DNA of 64,000 nucleotides, taken from positions 124,001 to 188,000 of the forward strand of contig BROI01000025.1 in NCBI GenBank assembly GCA_027923505.1, in the 5' to 3' direction. How positions within the stretch are numbered: position 1 is the first letter of the stretch; each line of letters begins with the position of its first letter. Made by a program: the position numbers and the translations under genes. The notes below the pieces were generated by a model. That model ran no database searches and had not been told where the DNA came from. It worked only from the letters and a program-made list of their open reading frames with translations. This stretch comes from Mayamaea pseudoterrestris. Lineage: Eukaryota; Bacillariophyta; Bacillariophyceae; Sellaphorales; Sellaphoraceae. Positions 1 through 64,000 of this stretch are shown here, one piece after another.

Positions 1-533
1 GGCCATTTCCATTTCGTATACAATGGAGGAGGAGAACAATGATTTGGTGTCGTCGCATAAATGGGATCTCCATTCCACCAAACCTTAGGTACCAGCTTTG
101 AAGTATGCTCTTTGTATGACAAAGGCATGGAACATTCCCCCGTATCTTCGTCTTCGTTCGTCCGATCACTTGCTGGTGTAGGTTCCATTCGCACAAAGGC
201 TGACTTGGCGAGCATTTTATTGAGGACATCTTCACGAGTATCGCCACCTGCTTCGTCTCCCAAAAGTATCGTTTCATTTATATCAAAGTGTAAAACAAGG
301 TGAAGAGGAATCTTATTAAAAAAATTAAAGACCTGCAACGGCGGCAGTTCATCTCGAACTATCGTAATCGTCTGCCGACTTGACAATCGTTTGTCGTCGT
401 CAGGGTGAGTGGCCATGGCCCTCCTAGCAAGCAGAATTTTCTGGTTTCGCTTGAAATTTTGGAATGCCACTCTCAAATCAGCTGTAAGACAAAAGAGTAC
501 TAGTAGGATGAATAGGAATGCGCGATTGCGCAT
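1..533 (-). CDS. HAD-like protein with signal peptide (3' end outside window)
   Basis: An open minus-strand frame runs from an ATG at 533 to the left edge (about 177 residues seen). It starts with a hydrophobic signal segment (MRNRAFLFILLVLFCLTADL), followed by an RVAF motif that could be a plastid-type cleavage site. The core at about residues 75-110 reads HFDINETILLGDEAGGD and then DVLNKMLAKSAFVR. This resembles a HAD-type motif I (DxNxT in place of DxDxT) of a family of uncharacterised algal and protist proteins. The right-hand 40 codons contain an inner ATG at 416 that would remove the signal. The two plus-strand frames over this stretch are antisense shadows. Function is unknown; a phosphatase-like fold is an inference from one motif. 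Confidence 0.6.
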   Translation of the reverse strand, partial: MRNRAFLFILLVLFCLTADLRVAFQNFKRNQKILLARRAMATHPDDDKRLSSRQTITIVRDELPPLQVFNFFNKIPLHLVLHFDINETILLGDEAGGDTREDVLNKMLAKSAFVRMEPTPASDRTNEDEDTGECSMPLSYKEHTSKLVPKVWWNGDPIYATTPNHCSPPPLYTKWKW

Positions 534-868
534 CGGACAAGGTTGCTTTTGGCGACGTGTGAGGTGTGAGGTGATGGTGAAATTCTTTGTCTTTTCATAC
601 GCGCTCAATTGAGTAAAGGTGCGATTTTGAAATGTTCTTGTTTCTGACGGCGGGATTAGTTTTCCGGCCCCGGTAGGTCCAAATCAGGATCATTTATTAT
701 ATCCCCTTATTCTAAGAAACTATGTCTGGCGAGGAAAATGCAAAGCTAGCTACGGTTCCATATACCTTGTTGTTGAGTAATGTCTTAACGTGATATTTGT
801 TTAAATCTTCTAGTGTCTACTCTGTATCTGTACACGCTCAAACTATATCTTAACTCGTCGCCACCACC
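534..868. other. intergenic, 335 bp
   Basis: This is the promoter side of the left-edge gene and the 3' flank of the ArfGAP gene. I see no open frame with coding character and no repeat in it. Confidence 0.5.
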
Positions 869-2589
869 TTACCGAAACTGATTCGATGTGGTTGAAAAAT
901 CGCCCGCGCACTCGGCAAACGGATCGTTTGGGTCAAACACCTTCTTGGGCTGGACCTGCGCCTGCTGATTGCCCATGCGAGCATTCGGTGCAAACATATT
1001 ATTGGGCATGTGGCGTTGTTGTTGTTGCTGCTGCTGCATCATCATTTGCTGTTGCTGATACATGAGCATTTGTTGTTGTTGCATCAACATGGCAGCTTGT
1101 GGATTCTGCGCTTGCTGCTGCTGCATCTTCATCATTTGAAGATTTGGTGCCGCTGGCATGCCATTGCCAACCGAGCTAATGCCGCTCATCATTCCGTTGT
1201 TTACGCTACCCATGTTCATGTTTTGCATCATGGCTTGCATCTGATTCATATTTTGCATTGGAGCCATGCCAGTTTGCTGCTGCATAGGATTCATCATCAT
1301 TGCCGCACCACCATTATTAACGGAACCAGCGTTCGTAAACGACTGTCGAGGAACCGGACTGCCATATAATGCCATAATATCGGCAGATATTGCAGTAACT
1401 GGTGGCCGAGTACCCGTAGGACCTTTTTCGGACGACCTGCTGCGTCGCGGTGACTCGAGCTTACGGGATGCATCCTTGGGCAGCTTCTCCGACGAATTGT
1501 TCCGACGCATTGATCGCCCACCTTCTGGCTTGCGCTCCGATGACTTGTCTCCTCGACGACGGCCAGAGGATGACGTCGGCACGGGACTTGATTGTTCCGT
1601 GGTTGTTGCTCCAAAGTCAAACAAATCGATTGGTGCACTCGCCGGTGCAGCCGCAAACCCATGATGATTGTTACTATGCGACAAGGCATTATCCGACTGA
1701 AAGTCCAGCAAGTCAATCAACACTGGCGGCGCCGCATTAAGTTTTTCCTCCATGGCCTCCGAGCTCTTGGTGCGCCGCACCGGTCCACGCTTGGGGCTCC
1801 TGGTCGTTTCGTTGAACGACGTACTTCCAACAGCAGCAGCAGACGACGTCTTACCGCCACCTCGCGCCTCCAGGCGACGACGCGCCGCATCCGACGGCGG
1901 TCCAATCGAAGCAGCAGCCGGTGGTGGCGGCGAAAATAGCGCGTTTCCAAAGTCGGCTTCAAAGTGCATGTCGGCTGGTGGCGGCGCCGATGCGGGAGCC
2001 GCAGCTACACTTCGCTGCTGCACAAACGTTCCAAACGCCGCGGCATCGTAGTATTTGCGCCGCTCGTACTTGTCGCGAATGAATCGCTCGCGCGTCTGCA
2101 AATCGGCGTGATTGGTGGGCTTCAAGACGCCGGATTGCGCCAGTCGCGCCTCGAAAATGGCGTTCACCTTGGCGTTGCCGCCATTCTCCATCATTTGGAC
2201 TTCCTCCTCTTTCCCTGTAATTATATGTAATTAGTTTTACAAATAAATAAAGTGAGATTGGACGTAGAGATAGATTGAGATAGATTGAGATTATTAGATA
2301 CATTTCAATCTTCCACTCTCATATTCCATTAACATTATCACTTACACGAATCAAGGTTCACAGATCGCACAAAGGTAATATGAACACCAAGCCGCCGGTG
2401 CGATCCGGAACATTCCAGGCAGCAAAAGGAGCCAATCTTGAGCTTGGTGGGCGCATCGGGCGGCGCCACAATCAAGGACGCCCAACGCGGGGATCGCTCC
2501 GTGCAGTCGGTGCAGACTTGGTTCTCCGGACGGTTCATGAGAATCTTCAGGCGCTTCTTAAAGTCCTTTTGCTGGTTACTGTCTGACAT
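869..2589 (-). CDS. ArfGAP-domain protein (SMAP/AGFG-like), 2 exons
   Basis: Exon 1 is 2589-2346 and exon 2 is 2214-869, with a GTAAGT...ACAG intron of 131 nt. Joining them gives 529 aa and restores the ArfGAP signature across the junction (FVRSVNLDSW then KEEEVQMMENGGN). The zinc finger is CTDC ... CCLEC with the following SGSHRRLG (residues about 27-60), including the arginine finger region. The rest is Ser/Ala/Pro-rich, then Gln/Met-rich (residues about 370-490), ending near PNDPFAECAGDF, an NPF/DPF-like adaptor-binding style tail. ArfGAPs stimulate GTP hydrolysis on Arf in vesicle traffic. The family call is firm; the subfamily is not. Confidence 0.88.
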
Positions 2590-3100
2590 GATGAATTAAT
2601 TGTAGTAGTAGCTGTGGTGATGATGCTGTATGCCAGATGATGGTGTATCGTCTCGAAATAAAGATTGCAGCTGGATTGGCTCTCGTGTATGCAAGATGAC
2701 GGGTGCAGGGGAGCAAACGACCCAAAAGGAGCGGCGCAGATTTTCCCTCGAGCTTTAACAAGCTCTGAATAAATATTGTCCGCTTTCTAAGAGGCTATAT
2801 TCTGCGTCGGTCGGCAACTACGGTAATGAGTTGACTTGGCTGTTGCGCGCGCTTTACAAGTGGGTGACCGTCATCGTCCTATCTGGATCAACGGCTCGTC
2901 GGGGTCATTCCTAAATCCTCAAGTGAAACCCCTAAGTAGCTGGGTGGCGGTGCGAAATCTGAGATCTTTCCAACGAAACCCACCATGAAGGGTTTCGCGG
3001 CGCTCACACAAGTAAAATCCTGCTTCTACTACCGTTTTTTAAGTAGTCGAGACCTTTTGTACTGTACAGTCATCACTACTCCTCAGAAATAACAGCCATC
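2590..3100. other. divergent promoter region, 511 bp
   Basis: This lies between the divergent ArfGAP and CSN1 genes. It holds only short chance frames. A small palindrome TGTACTGTACA-like element lies about 40 bp before the CSN1 start. Confidence 0.45.
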
Positions 3101-4609
3101 ATGGATTTGGAAGCCCTCGCAAATCGCTACCAAGGCGAAGCCTGCTTGCAGCGCCTCCTTTTCATTGCCGAACAAGCAGCAAGCGCTGCTGCGCCCTCTG
3201 CAACAACCTCCACCGACGCACTTGCTTCGCAAGCCTTGTCTCTAGCCATAAATTTAATGCGCAAGGATGGAAACACGCGCAAATACCAAACGGTAGCGTC
3301 CTCTGAAACTCTTGGTCCGCTCCTTCACCAACTAACGAATACTACCTCATCAACCAATGAGCAATCTAACCATTGGCTCACTGACGCTGAAACACGCAAT
3401 CGCCAGGAGCTCGATCTACTGCAGTCTCGCTTGTCTGCCGCCCAGTCCAACCTGCACAAGGAAGCCATTCGCACCGCCTACGAGCACTTGGCCATTTGCT
3501 ACATCAACAAAAGCATGCTACCGGAAGCGCTGGGCGCCATGCAGCGGTCGCGCGACTATGGCACGACGCGACTGCAGGGAGTCAACATGCTGGTGGATCT
3601 CATGGTGCCGGTTTGCATCTACATGCAGCAGTGGAGCGCCGTCAGTGATCATGTGTTCAAGCTGCAGCATGCGAGTGAGGAAGTGAATGATGGTAATCAC
3701 TCTGCGTTACAGTACAAGATTTCTATTGCAGCTGGATTGGGGGCGCTGCATGCGAAAGAGTATGTTGTGGCGGCGTCGCACTTTCGAGCGGCAGCCAAGA
3801 GTGGTGACAACGCTTCCTGGCCCATGGTGCTGGCGGCCGAGGAGGTTGCTTTATATGCTGGCATTTTGACACTGGCGTTTTCGGAGCGATCGGAAATGAT
3901 TGCGCTTTCGGAACATGTTGACGCCTTGCTGCTGCAGCCAGTACTGAGAGAGTGCTTGATTCTGTTTGCGAGTCGGGCCAATTACACGGAATGCTACAAG
4001 TTGTTGGAGTCGCCATCCATCTTCCAAACGCTCCAGCTCGACCTGTACATGGCGGAACACTTACGTGCACTTCAATCGGCACTGCGCCAGCGTGCCATTT
4101 TGCAGTACTGGACGCCGCTGCGTCGTGTCAGTTTATCGACCATGGTGCACGACTTGGGTGCGCGCATGATTACGCTCGGCCATGACTCAAACGCCGATCC
4201 GAAGACAACGCTGCTGGAACTGCTGGTGCCGCTGGTGCGAAGCGGCAAGCTGATCGACGCGCGCATCAATCTGCAGCAGCAAACCTTGGAGCGCATTGTT
4301 GTGTCACAGAAGGACAAGTTACTGGAGGAAACGCAGCGCAAGCTGTCAAATGTTTCCAACCGCGTCTTGAACGACTCGTACAGTCTAATGGTGCGATTGG
4401 CGTGCATGGAGCATCACTTGCTCGTGGGTGGTGCTGGTGCTGGACGGTTGACGCGAAACAAGCGAAACAACAACTATGGTGAGGGTGCAGCAGCTGGTGG
4501 TGGTGGAAATGCCAATGAAGCGGAAGTGCTCGAGTCCGATGACGATAGTGATGTAATGGACATGAGCAGCGAAGAAGTCATGATGATGAATCCGGAAGAC
4601 TTGTATTAG
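3101..4609 (+). CDS. CSN1: COP9 signalosome complex subunit 1 (PCI domain)
   Basis: A single exon encodes 502 aa, close to the usual CSN1 length. The helical repeat region (residues about 125-230) contains AIRTAYEHLAICYINKSM and the CSN1/RPN7-type RDYGTTRLQGVNML motif (RDYCTT in most homologues). The PCI region follows at residues about 270-430. The C-terminus is Gly-rich then acidic (ESDDDSDVMDMSSEE). CSN1 is a scaffold subunit of the complex that removes NEDD8 from cullins. The alternative would be the proteasome lid subunit RPN7, which shares the fold; the RDY-C/G-TT motif favours CSN1. Confidence 0.82.
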   Translation: MDLEALANRYQGEACLQRLLFIAEQAASAAAPSATTSTDALASQALSLAINLMRKDGNTRKYQTVASSETLGPLLHQLTNTTSSTNEQSNHWLTDAETRNRQELDLLQSRLSAAQSNLHKEAIRTAYEHLAICYINKSMLPEALGAMQRSRDYGTTRLQGVNMLVDLMVPVCIYMQQWSAVSDHVFKLQHASEEVNDGNHSALQYKISIAAGLGALHAKEYVVAASHFRAAAKSGDNASWPMVLAAEEVALYAGILTLAFSERSEMIALSEHVDALLLQPVLRECLILFASRANYTECYKLLESPSIFQTLQLDLYMAEHLRALQSALRQRAILQYWTPLRRVSLSTMVHDLGARMITLGHDSNADPKTTLLELLVPLVRSGKLIDARINLQQQTLERIVVSQKDKLLEETQRKLSNVSNRVLNDSYSLMVRLACMEHHLLVGGAGAGRLTRNKRNNNYGEGAAAGGGGNANEAEVLESDDDSDVMDMSSEEVMMMNPEDLY

Positions 4610-4865
4610 GTGGAGGATGGATGTGACACGTCAGTTGGATGCAATGTCAGCGCGAGATGTTGTGTGAATCAAAGTGTGCTGCGCTAATGGAGTGTATATT
4701 AGATAACATATATATAGTGATAGTAATATCTTCATGTTTGCTTATATGTAAAATGTTCAATCTAAGGCTCATTCAGGAGCGAGTACAGGTCGTTTAGTCT
4801 ATGTCATTGTTTGTCTTTCTCAAGTCTCACGTCCATGTTTTCATTCAAGTACAGTTGTTCAGTAT

Positions 4866-5606
4866 TTACACCAACAATCCAAGTTCACCGCCATTTTTCT
4901 TGGCCAGCTTGATCAGGTTGGTGCGCAGCGTCTTGGGTGCCTCGCGCAGAAATTCCTCCACGTCGACAGCGCCATTGTCGTCCAAGTCGGCCCGCTTGAG
5001 AATGCCCGACACCTGCTTGTCTTGCAGCCAGTCGAAACCGAGGGCGCGAAAGATGCGGGCCAGCTCGGTTTCGTCAATCAAGCCATTCTTGTCAACGTCG
5101 GCTACCTGAAACATGCGTTTCAAAACTGTTTGGCCAACGGCGCTGTTGGATGTTTCGACAAAGGCGCCAATGACATCCGAGTGTATGGAAATGGCCTTGG
5201 CGCGAATCTTGTTCAAGTCGTCCTGGCCAAGAGCTTGCTTGGCGAGCAAGACAATGGGTGACAGAATGCCTTGCTTGTGTGTTTGGGTATCTGCCTTTTT
5301 TGTCTTTAGTTGTGGCTTGGCCTTTGTGCTGCTTGCAACTGGAGCTGATCGCTCGAGCGTCTGTGATGAAAGGGCAGTCGCTGATGCTGCACTAGCGTCT
5401 GTCTTGTCTTGTACTACTTGTTCTTGAACAGTTGCAAAATATGGCAAATGCTCGTTATTGTGCGCAAGACTGACGGAGCTGTACAAGTGCATCGCGTTGG
5501 TCCGAGGAGGCGCCGTTGTGAGGACAAAGGCCGAGACGGAGGCGGCGGAAAAGAGCATGGCCGCGACGGCCGTGGCTGTAGTTCCGTTCATGATGGATGA
5601 CTTCAT
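4866..5606 (-). CDS. EF-hand protein with plastid-type bipartite presequence
   Basis: A single exon encodes 246 aa. The N-terminus is a signal peptide (TAVAAMLFSAASVSAF) with an SAF cleavage motif, followed by a Ser/Thr/Arg-containing transit-like stretch, as in diatom plastid proteins. Two EF-hands sit near the C-terminus: DVDKNGLIDETE (about residue 170) and DLDDNGAVDVEE (about residue 207), both with good Asp/Asn/Glu ligands. The tail is Lys-rich and ends GGELGLLV. It is probably a plastid calcium sensor. The calcium-binding loops are seen directly; the location is inferred from the presequence. Confidence 0.75.
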   Translation of the reverse strand: MKSSIMNGTTATAVAAMLFSAASVSAFVLTTAPPRTNAMHLYSSVSLAHNNEHLPYFATVQEQVVQDKTDASAASATALSSQTLERSAPVASSTKAKPQLKTKKADTQTHKQGILSPIVLLAKQALGQDDLNKIRAKAISIHSDVIGAFVETSNSAVGQTVLKRMFQVADVDKNGLIDETELARIFRALGFDWLQDKQVSGILKRADLDDNGAVDVEEFLREAPKTLRTNLIKLAKKNGGELGLLV

Positions 5607-6000
5607 GTTGGAGTTGCAGTAGAGTTGTGATTGTCACGTGTTTGGATGATGGTTGTTTGAATTTGTGAGCGAAGAAACCGAGTTGCAAGCAAAAGGCGCA
5701 AGCTGAGCCAGCATCTGACTCATGCATGACTCAGAAACCAGCTGACTCGGCGTGCGCGACTGGTTACTATGGCGTTGAGAGTAGTCGAGTCATTCGTGCA
5801 GCTGAATCAGACGACGCGTCAGAATACTGCGTCATCACTCGTGAGTGAGTTAATCACGCTCCGGGTTCGAATCTCGCACGAATCAGAGCTCGAATCTTCG
5901 ACGGCTTCACAGTCACCATGATGAGGATGCTCCTTTGCCCGTCCGTGGAGAATCCTTTTGCCTTTCGATAATTGTTGGAAACGGATAAATGTGAACAATC
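5607..6000. promoter_or_regulatory. divergent promoter with repeated TGACTCA sites
   Basis: This is the 394-bp region between the divergent EF-hand and transporter genes. It holds TGACTCA at 5716-5722 and 5727-5733 (11 bp apart), TGACTCG at 5743-5749, and further GTCA/GAGT half sites to about 5850. TGACTCA is the classical bZIP (AP-1/GCN4) core. No open frame of note is present. Confidence 0.35.
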
Positions 6001-7868
6001 ATGTCATCCGCATACTTGAAAACACCACAAATTCCATTATCACTTGTGCTACTGCATGAAATTACCGACACGTTTTTGGCGTCGGTCCGCAGCGTCGGCA
6101 CGGCCGTCACGCTGGCGCTGGTGGGCGTCTACATGCACCGCCGGAAACTGGTGGAAGGTAACGGCAAGCGTACGCTGGCGCTGCTGTCGCAGCAAGTCAC
6201 CTTTCCGCTGTTTCTGTTCACCAAGATTGTCTACTGCAACCAGGATTGGAGTAGTGAGGTATGAAATGGCGGACGAGCGAACATGTACTTTTTTAGGTGA
6301 TATGTGATAATGTTCTCAACTTTTTTCCTTCTTGCCTACAGGCATGTCCAAATATTACATCGAGTCTCCATACCGTTTGGTTCCTCCTCTTTTGGCCGCT
6401 CGTCGTGGTTGGATGCGGCTTGCTCGTCGGAAGCTTTGTGGTCCGCGTTTCGGACACTCCCATTCACCAACGACGAGCTTGCCTTGCGGCGGTTGCCTTT
6501 GGCAACAGCTCGGGCTTGCCCATTACGCTACTGACCGTCGTGCATGCAAATTTTCCGGCGACGTCGGACTTGGGGCGGATAGATCCGACGCTCTTCTTGT
6601 CAATCTACTTGTTGATTTATCCCATGCTGCAGTGGGGTATTGGTGGGAGCTTGCTGGCGCCGTACGACGAAGAAGAGGCAAAGAGATCAAGGAGTGATAG
6701 CTCGGATGAGAACAATGGATATGCAGCTGCCAACCACGGCACTTTTGCACATGCGACGACTGCCATTCCCCAAATGCCACCTCCACGCCAATTTGGAACA
6801 GCCGGGCCTCGCCGGAGCAGCGCGGCGGAAAAGTCGCTGTCGCAAACATTGTCCGAAGCGTTTTGTCACAATGTACTCAACAACAAGAATCGTAGCCAGA
6901 GTCAGACGACGCATCCATCGAATGACCACGCCGAGCGCAACATTTCGTCGCTGGACGAAGGCAACTACATTTCGGAGGTTGACCTCATGCAACTTGGCAA
7001 GGACGCAACGAATGACGAGATGGACTTTCAACAACTATCATTATCAGTCTACCAAGGCACTATGAAGGGACCTCAAACGCCAGAGTCAGACACGAGTGAT
7101 GACGAGTCCAGCGACTCGCCGTCGAGCAACGCGGTCAAGCACCAATTAATGCAGCGCGACGCTGAAGTGGGATACAGTATTGACGAGCGTCGCTCCCTCT
7201 TGGCGCGCGCACAATGCGACAGTCAGTCCAAACCAGCGCTGCATCAGTTTGACACTGATACCGTTTACAGCATGGTTCAAACTATATTGCAGCGGAGTCT
7301 TCAGCCACCAGTGATTGGATCGCTCCTTGGAGTGTTTGTTGCACTCATTCATCCGCTCCGCGGCATCTTTGTCGATGTGGAGACTCGCTCGTCCCGGGCG
7401 ACGCTGCAATGGTTCTTTGACGGTTTGTATGCCGTCGGCTTGTCGGCCGTTCCCTTGAACATGATGATTCTCGGATGCAATATTTCAGCTAGTCTTGGCA
7501 ACTCAAAGACCATGGTGTATCATTCGGATGATCGAATACGTGCGGGATTGTTGTCGTGGAAAACCATGGTGTGGATCGCCATTGGTAAGCTACTCATTTT
7601 GCCGCTCGTTGGTATTAGTTTGTGCTACTGTTTAAAAAAGTATGTTTGGAAACTGCCGGACGACATTGACGGCGCCGTTTACTTGGTGTTAATGATTGTA
7701 TTCTTGACGCCAACGGCAAACAATGTCATGGTCATTGTGGAGCTTGGATTGTCGACTGGAGCCAAGGAAGGGATTGCCCAAGCGATTGCGCTTCAGTATG
7801 CCTTTGCTCCATTGGTTCTGAGCATCACCATGACAATGGCGATTGGAGTTGCGTCTGATTGGTCGTAA
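6001..7868 (+). CDS. PIN/auxin-efflux-family membrane transporter, 2 exons
   Basis: Exon 1 is 6001-6258 and exon 2 is 6342-7868 (GTATGA...CTACAG intron of 83 nt), giving 594 aa. The phase-0 join produces DWSSE then ACPNITSS without a break. The architecture is typical of the membrane transport protein family (PF03547). There is an N-terminal hydrophobic bundle (residues 1-210) with the conserved FGNSSGLPITLL, then a long polar loop of about 170 residues. A C-terminal hydrophobic bundle follows (residues about 415-594) with FLTPTANNVMVIVELG. Substrate is unknown; plant members carry auxin, and PILS-like members act at the ER. Confidence 0.82.
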
Positions 7869-8329
7869 GCTGATGGTATTTTGTCAAACCTTTGCGGCTC
7901 GACGTTACATGACGACGGCCTCTATTCTTGGGCCTACGACGATATTCATGTCGGCAATGTAGCATGTTGATTACATCGTCGCCGTCGTCGCCATCCAGTA
8001 CACTCAACAACATCAAGTTTTTTGTAAAATTTTCTATTTCCACGAGATATGTTTGCGTGCTGGTATAATAAGAGTTTACTTTGCACTATTTTCCCGGTGA
8101 ATTTTGCGTTGTTGTTGAAAGTTGAAATGTGCGTATATAAAACTTCAGGTAGCAAACGTCGTACCGTTATTGCGTGTTGTCGCATCGTAATTCCGCGTCA
8201 TCATGGCGTCAGTCACTCATGGCGCGCCATGACGATGATCCTTTCGCGTGACAGCGGCCATCAACGACTTCTTCATTGCTTGCTCCAGTCTGCCTACAAT
8301 ACCTTTTGCTCGTCATATCAATTAGAAGA
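7869..8329. other. intergenic with TATA-like box and 16-bp palindrome
   Basis: This 461-bp gap precedes the dienoyl-CoA reductase gene. A TATATAAAA-like box lies near 8132-8140. A perfect 16-bp palindrome, TCATGGCGCGCCATGA, is at 8217-8232. No coding frame is convincing. Confidence 0.4.
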
Positions 8330-10759
8330 ATGAATCACCAATTGCTCATATCTCGCCATGGTTGCGCTGGCGCTCGACGTAGATTCGGAACGAATCCGAG
8401 TCGTTTACCCTTCTTGTCACGCCCCTTGTCATCTCAAGCAGCAGCAAGAGCAAGTACAATATCATCCGACAATACCAACAGCAGCAGCAACAGCAGTCCC
8501 AGCAGCAATCTGCATCCAAAATACCCTCGTTTGTTTACCCCACTCGATCTCGGTCCCGACATTGGCGTCTTGGCGAACCGCGCCTTGATGGGATCCATGC
8601 ACAGCGGATTGGAAGGTCACTCACTTCCCAATCTACTCGTTCCCTTGATATCGAGCAAGTCACACGCACCACACGATTCCTTGGATCGCATGGGTCGCTA
8701 CTTTCAGGAGCGAGCGCAAGGCGGTGTCGGACTCATGGTGACGGGTGGGATTGCGCCGAACCGAGCGGGATGGACGGGGCCCTTTAGCAGTCAATTGACA
8801 ACCACCAAGGAAATGGAGCTGCACAAGGTGGTGACGGAGGCGGTTCATGCGGTGCAAGTGCCAGTGGTTGGTCATGCTGATGCTACTAGCGTCACTGCCA
8901 GAATTTGTCTACAGATATTACATACGGGTCGATACTCGTACACGCCACTGGCGGTTTCCGCCAGTGCCACCAAGAGTCCGATTAGTCCGTTCAAGGCGCG
9001 CGAACTGAGCGTCCGAAGCATTCGCAAAACAGTTCGTGATTTTGTCAACACGGCAGTCTTGGCCAAGGAGGCTGGCTACGACGGAGTGGAAGTCATGGCC
9101 AGTGAAGGCTACTTGTTGTCGCAGTTTTTGTCGCCAAAGACCAATCTGCGCCAGGATGACTACGGCGGCAGCTTGAAGAATCGCGCCAGGTTTGCCTTGG
9201 ACATTGTGCGCGAAACGCGAGAGGCGGTTGGTAAGGACTTTATCATTATATTTCGACTCTCCTTGCTCGATTTGGTGCAGGATGGTTTGCTGTTTGAGGA
9301 GTCCTTGGAACTGGCCGTGGAGCTGGAAGCGGCTGGCGTGACGATACTCAACACTGGCATTGGCTGGCACGAGGCGCGAGTTCCGACCATTTCGACGGTG
9401 GTGCCGCGTGGAGCCTTTGCGTTTTGCACGCAGGCGCTGCATCAAGCCAATGTGGTGAGCATTCCACTGGTGGCAACAAACCGGATCAATGATCCAGCGA
9501 CGGCGGAACATGTACTAGAGGGTGGCGCTGACATGGTGAGCATGGCACGTCCTTTCTTGGCTGACGCAGAACTCATGGCCAAGAGTCGGGACGGGCGGGA
9601 AGACGAAATCAATACATGCATCGCCTGCAATCAAGCTTGTTTGGATCACGTCTTTGTCGGCAAGGTGGCCAGTTGCTTGGTAAACCCACGCGCATGCCAC
9701 GAAACCGAACTAAACATGGATCCGTTGCCAGAGAGTGATCGGTTGAATATTGGAGTGGTTGGTTCAGGTCCAGCTGGTTGCGCGTTTGCAGTAGCAGCCG
9801 CACAAAAGGGCCATTCGGTAACGCTGTTTGACAAGGATTCGCAGATCGGTGGCCAATTTAACATGGCCAAGCGAGTTCCTGGCAAGGAGGAGTTTTATGA
9901 AACGCTACGGTATTTCCGCGTCATGATGGACAAGCATAATGTGAAGCTGCAGCTGAATACAAACGTCACTCGCGAGCTCATGCAATCATCGTCTAACATT
10001 CACAAGTGGGTGGTTGCTACTGGAGTTGACCCTCGAGATCCCAAGATACCTGGTCAAGACCATCCGAACGTGCTCAGTTATGTTGAGGTGTTGAAAGGTA
10101 ACAAGCAGGTGGGAAAGCGCGTAGCTGTGATTGGTGCCGGAGGGATTGGCTTTGATGTGTCCGAGTTTCTTTTATACTATAGCGGCAAGGACAAGACAGC
10201 GACTGAAACATCGGTCGAAGAGTTTTGGAAAGAGTGGGGAATTGACGCGTCATTAACGACGCGAGGCGGACTGGTGAAGCCAAAACGACACGTTTCCGAC
10301 CGCTACTTGTATATGCTGCAGCGCAAAAAGGGCAAACTAGGAGCTGGACTTGGCAAGACTACTGGGTGGATTCATCGAGCATCTTTAACCAATACAGGGA
10401 ATATCGAAATGATTGGAGGCGTTTCTTATGATAAGATTGATGAAAAAGGTCACTTGCATATTACGGAAAATGGAGTGCCGCGAGTACTTGAAGTCGACAA
10501 TATCGTCGTTTGCGCCGGACAAATAGAGCATCGCGAGTTGGAGTCAGCTTCAGCAACCGATTCTGAGTTAAAACAAAAAGTTTTTACGATTGGAGGAGCA
10601 TTCCAAGCTGGCGAACTGGATGCGAAGCGCGCCATCGACATGGGTACACGGTTAGCTCTTAAGATCCACAAACCAGAAGTTGTTCCCGGGAATCACGTGT
10701 TTTTCAGCGAAGGTGGAATTGAAGAAGACATGTTTTTAATGCTAAAGAGGTTCATGTAG
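8330..10759 (+). CDS. fadH: 2,4-dienoyl-CoA reductase (NADPH), FadH-type
   Basis: A single exon encodes 809 aa from the ATG at 8330; the frame is open upstream but has no earlier ATG. The N-terminal 60 residues are Arg/Ser-rich, fitting an organelle (probably mitochondrial) presequence. The TIM-barrel domain (OYE-like) is at about residues 75-420. The 4Fe-4S site is CIACNQAC plus a fourth Cys 12 residues on (Cys430, 433, 437, 449). FAD- and NADPH-binding glycine motifs follow (GVVGSGPAGCAFAVAAAQKG and VAVIGAGGIGFDVSEFL). The bacterial enzyme removes double bonds of unsaturated acyl-CoAs for beta-oxidation. All key motifs are intact. Confidence 0.92.
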   Translation: MNHQLLISRHGCAGARRRFGTNPSRLPFLSRPLSSQAAARASTISSDNTNSSSNSSPSSNLHPKYPRLFTPLDLGPDIGVLANRALMGSMHSGLEGHSLPNLLVPLISSKSHAPHDSLDRMGRYFQERAQGGVGLMVTGGIAPNRAGWTGPFSSQLTTTKEMELHKVVTEAVHAVQVPVVGHADATSVTARICLQILHTGRYSYTPLAVSASATKSPISPFKARELSVRSIRKTVRDFVNTAVLAKEAGYDGVEVMASEGYLLSQFLSPKTNLRQDDYGGSLKNRARFALDIVRETREAVGKDFIIIFRLSLLDLVQDGLLFEESLELAVELEAAGVTILNTGIGWHEARVPTISTVVPRGAFAFCTQALHQANVVSIPLVATNRINDPATAEHVLEGGADMVSMARPFLADAELMAKSRDGREDEINTCIACNQACLDHVFVGKVASCLVNPRACHETELNMDPLPESDRLNIGVVGSGPAGCAFAVAAAQKGHSVTLFDKDSQIGGQFNMAKRVPGKEEFYETLRYFRVMMDKHNVKLQLNTNVTRELMQSSSNIHKWVVATGVDPRDPKIPGQDHPNVLSYVEVLKGNKQVGKRVAVIGAGGIGFDVSEFLLYYSGKDKTATETSVEEFWKEWGIDASLTTRGGLVKPKRHVSDRYLYMLQRKKGKLGAGLGKTTGWIHRASLTNTGNIEMIGGVSYDKIDEKGHLHITENGVPRVLEVDNIVVCAGQIEHRELESASATDSELKQKVFTIGGAFQAGELDAKRAIDMGTRLALKIHKPEVVPGNHVFFSEGGIEEDMFLMLKRFM

Positions 10760-11061
10760 TAGGCTGGTAAGTCGTTCGCTTCGTGTTGACGAAGCGCTTG
10801 AACAGATACGTGGCTTGTCGCGTTTGCAGAATTAAATTTACCATTGATCCTCCAATGATAATGCCGCGCTCAGTCGTCTGCCTATGCGATGTAATGAATG
10901 GTCAGATACCTCTATCTGCAATTTACTTCGATTACGCTTGCCATTCAGGTTCATATTATGTACACAAGATACGTTTAGTAAGGATTGTAGCCACATCAAG
11001 CGGCCGCCGATTGTAGCGGCAACTTCTTCACATTATGATTGACTCGTTCATCTGAAGGCGA
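10760..11061. other. convergent 3' region, 302 bp
   Basis: This is the gap between the ends of the dienoyl-CoA reductase and the tuberin-like gene. It presumably holds both 3' untranslated regions. I see nothing else. Confidence 0.5.
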
Positions 11062-14000
11062 TTAGACTGCAAATCGCTGCATGTTCTGTAGCACTTCTGT
11101 CCGGTAAACAAAATTTGGAAGCGCGTCGGGAGCACCAGTTACTGCACGACAGGCCAAGTCCGCTCTAATCGCAATGTTCCGCACAAGTGCAGGACCATCC
11201 GTGTCTGAAACTGTGTAGTCGCCGACAAACTGCAACAGGCATTGATTGCTGATGCCATTCTCCGTCACAACATTTCTGACTCGCACATTTACCCTATACA
11301 TTCCTGGCTTATGGTTGGCGACAAAAATGACGACCAAGCCAAACGCACCGCCAAGGAAATTACCACAAAGGTCGTACTGGGCAACTGCATCGCTCCCGCG
11401 GTCTGTAAAGCAAATGATTACGAAGTCGTTGCCGATATGACGCTTCCTGTTGACAACATTCCGGCTTCCGTAGCTTGGCATGAGGGAGACAACATGATAC
11501 ACCACTGACGTACTCGCAACTAGAGACTTCGTCTCGTCAATATTAGTCCATGCTAGCGCAAACACTCCATCTGTCTCATGCACCGAAGTATCAAGTCCAC
11601 CTGAAAATGCTTTCAGGGTATTAGTGGGGACTAGTGAGCCCAGACCATTTGCAAAATTGTGAAATGCTGGTGAGCAATGCTTGGACGCGAGTAGCTCAGC
11701 ACCAAGGTCGGAATGCAAATCCTTCAACTCAGGCGATTGATCGTAAAGCAGAGCAAACTTGTGCGTGTTCATTATGGGGGCAAAGTCAAGAACTGAAATG
11801 CCGCGGGCGAGGCCATCATCAAATTTCAATCGGCAGAGGGAGTCGGATGGGAACGATTTTTGCCTCAACAAAAACCCACACGATTTGAGAAAGCTAAGGA
11901 TCTCATGGTGAACAAACGACACGTCTGACTTGCTCGTGAGAAGTTTCTCAAGCCATTCAATGATTATGTCAGTAGCTGGCTTAGACGTTTCAGCGTCACA
12001 CACCAGATGCGACGATTCTTCATTGCCGTCCATGTGTTGCAAGGCTGCGTCAAATCGATCAAGAACGCTGTCGTACATTTTAGGAGGAACGTCTTCAAAT
12101 TCAGGCGATGCCATGAGCGTCTCAAAGCGACCCAATACACCTTTCGTCTTGTCGGGGACGTTGTACTCTGGCAACCCATTACATAACAAGTCGGGATCGC
12201 TTTTGCCGTACTCGACCGAAAAGTTTGGCTTCATCGACAATGATATAAAATCGGGATGCTCCAGATGAAAGTCACTAGGGATCTGGACAACGCACCGATT
12301 TCGACTAGTTGGGCTCCGGAGAATGCATTCTATGCAGCCAACATATCGTGAGTCAGTGGCCCCTAAGCGGAGCGTCAAAAGAAAAAGTTTGTCGACCAAA
12401 AACGCAGCCCGACTTTCATCCTTTGAAGTGTCGTGCAGAAACTGGCGCACTAATCGTTCTTCGTCAACAATTGCCTTTGATTTCGACAAAGATTTTGCCG
12501 CTGCATGATTTTCACCAATCACAAATGTCCGACGGTCAATGCTATTTATCAGATTGAATAAAGCCGCGGCGCACAATGTATTCGACTGGGCGTCAAAAAG
12601 ATTTTTTCGCGCACTCTCCAGCTCGTAGCTGTCGAAAACATCCAATAGATTTGCTACACAATGAAGCCCGAGCAGATTGGGAAAGGTGTCTGGATTCCAA
12701 GAAGTCGCTTCAGCAAAGCGAATAAAAAAATCGAATACAAGGCTGCGGAGGTCGCGTGACAGTGGCGTTGCTGGTCGTATAAGTAGGTCGAACACGACGG
12801 AAAAGATCCCGTCAATGTTGCGTCTGCGACTTATATTACACCCATGTGGGATTTCGTTTGTCGTGCGCGTGCGTATCAAGTCGCAGATATAACTCAGCGC
12901 GTATTCACCGACTGTCGTTTGGCTGCAAACCCCATTCACCAACGAGAGGATTGCGCGAGATGCAGCTGTTTGCTCCATAATTTCATCGGATGCAAAAAGG
13001 CTCGACACCAATTCAAGTGCGAGTTTAAAGTCTTCTGTGATAATATTGGCCGCTTGCAATCCTTGTCGTGCGCTGATAAATATATTTTCGGAGTATTGAA
13101 TGGCAGTAAGGCAGCGTGCATATTCCTCGCTTAAGGTCAATTTCGTTTTGTCAGCTAAAAACAATGTCCGTGCAATCTCGCCCGGGATTTTATAAGAAAA
13201 AAATGCCAGGCAAAAATGTCGCAATATATCGTAACATTGAATTCGCAAGCAAGACCAACTGAACGCGATGGCAGACGAAGGTTGAAACATATTTTCGAAT
13301 GGTTGCTGAAGGTACAGGAGAGCTATTGCGACAATCTTATCGAAGGAGATAACGGTTTTGTCCGAGCCAGATTGAGCTTTGGTTTCGATCATTGCCTCGA
13401 GATTTGGCGCCCCGTGTGTTTCGATGACAGGCGACCGATACGCAGGTGTGGCAGCCTCGAATAATCGGCGTAATACTTTACCAGGAAGATCGATCAATTC
13501 AGTTTTTGTTCGGAACTCGATGTGATTGTCGGTAGCTATCTGTAGCCGAGCGAGAGTGTCAATGGAACATGCGGCGAGGACTGTCGCCATTGTCGCCGTC
13601 TGAGGCTGCGGTGAACAATTGAATGCGTATCGCTTAAAGATAGTTGTAAAGGAATTAACGATACTTGGCACGCAGGCATGGGCATGGGGCAAAGTCGTAA
13701 GGCTTGCAGTCAGACATGACTCAAGTTCGAGGACGGCAGCCAGGCGAATACGATAAGCGATTTCGTGTTGGCATTCGTTTAATGCAATTTGTCGAAGTAA
13801 ATCCACAAAAAATTGTCTGTGATCTCTGTGCCCTGAAGGCGCATAGAACCTTTTTTCAATGTGAGTTGTAAAAATAGGGACAGACTAGCCACGGCCCTTA
13901 GACTTACAGGCGTCCAATCAGCTGGATTGCATAAGAGGCAAGGCTCGTATATCGAGTGATCGGCGTTGCCTGCTCGAAAATGGACTCCATCTCTTGCGCG

Positions 14001-16276
14001 TACTCATCGTAAGAAGGTTCGGCCGGAGGCATTTCCTTTGACGTAGGTGGCACTTCCAATTCAGCATCCGCTATCTCGGGAGACTGAATAATAAGCTCCA
14101 ACACAGGATTAATTACGCCGATAAATTGTAGATACTGCTCCCGCGTATGTTGGGTCAAAACAAGGAGTGATGGGGCTCGTTCCGGATCGGTTGTCATGGT
14201 CACTGAGACTGCAGACGATTCTGCCTTCGTTAGCACAGTCAAAGCTTTTAGTCGAACAGATGGTTTATGAATGAAAAAGCCTGGACTGTATTTTCCGAAG
14301 GCTTCATTTAAAAGCTTCGACGCAGTCTGACTCCAGTCTTCAAGACGAAAAGGAAAGAAACCAAACTTTGACCAGCATTCGACCACCGCCAGGCCGACTG
14401 TCTCAGCCTGATGGGGATTCAGCAAGGTTGCGACACTCCGAAGCAAGACCAAATACAAGCTCTCTTGAGCACTGTAGTCGACAAACGGTGTATTCTGGTA
14501 AATTGTCCAATATTCCAAGCTTCGACAAAGTTGGTTGACAAACTGCTTTATATTTTCTCGAACCAATACAGAGGCAATCTTCTTTGTGCAAAGCCATGGG
14601 ATTAGAGAATTCTCGAGGTGTCGTATCAATATGTTCCATTCGAGCTCTGTAAATTTGCCTCCCACTTCACTGCTGCTTTGTTCATTCTCCATAGACCTAT
14701 CCAGCGACAAGAACATCTCGGCGACTACAAAAGACAAATCCGAGGTCATAATATGTTCGCCAGCCGAACTAAATACTTTGAAAAGGCTAATTGTCATTGG
14801 CAGTATCATCTCCAAGAATGGCATCCAGTATATGCGCAGAAGACCCAAGCTCGCAGGTCTCTCGGACGACACCCAAAACGCCGTGCTCAGAATCTTGATG
14901 GCTAACGCCGCTTGGAAACAAAACGCGCAGTGCTGGTCGTTCCACTCACGAGTTGGCATGATTCGGCATAGCTCCGACGAAACGTCAACGAGAGCAATTC
15001 TCTTCATGAGCAAATTTACGCATGCATCAGCCAAACCATCATCCGCCAACAAGAACAGTAGCAAATCTTCAATATCTTCCATGCAAGAGTCGGTGTAGTT
15101 TGAAAGATCCGCACGCTGGTTCATGTTATTGGCATCAGCTTGCGTTTGCCGGCGCACACGTAGTTGCAAATTCCCATAGAGCTCACACGTCGTTTCCACG
15201 ACTTGCATGGCGGTATCATGTCGCAGCATGCTGCGCGACCCCATGGTCGTCAATATGGAAAGCGCCTCTGCTCCACAAGCCATGTTTGATTCTATGTCAA
15301 CGTCGTCCAATGCTGTACCAGCGAGAGGTAGATTGTCGTCGCAACAGTGAAACGCATGAATGAAATGCAATCGCTCCGTCGCCACCTGCAGTGATGCATT
15401 GACAATCCTGTTAACCATGTCGTCGTTCCGTGGAGTCCATCCGTTGGCCAGCAAATCGTTCACATTCGCCAGCACCTCCATGCAAAGGTGTTCGGTATCA
15501 TCGGTTTCTTGAGATTGCTCGCACGCCGCCACGTCCAGCCACGTTGCTACCATGCTATTCAGCGGCTCGTGCACGTCCGGAATGCTCCACGTGACTTTGT
15601 CGCTACCATCAGCAGCCGCCTGGTGGCATAAGCACGACACGATTGTGAACTGCGCCTGCAAAAGTGCGGCGGGCAGCATGCCAACAGTATGGTTGTTTCG
15701 AGACAGCACGGACGCGGCGAAGCGAATCATGGCGGCGGGAAGCACTTCTGGAACACTGCGAGTACTACTACTACTACTAGCAGTAGGCTCGTCTTGCTGC
15801 TGATGACTCCACGACGCGCCTCGCGTTCGTTGCTGCCAATCGTGATTGCCGTGACGCAGTTGCATTCGCTGCTTGGCGTAGTCGCGCTGACGCTGCCAGG
15901 CTGGGCCTACCATGACGCGACATAGTGTTGCGACTGCCGACAGCGCTGCTTTTTGTATACTCCTGTATTCTTGTTGCTCAGCCTTGGCCGTGTCGTTGTC
16001 GGCTGCCTCCCCGACTGCAGCAGCTGCTACTGAAGCTAATTGCCGAAACCTTAACTCGACGCCTTGAAGGGCCAGAAAAATATCCGACGAATCAATATTT
16101 TGCTGGTCACTGCTCGCTAGGTGATTATCGTTTAAAACTTGCGACAGCAAGTGTACCAAGTCAATGGCTTGCCGGAACGACTTGCATATCCACAGCGCTT
16201 CACAAATGGCGGAAACGTCATGCTGCGGGCGCGTAGAGACTCTCGTTATAGTTGGAGAAGGAGTTGCAAATGACAT
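11062..16276 (-). CDS. TSC2: tuberin (TSC2)-like Rap-GAP protein, 2 exons
   Basis: I join two long minus-strand frames: exon 1 at 16276-13908 and exon 2 at 13816-11062 (alternative acceptor 9 nt upstream). The exon 1 stop codon is part of a GTAAGT donor, and the acceptor is ATCACAG; the 91-nt intron keeps phase and gives about 1707 aa, near human tuberin's size. The N-terminal two thirds is helical with no other motif recognised. The C-terminal Rap-GAP domain (about residues 1490-1690) has HKFALLYDQ, FSGGLDTSVHETDG, VVYHVVSLMPSYG and RHIGNDFVIICF, which contains the catalytic Asn of the GND motif. The end, ALVRNIAIRADLACRAV, matches tuberin better than RalGAP alpha. Tuberin is the GAP for Rheb upstream of TOR. 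If the intron is wrong, these are two adjacent genes. Confidence 0.7.
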
Positions 16277-16604
16277 TGTAGATGTTAAAGAGAGAAATGT
16301 GAAGTCATGCTAATTGTTAGCAGTAGTCGCCGCAAAAAGTCCATTCATGGTCGTGCTGCTTCTTGGTGATGACAGAGATGATGTGTTTGTCAATCGAGCG
16401 ATCCGCAACTGCAACGAAATGTCGCAGCGAAACATAATTGGTACCGGTAGCGCTACGACAGTTTTAGACGCGATACGACGCCACCGCGTTCGACCGCAGC
16501 CGCGCCAGGGCAGCAAAACGGATTTGATTTCAATACAGCGACCACTACTTACCTCTTCAATTAGCACTTGTAAGCTACAATAAGATTAAACGAAGCAGTG
16601 ACAC
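16277..16604. other. divergent promoter, 328 bp
   Basis: This is the shared upstream region of the tuberin-like gene and the KH-domain gene. The frames in it are short and lack coding character. Confidence 0.45.
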
Positions 16605-17975
16605 ATGCGGAGCGGAGCCGTCAACAATCACAAGGCCATGACGCCGTCGCGTCGGAGCGAAAGCTTTCCACGGTCGCCGCTTGTTGAAAGTCAGCAGCAG
16701 CAGCCATCATCTTCGTTTCAAAACACTATTATTGACGACAAGACTCTGTTGTTACTCGACAGCATTGCCTCCAAACAGTCATGCTTGATGAATTTGTCAT
16801 TGACATTGACACTCTACGTGCCGAGCGCATGCGTCGGCGCACTCATTGGCCGCAAAGGCGCCACCATGGTGGAGCTGCAAACGTTTGCGGCAAAGTATTC
16901 CACCACGAGTCAGCCCGTGCGCATTTCCGTCGTTCATGGAACGAATCAGCAGCAGCAGCAGGATCAAGCAAGTAGTAATAATACGAACAGCAAGACTGCT
17001 GCTCCTGCTCCTGCCGACGCGCAACAAAACCACGCGGCACTTCCCTCCAGCAGCATTCCGACGCATACGCCTCCCGACCTTTTTAATCCGCACTGGACAC
17101 CCGTCGTTGTCAAGGCCGACGCCAAGGCTTGTTTGGCGGCGGGACTGGCCGTGCAGAGTCACGTTGCGGCAGCGGCAGCAGTCGCAAGTGCAGCAAGCAG
17201 TAGTAATCACCATAATGAGTGTTGTGACAATGACAACTGTGACGACGACGTGGTGCTGGACGTGCCCGTGGCGCGCACCAAGCATTCCGCCATGGTTGGA
17301 AAGCGCGGCGTGCTACTCGCCAACGCGTCGGCCGACTTTGGCGTGCGCATCATGGTGCCGGCCAAGCAAGCCAGTAACAATATGAACGTTATTCAACTCG
17401 AGGGCAAGTTGGTCAACGTCATTTCATGCTTGGAGCGCCTCATGTCGATTGCAGTGACAATCAAGGGGACAGTGAATAACAACAACACGGTTGCTGCTGC
17501 TACGACCAAGAAGCAAGGCTCAAATGCAGCAGCAGCAAGTACTCCAAGTGGAACATCACCCGAGACTGCAGTTGAGTCAAACGATGGACCTGCACCATTA
17601 CATCAACATCAAGCCACCATTACGCTTGCCGTATGTCCGGCACTAGCCAAGGTTCGCTCCATTGTTCGCAAGACGGATACCATCGTTAAGAGGAAGCAAG
17701 TCCCCGCAGCAAGTAATGCCCCGTTGGCGTCGGAGGAAGCAATGGTTGACGAGGAAACTATAAATGACGCTGACAATGCAACGACCGACAGCAAAGTCAC
17801 GTCGTCAACGGCAGTATTTTCATGGGAGTTGACTGTGAGTGGCAACACGCACGAGTCGGTGCAAGCGGCCGTGGACTTGCTGCAGGCGGCGTCGGCGACG
17901 GCGCATCCAGCCCCGAAACCTTTGTGGCACCGGCGGCGGCGGCCAGCGAACAAACCAAAAGGTAATGGTAAATGA
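16605..17975 (+). CDS. KH-domain RNA-binding protein
   Basis: A single exon encodes 456 aa. KH module 1 (about residues 63-110) has YVPSACVGALIGRKGATMVE with GRKG as the GxxG loop. KH module 2 (about residues 220-285) has VPVARTKHSAMVGKRGVLL with GKRG. The third C-terminal module (about residues 335-440, ATITLAVCP ... FSWELTVSGN) looks like a degenerate KH without a clear GxxG. Linkers are Gln/Asn/Ala-rich from CAG/AAC repeats. The C-terminus is basic (RRRRPANKPKGNGK). An RNA-binding role is expected from the family; the target is unknown. The long frames on the opposite strand are shadows. Confidence 0.78.
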   Translation: MRSGAVNNHKAMTPSRRSESFPRSPLVESQQQQPSSSFQNTIIDDKTLLLLDSIASKQSCLMNLSLTLTLYVPSACVGALIGRKGATMVELQTFAAKYSTTSQPVRISVVHGTNQQQQQDQASSNNTNSKTAAPAPADAQQNHAALPSSSIPTHTPPDLFNPHWTPVVVKADAKACLAAGLAVQSHVAAAAAVASAASSSNHHNECCDNDNCDDDVVLDVPVARTKHSAMVGKRGVLLANASADFGVRIMVPAKQASNNMNVIQLEGKLVNVISCLERLMSIAVTIKGTVNNNNTVAAATTKKQGSNAAAASTPSGTSPETAVESNDGPAPLHQHQATITLAVCPALAKVRSIVRKTDTIVKRKQVPAASNAPLASEEAMVDEETINDADNATTDSKVTSSTAVFSWELTVSGNTHESVQAAVDLLQAASATAHPAPKPLWHRRRRPANKPKGNGK

Positions 17976-18244
17976 ATAATAAAACTGATAACATTAAATT
18001 TCGCCTTAAATTGAGTCTGTAAACTATTGTAGGTGCAAGCTTTTGTTTGTTTATGACTTGCCAGTAAAACTCAGTCATTGGAGCTCCTCCGTCATTTCTG
18101 CAGCAATGATTCGAATCATCACGCACATTGAAAGGTCCATATAGCAATTCGGTGCTCAGATTTGTACAGCACAACCGTGTGGTCACGAAGAGTCTTGCCG
18201 TCGGCACGTTTGCCATTATGCTCCACGCGCCGTTCAGTATTTGT

Positions 18245-19720
18245 TCATCCACTAATTGCGCCATGTAGTCGATGTAGCTCAATACTCGCACGCATCTCCG
18301 ACCCTGCTGGACAAGATTCTGGATACAATATCGCATGCACCCGACCCATGTACACTGGATTGTGAATATTGTGAAAGGAGACACTGTCGGGCGCCGCCGC
18401 ATCCAAACCATACTGCGGACCCACCGTTTCGTTGTTTCGCGATGGATGCGGCAACGCTTCAAAGTAAGCTTGCTGCCGCGCCTGCAGTGAAGCGCCACGA
18501 CCACTCCTGGGCCGCGACTTGTAAATGGTCGATGGTTGCGCTCCGTGGTAGCGCTGCTGACCAGTTTCCAGGTGTCGCGTGTCGTACGGATAAATACCGA
18601 CTTGCCGGAGGCATTGCGAAACGAGCTTGTCTTCAAACGGCGCGACTGTATCTACCTGGCACGTTGGCAGCGAATCGTCGACAAGCGCCAATAGCGCTGC
18701 TCGATTCAAGGTATATCCTGGACCTCCCGCCACGTATGGATGCTCTCGCTGCCGCACCCATTGGCCCAAATGGAGCGGCGTTTGACGATCGTGTTCCGGC
18801 AAGTTGCCAAGAAACGCTCGCATGTTTTCCACCAAAACATACATGTCGTCGCCTCCCAAGTGGAAAAAGTCGTAGTCGTCAGCGTAGTAGCGTCTAATAT
18901 AAGACCAAATGCTTTTCACCTTTTGCCACATGTTGTCGTATGTTTCGTCTCCATCGTGACGCAGACGCACCAAGCCGAGTGCAGCCACCGTTTCCGTCGA
19001 AAAGGCGACAAAGCCGTCACACTTGTATCCGTACGATAGTGCCGCCACGCGAGCGAGCGAACGCATGGGAAAATGCGTGTAATTGGCGCACAGTAAGCGA
19101 ATCGGCGGCGAATAAGATGCGTTTGATGCAACTTGAATTTGTCGCGTCAGCAGCTCGACGCCTTCGAAAGCTTCGTCCATGGTACCAGCTGGTTTGGAGC
19201 AAACGTTTCGTAACGCAGTAATATTTTCTTGCGGCGGAACATGGTAGTGCAGCAGTAGACTTTGATATGGAGAATAGGCATCCTCAGCAGTGTTCGATGA
19301 GCGAATCCGTCGAAGAAGAAACTCTTCTCGTGCACGAGCCAAGGCTTTTGGGTCAGCCACGTATCCGTAGCTTCCATTCGCAAAGTAGGCACCGAAAAAA
19401 TGATCCCGTTCGTTAGTCGCTGGTGTGACATTTCTGGCGGCAGAGTTGTTGCCATCAAGATGCATATTGGAAGCAATGACATTTGACAAGGGCAGCTCGT
19501 CGGCCGAGCTCTTTGTCTCTCGCAGTATAACCGTTGCATGCTGAATGTGATTATCATTGTCTTCCAATGTTATTCTTGTTTGCCGGTTTAGCAGTTGAGA
19601 ATCCCAGTACAAGACTATAACTAAAAATGCAAAGATTGACCACTGAAACAACCTGCATCGTTTCCATTGTCGTCTCTGATTACTACTACTAAATCTCATC
19701 AATGCCATTCTAAATTTCAT
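18245..19720 (-). CDS. GT31 family (C1GALT1/Fringe-like) glycosyltransferase
   Basis: A single exon encodes 491 aa from ATG 19720. It is a type II membrane protein with a basic N-terminus and an anchor, LFQWSIFAFLVIVLYW, at about residues 25-42. The catalytic region contains DFFHLGGDDMYVLVENMRAF (the GDDMYV box is the DxD metal site), HPYVAGGPGYTLNRAAL, APFEDKLVSQCLRQVGI and, near the end, SVSFHNIHNPVYMGRVHAILY. All are characteristic of core-1 beta-1,3-galactosyltransferase and Fringe-like enzymes. It probably acts in the Golgi on glycoproteins. The donor sugar and acceptor cannot be told from sequence. Confidence 0.85.
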   Translation of the reverse strand: MKFRMALMRFSSSNQRRQWKRCRLFQWSIFAFLVIVLYWDSQLLNRQTRITLEDNDNHIQHATVILRETKSSADELPLSNVIASNMHLDGNNSAARNVTPATNERDHFFGAYFANGSYGYVADPKALARAREEFLLRRIRSSNTAEDAYSPYQSLLLHYHVPPQENITALRNVCSKPAGTMDEAFEGVELLTRQIQVASNASYSPPIRLLCANYTHFPMRSLARVAALSYGYKCDGFVAFSTETVAALGLVRLRHDGDETYDNMWQKVKSIWSYIRRYYADDYDFFHLGGDDMYVLVENMRAFLGNLPEHDRQTPLHLGQWVRQREHPYVAGGPGYTLNRAALLALVDDSLPTCQVDTVAPFEDKLVSQCLRQVGIYPYDTRHLETGQQRYHGAQPSTIYKSRPRSGRGASLQARQQAYFEALPHPSRNNETVGPQYGLDAAAPDSVSFHNIHNPVYMGRVHAILYPESCPAGSEMRASIELHRLHGAISG

Positions 19721-19954
19721 CAAATAAGTCTTTTGAAGGTGTTTTTGTATATCATTTCAGCAAAGCAAGCGGATGGCGAGGGGAGCGAGCAAATCGCATC
19801 ATTTTCTCCATGGTCGACTGAATTCCGTGTGGCATAACCGCTGCGACATTGCGCGACAGATTGAGACTTGCCGCGATCTTCCATCTTCCATCAACCACCA
19901 TGGCTCGGACTGACACACTTTGTGGATGAGCAAGCTGAACCACGAGATTTGACA

Positions 19955-21397
19955 ATGACGACTTCAGTGAATTTGCGCCACCTACTGGTCCTATGCCTGC
20001 TTATTATCCCCAAGTGTTTCGCGTTTACGCTAGTCCATCATGGACGGTCCACTCCATCACGAGCCAGATTTCTATCGGCCACCACTACAGCTCAACCATT
20101 TAAAAATGACGTTTGCACCATACAAATACTCATGTCAGACACTGGCGGCGGCCATCGCGCATCCGCCAACGCCTTGAAGGATGCCTTCGACGTGCTCTTT
20201 CCGGGACGCATCGTTTGCGACATTTGCGACATTTACACCGAATATGGTCCCTTTTGGCCGTACAACGACTATCCCGGCATGTACAAAGTCATGGCGAAGA
20301 ATACATGGTCATGGGACTTGTTTTTCAAGTTTGGATCAACGTCGTTTGGAGAATGGGTCAACAAGGTTTGCTTGGAGCTCTTTTGCTTTGGTCCCTTTCG
20401 CGAGTGCATGGCGCGCGATGCGTGCAACACGGGCAAACGCGCCGATTTGGTCATTAGCGTTCATCCACTCTGCCAAGACTTGCCACTCCGCATTTTGGCG
20501 AGCTTGGATTCCAACGGCGCGACGCGTAGCTTGAGTGCGCGCAAAACGCCGTTTTGTACCGTCGTGACGGATCTTGGAGGAGCTCATCCAACCTGGTTTC
20601 ATGCGGGCGTCGATAAATGTTTCGTTCCTTCGGATGCATTGTATGCGCAAGCCAAGGGTCGCGGACTCGAGTCGCATCAGATTGTGCAGCACGGATTACC
20701 GATACGCAAGGGCTTTTGGGATGGCGGTGTTGGCAAGAATGCAGCGGCTGCTGCCAAGACCAAGGACATTACGGCAATCAAGACGAAACTAGGATTGGAC
20801 AAACACATGCCGACGGTGCTGATTGTTGGAGGTGGAGATGGCATGGGCAACATTGTGGCCATGGCCAAGGCTCTGGGTGAGAAGCTTGGACAGTCAGATA
20901 CCAAGACGCAAATGGTGGTGGTTTGCGGAAGCAATAAAGAAGCAGAGGCCGAATTGGATGAGGTGACTTGGGGCGTTAGTGTCAAGACATATATTCGTGG
21001 TTTTGTCAATAATATGGACGAGTGGATGTCTGCATCGGATGTTTTAGTGACCAAGGCTGGTCCAGGGACGATTGCGGAAGCATCCATCTGCGGGCTACCT
21101 TGTATGCTGTTCGCGTTCTTACCGGGGCAGGAGGAAGGAAACATTCCATACGTGGAGAATGCTGGCTTTGGGAAATACAGTGGAGACCTCCCTGTGATTG
21201 CCGAAACAGTCAATCGCTGGTTATCAAACCCGGGAATACTGGCGGAGATGAAGCAAAATGCAATAAAGGCAGCTCGACCGCAAGCAACCTTGGACATTGC
21301 TAAGGATATTGGTGAGATGGTATTCAAGACTAAGGAAAACAGGCAGGACAAAGTACTTGTTCCGGTATCACGGAAGCGGGGTTCTGCCGCTCGCTAA
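19955..21397 (+). CDS. MGD1: monogalactosyldiacylglycerol (MGDG) synthase
   Basis: A single exon encodes 480 aa; I start at ATG 19955 because the open frame before it has no ATG. A signal peptide (LLVLCLLIIPKCFAF) with an FAF-type motif and an Arg/Ser-rich transit stretch fit plastid import through the periplastid membranes. The GT28 core starts with ILMSDTGGGHRASANALKDA (residues about 60-80) and continues with the UDP-sugar domain (VLIVGGGDGMGN, VTKAGPGTIAEASICGLP). It transfers galactose from UDP-Gal to diacylglycerol, making the main thylakoid lipid. Length and motifs are complete. Confidence 0.93.
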   Translation: MTTSVNLRHLLVLCLLIIPKCFAFTLVHHGRSTPSRARFLSATTTAQPFKNDVCTIQILMSDTGGGHRASANALKDAFDVLFPGRIVCDICDIYTEYGPFWPYNDYPGMYKVMAKNTWSWDLFFKFGSTSFGEWVNKVCLELFCFGPFRECMARDACNTGKRADLVISVHPLCQDLPLRILASLDSNGATRSLSARKTPFCTVVTDLGGAHPTWFHAGVDKCFVPSDALYAQAKGRGLESHQIVQHGLPIRKGFWDGGVGKNAAAAAKTKDITAIKTKLGLDKHMPTVLIVGGGDGMGNIVAMAKALGEKLGQSDTKTQMVVVCGSNKEAEAELDEVTWGVSVKTYIRGFVNNMDEWMSASDVLVTKAGPGTIAEASICGLPCMLFAFLPGQEEGNIPYVENAGFGKYSGDLPVIAETVNRWLSNPGILAEMKQNAIKAARPQATLDIAKDIGEMVFKTKENRQDKVLVPVSRKRGSAAR

Positions 21398-21630
21398 ATG
21401 TCATTCATTGGCTCACGGTCCTGAGGTATGGGCGTAACTTTGCTCTCGTCTCCTTCTCCGAGTTCATGTAATCTATTATTCTAGCATTGGTTAACAGCAT
21501 CTTTTGGATATGATGTCATGTTAACTGATAGGACGGCCGAACGAGGCACGAGCCATCATGTGTAGCTTCGCGCACAGCGCAGCAATGTACTAATTTACAC
21601 GAGCCTCTCTACTATGAATCTACGTGTGCA

Positions 21631-22548
21631 CTATAGCATGACAGGTCCACAGTCTTGTACTTCAAAGTCGACTTGCTCCTGTCCGTAGAATGGCGACCTA
21701 TCGAGCGTCAAGGTGCGTCGCCCACTCACCGATTTGGCAACCGAAAACGTTTGGTTGACGCATTGCGCCCACGACAAGCCAAGCGCTGGCTCGTCCACAC
21801 AATGACTGCTTGAAGTGATTGATATTTTACTGGTGACTTGGTTTAGAACAAGAATAGGAAGCTTGAATTCGTCGCTGATTCGTTTCAGGCTCGCTGCCAG
21901 CTGAAACAATGCAGCCGATCGCGCTGCAAAAGTTCCATCAAGGAAGCGAAAGAGAGATGCAATGTCATCCAGAACTAATACTTGTATATTGTTGATGAAT
22001 TTTGTATCATTATCATTGTTTGCTTTTTCGTCGTGTCGTTGTTGCTGCTGCTGCTGAAGAAGGCGTACAAGCTCTCCACTAATTGGATGTAGTAGCGCTT
22101 GTAAATCATCGGGAGACATGACGGCCTTGATGAGAATCCGACGTAATATTTCGTTCGTTGACTGTGTACTGTTGCTTGCTCTGGCCATTTGATCGAGCCG
22201 CTGGGCAATCACGGCGTGTCGAATTGATCCAAGTGAAAGGTAGACTGCTGAAACCACAACGTCTGCGTCGAAATTCATGCACTTTCCCTGAAGAGCAGCG
22301 TGTAGACATACTGATAATGCAATTTGCGTCTTGGCACATCCAGCAGGCCCAGATAATTGATTGATGCCATTGCGTAGACAAGTCCAAGAAGGCAAAGATG
22401 ATGTTGCGTGAATCTGATCTGAGCCGAGCAAAAGCGATGGAAAGACTTTGGTGTATCGACGTAACAATGCCAAGGCTGTCACTGGTTGCACCAATGATGT
22501 ATGTTGCTGCCGTGGCGATCCTTTCGCGCCACTATAAGGCCTCTTCAT
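21631..22548 (-). CDS. XRCC3: RAD51-paralog, XRCC3-like
   Basis: From ATG 22548 it is 305 aa. The Walker A region is LSGPAGCAKTQIALSVCLHA (residues about 65-85), Walker B is VQVLVLDDIASLFRFLDG (about residue 200), and ALGLSWAQCVNQ near residue 265 matches the GLAWA region typical of XRCC3. There is no helix-hairpin-helix N-terminal domain. The frame stays open for 96 more codons upstream (to 22836) without an ATG, so an upstream exon is possible. RAD51 paralogs assist homologous recombination. A poly-Gln run lies between Walker A and B. The exact paralog identity is moderately sure. Confidence 0.75.
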   Translation of the reverse strand: MKRPYSGAKGSPRQQHTSLVQPVTALALLRRYTKVFPSLLLGSDQIHATSSLPSWTCLRNGINQLSGPAGCAKTQIALSVCLHAALQGKCMNFDADVVVSAVYLSLGSIRHAVIAQRLDQMARASNSTQSTNEILRRILIKAVMSPDDLQALLHPISGELVRLLQQQQQQRHDEKANNDNDTKFINNIQVLVLDDIASLFRFLDGTFAARSAALFQLAASLKRISDEFKLPILVLNQVTSKISITSSSHCVDEPALGLSWAQCVNQTFSVAKSVSGRRTLTLDRSPFYGQEQVDFEVQDCGPVML

Positions 22549-22851
22549 GCTGCATCCAATGATCCACAGACAATTAAAAATGATGGCGGTCTCTCGGTCT
22601 TCGTCAAGGATTTGTGCATGTCGTACCGTTAATGCAACGGACAAATAAATAAATGAAGTGGAAACTTCACCAAGATCGTTCGTTACATAAATAAACTCCC
22701 GCGAAGCGATACTGGTATACTGATAAGCCGAAAGGAGGTACGCGGTGCTTACCAATACTACTATTTGTAGAATATAATATAAAGTTATATCGGGAGCCTT
22801 CTCGAATGCAACATTGTATTTCTTGTAAAAGGACAATTAAACATCCCTGGT

Positions 22852-23730
22852 TTATTCGCCAATGTAAATAACGTTACCAATGTCATCCCTAGTAACACTA
22901 CAAAAAAGAAGAGCGGTAGATGTCAGCTGCAAAAGATCATCGCATATAATACGGTACAGAGGTTTACTTACTAGATCTCTTGAGACACCTTGCCAACCAA
23001 GATATTTGTTGACAAACGACACTGGCCGCACAAGTCCACTCGGTGAAGTCCACTATATCGTGTCCCTGATACAGTTTTGCTGCAAGTCAAACTGTAAAGT
23101 GGCGAGAAGTAGCCTCTTGTCCAGCACTCGGTGCAAAAAGAAGCTGGTCCGGTCCGCGCCGTGGCAATGTATGATGCACACCAACAATTATGCTGAGCGA
23201 CAATTTTCATCAAATTTGGCTGAGCATCCACAAAAGCAAGCTTTAGTTCGCTGGCACAAGTGACAGGGAGCAAATCTCCAGTCTTGTCGACGTAAGAGAG
23301 TGTGATGCGATCAGTTGGGATGCGACGTTTGTATAGATCATACCCGCGCGTCTTGATAGCCTCAAGGCAGCCCTGCCAGTCTCCCGGCGCAACTGGGACT
23401 TGCTCAAAACGATACTCATGAACTGAACAAAAACGCATCATCAGATGTCGCGATTAAGACATTTACAGAGCGTCCAGGGCACACACAATGCACATAGTAC
23501 ACACCGTCCACATCGTCTTTAGTGACCATGATCCCTAGCTTCAAATTGACTGTCCAAGGCTCTCCATTTGTATCAATTCTGTCCACAGTGAGAGGCGACA
23601 CTGCGGAAGCCAAATTGCTTACACCCAATTGCATGCTCTGATGACCGGTACTTTCTGCCCAGGATCTCACGTAAGCGCTACTTGGCGGATTCTCGGAAGG
23701 CACAGAGATGAATGATCCTCCGATCTTCAT
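22852..23730 (-). CDS. PB1-domain protein, probable 3 exons
   Basis: Proposed exons are 23730-23467, 23414-22972 and 22897-22852 (250 aa). The first join (52-nt intron, CGCTCT|GTAAAT to ATGAG|TAT) is supported because it rebuilds a PB1 domain: YYVHCVCPGRS then YRFEQVPVAPGDW, ending ITLSYVDKTGDLLPVTCASE. After it comes a Cys-rich stretch (HNCWC, FCTECW, HRVDLCGQC) resembling a ZZ finger that has lost one Cys pair. The last intron is less certain; without it the protein stops at 22971. Autophagy receptors combine PB1 and ZZ domains, but I would not assign that role here. Confidence 0.5.
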
Positions 23731-23761
23731 GGTACACAACGTATTTTGAGCAAACGAAGGA

Positions 23762-23886
23762 CGAGCTTAGCGTTCAGAACGAGGTCAGTTGAGCGCGTGT
23801 GAATCACCGTGGCTTCGCTCTTAAAACCCGAGCTTGGCGTTCAGAACGAGGTCAGTTGAGCGCGTGTGAATCACCGTGGCTTCGCT
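23762..23886. repeat. 58-bp direct repeat, two copies
   Basis: Copies at 23762-23819 and 23829-23886 differ at one base (A/G at position 8) and are separated by 9 bp. They lie just upstream of the PB1-protein start at 23730. This looks like a recent tandem duplication. Confidence 0.9.
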
Positions 23887-24651
23887 TGAGATGCCCACAA
23901 ACCCAAAACTCTCGCTATATGTGACACGATTTGTCCGTTCCGTCGGCGTGCAGCAGGCGTTGTGCACACGATTGCGAATTCAAAATTCCGGGACTTATCC
24001 ATTGCGTGCGCCTGCCTTCGGAGAGTTTGTAGCGACGAGGAGAATCGGCAGCATGTTCCGCCATTAAACTTGTACTTGTCAACTCGCGTATGTCGATTTA
24101 TAAAGCCTACAGATGCGAATTAGTGAGCCTGCGTTTGCACTCGTCGTCTTCCCGTGAGCGTCGGAACCAATGCTGGCCGCGGCGGTCGTGCATGACCCGC
24201 GCAGCTGATGCGTGACCGGCTTTGTCCATCGCCTGACAAACAATTATCAGCCTTGCATTTTTCCACCAACCATGCATGAAACATGCTCTGCTGTGTGATA
24301 CTTCCACTCTTGTCTTTAGTTCATGTGGCAGTACTAGCGATTGCTCTTTGTTGCATCTCACAGTTCATGGCTCCTCACCAAAGGCGGCATGCACACGATG
24401 CGTCGGTATGTTCTGCATTCACGCCGCTGCTTGGTAGGATGGTTCATCACTGCCATATCATTGGTATATAATCAGGCGACTTTGTAAATGCTAACGAAAT
24501 GTCGAATGCTAGCAAAAAAGGAGCAAATACAGTGAATGTCGCGAAGCTAGATGCCTAATAGACAACATCTTAAATAGAGAAACGACCTTATAATTCAAAC
24601 ATCGTTTGCTTGTGCTTTTGAGACAGGGTTGTTTCCTTCGCGCTCAAGCGA
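23887..24651. other. intergenic, about 765 bp
   Basis: A 58-codon plus-strand frame from ATG 23891 to 24067 exists but has no recognisable feature. The rest is AT-rich toward 24.5 kb. No gene is supported. Confidence 0.4.
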
Positions 24652-26724
24652 TCATGCTTCTATAGGTCTGCCGTCATTGCTTAAATCGTCCACCGCGTCG
24701 TCCTTTGACTTGTTCTTTCGAAAGACGTTACGAGTCATGCTTGTCAAGAGCGACTTGACCGTACCAACGGATCGCATTGAACGAGTGGAACCAATGGACG
24801 TCGACGAGTTATTGTCGGCGCTCCCCTTTTGAAGGCGAAACGCACTGCGCAGGGAGGTTTGCCGTTTCATGGACCTGCGTGTTGTTGCATTGGTAGATTG
24901 CTCGGGGTCGCCTTCACCTTCTTCACTCTGCGTCACACGCTTGTCGATGCTCGGTGACTGGCCAATATTAGCAGTCAATGTCGTAGCATCGATGTTGTTC
25001 CGCTCTTCCTTCTTCTTGGGCAACGGCGACTTTTTCGCAAGCGACTTGATTTTTCCCTTGGCAGTCACAGGAGGAGTTGACGCTACATGCAGCTTCTTCT
25101 TTCGCGGCACCGGTTCGCTTTCAAAGTCATACTCCAAGGATATTTCACTACCATCATTAACGTTGTCATCCTTGGTGGTGTCTTGCGTTGTATCAAGCTC
25201 GTAGTCATCCATGGACAGCATGGAGCCATCGTCGGCTTCCTCGTCATTTTCTTTCTTGACCGCCTTTTGTTCAATCGAGGATTTGTCATCCTTTCGATCT
25301 TCATCCGTCTTTGATGTCCGACTAGACTTCTTCTTGACGCGGCGGACAACCTTCATGAGCAATTTTCCGTCTTCATAGAACATTGGCTTGCCATTTTCGT
25401 CAAGAACTGGTTTCTTATATGCCTTCTCCTTGTGCTTTTTCTCCTTATTCCCATCCATATTCGTCTCAGCTACTTGCTCAACCGCATTTTTGACTGGCGA
25501 CTGCTCCAGCGAGGAAGTTTCCGTCAATGCCGCTAGACTCGTGGACGGCCTTCGAATGGTGCCGCGCAGCCGCGTGTGTCGCACGACGGACGACTGCCGG
25601 CTTTCGCGCGAGCAAAAGGACGCTTCGTCCGATGCCACGCGGCGGCGCTGCTTGCTGGCCGAAACGTGCTTGTCCAAGAGTCCCATTGGCTCATGTTCGC
25701 GCTTGATGCTGCTGCTGCTGTTGTTGGGAGAAGCAGCGGCATCGTTCAATCGCGATCGATGATGACCGTTGCCGCTTCGACGGTGACTACTGCTGACAGC
25801 CACGGATGGATCAGCGCTCGATTTTGTTCGCGTAGCGCGACGGGACGATGCTGCGTCGTCGGAACCCTTGGCGTTCGATGGCGCTCGACGGTTCTTGCGC
25901 TGAACCTTTTCCTCGGTTGCTTCTGCTGCGTCTCTTGCTGGTTCCGTTGCTTCCAAATATCCCAAAGCATCTGCATCATCATGAGTCTTGGACAATGCAG
26001 CTTCCAGATTCAGCTTTGTTTCAAAGATGGATGCGCTCGTACAGGATCGACTCCGCGACGATGCTCGCCGGCTACGCTGCGACGATGACTCTTGCGCAAA
26101 GCTCGTTCGTTCGGAGCGCAACCTCCGCTGCTGCGAGCCGCTTGATGCAACCACGTCTTGCGTTGCTCCAGTCGTCTGCATGGCTGCAACGGCAGAAACA
26201 ATGGCTTGCAGCGAGTCAGTGGAAATCGAGTCTGGTGGAGGGACTGCAGCTGCTGATAGTTGGTTGCTGCCTGAAGCTGCTCCAAAGAGAATCGACGGCG
26301 AACTCGCTTGGCGAGAGCTCCTTCGCTGACGTCGATTGACACTTGCACGTTGCAAGTCCTCCTCACTGCTTCCTTGATGCGACATGGGTTGAAGCGGGTC
26401 CGATGGACTGTTGGAAATGGTTGCTAAGCTTTTGGTGGAGGATTGTCGTCGAGCAGAGTGCGAACTCGCTTTGATTTTCTTTTCGTTCTTGTTCGACGCG
26501 GCAGATCCTTGACTTGTAAACGACTTGTCGAGATCCAAAGATGAGGTAATTGCTTGGGAGGGAGGCATTTTCTCGATAGGTTGCAATAGACTTGTTGTCT
26601 CGTATGTTGATGCTGCTCGTTCCTTCATTCGTTCATTGCATGGCTGGAACGACTGAATCGTTGGAATCGAACACGTGTGTAAATGTCCCAAACAAGCACA
26701 CTTTGCACCAGTGTGTGGAGTCAT
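24652..26724 (-). CDS. low-complexity Ser/Arg/Lys-rich protein, unknown
   Basis: A single exon encodes 690 aa from ATG 26724 (alternative starts at residues 33 and 53). The protein is dominated by Ser, Arg, Lys, Asp and Glu. The only ordered-looking block is residues about 440-480: KPVLDENGKPMFYEDGKL followed by LMKVVRRVKKKS. Acidic tracts (residues about 505-560) alternate with basic ones. The C-terminus contains RSMRSVGTVKSLLTSMTRNV. No catalytic domain, membrane segment or signal peptide is seen. It is probably intrinsically disordered, perhaps nuclear or cytoskeletal; I do not recognise it. Confidence 0.6.
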   Translation of the reverse strand: MTPHTGAKCACLGHLHTCSIPTIQSFQPCNERMKERAASTYETTSLLQPIEKMPPSQAITSSLDLDKSFTSQGSAASNKNEKKIKASSHSARRQSSTKSLATISNSPSDPLQPMSHQGSSEEDLQRASVNRRQRRSSRQASSPSILFGAASGSNQLSAAAVPPPDSISTDSLQAIVSAVAAMQTTGATQDVVASSGSQQRRLRSERTSFAQESSSQRSRRASSRSRSCTSASIFETKLNLEAALSKTHDDADALGYLEATEPARDAAEATEEKVQRKNRRAPSNAKGSDDAASSRRATRTKSSADPSVAVSSSHRRSGNGHHRSRLNDAAASPNNSSSSIKREHEPMGLLDKHVSASKQRRRVASDEASFCSRESRQSSVVRHTRLRGTIRRPSTSLAALTETSSLEQSPVKNAVEQVAETNMDGNKEKKHKEKAYKKPVLDENGKPMFYEDGKLLMKVVRRVKKKSSRTSKTDEDRKDDKSSIEQKAVKKENDEEADDGSMLSMDDYELDTTQDTTKDDNVNDGSEISLEYDFESEPVPRKKKLHVASTPPVTAKGKIKSLAKKSPLPKKKEERNNIDATTLTANIGQSPSIDKRVTQSEEGEGDPEQSTNATTRRSMKRQTSLRSAFRLQKGSADNNSSTSIGSTRSMRSVGTVKSLLTSMTRNVFRKNKSKDDAVDDLSNDGRPIEA

Positions 26725-27485
26725 TCATCTAATACGCAATGTCCCAGTGACGGGAAGGCTTATGTATTTATTGCTTATGCCTGACTAAATTGCATTGGGC
26801 GTAGCAACGCACGCGCGCAAGCACGACTCCTCTCGTCAAGATCATAAAACAATGATAAGGCCCACAGCAGCATTCTATACTCACTTGTCAGCAGCAATAT
26901 ACTCTACTGCTTCGTCGTCTTTCGGCTACCATTCCCTACCGCTACCGCTACAAGGACAAAGAAGGGCTACCGCAATTACTCATGTCATGCCTTAGGGAAA
27001 GCATGACAGTAGATCATGGAATATGCAAGGCGTCTACCTATTGTTACATGCGAATATATATTCCTGAACTATCCACGGCTCAATGGAAGTGTTGTCGTCA
27101 GTTTTCAAGGCGAAGCTTAGCGAGGACGACGAAAGGACATAAAAAATGACAGGGAAACAAGCTGTCATGTTTTAGTTCCTGGCGGAGGAGCACAACGCAA
27201 GGTTACGAGTACAACTTTCTGTCATCGGCTATTATCTTATACGACGAAACAAATACAATATTGTGACCTGCTCGGTGTATAGCTTTTTGGATGCAAAACT
27301 CACGAGACATGCATCCAGTATCCTTCCTTTCACTGAAACACGGACCTTATGCAACTTTCATTCGAGCATTACAGATAAGGCAACAACATTATAAATACTT
27401 TGTAGTATAAAAATCTCTTTAGTCTCGAGTAAACGCTATGGTACTTAAACGTTCACGCAGCCAGTCATCAGCTCGACCCAACGAA
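26725..27485. other. intergenic, 761 bp
   Basis: This region is AT-rich and without a credible gene. One inverted repeat has an 8-bp stem (TGTCATGC/GCATGACA, 26983-27008, 10-nt loop). Confidence 0.45.
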
Positions 27486-27886
27486 TTAACATGAATTTCC
27501 CTGTATCAGCCCAAAAAGGCCCCCAGCAATTCCGTAGCCAAAAGCGCCAACAAGGACTGGCGACATGCCCGATGACGGGTGATGCGAGAAACATTGACAA
27601 GGCGAGCTTGTCTTTCGTAAGCGTGCATGGCACCAAGTGTTGCCGTTGACAACACATTATGCCAGACACTCCTACGTCCGCTCACGGCTTCCATGGGACA
27701 CGGCATAATGAAGAGGAGATAGGCGCCCCCAACGTAAGTGGCGGCTAGTCTTGGCGTGAATCGCGAGCCAAGAAACACATCAGCTGCCGTCCCTGCACTG
27801 CCACCAATGATAGACGGGAGAATGGGTTGCTCAAGACAGTTGCGCTGATAATAATATGAGGAACGAGAGAAAGATGTGTTATCCAT
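27486..27886 (-). pseudogene. Tim17-like small membrane protein, frameshifted tandem copy
   Basis: This is a paralogue of the gene at 28436-28834. From ATG 27886 the frame reads LPSIIGGSAGTAADVFLG, FTPRLAATYVGGAYLLF and CPMEAVSGRRSVWHNVLSTATLGA, aligned throughout with the neighbour. Near 27580 the homology moves to another frame (SPVLVGAFGYGIAGGLFGL), ending at a stop at 27486. The whole is 401 nt against 399 nt in the intact copy, which fits a net 1-nt loss. It is either a young pseudogene or an assembly error. If it is expressed as read, the last 30 residues are replaced by unrelated sequence. Confidence 0.65.
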
Positions 27887-28435
27887 GCTGGAACTACTAC
27901 CAGTGTTTCTTACGATGTCAAACGCTGTCTTTGATGAGCAAGCCAAGAATGTGAAATGGAAGTATCTCGTCCGTTTCGTTGAAGAGTCGTGATGATCTAA
28001 GGATGGGATTGCTTTGGGCATTTTTTTGGCGAGCGATACATGAACCGTTCGCAAGTACCGAAACGATAGCTTGTTCCCGTTCTAAGCCAATTTTTTGCTA
28101 CGATAAGAGCTAACACTCGATTCGCGCCACGTAGCCTTTTAAGTTCAAATTCTCAATAATGAGACTGTAGTTGGACCATCAATGAGCCACTGCTTCAGGC
28201 CTCGACTTTTACTTAGTGTGTTGACGTGCCATTGTCGAGGTGGACCTATGCTGGCTATGAATGTTGCGCAGTTACTCTAAGAAATACGGGAATGCGTAAC
28301 TGTGTGTTTGCATCTAAGACAACAGCTCTTGACTACGTAGTAGAGTACAGTAGTTGTAAGTCTTACATTTAAAAGACCAAATTGACTCAAACTTTATCAA
28401 ACCCGATGCTGTCAACGATTTCACGTCCATGCAAC
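27887..28435. other. intergenic between the tandem copies, 549 bp
   Basis: No coding frame is supported. A minus-strand frame extends upstream of copy 1 to 28054 but without an ATG and without similarity to copy 2. Confidence 0.4.
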
Positions 28436-28834
28436 TCAAAATGGCTTATTGCCAAGCGTCGCCAAGACTCCTCCGAGCAATCCATAGACTGCTGCACCCG
28501 CCATCATTGGCGACACGGACGGATACCTATAGAAAAAGGTGGCATCCACAAAGGGAATGCCAAGTTTGCCAGTATGCACACCAGCTCCTCCCAGAGTTGC
28601 TGCCGCAAACACATTATGCCAGGCACTTTGTCGTCCACTAATGGCTTCCATGGGACATTGGATGACATTGTAGACGAATATTCCGCCAATGTTCGTGGCA
28701 GCCAGCGTTGGAGTAAGCTTGGCGCCCTGCAACACCACGTCAATGGCGGTAAAGGCTCCGCCGAATATGATGGATGGCCCGACGGCTCGTTGCATGCAGT
28801 GTACTTGGTATTGAGGCGATCGAAAGAAGGACAT
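28436..28834 (-). CDS. Tim17/22/23-like small membrane protein
   Basis: This is 132 aa from ATG 28834. Three to four hydrophobic segments are Gly/Ala-rich: GPSIIFGGAFTAIDVVL, LAATNIGGIFVYNVIQ, WHNVFAAATLGGAG and SPMMAGAAVYGLLGGVLA. The order of small-residue helices and the pattern GG.F.......E...GR...W.N....AT.GG recall the Tim17/OEP16/NDUFA11 superfamily, whose members form organelle import channels or complex I subunits. It is divergent from CLP1 with 272 bp between starts. Family assignment is by pattern only. Confidence 0.6.
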   Translation of the reverse strand: MSFFRSPQYQVHCMQRAVGPSIIFGGAFTAIDVVLQGAKLTPTLAATNIGGIFVYNVIQCPMEAISGRQSAWHNVFAAATLGGAGVHTGKLGIPFVDATFFYRYPSVSPMMAGAAVYGLLGGVLATLGNKPF

Positions 28835-29106
28835 GGTGATGGTAGTTATGAAAGTAGAGGGCAAGTATGATTAGCAACAGCAAGCCGATAATGTTATTAT
28901 GGACGACGGAAGTTTCGACGGCGATCGCGGTGTCAGTACCGGTGCGAGAATTATCACTTATGGTAACGAGTCGTTCCGGTACTCAACAGCTTGTCAACTT
29001 GGATTCTTTCTCCACCATGGGATTGGACGGTTAAACCATTCCAATTCCTCCTTCTAATCTGTACAAAGCGCTCAGAAAGCTGTAAAAACTCAGATCTTCT
29101 TTTAAA

Positions 29107-30543
29107 ATGGACATTTCCGATCTTCCTCCTCCTCTACCTGGGCGAGAACGCCATGTTTTGCAAGCCGAGGAGGAGCTCCGTTTCGAAGTTGCCTTTGGCA
29201 AGGGATCCACTTGCACCATTATTTTGCAGGCTGGTTCGTGCGAATTGTTTGGAGTCGAACTTGCTTCGAACAAGGAATATGTCTTTGTCGATGGCGGCCT
29301 CAAGCTGGCGCTCTTTACCTGGTATGGCTGCGTGTTGGATATTGAATGTGACGCGCAACATTTGGAAATTTGCTACGTTTCGGAAGCATCGGAAACGATT
29401 GGAAACATTGCATTGGTCAATACGCACGCTCAATTGGAAGCGCTACGAGACGAAGCGGCAGTATCGGGAAATCTTGGTCCAAGAATCTTGGTCGTGGGGC
29501 CACCGGAATCGGGCAAGTCGACGTGCGTCAAGGTGTTGCTCGCTTATGCGTGCAAGCTTGGACGGACGCCACTACTGGTAGACTTGGATCCATCAGATAG
29601 TTCCGTCAGTGTTCCTGGTACCTTGACTGTCTGTCCCTACACGCGCGACACCGTATCCGTGGATAGCTACGCCACGACGGGCGTTCCGGCGGGTGCTGCC
29701 TCTCCGTTGGTTCTGTGGCATGGGTCGACGCAACCATCCGCCGACTTGTTCAAGGCGCAAGTCAAGGCACTGGGCAACAAGATACGAAATCGACTCGAGT
29801 CAGATGACTGGGAACGATCGTCGGGAATTCTGGTGGATACTAATGGATGGTTGCAAGACGCGGAAGGATATCCAGTGCTGCTCGAGACGATTCAAGCGTT
29901 GCGTATTTCGGTTGTTTTGATCATGGGCCACGACCGGCTCTACTCCATGCTGCATACGTATACAGAGCAGGAAATGAACAGTGGTGATGAGCAAGGCAAG
30001 AAGGTGGACAAGCTCAAAGTCATTAAATTGCCTCGATCGGGTGGAATTGTTTCGCGCAACCCCGTTTTCATGCGCCAGTGGCGGTCGCGTGCCATGAAAC
30101 GCTACTTTTACGGAGGCATGGTGGATGCTCCGCAATCGCAGCAAAAAGAATCATCCACCAAGCTAGCGCGGGTTCCGCAGTTGACACCGTTTCTGATGCA
30201 TGTGTCGTTTTCGCAAGTCAAAATATTCAAGTACACTTCCATGAGCTTGTCAGCATCCTTGCTGCCAGTGGCGGCGGCACAAACCACGGAGCCAGTTCAA
30301 TTGGCACCCGTGACTGTTTCGGAGCAGCTTCAATTGACCATGCTAGCAGTGTGCCACCCGCAGGCGGTGGCTGCTTATGAAGCGTCGGGCAAGGCGAGCG
30401 ATTTGTATGAGTCGGGCGTTGCTGGTTTTTGTGTCGTGGAAAAAGTGCTCATGGACAGTGACATGCTTCATTTGCTGAGTCCTTGTGCTGGTGTACTTCC
30501 GAGTAACGTGCTACTTATGGGTGATGTGATTTGGATGGATTAG
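29107..30543 (+). CDS. CLP1: CLP1, pre-mRNA cleavage factor / polynucleotide 5'-hydroxyl kinase
   Basis: A single exon encodes 478 aa. The N-terminal beta domain (residues 15-115) contains LRFEVAFGKGSTCTIILQAG and LFGVELASNKEYVF. The P-loop is VGPPESGKSTCVKVLLAYA (residues about 133-151), followed by LVDLDPSDSSVSVPGTL and VDTNGWLQDAEGYPVL. The C-terminal domain ends LLMGDVIWMD. CLP1 is part of the cleavage factor for mRNA 3' ends and of the tRNA splicing endonuclease complex in other eukaryotes. The order and spacing match full-length Clp1. Confidence 0.92.
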   Translation: MDISDLPPPLPGRERHVLQAEEELRFEVAFGKGSTCTIILQAGSCELFGVELASNKEYVFVDGGLKLALFTWYGCVLDIECDAQHLEICYVSEASETIGNIALVNTHAQLEALRDEAAVSGNLGPRILVVGPPESGKSTCVKVLLAYACKLGRTPLLVDLDPSDSSVSVPGTLTVCPYTRDTVSVDSYATTGVPAGAASPLVLWHGSTQPSADLFKAQVKALGNKIRNRLESDDWERSSGILVDTNGWLQDAEGYPVLLETIQALRISVVLIMGHDRLYSMLHTYTEQEMNSGDEQGKKVDKLKVIKLPRSGGIVSRNPVFMRQWRSRAMKRYFYGGMVDAPQSQQKESSTKLARVPQLTPFLMHVSFSQVKIFKYTSMSLSASLLPVAAAQTTEPVQLAPVTVSEQLQLTMLAVCHPQAVAAYEASGKASDLYESGVAGFCVVEKVLMDSDMLHLLSPCAGVLPSNVLLMGDVIWMD

Positions 30544-30717
30544 CCGGATCAAGTGCCTGGTTTTATATTATTTACACTAAAGTTTAAAAAGCACGACACT
30601 ATACCTTCGACTTGTCTAATATGTTATATTGCTGAAAGTAGGATCTATGTTGAATGTTTAGTGTATGTGCTGTTTGATCATGATGATCGCAAGTTGGTGA
30701 TGTGCCCGCTTCGTAGG

Positions 30718-33700
30718 CTATCGACGGGGCTTGGACGGAGCAAGTCTCTTGTTTCCACAAACATCACACTTGCGCTTGTTGCCAACGTTCTGAAAGGTGC
30801 ACGCCAAGCAGTCCCATCCATTAATGTTTGCAAATGGTGCCATGGCGATTGTGGCTTGGTTGGTGTTCTCCTTGTCAACGACTCTAGGATCGTCAACCTT
30901 CACCTTCTTTCTTAATGGCCCAACTTCTAACAACTCATCGAGGTTAATGTCAGAGTTTCCATTTGATTCTTGCGACAATAGGGCGCCTTCATTGCCCGAC
31001 TCGTCGTTCGTACTGCTGGAAGAGGCAGCGCCAGAGATCACGATTTCACCCACAGGCAATGGTCCGCTTAAATTGTCCTTACTCTCAATTGCCGCAACAC
31101 ACAACTCAGACGATGTGGACGTCTCGCCAAGTACATCGTCTTCGTCGATATCTGAGACTGCATCAGTCAAGCTTGCAATTTTATTTGCAGGGCCTGGTGA
31201 AAAAGTCAAGGACTCGTCTTTGAGCCCGCCGTTAACGACATTTTCATTTAAAGTGATAGGTTTTACAATGTCTTCATTGGCGTCATCAACATCAATCTCA
31301 TTAATTTTACCACATGGATTTCCCAGATTCTCGCCACACGACTCAGCGCCAGCGTCTATCTTGGGAGCATCTTCGTCGCAATCTTCTGTTAGAGCACATT
31401 CTTGAATGGAGTCAAGAGCTTCCAGTGCCAATTGTTCCTCCTCCTCCTGCTGGCGCTCTTGAATGAGGCTCTAAAAACGTCTGGATGTGAGGCACTTCTC
31501 GTCATTACAACAGCTCCCATCAAGCCGACTTACCCAAGTAACTTCTAGACCAAAGACAAACGAAACTGCATCGCGCCCACGCAATGCCGCGCGAAAAATT
31601 GGATCATCAACTGTGTCGACGCTGTGATGATGGCTCCATTGTCGCATGTCCTCCTCGTCGGGCATGCCGATCTGCTCCTGGTAATCATCGCCTCGCTCAT
31701 TGTGCATGTTCGCACAGGCGTCAAGTGGATCGTCCGTCACTTCATTTTGGGCAACATCGTCGTCATCACCAGATTTCATCTTCATGAGTCGAGGCACCAA
31801 GTCCGTCCACTTCTCGTACCAAAATGTCTGCAGGCACCGTGACGCATCTGCAATATCATCTCCCGGCGACCAGACCTTCATTACATTGCTAAAGATCCTG
31901 TTGACGTCCTTGGAAAAACCAGAGACACTCTTGTAGGACCCAGTATTGTCAATCGGCAAGTCGAGTCTTGTGCGAATGGTGCCCAAATCCATTGGTTGTT
32001 TCACCAGTTTCTCGTAGTCAATTTTAGTTGTACCATGGTCATCGGCGACCAATGGCTGAAGGAAGTGTTTGGCATCCTCTTGCATCGCAAGTTCCTCCAG
32101 AAGCTCTCTGCAAGCCGCCAGTTTCTTGGGAAGGACTTTCTGCGCCTCCACTTCTTCATCGTCATTGATGATTTTGCATCTCTCACAGCGCAGCTTGTCA
32201 TGTGTGTCAGAGGGCGTACCGGCTCTCAGTTTAAAGAGGTTCCGAAGATCCTTAGTGCTCAGCGCATTAACTTGATCTTTGTCGTCAACAACTGACTGCA
32301 GTCCCTCCTTCGATAGTTGTCGCTGGAATATCTTTTCCTCCACTGTTCCTGTTGCAAGAAAGCGGTACGTGAAGCATCGTTTCTTCTGGCCATCGCGCCA
32401 ACAACGCGCAGCTGTAGGAAAGGAGTGGAGTGAGAAGTACATCTATTTTGTAGCAACACCGCGACTTTGGCAATCCACGTACCTGCTTGTTTGTCAACGG
32501 CGGGATTCCTGAAATATTCATCTGCATGTAAGCTACGATTGTCTGTTGCAGCCATACTTGTGCATTCTTACTTACCAGTCGGGGTCAAAGAGAACCAATC
32601 GATTTGCCCCTATGAGATTGAGACCGCTGCACGAGAGACAAATTATCACGTGAGAGATGCAAGACTTAAACAGGGCCTTAACGATGTGACCAAAGCTCAC
32701 CATCCTCCGGCTTTGCTGGAAAGAAGGAACGCGACAAGCGAACTTGACGGATCATTGAACTCGTCAACCATTTGCTGTCGCTTCTTCATCGTAACGCTCC
32801 CATCCAGACGACAGCTGCCCCAGTGATTCTCTCGGCACATGCGCCCAATCAGATCCAGCGTCTGCGTGTAATTGGAAACAATGACAATCTTATCGCCACC
32901 ATTGCCTGGCTTGCGCATCTCCTTCATGAGCAGATACAAGGTCAACATCTTACCACTCCATTCTGGATGGATCAGAGCGAAGTCACCGCGCCCGCCACCA
33001 CCACCAACGTACGGCAAGTATTTCGCGAGTTCACCCGCACCGGGAGCAGCAGCTGTCTCCTTCTCATCGAAATTGTACTGCGCATTGCCGGCCACTGCAC
33101 GTTTGTTGGCTCCTGCTGATGGCTTATTGTCGTCGCTCACAATGAGGCTAGGGTGATTACACAGTTTCATTAGCATTTGAATCGAGCCAAGACAGTTGAC
33201 CTGCTTGCCTTCGAGCACATGCTGCGTATCCTTGCTATTGATGAGATGGGTGTACATTTCCTTTTGAATGTCCGTGAGGTTGCAGCAAACGACTTGTACC
33301 AACTTGGGTGGCAGGTGTTTTGCGTTGAGCGTATTGACGCGGCGTAGAATGAAATCGTTGACAGTTGCACTCATCTCCTGTTGAATTTGCACCATCTTTT
33401 TCTTTTGCGAATCAGTTGCGTCAGGCTCGCGGCCGCGAAGAATGGGGAACAACATTTTTCGTCGAAAGTCCTCAGGAGTTCCAAGAATTCCTGGATTGGT
33501 AAAGTCCACCATGGCGTAAAACTCCTGGAGATCGTTCTGCATTGGTGTGCCCGTAAGGAGAATTCTCCGCTTACAAGGAATGGAATTGAGTGCTTTGGAA
33601 GTCTGGTTGTCGCTGTTCTTCAGTCGATGCTGTAGGAAATGGTTTGGACACTTGAGTTAAACATCGCCAGTAGGGTAGCCGCTTAAAGCAATTACGCAAC

Positions 33701-34925
33701 ACTTACTGCTTCATCGCAGACCATTAAATCGCAGCAGTCAGCATACTTGCTAAGTCGCTTGCCGTGCGCTCGAATGCATTCGTAGCTGGCAATCAAAACA
33801 TTAAACATTTTGGTGCGCACAAAGGTATCCAAATTCTTTTCAACCGTCTTGCGATCCGCTTCGGCAATAGGAAGCGCCTTGACGACGCCTGGTCCAAGCC
33901 ACTTGACGAATTCATTGGCCCAGTTCTTGACCAATGAACATGGACAAATGACAATGACTCGCTTGGCCGTCGAAGCGCCGTCAGCAGTAATGCCAGTCTT
34001 GAGCAAGGTGTAAATCAATGCGACGGATTGCAAAGTCTTTCCTAGACCCATATCGTCTTTGAGGTGATAAAAAAAGGTCAGATGAGTAAGCAATGAATTT
34101 GCCTTGTGGAATACACGACGCAACTTTGCTCTCATTGCGTTATACTCACCAGCAAGAATGCATCCGCTTCCTCGATAATCTCGCAGCGACATGACGCATT
34201 CATACATGAACTGCACACCTTCCCGTTGATGCGGTCGCAGCCATTTGCACAAGACGTCTGGAACCATGACATCTTGCTTAGCGTAGGCTGCAGTCGGGGC
34301 TGGTTGGAGGACCGTCACTTCCTCCTCGACGCCGTACTCGTCGGCTCGAATTACCTTGGCCCTGTAAATGAGATGAGAAGCTGAAGGTTCAGATGCATGC
34401 AAGATAAAATCGACTAATCAATCCATGCTTATTAACGTACATTCGCGACGGAAGCCCCTTTGCTTCGCCTCCCTGATGTGGACTTTTCCATACGCACAAG
34501 GGTTCAAAGGGAGCATCCGGTTCCTTTCCATCTTCCTCATCATCCGATCCACTCTCCGACTCGGTTCCATCCTTGTTCTTGATTCCACGAGACGGTAACT
34601 TGTAGTTTAGACCCTTGCCAGCTCGTGCAAGAAGCTTGGCCATGCCGTCGAACCGACGCTTTTGTCCAAGCGACGAATGCTTCAAGGCCAAGTCGGCATC
34701 CTTGCCGTACGCGCGTCGCTTGAGCATGGGTCGCTGGAATTTCTTGCTTTGAACAACATGGAGACCTGATAGTAGAGGAGCTCGCTGCACCAGAATCTTG
34801 ACGCCGGGTTGAAAGAGCTTGGAGTTGGTGTGCATGATGGATGAAGGCCGTCCAATGCTGCTGCTGGCGCAAGTCATGGATGCCGAATTATCGCAAGCCG
34901 ACGATCCGCGTCGGACGAGCTTCAT
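30718..34925 (-). CDS. RAD54: RAD54-like SNF2 ATPase fused to bromodomain-like region and RanBP2 zinc finger, 8 exons
   Basis: Exons: 34925-34441, 34361-34150, 34056-33707, 33629-32701, 32626-32576, 32507-32482, 32411-31534, 31470-30718. All have GT-AG introns (63-93 nt where checked), phases agree, and the sum is 1227 aa. The RAD54 hallmarks span the joins: [39 protein letters not shown] (about 233), VCDEA|HRLKN, KAGG|CGLNLIGANRLVLFDP, W|NPAVDKQA|AARCWRDGQKK, and the DTHDKLRCERC tail. After the RAD54 part, residues about 785-890 are bromodomain-like (HFLQPLVADD, IDYEKLVKQPMDLGTIRTRL, FSKDVNRIFSNVM). An acidic region follows, and the last 33 residues are a RanBP2-type finger (W-x-C-x2-C-x10-C-x2-C). 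RAD54 remodels chromatin and drives RAD51 strand exchange. Confidence 0.85.
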
Positions 34926-35444
34926 TGCTAATTAAAAAGGATTAATCGTTAGTGGATAAAGTATTGAATGGGTACGGTGCGAATAGTTAGATGTCGTCAT
35001 TGCCATGGACGACGGCAGCAAATCGGCCATGGTCGCGACGTTTCCCAGCGTGCGACGAATACTCACATGCGATCGCTTTCACGTAGTCATCACGTCACTC
35101 TGGTACAAGATGCGCGTCACGTGGTTTGGCTCGCGCCATTTTTCACTCGTGATGCGACATTTTGCTATCCTTCCGATTTGTGTTCTTGCGTCTTTCCCGC
35201 AGGCTTCGTCTAAACGATACAACATCGTCACTGTCCTAACACATTTCCGTCATGATGTGAATGATAATGGTTTCGTTACTAACAGGCATGACGAACTTGC
35301 GTTGTCTAAAGTAGCTCGAGAAAGCGAGAAACAGATCTACCTACCAGCCAAGCATGTCAAGTAGACTAATGTTTGAGTAACCCATGTATGGTGTTTATGT
35401 TCAATAAGATTATGTTCAAGTCTAAATAGTAAAGATGCACGCTT
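34926..35444. other. intergenic, 519 bp
   Basis: This is the promoter of the RAD54-like gene and the 3' flank of the next minus-strand gene. A 119-codon plus-strand frame from ATG 35005 has no recognisable feature and I do not call it. Confidence 0.4.
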
Positions 35445-36323
35445 CTAGAACGGCGGAGGCCCACCGCCCATCATGCCATCCAAGTCCGACATGTAGTTGC
35501 CAAGTGTATCAACGAGGCCAAGCATTTCATCGGCCATGAAACTCTCGCTGCGCATGTGAGAATTCTCGGAACCATCCGAAACGGAGGCCGGTCCCGATCC
35601 GTGGTAGTAGTTGCCATTGGTGGCGAGCTGCTGCGAAACATTGTCGCTTCCCATGTGGTATACTTCTTGCTGCTGTTGCCCAAAGTAGTCGTGGTAGACG
35701 GGGCCGTTGGAAGACATTCCCGCTCCGTAAGACCACGGATACATTGGCGGTGGCGCATGCATGACTCCGCTCGCTGGAATGGTGGAGTAAACAGCGGCTG
35801 GGCGGTAGTAGTAATCAGGGGCAAAGGCTGCAGGGGCGGAAGCTTGCTGATCCGGAAAGGCAAGTGACGTTGGGTAGGTTGGTGTCACGCGGTGAAAATC
35901 GCTTTCTTGACCGCCGACGCTGTGAGGAATCGAACTGTCAGCCAATTGCGGCATGCTGTACTGAGGATGATTAGTCCTGGCGGGAGTATTCTTAGCCTCC
36001 GAGAGCTGGCGAACAACGTATTCCAGGTAATTGATCTCCATATCCATATCGGTACAGTCACTGGCATCATCGGCGGCAGAATCATATTCTTCCTCGTCGT
36101 CGCTGTCCATAAACATGGATTCTTCCTCCGAGACAAACGTGTCTTCTTGCGCCAGAGGCTGATTGTGCAAGGCTGTCTGCGCCATTCGCGTCTGCAGCGA
36201 GTCCATTTCGTCCTGATCGACTTGATTGCTGGGTGCCGCTAGTGACCCACCCGCGGTGAGCGAGCTGGCCGAGGAGCATTCGCTGATAGCAGCGGTTCTT
36301 CGCGGGGACTTTCGAGTGTTCAT
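35445..36323 (-). CDS. acidic, Tyr/Pro/Met-rich protein, unknown
   Basis: A single exon encodes 292 aa. The N-terminus is basic (MNTRKSPRRTAA), then strongly acidic (residues about 65-95, FMDSDDEEEYDSAADDASD), with a short predicted helix INYLEYVVRQLSEAK. The second half is rich in Tyr, Pro, Ser, Gly and Gln (YYYRPAAVYS, MYPWSYGAG, YFGQQQQEVYHMG) and ends DLDGMMGGGPPPF. This resembles a transcription-activator style disordered protein. No DNA-binding domain is seen. It lies between the two SNF2 ATPase genes on the same strand. Confidence 0.6.
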   Translation of the reverse strand: MNTRKSPRRTAAISECSSASSLTAGGSLAAPSNQVDQDEMDSLQTRMAQTALHNQPLAQEDTFVSEEESMFMDSDDEEEYDSAADDASDCTDMDMEINYLEYVVRQLSEAKNTPARTNHPQYSMPQLADSSIPHSVGGQESDFHRVTPTYPTSLAFPDQQASAPAAFAPDYYYRPAAVYSTIPASGVMHAPPPMYPWSYGAGMSSNGPVYHDYFGQQQQEVYHMGSDNVSQQLATNGNYYHGSGPASVSDGSENSHMRSESFMADEMLGLVDTLGNYMSDLDGMMGGGPPPF

Positions 36324-37131
36324 GGTTGTTTAAAGAGTTTGTAATTGAAGTATTATGCCAGCAAAGTTGTAAGCATTGTGATGAGTTTTATGCAAGGAGA
36401 CTCTTAGTCTTCAACTCCGTATGGCGAGAAAGGAACCCTTCGACCCATCTGTCATAAAAGAGGCTTATGCAAAGTATGACGCTGTCAACATCACCTGGAT
36501 TGCCAAATTTCTGAGCAAGGAGCTATCAATTTTTGTGGGCATAACTAATGTGAACGCGCACGTCGACACCTCAGTCGGAAAACAATGGGAAAGTGCGTAC
36601 TTCCCATGACTGTCGCAACGGTGTGGCTTTTCAAATTCTCCAATTTGTCACAAATTCGAAATCTGAGGTCACGGTTCCGCTTTGACACTTCCACAAACGT
36701 TTGCGTGTCATCACTTGTTTTCGGCAGAAATGGTCATCCAAAAAAGAATGACGTTCTTCCGCGATGTTTTTCGCGCGACGTGTCCGTCAGTGTTCGGAGA
36801 ATGGCTTTCCGTCGAAACAGCCATGTGTCTCTGTGATACTTTTATCCGAAAAATGTAACAGTGCGACATGCCGACATGATGCTCGCTCGTTGGTCGCCAA
36901 CAGGAGTTGTTGGCCAAAACTGACCTCAGCATGTCGGTATAGAAGGTGTACAGATACGCAATGGTGGCACGATCTCAAGCATGATATTGCGTGACTTATT
37001 TGTACAAAGTGGTTGTAAATGACTTGTACGGTTTATAGTGCTGTCCTTTACATGCGATCGGTGCGTTTGGGTACGGTATGCTTTACTCGACGATGCTGTC
37101 AAGTTGTTATACCACTACCAATTTTCCACCT
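36324..37131. other. intergenic, 808 bp
   Basis: A 62-codon plus-strand frame from ATG 36421 to 36609 starts MARKEPFDPSVIKEAYAKYD. It looks protein-like but has no partner and could be a remnant of an element. The rest shows short imperfect inverted repeats (CCGACATG near 36871, CATGTCGG near 36930). Confidence 0.35.
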
Positions 37132-40100
37132 TTACAACCAATCCGCATCAAGCTTGGATGGATCAACCTCAAATAGGTCCATCACGGCAGTCAAGCGGGC
37201 ACGACGCTTCTCGGCGGCAGTGAGCTTCTCGATCGACCCCTTGCCGAGCGCCTCCTTGCTAACCTGCGTGTACTTGACGAGACGCTCTTCAATCGAATCT
37301 GCCATGAGAAATCTTGTCACACGGACAGGTCGTGTTTGCCCAATACGGTGTACACGATCGCGGGCTTGATTCTCGACTGCCTATGAGTAGGAATGATTAG
37401 CAAGAGAGTGGGGAGGTGAGCAGTGACTTTGTTGTCGACAAATGACGCCAAATATGAAAGACCTACTCCGTTCCACCAGCTGCGAGTTGCATCGGAGGGA
37501 CCGGTTAGAGACATCCTTGGCACGAATTGTACATACTGTAATTACTATACTTACGGGTCAACCAAGAAGACAACATTGCCCCGGGTGAGGTTAATTCCAG
37601 TCCCGCAAGCCACTAAACCAAGGAAGCAAGGATGAGTACAAAGAACGAAAGCGAGTACAATAAACTCCTCCACTGTTGCTCACTCAGCGAGCAGAGAATA
37701 AAGCGTGGCTCCCCTGTCTCAAAATCATTCATAGCATTAAAGCGCTGCTGGGTATTCATCGAGCCATCGATTCGAGTGTAGGTGTAACCAAGGTCACGAA
37801 AATCTGCGGCAATCAAGTTGAGCATTGACGTCCACTGAGAGAAAATGACACACTTTTCGTCGTCTTGCATCTCGTCAATAACGTCCAGCATAGCTTGCAT
37901 CTTGGGGCTACGGCCATGCGTTTCGAAGGCCTCTGTTGCGTTTAGTTTTGGTGGAAAACCCTTCGAAGCAACCTTGGCGGAATGTGTCTTGACTAGATCA
38001 TCAGTAGTGTAAGGTTCACGACAGAGGGGACAAACCTGAACCTCGATGTCTTGCAAGCACGTTTCGCAGAAGACGTGTTTACATTTTCGTAGGATCGTGG
38101 CGTTTTCGTGTTCAAGTTCATTGAAGCACACCGCGCATTCCACGAGCTCATCATCTGCGAAGACTCCGCGAAGATGGGCAAGCAACGAAAACCCCTCTTC
38201 TTGGGTTAGAGTCACAAGCGACTCGTTCAGCTCTACCGCTCGCTGACGATAGTCGCCCGGAATCAAGCAAAAATGGTTGCAAGCTTGTCGAATGCGCAAG
38301 ATTAGCCCTGACAAGAACGCCGAGATTTAGTAAGAGTCGTGCTACAACAAGCGATAGAATCACTGCAGCACTCACCTAAAAGCTCCATGAATCGTTTTCC
38401 TGATTTGTTTTCTTTGCGCTGTTCCTTGGACATCTCCAGATAGTCAACGAAATATTCGCGCGCAGTTTTGTACATGGCATCATAAGTCGACTTGTGGACG
38501 CTGTCAGCAGGAAACTCAATAAGGCGCAATTCAACTGGACAAGAGTGAAATTAAATCGAAAGAAGCGCGTAAGCATCGCTACAAAATGACGGACAAAAGT
38601 CGCTCGTTTACATACCTGTTTTGGGAGCGAGTTGGATGTGTTGCATGACGGCGGCCTTTGTGCGGCGCAAACAAATGAACGCCAGCACAGTACGAAGACG
38701 GAAAAGACCAATCTCGCGGCGTTCTCTGATAGGTTCCGAGACATATGCATCAAAAATATCCTTGTTGCACAGCGGCTGGATTTCCAAAAATGCCAACAAA
38801 GAAAAAATATCGTTTGGCTTGTTCAACATTATCGTTCCTAAAGCGAGGCAATGATTATGACGAGCAGGATACGGCGCGCGAGACATTAAGACACATAAGA
38901 TTGGCGCTTACCTGTCAAACAGAGTTTTCGTTCGGCGCTTAAAAGCATCATTGCTTCGAAAGCTTTTGACTCGTTGTTTTTGATGATGTGCTAGAGAGCG
39001 CGAAACAAAGGTCGAGCGTGAGATGCATGCCTAAATGTGGTTCGAATCTCTCTTTCTATGACTTACCGCTTCGTCAAGGACCAAGCGATGAAATTGAAGG
39101 TCGAAAATCCATATGTTGGTCTTGCGTCTCTTGGGTTTACTTTCACGCTGCAGTTGTTTCCGATAGTAAACGCTGTCGTCTGATTCGTCGTCCTCATCAC
39201 TGAGAGGCTGATTCATCTTCGCCTTTGGTTTCGTCGCTTTGCCCTTTATCTCCATCATCAGCTTGAGGTCGCTGCTCAGGGTTTGATAGGTACTTAAAAC
39301 AATATCGACCATGCCCTTCTTTATTAGCGACAACACTTTATGTCGATTGTTCCCATGATACACGGCAACTGAAAGGTATTTGCTGTCGTCACGATTGATA
39401 TGCTGCTTTATTTGAGACATCCAATTCGCAATGACCGACTTTGGCGCAACGATCAAGGTCGCACGTGGTGCATCGTCCGCGTCGAGCCCGTGCTCTTTGG
39501 GCAGCGGGTACGACTTAAAGTTTCCGGGAGGATTTGCGACTATAAGCGCTAAAGTTTGAAGAGTTTTGCCAAGTCCCATATCTGTGATTGGAAATGTAAA
39601 GATGACCATGAGAGCAAACTAGAGGAGCAGCGTCCAACACATGCCACTTTCATATTGAGACTCACCATCCGCCAAGATTGCGCTTCGAGTTGGTTTGGGC
39701 GTGGTATAGAGCTTGGCTTTGGTGATCTGACACTTCCAAATTTTTCGCCCTTGGAATTCAATTTCTTCAATGTATGAAGGGATTGAGCCGCGTTCTTGAT
39801 TGATGAGCCAAGCGATGCCTTGCTTTTGGAAATCATAGAATGTCAAATGTGAAAGCAGCGATGGCGTTTCATATGGCGGAAGATCATTGAAACGACTTTC
39901 ACTCTGTTTTTCGAAAAGCCTATCAATCTCTTCGCGCTGCGCTTGCCAGTCAATCGCCTGCGTATGCACGCTAGCTTGGACCGCTCGTGACGATACAGCG
40001 TCAGGGGCATTGATACCGAGAGTAGTACTAATAGACCCTACAGGTGCCGTGTCATCCGTTGTAGCACGAAAGTTGCCTTGTAGATGCGCTGAAAGTACAT

Positions 40101-42649
40101 TGCGAAAATGGGTAATCTGTGCCGGCGAGCAAGCGTATTCGACCTTTATTGTCGTGCCCGTCGAGTAGTTATTTCGGCCCTTTGCAACTCCTTTAGCTTC
40201 GATGGAGGCAATGCATGTAATTGAGTCGTAGTGATCCATGATTCTTGCGAGCATGCTTCCTTGTGTTTTCCAAACAAAGCCAATTGTCGTGCCGGTCAAA
40301 GTGTCGACGCGAATGGCATGCTTGCCGTAGTGATACTTGCGCTCCCGCACAAGATTCACTATGTCACCAACACTGACAAAGTCAGAACTCTTTTTATCGG
40401 TGTAGTTGACAAGAACGAGCGTGCTGTACCCTAAAATTTGGGTATTAGTGTCCGAAATTTCTTCGTCGTTGTCATCGACGGTGAGGACAAGTGGCAATGA
40501 CGACAATGCTGCTGCCCCGAGGGATGCGCTGGTCGCTGCATTCATGTCAACTGCCTTAATGCTGGCTGCTTTCGAACTCACTTCTACTGCTTGAAACATG
40601 CCACCGAGGCAAGCAGTCAAAATGTCTATGTAACGGCTCACGTGATTCGCCGTCGTAGCAAATCGCACCATCATGGGAACTACGTTAAATTGCCGCTCAC
40701 CGGAAAGTGTCGCCACACAATGAATCAGCTCGTAGTTGTCCATGATCTTTGCCAGCTTTTTGGCGTGTTCAAGCTCAATGTGCCCAATCGTCGCGCCACT
40801 TGCCGTCTGAACACGAATAGCATTCGTATCGTATTCGTTCTCTTTTTCGCGGACAAGCGCAAGCTGATCGCTAACGTTTACTTGTGCATATCCAGAGTGA
40901 AATAGTGTACCGACCAAAGACAGAGTGCATGAGCCAATCGTTTGAAGCTCGTCATCCACCGACTTATCCGGTGCCGGGGGCTTTTCGGACGAGCGTTGTG
41001 CAACAGGTAGCTGCACCTGCGGTACCGGAGGCTTGGGCGCAGCTTTTTTGGCGTAAATTTCCGTACCTGGCGCTGGCTGGAAGTTGCAGCCAAGCATTTG
41101 AGTAAGCGAACCATAAGATTCTTCCGTGGTGGGCTGTATGTTCGTGTTGCTGCAGTCATACTTGTAGGATACTAAGATGGGAATGTCGCTCGCATGTGGA
41201 CCGATGGTAATCGCTTCGACCAAAATGTGCGCATTACTGCTAAGAAACTCGGAGAACTGGGTGTCCGTCTCGCGAATGAGGCCAAGTTTGATGCCTTGGT
41301 TATCCAATACCCCTATTGCATTTGGAATGTGCACCTGGCAGAGAAAAGATGTATTGACTGTGAGTGCATGTTATTCAACTAGCAAGGTCGAGCGCGCACT
41401 GTTCACGGCAATGGACGTACATTATGAGTGTCTTGCACAAGAGTGACCGTGTCTCCTTCACTCGTGTTACCCGCGCTGTACATGACTCCCATAATGGTGA
41501 AGTCGCTCCAGCCCAAGATAATCATGGACGAGGGTCGCGTCGCAGTACCCGATACAACCTTTGGCAACGACGGATACGAATTCGTCGGCTCCATTCGACG
41601 AGCAAGGCTGATTGATGTAGATGATATCTTCTTGTCGCTTCCATTGTACGGCGCATTTATGGAGCGAGGCTTGGCTTCGTCTGGTTCACAATCTGAATCG
41701 CAGGACGAAAGTGCTGGTGACTCGCTCGAGCGCTTGCGTGCCGACGGCTTGATCGAAGGCGTATCCTCCCACCAAGCGTCTTCATCTTGAACCAATGGAC
41801 TAGTCATCTCTTTCGGCTTGGCTACTGCCATTGCCATGAGCTGTGCTCGCTGCTGATGGTTCATAAAGGCGCTCGTGGTGCGTTGGTTCATGATGCGGCG
41901 CGCCGACGGCTTTGTTAAAGGCGTATCCTCCCACCAGGCGTCCTCCTCCTGATCTAATGTGCTAGTCGTCTTTTTCGGCTTGGAAACTGCAATTTCCATG
42001 AGCTGTGCTCGTTGATGCTGGCTGGTAAAGGCACTCGTGGTGCGTTGGTTCACGGTGCGGGATGATGGCGGCGAATCCACATTTGTAGGCTCAAAGATTC
42101 GTCCCAAGCGATTCTGCAACTGCAATTGAGCAGCTCGAACTTGATTCGCATCTACTGTACCAGTACTCTTGAGCAAATAGGTGATCTGAATGGTGCAATG
42201 CGTGTTGCTAAGCGACGTTTTAAAGAGGACGACTGCCGTCGTTTGAATCTCGTCTTGCTGGAGAACAAACGCAAGATTTGCTGCATGAACTGAATCATAC
42301 TTTCCAAGCAGAAAGTCATCTTCGTCTCCAATATATACGCTCGACTGGAGAATAATAATAACATATTGGATTGAGTCGATCCGGTTGCTGTATCTTTACA
42401 CTTGTCGCTTGCATTTTCACTTACATCATTTCCGGCGCCGCGAATGAGATAAACAACATCTCCTTCATTCGGCAACTCAGCATCGCTCCCCAGAGTCATT
42501 ACCATGAGTCCTGTGCCAAGTAGACGACTCGGAAGATCCGGAGTAATGGTGCGGGAGTTGTTGGTGCGAAAGTTTGTCGTCGAGTCAAACATTGCCATGG
42601 GAGCGTCATTCGGCGGCGCCGTGACGCGCTCTTTCTCCCCTCTCGGCAT
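37132..42649 (-). CDS. RAD5/HLTF-like SNF2 ATPase with four HIRAN-like modules and RING finger, 11 exons
   Basis: Exons: 42649-42425, 42344-41421, 41334-39666, 39581-39067, 38990-38912, 38837-38616, 38534-38376, 38307-37684, 37612-37555, 37479-37467 (13 nt), 37380-37132. Phases agree and total 1578 aa. HIRAN-like modules are at about residues 25-150, 350-445, 513-611 and 683-788. The SNF2 domain starts near 878 ([20 protein letters not shown]), with [16 protein letters not shown] and [18 protein letters not shown]3HC4 RING (CAVC ... CKHVFCETC ... CPLC) sits between ATPase lobes at about 1320-1362, and the second lobe ends [24 protein letters not shown]/Rad5 proteins reverse replication forks and ubiquitinate PCNA; one HIRAN binds 3' DNA ends. 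Confidence 0.85.
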
Positions 42650-42949
42650 GGAATCAACTTGTATTTCTGAAGGTATTTCTAACTGGTGGCTGCTGTGACG
42701 ATGAGGATGAGACGGTAAAGTAGGTCCGCTGCATGGATCGCTCCGACTCGTCGCGTGGTTGTTGCTTCCGTGCTGGAAGCGAAACGTGTTTTGGAGTTAA
42801 GGGAATGTCGCGCCGGTCGAGCCGAAAGCAAGCGTGCAGGCCTCACAAATTCTTCCTGCCAATGCTGAATTCAAGAATAAACGATTGCGGGACCTGTTTT
42901 AAAAGGGGTTTGCCATTTTTTAGATGCCATTGCTACATCTATTTCTTTT
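42650..42949. other. divergent promoter, 300 bp
   Basis: This is the region shared by the HLTF-like gene and the SerRS-like gene. I see no further feature. Confidence 0.4.
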
Positions 42950-44632
42950 ATGAGGTTTGTAAGACGCATAGCCCAAATCAACTTTCATTCCGCTAGCGCC
43001 AAACGGTGCATTCACAATAGAACCGCTACGACACTGCATGGACGTGCCACCAAGTGTGCCATCCATTGTTTTTTGGTTGCATCCTCCCCCTCTCCAACTG
43101 AGCGCCACCATGTTAGGCGCAAGACTGTCAGGGTTATAATGCCAATAGATCTCCGACCTTTTGCCCAAGATGAAAGTCTTTGGAATGCCTTGGAATTGTC
43201 ACTTGAACTGCGCGGCGCGACAGCTAATGACGATGATGACGAGCCATCACTCCTGGTCGCTCAACTTCGACAAGCTCACGGCGACACACGACGAGCCAAG
43301 CAGCAGCTTGAATTGTATCGAAGCCAATATAAAAGGAAGCAAGTGACGGATAGACACAAATTGCAGAACCTTGAGTTGTCGTTTCGTCAAGCGGAAGACA
43401 CAAGTAACCATATCTTGTCGCGCGTTCCAAACTACGTCGACTCGGAGATTCCCACTTTCATCGACAAGGATGATGAAAGTGAGTGGCAAACCGCTGACAA
43501 TCAACAAACAAGGACGCACAATGACGAAACAGTAAACCAAATTATGTTCTGCATTGGAGGCTACGAACAACTGGGAACGCATATTATTTTGACTGGACGA
43601 GGCAGAGGTTTGTTGCAGGCGATGGAGCAGTACATGATTGAATCCTGTCAAGAAATGCCGGCCGTCGTCAAGTCCGAAGTACTGGATATGCCTCTGATGC
43701 TTCCCATTGACGCTGCAAGTTACCAGAAGCGGTGTGGCGTCGTTTCGCCGTTCCATCAATGCCTTTCCGATGGCTCAATCATGGCGCCTTCGTGGATGTC
43801 ACTGGTTGAGCACCATTTACCATTGAACGATACCTATTTTGATCGATCCCTTCCACAAAGCTTCTTGCTTTCCTGCACGGACTGCATGCACCGCACTCCA
43901 CCGACACTCCAGACACAGCGTCAATCCAGTTGGTATCGCGACCTGCCACTTCACCAAGACTTGCAAGTCCTTCTTGTGACTGGTCCCAGTTTATCAATCG
44001 ACTCGAGACGCTTGCAAATATCATGGATGGAGCATTTGCGAGACGTCTACCAACAACTAGCACCCACATCTCGCTTGAGAATCCGATCCATTCAGCCTGC
44101 TGACTTGTCGTCAGCGGAAGCCAGTCGGCTCGTGTTGGAAAGTTACATGCCGACTACCGGTAGTGCTATTAGCAGTAGCAGCAAAGTCGATAATCAACTT
44201 ACTATTGAACTCGCGTCAACGAGCAACCTGTTGGATTACTGCAGTGATGGTTTGAAGCATGGCAACTCAATGGACAAGGGCAACGTACATTTGCTTCACG
44301 GAAGTGTTTGCAACGTCGGTTTCGCGGTGGAATGGATGCTGCAGCATTGCAAGACGGTTGACCATGGATGCCAAGGCATTCTCCTGCCAAACTGCATCCA
44401 ACATGGAGCGGAAATAAACTTTTGTCGGCGCTTTATCAAGAAGAAGGGAGGCAAGCAGTTTGTGCAAGCCATTCCATTGCCTGCGCAGCAAGCAGTTGTT
44501 GCACCTACATCTGGCCACGACGCGAACGCAACGTTTGGGAGCGGCAGCGACGACGTTTGCGGGCCGACGATAGAAAGGATACGTAAGGAAGCAGCAAGCT
44601 GTCCATTCGACTTTTTGCCATTTTACAAATAA
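42950..44632 (+). CDS. seryl-tRNA-synthetase-like paralog, probably not a synthetase
   Basis: A single exon encodes 560 aa. The first about 63 residues are Arg/His/Ser-rich like an organelle presequence; an internal MPIDLRPF would start the SerRS-type body. A coiled-coil arm (about 95-160) ends ILSRVPNYVD, like the IPN motif of SerRS. The body then has LGTHIILTGRGRGLLQAMEQ, SPFHQCLSDGSIMAPSW and a motif 3-like block, TIELASTSNLLDYCSDGLKH plus VHLLHGSVCNVGFAVEWML. In SerRS the latter is GSALAVxRTL; here the motif 3 Arg is Phe, and motif 2 FRxE is also lost. This suggests a pseudo-enzyme like other non-aminoacylating SerRS relatives. Its role is unknown. Confidence 0.68.
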   Translation: MRFVRRIAQINFHSASAKRCIHNRTATTLHGRATKCAIHCFLVASSPSPTERHHVRRKTVRVIMPIDLRPFAQDESLWNALELSLELRGATANDDDDEPSLLVAQLRQAHGDTRRAKQQLELYRSQYKRKQVTDRHKLQNLELSFRQAEDTSNHILSRVPNYVDSEIPTFIDKDDESEWQTADNQQTRTHNDETVNQIMFCIGGYEQLGTHIILTGRGRGLLQAMEQYMIESCQEMPAVVKSEVLDMPLMLPIDAASYQKRCGVVSPFHQCLSDGSIMAPSWMSLVEHHLPLNDTYFDRSLPQSFLLSCTDCMHRTPPTLQTQRQSSWYRDLPLHQDLQVLLVTGPSLSIDSRRLQISWMEHLRDVYQQLAPTSRLRIRSIQPADLSSAEASRLVLESYMPTTGSAISSSSKVDNQLTIELASTSNLLDYCSDGLKHGNSMDKGNVHLLHGSVCNVGFAVEWMLQHCKTVDHGCQGILLPNCIQHGAEINFCRRFIKKKGGKQFVQAIPLPAQQAVVAPTSGHDANATFGSGSDDVCGPTIERIRKEAASCPFDFLPFYK

Positions 44633-44920
44633 TAGCATTCGTGGAATCCCTGTCGCCATGTACCGTTCGAATAAGGTTCAAGTACTACCGTAGTCGATCA
44701 AGCTACATATTGCATCTGGATAGCATACTGCCTATTGTCACCCGTTGACGCAAAAGCATTTCAGGCGACGAGTCGTCAAGGAGGCAACGTCTGAAATTCG
44801 TAATAACTTTAAATATATATTGTCCGTCCCGTCCTACTTTCTCATTCTACCGGTAACTCAATCACAAGCTCTATAACCTCCCAAATCATTCCATCCCCCC
44901 AGTCAGTCGTCATATCATGT

Positions 44921-45686
44921 TTACTGAACAACGCAACAAGAATTCGTCTTCTTCGCCTGCTTGTAAAACAGTTTGCTTTGCGCCGACAAGTCGTTCGACT
45001 TGTCCACCAAATTATCCAATTTGACGCCCCGCTCCAACACACTATCAATCGTCTTGTGAAGAATCTGCGTCGTTTCATCCAAATCCTTTTGAATCTTGGT
45101 AATTTTATCCGCCGACGCTGGATCCTGATACTTTGTCAAATACTCGCCACACGGCGCAAACGTGATACTCTCCGGCACTGTCACCGTTTTCCACGAGTCC
45201 CCCACTTGCGTCACAAAGTCGTCAAGCAGCTGCGCCAGCAGCGAAAAGGCCACCCGCGCCGGGTACTCCTGGTCGGTAATGACGGCACCCGCCAAGCCGT
45301 CGGACCGCACGTGGCAGTGCACCGTGTAGCCCTCGTGGTCGACCGACTGTCGCTGGTTCGGCTCCGTGCGCTTCAGAAACGTTTTTGTGAGAAAGAGCAG
45401 CATTTCCTTGACGGACTGTGTTGTGTAAAAGTAGTGTTGAGTGATTATTTTACAATTATGCAGAATGAAGAATTTGCTTGGCTTGACGAGCGCGTCGTGC
45501 ATATTCATATCATCCCTTCCTCTGGGTTTCTCCAACTCGTCCTTTCGTTTATCACAATTTTCATTTTCTATTACTCACCTGCCTCTGAAAAAATCCAAAG
45601 CTACTCAAGTCATTCGCAACCGTCAATGGAACCGGCTCGTTCAAGTCGGAACCAGTCCGGACCAAGGCAATGGAAAGAATTTTCAT
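44921..45686 (-). CDS. YKT6: YKT6-type R-SNARE, 2 exons
   Basis: Exon 1 is 45686-45579 and exon 2 is 45415-44921 (GTGAGT...ACACAG intron of 163 nt), giving 200 aa, the usual YKT6 length. The longin domain starts MKILSIALVRTGSD and the join gives GFFQRQ|SVKEMLLFLTKTF. The R-SNARE motif (about residues 137-195) contains KIQKDLDETTQILHKTIDSV and LERGVKLDNLVDKSNDLS. There is no membrane anchor; the protein ends NSCCVVQ, with two cysteines for palmitoylation and farnesylation. It works in vesicle fusion at Golgi, endosome and vacuole in other eukaryotes. Confidence 0.93.
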
Positions 45687-46121
45687 AATGATAATATAGA
45701 TGAGAGCTTTTGCTGTCTAAAAGTGACGCGCTACAGCGTATAAAGGTTCAGTCGAGCAACAAGTCAGTCTAGTAATAGACGGGAGCAAGCTAGCAAAAGC
45801 TTGACAAGACTTTTTTGCTTCGATCATCATGGAAGGGCAAAAACGGCCAGCGCCTTCGAACGACTCCGTGCTCATTGGCGTTTGACAGCCGTATTTACAG
45901 TTGATTTTCATTGTTGTTCGCGAGCGCCAAAAAGCACTCATGCAAGTCGCACCAGTTATCGCTACGACATGAGAGCAAACGCGGCTCGTCCGCCTCGTCT
46001 CATTCATCTCGTCGTCTCCATTCTCCAGCAGTGACCTCCATTATCCATCTAATCTTGCTCAATCGACAAGCGTCTGTACTACCATAATCATCGTAATCAG
46101 TATATACAATAAATTAGCATC
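45687..46121. other. divergent promoter, 435 bp
   Basis: This is the shared upstream region of YKT6 and the SRP receptor alpha gene. Frames here are short and look random. Confidence 0.45.
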
Positions 46122-47903
46122 ATGCTTGAAAGCATGACATTGGTGAGCCGGGGCGGCGTCATTTTGTACCAACATGTTGCGTCGCCCTCGCTCGTGGGAG
46201 CAAACGAATCAGTTACTCGCCAGGGATTGGCGCAACTGTTGGCCGGACGAATCGCCAAGCAGCAGGCGCACGAGCAAACGAAACCGGCCTTTACCATTGT
46301 GAATAACTTGTCGTATGTGTGGGTGAGTGTCAAGGCGGAATCAAATGATGCTGCAGCGTCAACGACTACAACTACTTCAGCACCATCAAATACACTCGAC
46401 TACATTGCCATTATATCCTATCCGGACATCATGTTCGAAGGTCCACGCGAGTATCTGCGAAAGTGGGCCGAAGCGTTGCTGCAGGCGACAATCAAAACCT
46501 ACAACCAATACTATATTAGCAGCACCGAAATGAACAACATTTCACTCTTCCTGCGATCCGATCCGGCGCCCTTTGACAAGTTGTTTCAGTTTCTACTGAC
46601 GGAAAGCAAGACGAAGAATAGTGCGACAACAGGCAGCAACGAAAGCAGTCATGTTACGTCAAACGCAACTACCAAAAGCAACAGCAGCAAGGCAACTTCC
46701 AGTGGCAAGGAGAATCGCCACTGGGTCAACATGGACGCCAAGGTGAGCGCGCAGGACATGGCGCAGCTAGATCAATCTCAAAAGGCAGGAGGTGGAAATA
46801 GCGGCAATGATACGAACAACATTAGTGCCGCCCTGGAAGAGGCGAAATTGGCCTTTTTGCCAACGGCGCAAGACTTGGCGAATGATGGCAAGGAAGATGC
46901 ATTCATGAATAAGATAAACAAGGACGAGCCAGCATCTTGGTCATCCAGTATCACCGGTGTCTTTTCCCAATTAGTTGGAACCAAGATTTTGCAAGACTCT
47001 GATTTGGTTGCTCCACTCAAGGCCATGGAGCAACGTCTCACGACGCAAAACGTTTCCCAGGAGGTGGCCGCCAAGCTGTGCGCCAATGTCAAGCAAGCAC
47101 TCTTGGGCCAGCGCTTGACCAGCTGGAGTCGCGTCCAAACGGCCGTCCAGCAGGCACTGGAAGCAAGTTTGCGCCACGTGTTGAGCGTTTCCGCGCAAAA
47201 GCAGCAACATGTGGACTTGCTGCGCAACGTGTTGGCCCACAAGCGCAACGCGACGAGCATGTTTTCACTGACGAGTCGACAAAAGCAGGCGCAGAAACCG
47301 TACATTATTATTGTTCAAGGTATCAATGGAATTGGTAAAACAACGACACTTGCCAAACTGGCCTACTACTTGAGTACGAACGGTTGCAAGCCACTGCTCG
47401 TGGCGGGCGATACCTTTCGGAGTGGCGCCGTGGAGCAACTCCAGGTGCACGCCGACTGTCTACAGGTACCACTCTTTGCGCAAGGCTACTCCAAGGACCC
47501 ATCGTCCGTCGTCAAGGCTGCCGTCCAGCATGCCGTCAAGCAAGGCAACGATGTGGTGTTGGTGGATACGGCCGGACGCATGCAAAACAACGTTCCGCTC
47601 ATGCGCGCACTGGCCAAACTAGTGGAGGAGAATGAACCAAATTTCATCATTCAAGTGTGCGAAGCACTGGTTGGTCATGATGGATTGAGTCAGTTTCAAA
47701 CCTTTCAAAAGGCACTCGGTAGTCGAGGAACGGATGGATTGATATTGACCAAGTTTGATACTGTTGGTGACAAGGTTGGTGCCGCCGTGACATTGGTGTA
47801 CGAGACGGGCACGCCCATTGTGTTTACGGGGACGGGTCAAAAGTACCATCACTTGAAGCCAATGAGTGTAACGGGTGTCATTCAGAGTTTGCTGTCGGGA
47901 TGA
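46122..47903 (+). CDS. SRPRA: signal recognition particle receptor subunit alpha
   Basis: A single exon encodes 593 aa. An N-terminal longin-like SRX domain (residues 1-150) starts MLESMTLVSRGGVILYQ. A Ser/Thr/Asn-rich linker follows. The NG GTPase domain begins near residue 260, with G1 VQGINGIGKTTTLAKLAYYL (about 400), the SRP-type VAGDTFRSGAVEQLQVHA, DTAGRMQNN, TKFDTVGDKVGAAV and GTGQKYHHLKPM at the C-terminus. It receives SRP-ribosome complexes at the ER by GTP-dependent docking. The G elements are complete. Confidence 0.95.
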   Translation: MLESMTLVSRGGVILYQHVASPSLVGANESVTRQGLAQLLAGRIAKQQAHEQTKPAFTIVNNLSYVWVSVKAESNDAAASTTTTTSAPSNTLDYIAIISYPDIMFEGPREYLRKWAEALLQATIKTYNQYYISSTEMNNISLFLRSDPAPFDKLFQFLLTESKTKNSATTGSNESSHVTSNATTKSNSSKATSSGKENRHWVNMDAKVSAQDMAQLDQSQKAGGGNSGNDTNNISAALEEAKLAFLPTAQDLANDGKEDAFMNKINKDEPASWSSSITGVFSQLVGTKILQDSDLVAPLKAMEQRLTTQNVSQEVAAKLCANVKQALLGQRLTSWSRVQTAVQQALEASLRHVLSVSAQKQQHVDLLRNVLAHKRNATSMFSLTSRQKQAQKPYIIIVQGINGIGKTTTLAKLAYYLSTNGCKPLLVAGDTFRSGAVEQLQVHADCLQVPLFAQGYSKDPSSVVKAAVQHAVKQGNDVVLVDTAGRMQNNVPLMRALAKLVEENEPNFIIQVCEALVGHDGLSQFQTFQKALGSRGTDGLILTKFDTVGDKVGAAVTLVYETGTPIVFTGTGQKYHHLKPMSVTGVIQSLLSG

Positions 47904-48266
47904 ATGTTGTGCATGGAGCTGGTGGTCCCTGTCGCGCGTGTTGCATCTTTCTTGATAGATACAGTTAAAATTCTATGAGGAGTGCACGTTTAAGTGAATT
48001 ATGTGGTCCATCAATGGTAGCCACTTTCTATCGATACGTATAGATCCCGGCGAGGCATCATTTTTTTGTATCATAGGATTTTGGTGCTGATTTAACGGCA
48101 ATGAAAACTACATTGGGCGCGATTGACATTTTGGCTGGTCACACATCCACGAGCTCGGTCACAATGGTCGTGCATTCTTTTCATTTTGCTGCTGATGCAT
48201 GCGTCCTTTCTTTTGACTCTCCATCAATCTGAACGACGAGCTCACCTTGATGGAAGCTCGCAAGTA
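47904..48266. other. intergenic, 363 bp
   Basis: This lies between the SRP receptor and the sulfotransferase. The sulfotransferase frame stays open upstream of the chosen start (to 48123); an ATG at 48195 is a possible earlier start. Confidence 0.4.
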
Positions 48267-49562
48267 ATGCACAATATGCCATCATCCTTTCTTGTTTTCA
48301 AGGCATGGATGGCTCTACTGCTTGTTTCAGCCTTTTTAGAGATTCGATTCGGTCACAAGTACTTTGCACGGTCGAGTCGAGCCATTCAGTTGGAGCAGCA
48401 GGCAACCGCTAGCAGTATTGACGAACGACGAGACAAGGAGAAAATCAAGCAACACAAAATCTTTCGAGGTGGTTATTCTTCTTCTTCTGCTACTTCTCGT
48501 CAAGGAAAACAAGAAATTCTACAAGTACTTGCGGTGAAGCGTGACGACGAAACGCGGCCAATTATTGCACGCAACACCACCAATAATCTACTTTTCAACG
48601 CATCGCAACCAGTTTCAATTGCACCCTTTCCCAATGGCGGCATTTTCTACTTTTTGCATATTCCCAAGGTTGGTGGCACTTCGATGCGCGATCACTTTGC
48701 GAAATCGGTTGACAAGCTCATTGTGATCCGCAACAAGGGACAGCTGCTGAAACACTTGCCAAAGATTCAACATTGGACGAGTCACGGCACTAGCGGCAAG
48801 ATTATCGCCATTGAGACGCACACCAACGACGTTCCGGCTTGGAGCGCCGCCTTGCACGAGCATGTGCAGTCCTGGCGCAACGCTGCAAACCGCCACAACG
48901 TTTCTTTCTTTGCGTTTACGCTCGTCCGCGAACCACTCTCCTTTGCGACGAGCGCCTTTAACTACTACTACTTGAAGAGTCGCGTCAACAAGACGAGCGG
49001 CGAGGCCTATCAATTGGCGCAAGCAACCTCCACGGAACTAGTGGATACGCTGCTGCACAATCCCATCTGCAGCTTTTTATCACGAGGCGGCTTTTACTAC
49101 GCCATTTTGGATGGAGGGATTCGGCACGAGCATAACCGCAAGCGACTGAACGACGAACAAACGCGACAACATTGTGACACTGCCTATCAAACGCTTGTGG
49201 ACGGCATGGACTGGATTGGAACCACGGACAAGCTCTATGAAACGGTGGAAATTGTCGACTACTTAATGTCGTCGTCGTCGTCCAAAGCAGACGCATTGAA
49301 AGCATCGATTGTTGCGACAAACGCGACGACATCTTCAACGGCAGCTCCAGTGGAGCTCACTAATCAAAACGTTCACAAACAAGTCACATTGGATCAACTG
49401 GATGAAACGCAACTGGATTTTGTGAGAAAACACACGAGTTACGACGACGAGTGGTACAATGCAATACAAGGACACTACTCGTTTGACGAACTGTGGAAGA
49501 ATCGCGTAAGACAAACAGATGCTGGTGCAGGAGCTTTTAATATTATTGCAGTCGAACGATGA
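48267..49562 (+). CDS. Golgi-type sulfotransferase (type II membrane protein)
   Basis: This is 431 aa from ATG 48267. A hydrophobic anchor, FKAWMALLLVSAFLEI, at about residues 10-26 follows a short N-terminus, giving type II topology. The PAPS 5'-phosphosulfate loop is FYFLHIPKVGGTSMRDHF (about residues 129-146), and the 3'-phosphate site is FFAFTLVREPLSFATSAFNY (about 215-235). These are the two hallmarks of heparan/chondroitin-type carbohydrate sulfotransferases. The C-terminal half has DWIGTTDKLYETVEIVDYLM and ends in an Asp/Glu-containing tail. Sulfated polysaccharides are common in diatom cell coats; the acceptor here is unknown. Confidence 0.78.
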   Translation: MHNMPSSFLVFKAWMALLLVSAFLEIRFGHKYFARSSRAIQLEQQATASSIDERRDKEKIKQHKIFRGGYSSSSATSRQGKQEILQVLAVKRDDETRPIIARNTTNNLLFNASQPVSIAPFPNGGIFYFLHIPKVGGTSMRDHFAKSVDKLIVIRNKGQLLKHLPKIQHWTSHGTSGKIIAIETHTNDVPAWSAALHEHVQSWRNAANRHNVSFFAFTLVREPLSFATSAFNYYYLKSRVNKTSGEAYQLAQATSTELVDTLLHNPICSFLSRGGFYYAILDGGIRHEHNRKRLNDEQTRQHCDTAYQTLVDGMDWIGTTDKLYETVEIVDYLMSSSSSKADALKASIVATNATTSSTAAPVELTNQNVHKQVTLDQLDETQLDFVRKHTSYDDEWYNAIQGHYSFDELWKNRVRQTDAGAGAFNIIAVER

Positions 49563-49726
49563 CGATAAAAGCTATAGATGTGGATGTGTTACATAATATT
49601 GCAAATTTGCATTTTATCAGTCGCACCAATGTTTAATTTTTGGTAGGCGACGCCCTTGCTCGGAGGTGCTGCAACTCTAAGTGATAGACCCAACATCGAT
49701 CGTGCAACGTTTCCAAAAGTCGCGCT

Positions 49727-51643
49727 TCACTTTCCACCAAAATTCTCCTGCCCGTTGCGGGCGCCCGATCCTCCGACGTGCGCCACGTACTCGGAGTCGC
49801 GAGGTTCGTCAATGCCCAAGGCTTGTCGTGCGTCGGCCATGATGAATACGCTTCCGCAAACGACTAGTAGGTTTTGTCGTTGATTGCTACAGGATGCAGC
49901 GGCAGCCTTGGCTTGCAGACTCAATTCCACAGCCTTGGTAATTTGCGGCGCCACCGACGGATCCTCCAGATTGTAGTGCGCTCCATCTCTGAAACCTGGA
50001 ATGTCGAGCAATTGCTGGAGCGTTGCAGCTCGTGGAGTTGATGCTTGCACCAAATGAACCCGACTAGCGTCATGGCCGACAAGCTCCAACACGGCTTGAC
50101 CGCATCGTCCAAGATCCTTGTCGCTGCTCATGCCAACCACCATGCGGATTGCTGTTTGTGACAAGTCGTATGTTGCTTTTAGTTTGTTGACCAAGTATTC
50201 CATCGCTTCAGGATTATGCGCGACATCTAAAATGACAGTCAGTGGATCATCTTGATTGTCTGGATTGGGAACCAAGACATGTTCAAATCGACATGGTGGT
50301 CGCTGGGAGGTTCCAGTGCGGATCGCTTCGTCGGATATGGGCGGAAACAGGCGCTGCGTCGTCTCATCCTTTTGTATCACGCGAATCGCCGCCGTGACAA
50401 TGCGCGAATTGATCACGTCATAGTCCGTGCTGCTAGACGTCGTTCCATTGTCGTTCTCGTCAACAAGTAATTCATCGCACGTATAGTACGGTCCAGCGTT
50501 CACTCTTGCGGCGCACGCTCGCAACGTTTCATCCACTTCTGCAATACTCGACGCCACGGGTCCCACCAACACGGGTCGGCCCGCTTTGAAAATACCCGCT
50601 TTCTCCGTCGCAATCTTGGCCAAGGTATCACCTAATATGCGCGTATGTTCCAACCCAATGCTAGTGACAATCGTCAGTGCAGGATTTGTCAAAATGTTGG
50701 TCGCATCCAAACGACCACCCAGCCCCGTCTCCAACACGACCGCGTCAACTTGCTGCGCGTGAAAATGTAGCATGGCCAGCGCCGTGGTGAGTTCGAAAAA
50801 GGTGGCCGGAATGTTGTGTTCGTGGCACAGGTCGTAAATGCGCGGCAAATGCTTCACAACGTCACGTTCGCTGATCAAGCATCCATTCACTTGCATGCGT
50901 TCTCGAAAGGATGACACGTGGGGTGAAACAAACAAGCCAACCTTGTATTCCTTGCTGACATTGCTGTTGCTACGACCCGCCGCTTCCAACGTCTTGGCCA
51001 GTTTCCAAGCAACCGATCCCTTGCCGTTGGTTCCGGCAATATGAATCACGGGAACGTCGTCGAGCGGCTTGCCTAATAAATTGTATAGTTGCTGTATGTT
51101 ATCGAGCCCCATTTTCACGGGCTGGTACAAGTTTGTCGTGTATAAACGACGAACCCAAACGTCATAGTCGGGTGCAGGAGCAGTAGTGTCAGTGGTGTTG
51201 TTGATATCACTTATTTCTGCGTTCGATGCATTCCTACTACCAGTAGATTGCTTGTTTTCGCCATTGGCATTAAAATTGTTTGTACTTGTGGAGGCGTTGG
51301 AAGACATGCTTCGTGGAGACACCAAGAGTCGAGTTGTTGGATGTGTCGTCAACGAATGAGTCGTCAAGGGAATTGAGGTCAAGCGGTAGTTTTTAGTTGG
51401 AAATGAATCCAAAGAGCAAACACGTGGCAATGCTTGCGGCGATGAGTATATAGTTGATCCCCTTGCCGAAGTTGAATCAAATGTTGCGGATAAATGATGT
51501 GAATGTATAGTAGTAGTCCGAAGAAGGTGCTGATTCACTCGACAAGTTCGAACGACGCTGCGCATCCAGGCCGAGCTGCCAGTCAGTGAGTGCAACAATG
51601 TAACAAAGGATAACAAGGTCCTGTAACGACGCCAAGGGAGCAT
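49727..51643 (-). CDS. FPGS: folylpolyglutamate synthase / dihydrofolate synthase
   Basis: A single exon encodes 638 aa. The N-terminus is a hydrophobic stretch, LLSFVTLLHSLTGSSAW, that could be a signal peptide of a bipartite plastid presequence; a later ATG (MSSNASTSTNNF) would give a cytosolic form. The Mur-ligase-type core has VIHIAGTNGKGSVAWKLA (ATP loop), LFVSPHVSSFRERMQVNG, DAVVLETGLGGRLDATN, IGLEHTRILGDTLAKIATEK and, in the C-terminal domain, VILDVAHNPEAMEYLV and MVVGMSSDKDLG. It adds glutamate to folate (and possibly forms dihydrofolate). A Cys/Ser-rich region at about 590-610 is unremarkable. Confidence 0.92.
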   Translation of the reverse strand: MLPWRRYRTLLSFVTLLHSLTGSSAWMRSVVRTCRVNQHLLRTTTIHSHHLSATFDSTSARGSTIYSSPQALPRVCSLDSFPTKNYRLTSIPLTTHSLTTHPTTRLLVSPRSMSSNASTSTNNFNANGENKQSTGSRNASNAEISDINNTTDTTAPAPDYDVWVRRLYTTNLYQPVKMGLDNIQQLYNLLGKPLDDVPVIHIAGTNGKGSVAWKLAKTLEAAGRSNSNVSKEYKVGLFVSPHVSSFRERMQVNGCLISERDVVKHLPRIYDLCHEHNIPATFFELTTALAMLHFHAQQVDAVVLETGLGGRLDATNILTNPALTIVTSIGLEHTRILGDTLAKIATEKAGIFKAGRPVLVGPVASSIAEVDETLRACAARVNAGPYYTCDELLVDENDNGTTSSSTDYDVINSRIVTAAIRVIQKDETTQRLFPPISDEAIRTGTSQRPPCRFEHVLVPNPDNQDDPLTVILDVAHNPEAMEYLVNKLKATYDLSQTAIRMVVGMSSDKDLGRCGQAVLELVGHDASRVHLVQASTPRAATLQQLLDIPGFRDGAHYNLEDPSVAPQITKAVELSLQAKAAAASCSNQRQNLLVVCGSVFIMADARQALGIDEPRDSEYVAHVGGSGARNGQENFGGK

Positions 51644-52292
51644 TCGTCGTCAGCCAAGGAATTAGAGTACGTTCCTTGTGCTGTGGCACGTGATTCGATG
51701 AATGAGGTTGTCGCTTTTGTTCCGTCGTGCGGTGGGCGCGGCGAAACGTGTTTAAAACCTGTACGACGTCACATTGTTTTACAATCATTTTTATGTAACC
51801 GTTTTAACGCTTTTGCGCGCGAGCGTACGATACACATAGGACAAACGTGACTGAAATTTTTGCCTCCGCGCTCGGCTTGCGTACGTCAGTGACCTCATCG
51901 TATTCACAATGATCAACACTCTGGATTGGCTTGAAAGATTGAAAAGAGTCATCGAGGCATAACTACAAACCATGCTCATGCTTAAAAGACACTGACGTGG
52001 TGAAAGAATTCCCTCCGAATTCTCTCCGCCGCAAAACCCCTCGGGCGAGAGCGATGGATCGGCCATCGACCCCAAGGCGAAAGACGATTGATAAAGCTCT
52101 CACGCAAAGCTTTTGCCCCTCGAGGAAGAAGAATATTGATTTTAGAATTTGCCTTGCAAACCTTTTTGAGAGGCGCTTGAGAAATTCTTGAGATCAAAGA
52201 GTGTTTGTTGAAAGAGGCACTGCTATCTGATTCTCTCAACCTGAACAGATTCATTCCTTGAACACGGAAGGAGAACGCATTGCATCTACACA
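51644..52292. other. upstream region of bZIP gene with a possible uORF
   Basis: This 649-bp region lies between divergent FPGS and bZIP genes. A 45-codon frame from ATG 52054 to the stop at 52191 ends 101 nt before the bZIP ATG. It could act as an upstream ORF if the transcript starts before it. Confidence 0.35.
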
Positions 52293-54358
52293 ATGGATCC
52301 ATTACAATCATATATTGTCCATAATCCCCTCGCCCACTTGGACCAAGAGGAGTCACCTTTGGTGGATGCAGATCAGCTCATGAGCCTACCGGTCGAAACT
52401 GCTGCCGTCGCTGAACGCATTGACGCCTACTCTCCCATTCCAGACGTGGTCATTAGCCAAAACTCAAGCCCAGGTTCGGCCTCGGATCACATGGGGATTC
52501 TTCCAGATCTTCCAACGAGCTCCTTTGGGGGCAACGTGCAGCGATCCAATGCGAGTCTCAACGCGCCTAGCTGGCGGTCCGCCTTGGAGCAATCCAACGT
52601 GCCTCGCGTCGTTTCCACCTTTGTCAGCGACCCCGACATGGTGCGATCCTATAACACGGCGAGTCCCACCGTGACGCAGCAAGACTTGATGGGACACACG
52701 AACCACAATCATTCCAGCGAGTCCATGGCGCACGCGTCCTCCGCGTCGTCGTCGCCAGTGTCGACCAACTCCACAAAGCCATGCGCGTCGCGGCGCAAGC
52801 AAGCGTCCAAACCCAAGCGCGAGCCCGACCGCCGCCAGAAGCGACTGGAGCGAAACCGGGAATCGGCGCGACTGAGTCGGCGGCGGCGCAAGCAGTACTT
52901 GGAGGTGTTGGAGGAGCGCGTGACGCAGATTAGTCACGACTTGGATGGTGGAAGGCGGGCGCATGTGGCGAATGCCGTTGCGGAGATTGCGAGAAAGAGG
53001 AACGAGCTGCTAATGCAAGGCGACCAGCAATTGATGGCGTCTCCAGTGTTTACGTTGGTTCATGGGCCATTGCGCCGGACTAGTCAGGAATTGAGCATTG
53101 CAATGACGTTCTTGTCGCAGCAATTAAAGAGCTTTAGTCTTCCGCCGAGCATGTCGTTTGTCTTGTGGTTGACCTTGCAGTCTGAAACGTACTTTCGAGG
53201 CGGGCGGGCTCACAGTGAGCGCCTTTCGGCGGCGCGAATTGGCGAACGGGTACGTACAGCAATTTCATTGTACTTGGAGCTTGACATTCGCAATTCCGCA
53301 TCATTCTTATCCAATGCATTCATCAAACACAGTTGCTGCATAGCGGACTCGACGCTGTGACGCCAGCGCAATCCATGTGGCCACTCTTTTGCGGGGAAGT
53401 ATGTGTCTCGTATGAGCAGGAGGAAAAGTTTCGTGCCCTACAGAAACTCCAGTTGCAGTCTCCGCAGGTTTGGGTTGAACGTCATGTTTCGTTTGCTGCC
53501 AGCAAAATCATTCAGTCAACGCACGATGCGACGCAGGCGTTAGCAATGCGACTGGGCCAGCGGGAGAAGTCAACGTTGGGTATCTTGAGCGAAAAACAGG
53601 CAAGCACGTTTCTACAATGGTCGAATCGCAATCGCGACCGGCTTGCCGCCAAGACCAGGGCGGTTCCTCGACGAAAGGACGACAGTCCCTATAAGACGTC
53701 AAACTTTCAGCATCAGGCGGCGAACCTTTACATTCTCAATCATCAGCTTCAAAACATTTTACACAAGATACCACGGTCAGCGCCCTTGGTAAATGGTCCG
53801 TCCCTGAAGAAACTTTCACGCCGACCCTTGTTCGAGTCGTTAGGTTGTAGACAAGGAGAAAAAGACGCCGAGACCTTGTCGATGGAACGAAGTCATTCGT
53901 CAACTGGTTCGCTGAAACGAAGTGCATCAGAGATGAGCATGGATGGAAATAGTAACCTGGAGGACCGCCCGATTATTCCCACAGTTTGCCCAATGGAGGC
54001 GCAAGCGGCGCTGGCGAACGCGGTGGACGCTGCGATTGGTCACGTCAAGGCAATTATTCCTGCACCGCCGGTGCCTACGATGATGCAGCCCGTGCAATTT
54101 CGTGCTCCAAGTCCCTCGCCGGTAACCTCCATGATGAACCGATGCATGAGCATGCCTGTCGCTCCCGTATCGTACGATCCAACGACAACCATGAACTCCT
54201 TTTCCTCGCAACAAACCAGCGGACGATCATCATTCATTCCGTCACATTTGAACATTGTGCCGGAGGAAATGTGGCCGGGTGACGCGGAGGAACTGCTGTT
54301 AAATCTTGTTGATGATGGAGATTGGGCCATTGGAGAAGGTATTGACATGGACATGTAA
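52293..54358 (+). CDS. bZIP transcription factor with long conserved-looking C-terminal domain, 2 exons
   Basis: Exon 1 is 52293-53249 and exon 2 is 53333-54358 (GTACGT...CACAG intron of 83 nt, phase 0), giving 660 aa. The basic region (residues about 180-205) has RLERNRESARLSRRRRKQ with the N-x7-R pattern. The zipper is short and soon interrupted by Gly (DLDGGRR). After it, both exons encode a helical region (FTLVHGPLRRTSQELSIAM; AQSMWPLFCGEVCVSYEQEE) of a type I associate with diatom bZIPs. The C-terminus is rich in Met/Pro/Ser and ends acidic (EELLLNLVDDGDWAIGEGID), fitting an activation domain. Confidence 0.85.
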
Positions 54359-54720
54359 ATTGGTTTTGCGCCTTACAAGCGAAGGCGCGCGCATGAACAT
54401 GCATTTTTACTGGCAATCGCCGCAATTCGGCACAGTCCTTCAATACATATCTGCACATATCGCATGAAAAGCTCCATCTCGCTATAAGCGTCATTTGACA
54501 TACCGCATCCAACCTCTTTCAAGGGAGAATCTTACGCACATGCCCTCCCCAAATACATTCAGACAAAAACTACATGAATAAAGTTTGCTGCTAAAAATAA
54601 TTATAAACGCATTATGGTGTTATTTTCGGTGCGTTTCAAGGCAGTAGTGTATCGTTGTTGTAGGTGGCAATCCGTTTGCGATTCATGAAGCGATATATGC
54701 AAATGCTCAAGTCACCCATA
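54359..54720. other. convergent 3' region, 362 bp
   Basis: This is the AT-rich gap between the ends of the bZIP and WD40 genes. No gene is seen. Confidence 0.5.
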
Positions 54721-56265
54721 TCACAACGCAACATTCGCCTTTTTGGCAGCCATGACGTCCACCTCATGCACTCGCATCTCAACACTCGCCTCCATGACAG
54801 CCATAACGTCCACATCATGCACTCGCACAAGGTTATCATCACATGCAGTCGACACAATCGCCTTTCGACCCTCATCAACAAAACAAATATTCATGTCGTT
54901 AATAACATCGTCACTGCCCGCCATGGTATGAACTAAACGTCCATTTCGAGCATCCCAAATGTAGATGGAACCATTGGTGCAACTTGTAAAAACTAAAGGC
55001 AACGTAGGATGCCACTGCAACCGTGTAATACCTCCAGTAGTATTCATTGGCGATAGTGGTTGTTGCGTCGCTGCAGCAGCATCATTCGTAACCACAGCAG
55101 CAGCATCCGCAATGTTGCATATCTGCCGACACTGTCCATTCGTCAAATCCCAAATCTTTAAAACACCATCACAACCACCCGTGGCGACCCAGTTCGGATT
55201 CACCACACTTGGGCAAAAGCTAACCGCTTCCACACTCATTGGCAAATCGACTTCATCGTCATCATCGTCGTCGTTACTGCTCATAGGCATATTCGTCGGT
55301 ACCTGATAGTGCCGCAACGAAGCCACCACCTTGCCCGTTTTCACATGGCAAACATGCGCCTGCCCATCCTCGGCACCAACAATTACCAGCTGCCCGTCAG
55401 CTCCACCATTGACACTCATGCAAGTCAAACCTGCAGCCTCCTCATCATTTGTCACATTGTTGAATCGAATCACATGTTTGGCGTTGCCAGTCCGCGGCGC
55501 CCACACACGCAGCGATCCGTCGCTACTCGCCGACAGTGCCCACTTGCCATCGGAACTGAAGCAACCGCACGTGACGGCTGCCGTATGTCCCACAAAGACT
55601 TGAAGACACTGCTTGAGCATCAAGTGAAACATCCACACGGTATAGTCAGCAGCCGACCCAACTAATAGCACCGACCCGCCCTTTGGATGAAAGGCGAGCC
55701 ACTCGACATCCGTTGGTCCCTCGTAGGTATGCAAATGTGTTTGCGAGTCGTAGTCGTAGACGCAAACGGCGCCGTCGTAGGCGCCCACGGCAATCATGCG
55801 AGGAATCTTGTTTTCGTCGACGTAGTCAACGTTCATGGCGACGCTTGACACACTGTCGGTGTGAGCGTGCTCCAAAAAGTGTGAGCTGCTAGTCGTTTCG
55901 TTGGACGCATTTATGCAATGAAGGAACGCCTTGTCGTCTCCGCCGCCCGAAACAATGCTCAGCGTATGAGTGTCTGGCGAGTAGTGTGACGCCACGCAAA
56001 AGACGGGTCCGGAATGCGCCGCGAGTCGCAGTTTACTGGCATCCGGAGCAGCAGGAGCAGCAGAGTCAACTACATTATCATTGTCGTCGTCATTATCATC
56101 ATCCATGGGCACGTCATCTTCGTCCACTTGGACTTCGACGACGCCGTCGTCGTCTGCCTGAATGAAGGCTGGAGCATTGTCGTCGTCGTCGTCGCCCTGC
56201 ATTGCGAATTCATTATCAATGTCTTGCTGCTCGTTTTCGGAATTAAAATTGTCGTCGTTATCCAT
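54721..56265 (-). CDS. AAMP: WD40 protein, AAMP/Sqt1-like
   Basis: A single exon encodes 514 aa from ATG 56265. The first about 75 residues are extremely Asp/Glu-rich. WD repeats follow: LAAHSGPVFCVASHYS, GPTDVEWLAFHPKGGSVLLV, GSAADYTVWMFHL, GHTAAVTCGCFSSDGKWALS and ASSDGSLRVWAPRTG. The TDVEWLAFHP...VWM block is typical of AAMP and yeast Sqt1, a chaperone for ribosomal protein uL16. The C-terminus carries a short tandem duplication (RVHDVDVMA / RVHEVDVMA). A ribosome-assembly role is inferred from the family. Confidence 0.85.
   Translation of the reverse strand: MDNDDNFNSENEQQDIDNEFAMQGDDDDDNAPAFIQADDDGVVEVQVDEDDVPMDDDNDDDNDNVVDSAAPAAPDASKLRLAAHSGPVFCVASHYSPDTHTLSIVSGGGDDKAFLHCINASNETTSSSHFLEHAHTDSVSSVAMNVDYVDENKIPRMIAVGAYDGAVCVYDYDSQTHLHTYEGPTDVEWLAFHPKGGSVLLVGSAADYTVWMFHLMLKQCLQVFVGHTAAVTCGCFSSDGKWALSASSDGSLRVWAPRTGNAKHVIRFNNVTNDEEAAGLTCMSVNGGADGQLVIVGAEDGQAHVCHVKTGKVVASLRHYQVPTNMPMSSNDDDDDDEVDLPMSVEAVSFCPSVVNPNWVATGGCDGVLKIWDLTNGQCRQICNIADAAAVVTNDAAAATQQPLSPMNTTGGITRLQWHPTLPLVFTSCTNGSIYIWDARNGRLVHTMAGSDDVINDMNICFVDEGRKAIVSTACDDNLVRVHDVDVMAVMEASVEMRVHEVDVMAAKKANVAL
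54738..54839. repeat. 51-bp tandem duplication inside the WD40 gene
   Basis: Two imperfect 51-bp units (17 codons) at the 3' end of the AAMP-like gene align at CATGACGTCCACCTCATGCA (54751) and CATAACGTCCACATCATGCA (54802). They extend the C-terminal tail in frame. Confidence 0.65.
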
Positions 56266-56669
56266 AATGATCAATAGCGTAAGATGTCGTAAAAAGAATC
56301 AAGCATGCAAGATGAATGAGAAACTGGATTGCTGCTGCTACCACGGAACAAATTGGAATCGCATCGTCCATGGTCGCGCGCGTTTTGGTTGGACGTCACG
56401 CGCGTCTGTACGTCGTCCGCCTAAGCAGCACAAACACCAACTACCATCATGACGTCAGCAGGTGACTCAGTGAAGCGCAAACGCGATGCCACCACGATGA
56501 GGATGGAAGCGTAGCGTCTGCCAACGCAACACCAAGCTTTGCAACGACACTTGTCTCGTTCATCGTCAGACTCTCTCTCTGATTGAATCATCATCGTTAC
56601 TGCTTTGTTGCGTTACACAATCTTGACTCCATTATCTACGTAATATACATACATTTCACATACAGCAAC
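56266..56669. other. divergent promoter, 404 bp
   Basis: This is the shared upstream region of the WD40 gene and THF1. It contains TGACGTCA-like and GTGACTCA-like elements near 56450-56470 (bZIP-type cores). Confidence 0.35.
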
Positions 56670-57912
56670 ATGCACGTTTCCAAATCCGTCCTGCTGGCGC
56701 TTGCTTTTGCGGCGTCGTCGAGTGCCTTTGCGCCCCAATTCAACAATGGCGGCGGCAGTCGCACGGCCCTGCAGTCGACCGAAAGCATGATGGACCCTGA
56801 CTTGAGCGCCATGATTGCCAAGGAGGTATGTTTATTAGCAGCTAGCTAGGGAGGGAGAAGTTACCATTTGATTGTGAGCGAGCTGTTGGAACAAATCGTA
56901 TCGATTTTGGCTTCCTTGGCACTCTTGCATATTATATACGATTAACACATATCGCACTCACTCATCTTTACTAATATCTATTTCTCATATATAAATTAAC
57001 AGCTCGATTACAAACCCGGCGAGGCCGACACTGCCTTTGCCCGCAAGTACAAGCACTTGGTGGGCGCACAGATCAAGACTGTTGGCGAATCCTTTGCCGA
57101 ATTCACCAAGGAGCTTGGCTACTCGGTCAATCCTTTATATAAAAACATGGTGACGGATTTGGTTGGAACGACGCATTTGGTCGTTGTCAATGCGCGCTTC
57201 CAGCAGGATGCCATTTGGAGTTTGGGAATGATGACGACGCTGCATGTACTGTTCAAGAATTACCCCGAGCCGGAGATTGCCGACAAGATCAAGTCGGCAT
57301 TGTTCAAGAGCGTTGGTCTTGATGAAGCCAAGATTGTAGCGGAAGCCAAGAGTTTGGAGGAGTGGGTGTCGTCGCAAACCAAGGAGAGTATTGAGGCAGC
57401 CTTGGGAGGCGAGGGTGACTCGCCAGTGGCACAAATTGCCAAGTCTGTCAAGTCGGAGCCACTCTGGATGTACAGTCGATACTTTGGAATTGGTTTGATA
57501 AGACTTATGGAAGGTGTTGGCATTGAAATGGACAAGGATGAAGTTTATCCAGTCATGGAAAAGTGGATGTCGGAGAAGCTCGGTGTTGGCCACATTACCG
57601 CATGTGTGAGTATGCAGCCATGCTTTGCGAACGTGCAGATTGTCCCAAACTTGACCTTATGAGCTCACACATTATACTCTTATTTCACAGTCCGATAGCG
57701 ACCTTTACTTCAAGATCAAGGCCAAGCTTGACATGATGGAGACAATGATGAAGGAGATTGAGATTCGCGAAAAGAAGCGCATGGCCGAGCGTTTGGAACT
57801 CAAGGCGGAAGCTGCACTACGGGCGGCGGACCGCGAACTGAAACTGCAGGCCGAGATTGAGGCGGAAGCCCAGGCCCAGCGGGAACGTGTGGCGGCGAGT
57901 ACGAGCAGCTAA
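56670..57912 (+). CDS. THF1: THF1/Psb29-like plastid protein, 3 exons
   Basis: Exons are 56670-56825, 57003-57605 and 57691-57912; all are phase 0 and total 326 aa. The presequence [20 protein letters not shown] is a textbook diatom plastid signal with the SAFAP motif. The body matches Thylakoid formation 1: [57 protein letters not shown] and [18 protein letters not shown]. The last exon encodes a charged coiled coil ([20 protein letters not shown]). THF1 supports photosystem II repair through FtsH in plants and cyanobacteria. Confidence 0.9.
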
Positions 57913-58737
57913 TGTTGCTGCGTTCCGATGGTTCATGGATTGCAGTGACGTGAAATTTTCTCGAGAACAAAAACATGAATATGCTAGCTTAGACTCATAT
58001 CTCGAGCATTTATTGAAAGTACTTAACATTTACATGTTTATGGAGACTTATTTGTTGATAAACTACTACCGGTAGTTCATAGATGTGCTTGCTTCGTGTG
58101 AAGTTGGCTGTGGACAAGCGTACAGCTGCGAGTTCCTACCGGTGGGCTAGACGAGAATAAGCTGCCTTTTTCTTCATATTAAAACTTCAAGGGAATCACT
58201 TGATTGCTTTGTGTAGTTCTGTGAAGCAAAAACGATCATTACTTGTAGCAATTGAACATATTATTATTAACCAGACATTAACAACAACTGTAAATTTGGC
58301 GATACCGTAGACAAAAAGTCGCAGCGGGTCTAATGGTTGGCGATGCTTCCACAGAACCGCGTCGAATGAAGACCGCCGCCATTGCTGCCACCTCGCATTG
58401 CATTTAGGCAGCACTATTGCAGTTTAATTGACTTTATTGAAATCAACGATTAAGGTTTCTTTCTCAATTTTCGGGGTCTCTAGCAATTCGCCTTTAGCCG
58501 CCAGTCGTACTCCAACAGCAGCGAGCCGAAAAGCGAGACGGGCCGTCACAACTGCACCCTGCACCTCTTGCTGCTCATCAAAGCTTCCCTTTGGTCCTTT
58601 ATTTTATTCAAGCTTGATAGCAAAACACGCTTGACGAAAATTACGTCTAAGAAGTAAATTTACAACGCCAGCAAGGATTGCGTTGGAATCACATTGACTG
58701 TCGTGATTGGGTCGCAGCGTCGCAGTCCTGTTTAACA
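57913..58737. other. intergenic, 825 bp, with coding-like minus-strand frame
   Basis: Most of it shows nothing. On the minus strand, about 58601-58424 is a 60-codon open frame without Met that reads like protein (DEQQEVQGAVVTARLAF, GELLETPKIEKETLIVDFN). The same frame continues upstream beyond a single TAA (NAILAGVVNLLLRRNFRQ). It may be a decayed gene or an unresolved exon. Confidence 0.35.
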
Positions 58738-59766
58738 ATGATCGGAGCAGAAACGTTGGCTATCATGCAAAGCCATCATGGCGATATGGAAGGCAATAAA
58801 CAGTTTTCAAACGCAAATGATAACGATGCAGCTGCAAGTGGCCAGCCGAATGGCGAGAGCCCAAGTGCTGATCGATTCATTCCCATTGAATTAACAGAAA
58901 ATGCGCCGCATTTTGTCAATTCAACTCCTCTGCCTAGCCAGCAATCAATAATGGATCCCAATGAATCTAGCTCCATTACACATGCCGCCCAGATTCTCAA
59001 TTCCATTCCTTTGCTCTCGAGTCAGTTACAGCTGAAGCGCTCGTCTCAATCTGAGCAAAACGTTTGCGAAACGGAAAAGCCTGTCAAGCGAGGTCGACGT
59101 ACCAAGCAGCTAGCTCGTCCGCGTAAACTTCCACGTCGACCTTCGTCACCCTTGTCTGACGAAGAAATTGAAGGAAACAAGGGCGTGATTGCGCTGCATC
59201 GTAAGGGCGACAAAGGTGCGCTGCAGACGAACCATGGCGTTGACCAAATGCGGCAACAACCAGACTCTCTACTCGACGGTAATCGAAATGTATGCGTCGC
59301 ACTTGAAGAGCCCCTTCCCGAGAACTCTGTGAACGAAAGTCAAGCTGCCTTATCGGCTGGGCCGTTACCCGAGTTTACGGAACTTGCAAACTATTCGTCA
59401 ACCACGCTCTTCGAGAAATGGGGTCACCTTGCCGAAGGACTTCGCGGATGCGTCATGTGCGGCAAGGTTCGAACCTACTCGAGCGGAAACAAGGGCATTC
59501 GAATTAGAACATCGGAGAGCAATTATGCAACTGGCGTGGATGAGAATGTTGTGATTCCGCTTCAAAACAAGGGTGTTTGCACCGCGTGTGACGTTCGCGT
59601 GTGGGTCATTGGCACGACGGGCCTTCAAATCAAGTGGTGCAAAGGATGCAAGAACTTTCGACCGTGGGCTGCCTTTGGAGAAAAAGGAAGTGCGACGAAA
59701 TGTTTGGGGTGTCGGGAGAGAGCAAAGATGCGTTACGCCAAGCAAAAATCGGGTAGCAAGTCATAG
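58738..59766 (+). CDS. cysteine-rich putative zinc-binding protein
   Basis: This is 342 aa from ATG 58738 (a second ATG follows 9 codons later). Residues 1-230 are polar and low complexity with a basic patch (PVKRGRRTKQLARPRKLPRR) that could be a nuclear signal. The C-terminal about 110 residues hold paired cysteines: CVMCGKVR, CTACDVRVWV, WCKGCKNFRPWAAFG and CLGCRERAKMRYA. The CxxC spacing suggests two zinc sites. The KWCKGCKNFRPW...CxxCR block is one I associate with uncharacterised diatom proteins. A nucleic-acid-binding role is possible but unproven. Confidence 0.62.
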   Translation: MIGAETLAIMQSHHGDMEGNKQFSNANDNDAAASGQPNGESPSADRFIPIELTENAPHFVNSTPLPSQQSIMDPNESSSITHAAQILNSIPLLSSQLQLKRSSQSEQNVCETEKPVKRGRRTKQLARPRKLPRRPSSPLSDEEIEGNKGVIALHRKGDKGALQTNHGVDQMRQQPDSLLDGNRNVCVALEEPLPENSVNESQAALSAGPLPEFTELANYSSTTLFEKWGHLAEGLRGCVMCGKVRTYSSGNKGIRIRTSESNYATGVDENVVIPLQNKGVCTACDVRVWVIGTTGLQIKWCKGCKNFRPWAAFGEKGSATKCLGCRERAKMRYAKQKSGSKS

Positions 59767-60380
59767 GCAAGGGGATGCGACGAGTAGGTTCCCTAGTTCC
59801 ACTACTGGGAAATAAACAGCAAGCCTATGGGTAGATGCATAGTTGATTTACTACCTTACTATCGTGCTTACGTAGGTCTAAGGTCCAGCAATACGTAGTT
59901 CTCCAGCAAATGATGTTTGGCGACGAATACCACGGATTGACAGTGATTGGCTGTGAGACTTCAGAGACTCGCAGCGGTAACGAAGCTTGCCGGCGTGCAG
60001 TCTCGTTACGACATCACAAGTTTCGAAGCTGCTGATGATCCATTTCGACCATGGCTTTCACTTTCAATCCATCGCCTTTTGGCTCTTCCTTGAGCTAACG
60101 AACGTTTCTGAACTTTTCGATAAGCTACATATCAAGCATGAAGACTCTCCGATCAATATCGTACCATAGAGGTGCGGAATTCAATCACGTGCATGGCACG
60201 CGCGGTTTCAGCGAGAAACTGCAACGAAATCTGGATCGTGATGCAAAATGCAAACCCTGCGCGTTTGGGATCAGTCGGAAAAACCGCCTCAAAGCCTCAC
60301 AATCCGATTGAGTCGAATTATATTGCGTCTACTCGTCATAACAAGCTTTGAAGCATTCTTCATCAAGACAGCACTATACC
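59767..60380. other. intergenic, 614 bp
   Basis: No gene is supported. A 72-codon frame from ATG 60248 overlaps the next gene's start in another frame and is hydrophobic (LALLLVVVL-type composition); it is probably a shadow. Confidence 0.4.
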
Positions 60381-62300
60381 ATGTCGTCGTCCTCGTCCTC
60401 CTCCTCGCAATCGTCCATTGCCTCGTCGAGCGCATCCAAGAAGCGCAAGCAGCTCGAGATGCTTGAATCGGAGACGGAGATGGAACACTCTGATACGTCT
60501 TTTCCAAGCGAGGAAGCAGCTGCTGCTGCGGCGGCTGGAGCTGCTGCCCGTCCTACCAAGCGATCCAAACTGGAAGCCAAGCAAGAAGGCTTTCTCAAGG
60601 CCCAGAAGTGGTCTGAGGATCAAACGAAGCAAGCCAAGGAAGCTCTTTTGACGCCTCCACGCAAGACTGCTCTTTTTGATGCCAAACACGTCGTTGTCAC
60701 AAGCACGACTGCTACATCTCCAGCTGCAGCATCCTTGTCAAGCGACTCGTCACTTACGTCGTCGTCCAAGCCAGCAGCTTCATTTGTTCCACCTCCACCT
60801 AGTCGCAATCATCAAATCAAAGCGTCGCCACGCGCATTCCAGGGCCTTTCACCCCTTGCCTCTACCAGTCCCACGCTCAAGACCACCTTTCATGTCGCGG
60901 CACCAATGCATGTACGATCAACGGCCTCAACGAACATGGGTTTTGGCTCTGCGATTGAGCGGCAAGGAAACATTATTGCGTCGCCACCGCGCTATCCAAG
61001 CCCTGTTGCGCCGTGCCGCAACGTCCACGCTAGTCGCCAGCATGCCACGGACGGCTACGAAACTGGTGACTCCAATCCAACTGTCCATGCCGCTCGCATT
61101 GCTTCCAAAGCACTCAATTTTAACAAGAGCAACATTGAAATAATTGACTCTGTTTACAAGCAGCCTGCTGTTTACAATCAGCGTGACGAGCGTGGATATG
61201 AAACGGGCGATTCTAACGAAAACGAATACGCTGCACGTGGGCATACGGACGAGCAGCAGCATGCTGGTTATCATGACTCTGGCCTTGAAAGCGATGAAGA
61301 AGAGGAGCATGACGACAAGGGCGACTTTTACCAGTTGCGTGAGTCGCCAAATGATAGCGACTATGAAACGGCGGACGAGGAATTGGAAGATTCTGACAAC
61401 GAGGAAGATGCTCAAGACAAGGAGGAGTTTGAGATAGAGCCACACGCTCCTTGCTTCTTTTGGCGCAACATGTTCTTGGGTGTGTTAAACGTTTTCGATT
61501 TTCTCGTCAAGTGCGTGACTGCTTTGGTACTTTTGGCCTTTGTCATGGAGTGCTTGTCGGTTAACGAATTGAATCGCTCGACACCAGTGTTGCTTGACAA
61601 GGCGCCTTGCTTTGCCAGCAATACGATGGAAGATGCGTCGGCGCCTTGGAGCCAGCGCTGTGTCGCCGCGAGCATTGCTCATCAGTTGTTGCCCTGTCCT
61701 CGTGGCGGCATTTGCGGAAGCGGCAAGTTGCTTTCGTGCGAATTTGAGGGCGTTGACGCCTTTAGTTCCAGTGAGGATGGCTCGACGTGCCAGCTGAATC
61801 CTGTTGCTGCGGCTACATATGATGCAATCATTGAACACTTGAAGAATTTGAGCTTGACGAGTTTGCGTCACGGGCCCTCGTCAACGACTGTCCGAAGTCA
61901 GGGATGGTTGACGACGGAGTCCTTGTCCAATGAGACGCCTCACATCATGTTCAACTTTTATGACATTGTGAAAGAGCTTGAGCTCACCAATGTCGATGGT
62001 AACGACCAGGATTCGTCCGTTATCATTGACTGGTTTGATGCCGCTCTGAAGCATAGAGTTGTCGATGGATTCAACCTTGAATGGAACAGTGATGGCGTTT
62101 GGATTGGCTTTCCACAAGACACGCTGCAGGAAATGACGCGCTTGACTTCACAGCAGGTTGCCATGGAATGGATGCACGATGTAGTCTTTCGTGTTTGGAA
62201 CGAATGGGGTGTTTTATTGGTGGATGCCTTGCAGGAATTTTGGAAGACGAGTGTGAATGAATTTTGGCGAGCATGTCGCTGGTCGAATCTCTGTCAGTAA
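60381..62300 (+). CDS. MAN1/Src1 C-terminal (MSC)-domain-like nuclear membrane protein
   Basis: This is 639 aa from ATG 60381. The N-terminus is poly-Ser, then basic (ASKKRKQLEM, PTKRSKLEAKQ). The middle contains repeated GYETGDSN blocks (about residues 223 and 272) and a related DYETADEE (about 326), then acidic runs. One membrane segment, NVFDFLVKCVTALVLLAFVM, is at about 370-390. Beyond it, LPCPRGGICGSGKLLSCEFEG ... CQLNP followed by a helix (DAIIEHLKNLSL) matches the Cys pattern of the MSC domain of inner-nuclear-membrane LEM proteins. No LEM/HeH motif is recognised at the N-terminus. A nuclear-envelope role is inferred. Confidence 0.5.
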   Translation: MSSSSSSSSQSSIASSSASKKRKQLEMLESETEMEHSDTSFPSEEAAAAAAAGAAARPTKRSKLEAKQEGFLKAQKWSEDQTKQAKEALLTPPRKTALFDAKHVVVTSTTATSPAAASLSSDSSLTSSSKPAASFVPPPPSRNHQIKASPRAFQGLSPLASTSPTLKTTFHVAAPMHVRSTASTNMGFGSAIERQGNIIASPPRYPSPVAPCRNVHASRQHATDGYETGDSNPTVHAARIASKALNFNKSNIEIIDSVYKQPAVYNQRDERGYETGDSNENEYAARGHTDEQQHAGYHDSGLESDEEEEHDDKGDFYQLRESPNDSDYETADEELEDSDNEEDAQDKEEFEIEPHAPCFFWRNMFLGVLNVFDFLVKCVTALVLLAFVMECLSVNELNRSTPVLLDKAPCFASNTMEDASAPWSQRCVAASIAHQLLPCPRGGICGSGKLLSCEFEGVDAFSSSEDGSTCQLNPVAAATYDAIIEHLKNLSLTSLRHGPSSTTVRSQGWLTTESLSNETPHIMFNFYDIVKELELTNVDGNDQDSSVIIDWFDAALKHRVVDGFNLEWNSDGVWIGFPQDTLQEMTRLTSQQVAMEWMHDVVFRVWNEWGVLLVDALQEFWKTSVNEFWRACRWSNLCQ

Positions 62301-62619
62301 AGCACATGCTGTATTGTCGCCAAATGAATAAGTGTACGATTAAAATTATCATTTATACGTGTTACTGCCGGAGCCTATGCTCCATGTGCATGTTACTTGT
62401 AGTCCGTTTTACAGTTAGTTAGTCTAACAAGAGAAATAAAAATCATCGCTCCGGGACTCGTGTCAACCACTGCGACACTGTCATTGACGTGCGTTGCATT
62501 CTCCATCCAACATGACCATCGCCATTCACATTTTCAATTTGCACAATCTTGATGGACCGGATTCTCTTTGTTATATACGCGTATGCACGAAGTCCTGTTA
62601 GCCACACTCATTGAAAGTC
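62301..62619. other. intergenic, 319 bp
   Basis: A TATATACGC element near 62572-62580 lies about 45 bp before the next start. No other feature is seen. Confidence 0.4.
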
Positions 62620-63324
62620 ATGGTGAAGCAAAGAATATCGTCCAGCGGCGACTCGCCAACGTTGCGACGATTGAGCCTCCAGCACGGCTCGCAGTCGTTG
62701 TTTCTTTTGCCTCGAGGTTTGATGATGCTATTCTTGATAATAAACACAGCAGGAGTCCTGGCGTTTGCTCCAAGAAACATTCAAAAACAAAGGATGAGCA
62801 GTCTATCTGTTGAAACCGGCCCGCTGTCGGTAGCACTGGACGAGGAAGTGAAACGACAACTGGCCAAGGCGAGAGGTCTTTTGGAACGAGCCAACGAAAG
62901 GGAAGCATCCGATGAACTTGCAGCAGCAGCAGCAGCAGCAGCAGCAACTTCCAGTGGCAAAGCTAACGTTAATGATATAGATAGCAATGATAAAGACGAG
63001 AACATTCCAGTCATCGCTCCATTCTTCTTTGCCGCCATGAAGGAACCCGAGAAGCGATCACAAGTCGTCAAGTCAGTCAATGAGAATGGATTAATTACCA
63101 CCGATGGCGAAAAGATGGCCTCACTCTCCGAAGCAGAGTCGTGGGAAATCCGTCGACTCGACGACGTGTTCGTCAGCGAGGCGGCCGTGTCGTCCATGGC
63201 GGGTCGCACCTTGAGTGAGAAGGACGCGGCGGCTGGTATTTTTGCGCTGCGACGGCAGTTGCAAGACTCTGACTTTGCAAGGATATTTGACAAAAGGAAT
63301 CGGTTCATTGGGGATCTTGATTGA
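62620..63324 (+). CDS. unknown protein with plastid-type presequence
   Basis: This is 234 aa from ATG 62620; an in-frame ATG at 62722 starts right before the hydrophobic segment and may be the true start. LMMLFLIINTAGVLAFAPRN is a signal peptide with an AFAP cleavage motif, as in diatom plastid proteins. The mature part has a helix, EEVKRQLAKARGLLERANER, a poly-Ala run (from a GCA repeat), VIAPFFFAAMKEPEKRSQVV and SEAESWEIRRLDDVFVSE. No domain is recognised. It is probably a small soluble plastid protein. Confidence 0.6.
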   Translation: MVKQRISSSGDSPTLRRLSLQHGSQSLFLLPRGLMMLFLIINTAGVLAFAPRNIQKQRMSSLSVETGPLSVALDEEVKRQLAKARGLLERANEREASDELAAAAAAAAATSSGKANVNDIDSNDKDENIPVIAPFFFAAMKEPEKRSQVVKSVNENGLITTDGEKMASLSEAESWEIRRLDDVFVSEAAVSSMAGRTLSEKDAAAGIFALRRQLQDSDFARIFDKRNRFIGDLD

Positions 63325-63556
63325 AGAGTAAAGTGATTGCAGTGTCAATAAATTTTGCATGCAGGAGTGGGTAGTTTGTGACACGACAAGAATGTGTCGA
63401 AAGAGGTTGCCAACACCAGCCCATGCTATACTGTTGCAAATTGTAAATATCACAATCAAAGATAAAAGAACTACTATTTGTCATTCCTTTGTTAGTTTGC
63501 TATAATTATAAAGATGTCTTGGCAGTCAAAATGGAAGCGAATTAGAGATCGTCCAG

Positions 63557-63912
63557 CTACTTGCTAGATCCAGCATCATCCGTGCCTGGAAGAAGCTTGG
63601 CGGATATTTCCTCCATGTGATCCGCCATTTCAATGTCCTTTATCAAGAGAGACGTTGAACATGATGAGTAACCATTCTACCAAGACAAACTCTCGCAACT
63701 AGCGCATCCATGCACGTTTTGAAACATACCTTGACACTCACGCCGCCACAGTCATGCGTCGAAAGCGTCACCTCCACAATGTTGTAAACGTTGAACCATT
63801 CCGGATGATGGTCCATTTCTTCCGCCACCGACGCCACGCCACTCATGAATTGCCATGCCTGACCAAAGTCTCGAAAGGTAAAGGTTTTGGAAATGGCGTT
63901 GCGATCCGAGCA
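63557..63912 (-). CDS. PCBD: pterin-4a-carbinolamine dehydratase (5' exon outside window)
   Basis: Two exons are seen: 63912-63730 and 63637-63557 (GTATGT...AAAG intron of 92 nt, both phase 0). Sequence upstream of 63912 looks like intron (TTTTCGCAG acceptor), so the start lies beyond 64000. The visible 87 residues contain [19 protein letters not shown] and the active-site block [20 protein letters not shown] with STHD, the PCD signature with its catalytic His residues. The C-terminus is [18 protein letters not shown] plus a short tail. The enzyme dehydrates 4a-hydroxytetrahydropterin and can assist folate or biopterin cycles. Confidence 0.85.
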
Positions 63913-64000
63913 CTGCGAAAAGAATGCGTAGAAAACACAATGCATGAGTGAAACTATCAATCATTTCAGCATGCCATGTGATCCTCTCATTTCATTATTC

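Follow-up and report, generated by a model that had tools for sequence, protein, structure and literature searches.

RAD5/HLTF proteins are DNA-damage-tolerance enzymes whose family activities include PCNA polyubiquitination and fork reversal, and HIRAN is their DNA-sensing domain. A Rad5-type HIRAN binds PCNA through a basic patch. Human HLTF combines HIRAN, SNF2, and a C3HC4 RING and needs the residue pair N90/N91, according to the portion of PMC4666394 drawn on here. The portion of PMC7804152 drawn on here describes one HIRAN each in HLTF and yeast Rad5, with a difference in 3′-end requirement: Rad5 HIRANs bind ssDNA without requiring a 3′-hydroxyl, bind PCNA, and retain 2 of the 10 HLTF contact residues. 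The Rad5 HIRAN is independent of the HLTF pocket (PMC7804152, same portion), a feature that the protein described below probably shares. We found no RAD5 protein with several HIRANs in the literature searched (titles, abstract beginnings, and a phrase search for tandem HIRANs).

The diatom Mayamaea pseudoterrestris encodes a RAD5/HLTF-type protein that carries three clear HIRANs and one worn copy instead of one. The gene lies in a 64,000-nucleotide stretch of DNA (the window).

Gene model and domain architecture

Removal of ten GT-AG introns (68-86 bases each) gives a single open reading frame (42649..37132), in which all four HIRAN blocks are in frame and without stops (Table 1). The NCBI protein MPSEU_000971300 (P0001) is identical to this spliced model up to the end of exon 8, where it runs into intron 8 and reaches an early stop. 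The protein shows the architecture of the RAD5/HLTF family, in which HIRAN precedes an SNF2 ATPase whose two helicase lobes flank a RING. Human HLTF and yeast Rad5 (K. lactis 6l8n/6l8o), the two members of solved structure considered here, also have these domains, each with one HIRAN. The coordinates, strand, domain order, and RAD5/HLTF identity given in the original prediction are borne out by the spliced frame and by Pfam matches to SNF2, RING, and Helicase_C. The SNF2 part of the spliced model contains DDMGLGKT, which we take to be Walker A, as well as DEAH and [11 protein letters not shown].

Table 1. Features of the RAD5/HLTF-type gene, in window coordinates
Feature	Position	Strand	Details
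RAD5/HLTF-type gene	37132..42649	-	11 exons, 1578 aa; spliced model
Block 1 (H1), diverged A-type HIRAN module	42072..42541	-	aa 37-166; split by intron 1
Intron 1	42345..42424	-	phase 0, within block 1; GTAAGT...CCAG
Linker	41736..42059	-	tandem repeat of a 162-nt unit, present twice with 83% identity between the copies, encoding [19 protein letters not shown] units
Block 2 (H2), A-type HIRAN	41059..41534	-	aa 347-475; split by intron 2; Pfam 34.8 bits, spliced sequence
Intron 2	41335..41420	-	phase 0, within block 2
Block 3 (H3), best preserved block, B-type HIRAN	40573..40953	-	aa 511-637; Pfam 61.3 bits
Block 4 (H4), B-type HIRAN adjoining SNF2	40048..40452	-	aa 678-812; Pfam 33.5 bits
First SNF2 ATPase lobe with the region after it	38376..39846	-	exons 3-7, outer borders approximate; Pfam SNF2-rel_dom E 4.7e-20, exon 4 frame
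C3HC4 RING finger, between SNF2 lobes	38018..38140	-	Pfam zf-RING_5 34.5 bits, above cut-off
Helicase_C lobe	37132..37903	-	exons 8-11; Pfam 38.3 bits, exon 8 frame; [15 protein letters not shown] in spliced model

HIRAN modules

Blocks 2, 3, and 4 exceed the Pfam HIRAN (PF08797) gathering cut-off of 24.7 bits. The sequence of block 3 matches the HLTF HIRAN in the PDB (E 2.8e-9), and its AlphaFold2 model has a pLDDT of about 85-93 across most of the core. The top Foldseek matches of the H3-H4 model are HLTF HIRAN crystal structures (E 1.6e-8), as is that of H4 modelled alone (E 2.0e-6); K. lactis Rad5 is weaker than HLTF against the models (E 1.7e-4 to 7.5e-4). Both H3 and H4 are predicted by these models to adopt the HIRAN fold.

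Block 1 gives no PF08797 match, so that the count by the Pfam test is three. We compared it with a profile of 11 HIRAN modules from which block 1 was left out. The cut-out block scores 17.9 bits, a value reached by none of 5000 shuffles (best 9.0). Within the whole protein it scores 10.5 bits, and residues 1-345, whose borders were not chosen, score 13.8 bits (top of 2000 shuffles 6.1). In unspliced DNA the exon-2 half alone is detected, at 6.7 bits, which only slightly exceeds the background maximum of 4.9 among 479 ORFs of the window. The hhalign probability is 82.6%, and 200 shuffles give at most 1.15%. We reject a chance match on the shuffles, hhalign, and the ORF background, and the similarity of block 1 to HIRAN is weak but above chance.

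The proposed multiplication of HIRAN is upheld, with more than one block scoring as HIRAN. The original prediction had four HIRAN-like blocks with a shared motif pattern. Blocks 2-4 keep this status by Pfam; block 1 has it by profile and hhalign similarity only, and it lacks the AI-x-V element of the pattern. Introns interrupt the first and second blocks, as had been proposed.

The missing Pfam match and the low unspliced score of block 1 would fit an error in the gene model, with exon 1 or block 1 outside the protein and a true count of three HIRANs, but we consider this very improbable. The NCBI model shares exons 1-3. Only when read in the coding frame do exons 1 and 2 agree with exons 3-11 in codon usage. 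Exon 1 scores 0.139 bits per codon in that frame, and the remaining five frames are negative. Intron 2 lies inside block 2, and intron 1 is one codon away from it in module position and equal in phase, no more than one codon from the A-type intron site. The profile and hhalign matches of block 1 itself also stand against an error. By these sequence tests exons 1 and 2 appear to belong to the gene, as the original prediction had them.

Paralogs and origin of the array

A search for homologs with residues 1-860 returned only the protein itself (1 of 7987 candidates) and missed a three-HIRAN paralog, since the two share few exact words. Homologs were gathered by searching from the SNF2 side. The paralog, MPSEU_000401200 (P0002, contig C6), has an A-B-B array and 57% identity to the present protein in the SNF2 part; it differs in that no equivalent of block 1 was found in it, in its motif III (TGTP), and in its better kept B modules. 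A third Mayamaea gene, on contig C24, encodes a HIRAN pair, and no SNF2 was found in it. The intron of block 2 (C25_H2, contig C25 being that of the present gene) has the same codon position and phase as those of the first C6 module (C6_H1) and the C24 A module (C24_HA).

Tandem HIRANs occur in at least two fragments (P0148 and P0186, from jgi and ena records) among the 231 other RAD5-like proteins listed; the other listed proteins have one or none. Both fragments carry an A-B tandem immediately before SNF2, as here, and only these two modules are visible, the first being cut and the 5′ ends missing. The first copy in P0186 is detected by one of two profiles only. Two further candidates were left uncounted, P0006, with an N-terminus that is HIRAN-like by eye (4.1 bits), and P0127 (3.0 bits). 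The diatom proteins Attheya P0003 and Rhizosolenia P0004, with 36-38% identity across 73-83% of the SNF2 part, likewise have HIRAN preceding SNF2-RING and differ in having one copy.

In the module tree, from which four long rows were dropped, the array modules group together (89/86), as do the A modules (85/74) and the B modules (99/97); the A clade and the joint array clade are not starred. The tree of SNF2 lobe 1 places C25 next to C6 as its sister (96/93), nested in a clade with the tandem fragments P0148 and P0186 (92/95). Both module types occur across the three Mayamaea genes and the two fragments, and the A-B pair already existed before the Mayamaea gene duplication. The single N-terminal HIRAN of RAD5/HLTF may have expanded into an array in a diatom lineage, with the A-B pair arising first and B then doubling. 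The A module would have doubled as well, only in the present gene among the three Mayamaea genes, to give A′(H1)-A(H2)-B(H3)-B(H4). An array of this kind points to evolutionary plasticity at the N-terminus of RAD5 in diatoms.

DNA-end pocket and charge

We scored six pocket residues of HLTF (R71, Y72, N90, N91, Y93, and H110). HLTF has its own six, whereas blocks 1-4 keep 1, 2, 3, and 1 of them, and no block retains the residue set of an HLTF-type 3′-end-binding HIRAN. Each of the two C6 B modules keeps 4 of the 6; the single HIRANs of Attheya and Rhizosolenia keep 6/6 and 5/6. N90 is missing from all nine Mayamaea modules, and R71 is kept in two of the nine, neither of them in the present gene. 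The net charge of blocks 1-4, a crude proxy, is -8, -11, -5, and +3. Acidity is not a general mark of A modules, since C6_H1 is only -4 and the C24 A module is +2.

The original prediction proposed binding of several DNA ends or new partners. If several HIRANs each gripped a 3′ DNA end, one protein could link at least two ends where a fork has reversed or DNA is broken. The three modules above the Pfam cut-off, two of them modelled as HIRAN folds, are consistent with this, as are the two C6 modules with 4/6 residues and the variability of N90 in several single-HIRAN proteins as well. Against it are the loss of N90, one of the pair that HLTF requires in the portion of PMC4666394 cited above, from every Mayamaea module, the absence of R71 from the present gene, and the net acidity of H1-H3. 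Half or more of the pocket residues are lost in each copy, and gripping several ends is therefore probably not what the array does. We consider the bridging of ends quite improbable, and the possibility of new partners is the better half of the earlier proposal.

It is also conceivable, though somewhat unlikely, that H3 alone works and that the extra modules are tolerated and losing function, with H1 furthest gone. The pocket is unevenly decayed among the four blocks, H1 lacks a Pfam match and sits on a longer branch (3.81) than any other of the nine Mayamaea modules, and C6, with its fuller B pockets, could cover the canonical role. Simple redundancy fits less well with four modules that stay in frame without stops and with the persistence of A and B types across the three Mayamaea genes and both tandem fragments.

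Proposed function

Our preferred reading, to which we give about an even chance, is a RAD5/HLTF translocase and ligase with a HIRAN array in which H3 (with H4) works on DNA and H1 and H2 serve in docking. The SNF2 translocase and RING ubiquitin ligase would act at stalled forks as in RAD5/HLTF. H3, with H4, may contact DNA in a RAD5-like manner that is not strictly 3′-hydroxyl-dependent. H1 and H2, both A-type and acidic, would have lost DNA binding and become protein-docking folds.

Several points count against this reading, including the charges of the other A modules and the unstarred clades noted above. Decay of unused copies would produce the same losses in the pocket. The motor could also be weakened, to judge from its residues: the presumed motif III is TGTI and not TGTP, with P present in 137 of 138 homologs. 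This change of P to I is among 20 departures, from SNF2 to the C-terminus, at the roughly 118 columns on which at least 93% of the 138 homologs agree; many of the departing columns are common to C6.

Taken together, the array with its stepwise loss of pocket residues, the better preserved paralog, and the gene with HIRANs alone offer natural variants with which to tell end recognition apart from docking. The three Mayamaea genes might even form a toolkit, in which C6 senses ends, the present protein docks, and the C24 HIRAN pair, working in trans, is either a subunit or a competitor. We think such a division among genes improbable. It is biochemically possible, since an isolated HLTF HIRAN supplied in trans rescues fork reversal by HIRAN-deleted HLTF, as stated in the portion of PMC4666394 drawn on here.

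Gene model and domain order

The gene has 10 GT-AG introns of 68-86 bases each, and splicing yields a single ORF of 1578 aa. Pfam finds HIRAN, SNF2, C3HC4 RING, and Helicase_C domains arranged as in RAD5/HLTF, which bears out the predicted family identity. The sole database match to the N-terminal part of the protein is its own entry, MPSEU_000971300, from the diatom Mayamaea pseudoterrestris (Bacillariophyceae, Sellaphorales). This NCBI model agrees with the spliced model through exon 8, then enters intron 8 and stops; the read-through costs it the final part of the second helicase lobe (C-terminal helicase motifs). The model P0002 of the Mayamaea paralog C6 appears to end early likewise. The SNF2 motor retains its main motifs, and motif III is TGTI, with P at that place in 137 of 138 homologs.

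Positions of features in the window and on contig C24
Feature	Coordinates	Strand	Details
RAD5/HLTF-type gene	42649..37132	minus	10 GT-AG introns, one ORF
Tandem repeat	window 41736-42059	minus	162-nt unit present twice, head to tail; 83% identity between the copies
SNF2 motif III TGTI	window about 38830	minus	aa 1140
Intron 8 read-through of MPSEU_000971300	window 37613-37683	minus	
C24 HIRAN pair, A-B	L009 5010-6521, contig C24	minus	two exons then stop

HIRAN modules

Three of the four HIRAN-like modules originally predicted (blocks 2, 3, and 4; 34.8, 61.3, and 33.5 bits) exceed the PF08797 cut-off of 24.7 bits, whereas block 1 has no Pfam HIRAN match and shows only remote profile and hhalign similarity. 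By sequence, block 3 matches the HLTF HIRAN in the PDB (E 2.8e-9). Small alignments of 9 and 11 sequences gave AlphaFold2 models of blocks 3-4 together and block 4 alone (mean pLDDT 68.1 and 74.9, pTM 0.40 and 0.67). HLTF HIRAN crystal structures are the best matches of both; the mutual placement of blocks 3 and 4 is not fixed by the model.

Cut out and compared with a profile of 11 modules excluding itself, block 1 scores 17.9 bits (maximum 9.0 bits among the 4139 of 5000 shuffles that scored); six other Mayamaea modules score 56-108 bits against leave-one-out profiles. The 11-module profile finds exactly four domains in the whole protein, with block 1 at 10.5 bits, and on residues 1-345, with no borders chosen, block 1 reaches 13.8 bits (top of 2000 shuffles, 6.1). 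Its exon-2 half alone, unspliced, scores 6.7 bits; outside the gene's own frames, the background maximum among the window's 479 unspliced ORFs is 4.9 bits. The hhalign probability is 82.6% over 119 columns (at most 1.15% in 200 shuffles).

Blocks 1 and 2 each contain one intron, as predicted, both in phase 0; blocks 3 and 4 contain none. The block 2 intron follows the same codon, and has the same phase, as those in the first modules of C6 and C24, another Mayamaea HIRAN locus, and that of block 1 lies one codon beyond (chance roughly 1 in 130, allowing three codon positions and one phase in 130 codons).

Module history and relatives

An exon-by-exon PF08797 search of the Mayamaea genome gave seven matches at three loci (this gene, C6, and C24), none a single-HIRAN RAD5. 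C6 (MPSEU_000401200) encodes three HIRANs, SNF2, and RING. No SNF2 match was found near C24, and its reading frame is predicted to encode a HIRAN-only protein; the neighboring gene looks WD40-like by eye.

In the module tree of all 25 rows, block 1 groups with the A-type modules (89/85) on a very long branch. Once block 1 and three other long rows are removed, the 12 array modules form one clade (89/86) containing A (85/74) and B (99/97); only B is starred, not A or the joint clade. Between strands 1 and 2, B modules carry a common insertion of two residues, absent from A modules and single HIRANs in the same alignment (partial rows P148_a and P186_a are uninformative). The SNF2 lobe-1 tree makes this gene and C6 sisters (96/93), joined by P0148 and P0186 (92/95). 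Together, the two trees indicate that the A-B pair predates the Mayamaea gene duplication.

The RAD5-like comparison sets were the best 120 of 2063 and best 120 of 4066 matches. With a local profile, 114 of the 118 other proteins in the first set have one HIRAN and four have none. Among the 231 best-scoring matches of both sets, the HLTF-type profile finds one HIRAN in 137, none in 93, and two in one; the module profile finds 135, 94, and two, respectively. Tandem HIRANs are found in P0148 by both profiles and in P0186 by the module profile alone, and both proteins are fragments (jgi and ena records); P0148 starts immediately behind the A-type intron site. Since the sets are only the best-scoring part of the matches, rare arrays may exist elsewhere. 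Other RAD5-like proteins carry different additions: DnaJ in P0126 and P0127 (Amphora coffeaeformis), zf-PARP in P0007, and a CW zinc finger in P0125.

DNA-end pocket and possible function

According to PMC4666394, DNA bases stack between Y72 and Y93 in the HLTF HIRAN, which is fully impaired only by an N90/N91 double change. Aligned to six HLTF pocket residues (R71, Y72, N90, N91, Y93, H110), blocks 1-4 keep 1, 2, 3, and 1, the C6 modules 1, 4, and 4, and the C24 modules 2 and 0; the single-HIRAN proteins of Attheya and Rhizosolenia keep 6 and 5, and the fragment modules P148_b and P186_b 5 and 3. N90 is absent from all nine Mayamaea modules, a position also variable in several single-HIRAN relatives. 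Net charges are -8, -11, -5, and +3 for blocks 1-4, -4, +3, and +1 in C6, +2 and +10 in C24, and +1, +4, and +5 in Attheya, Rhizosolenia, and P0005.

Rad5 HIRANs, according to PMC7804152, keep 2 of 10 HLTF contacts, bind ssDNA independently of the 3′-hydroxyl, and also bind PCNA. Pocket loss therefore need not mean loss of DNA or fork function. Given the pocket counts, charges, and Rad5 comparison, we favor an array that would serve as a docking-and-contact device over the binding of several ends; decay of spare HIRAN copies is a serious alternative. The RAD5/HLTF family and the HIRAN domain are already known. What seems new is the arrangement of HIRANs in an array, the split into two module types, and the existence of a HIRAN-only relative; searches of open-licence literature brought up no multi-HIRAN RAD5 or HLTF.

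Between blocks 1 and 2, the 162-nt repeat codes for an acidic-aromatic unit (EDAWWEDTP) that is possibly a short binding motif. The N-terminus of C6 contains DDDFCVNTP, which can be set beside this unit.
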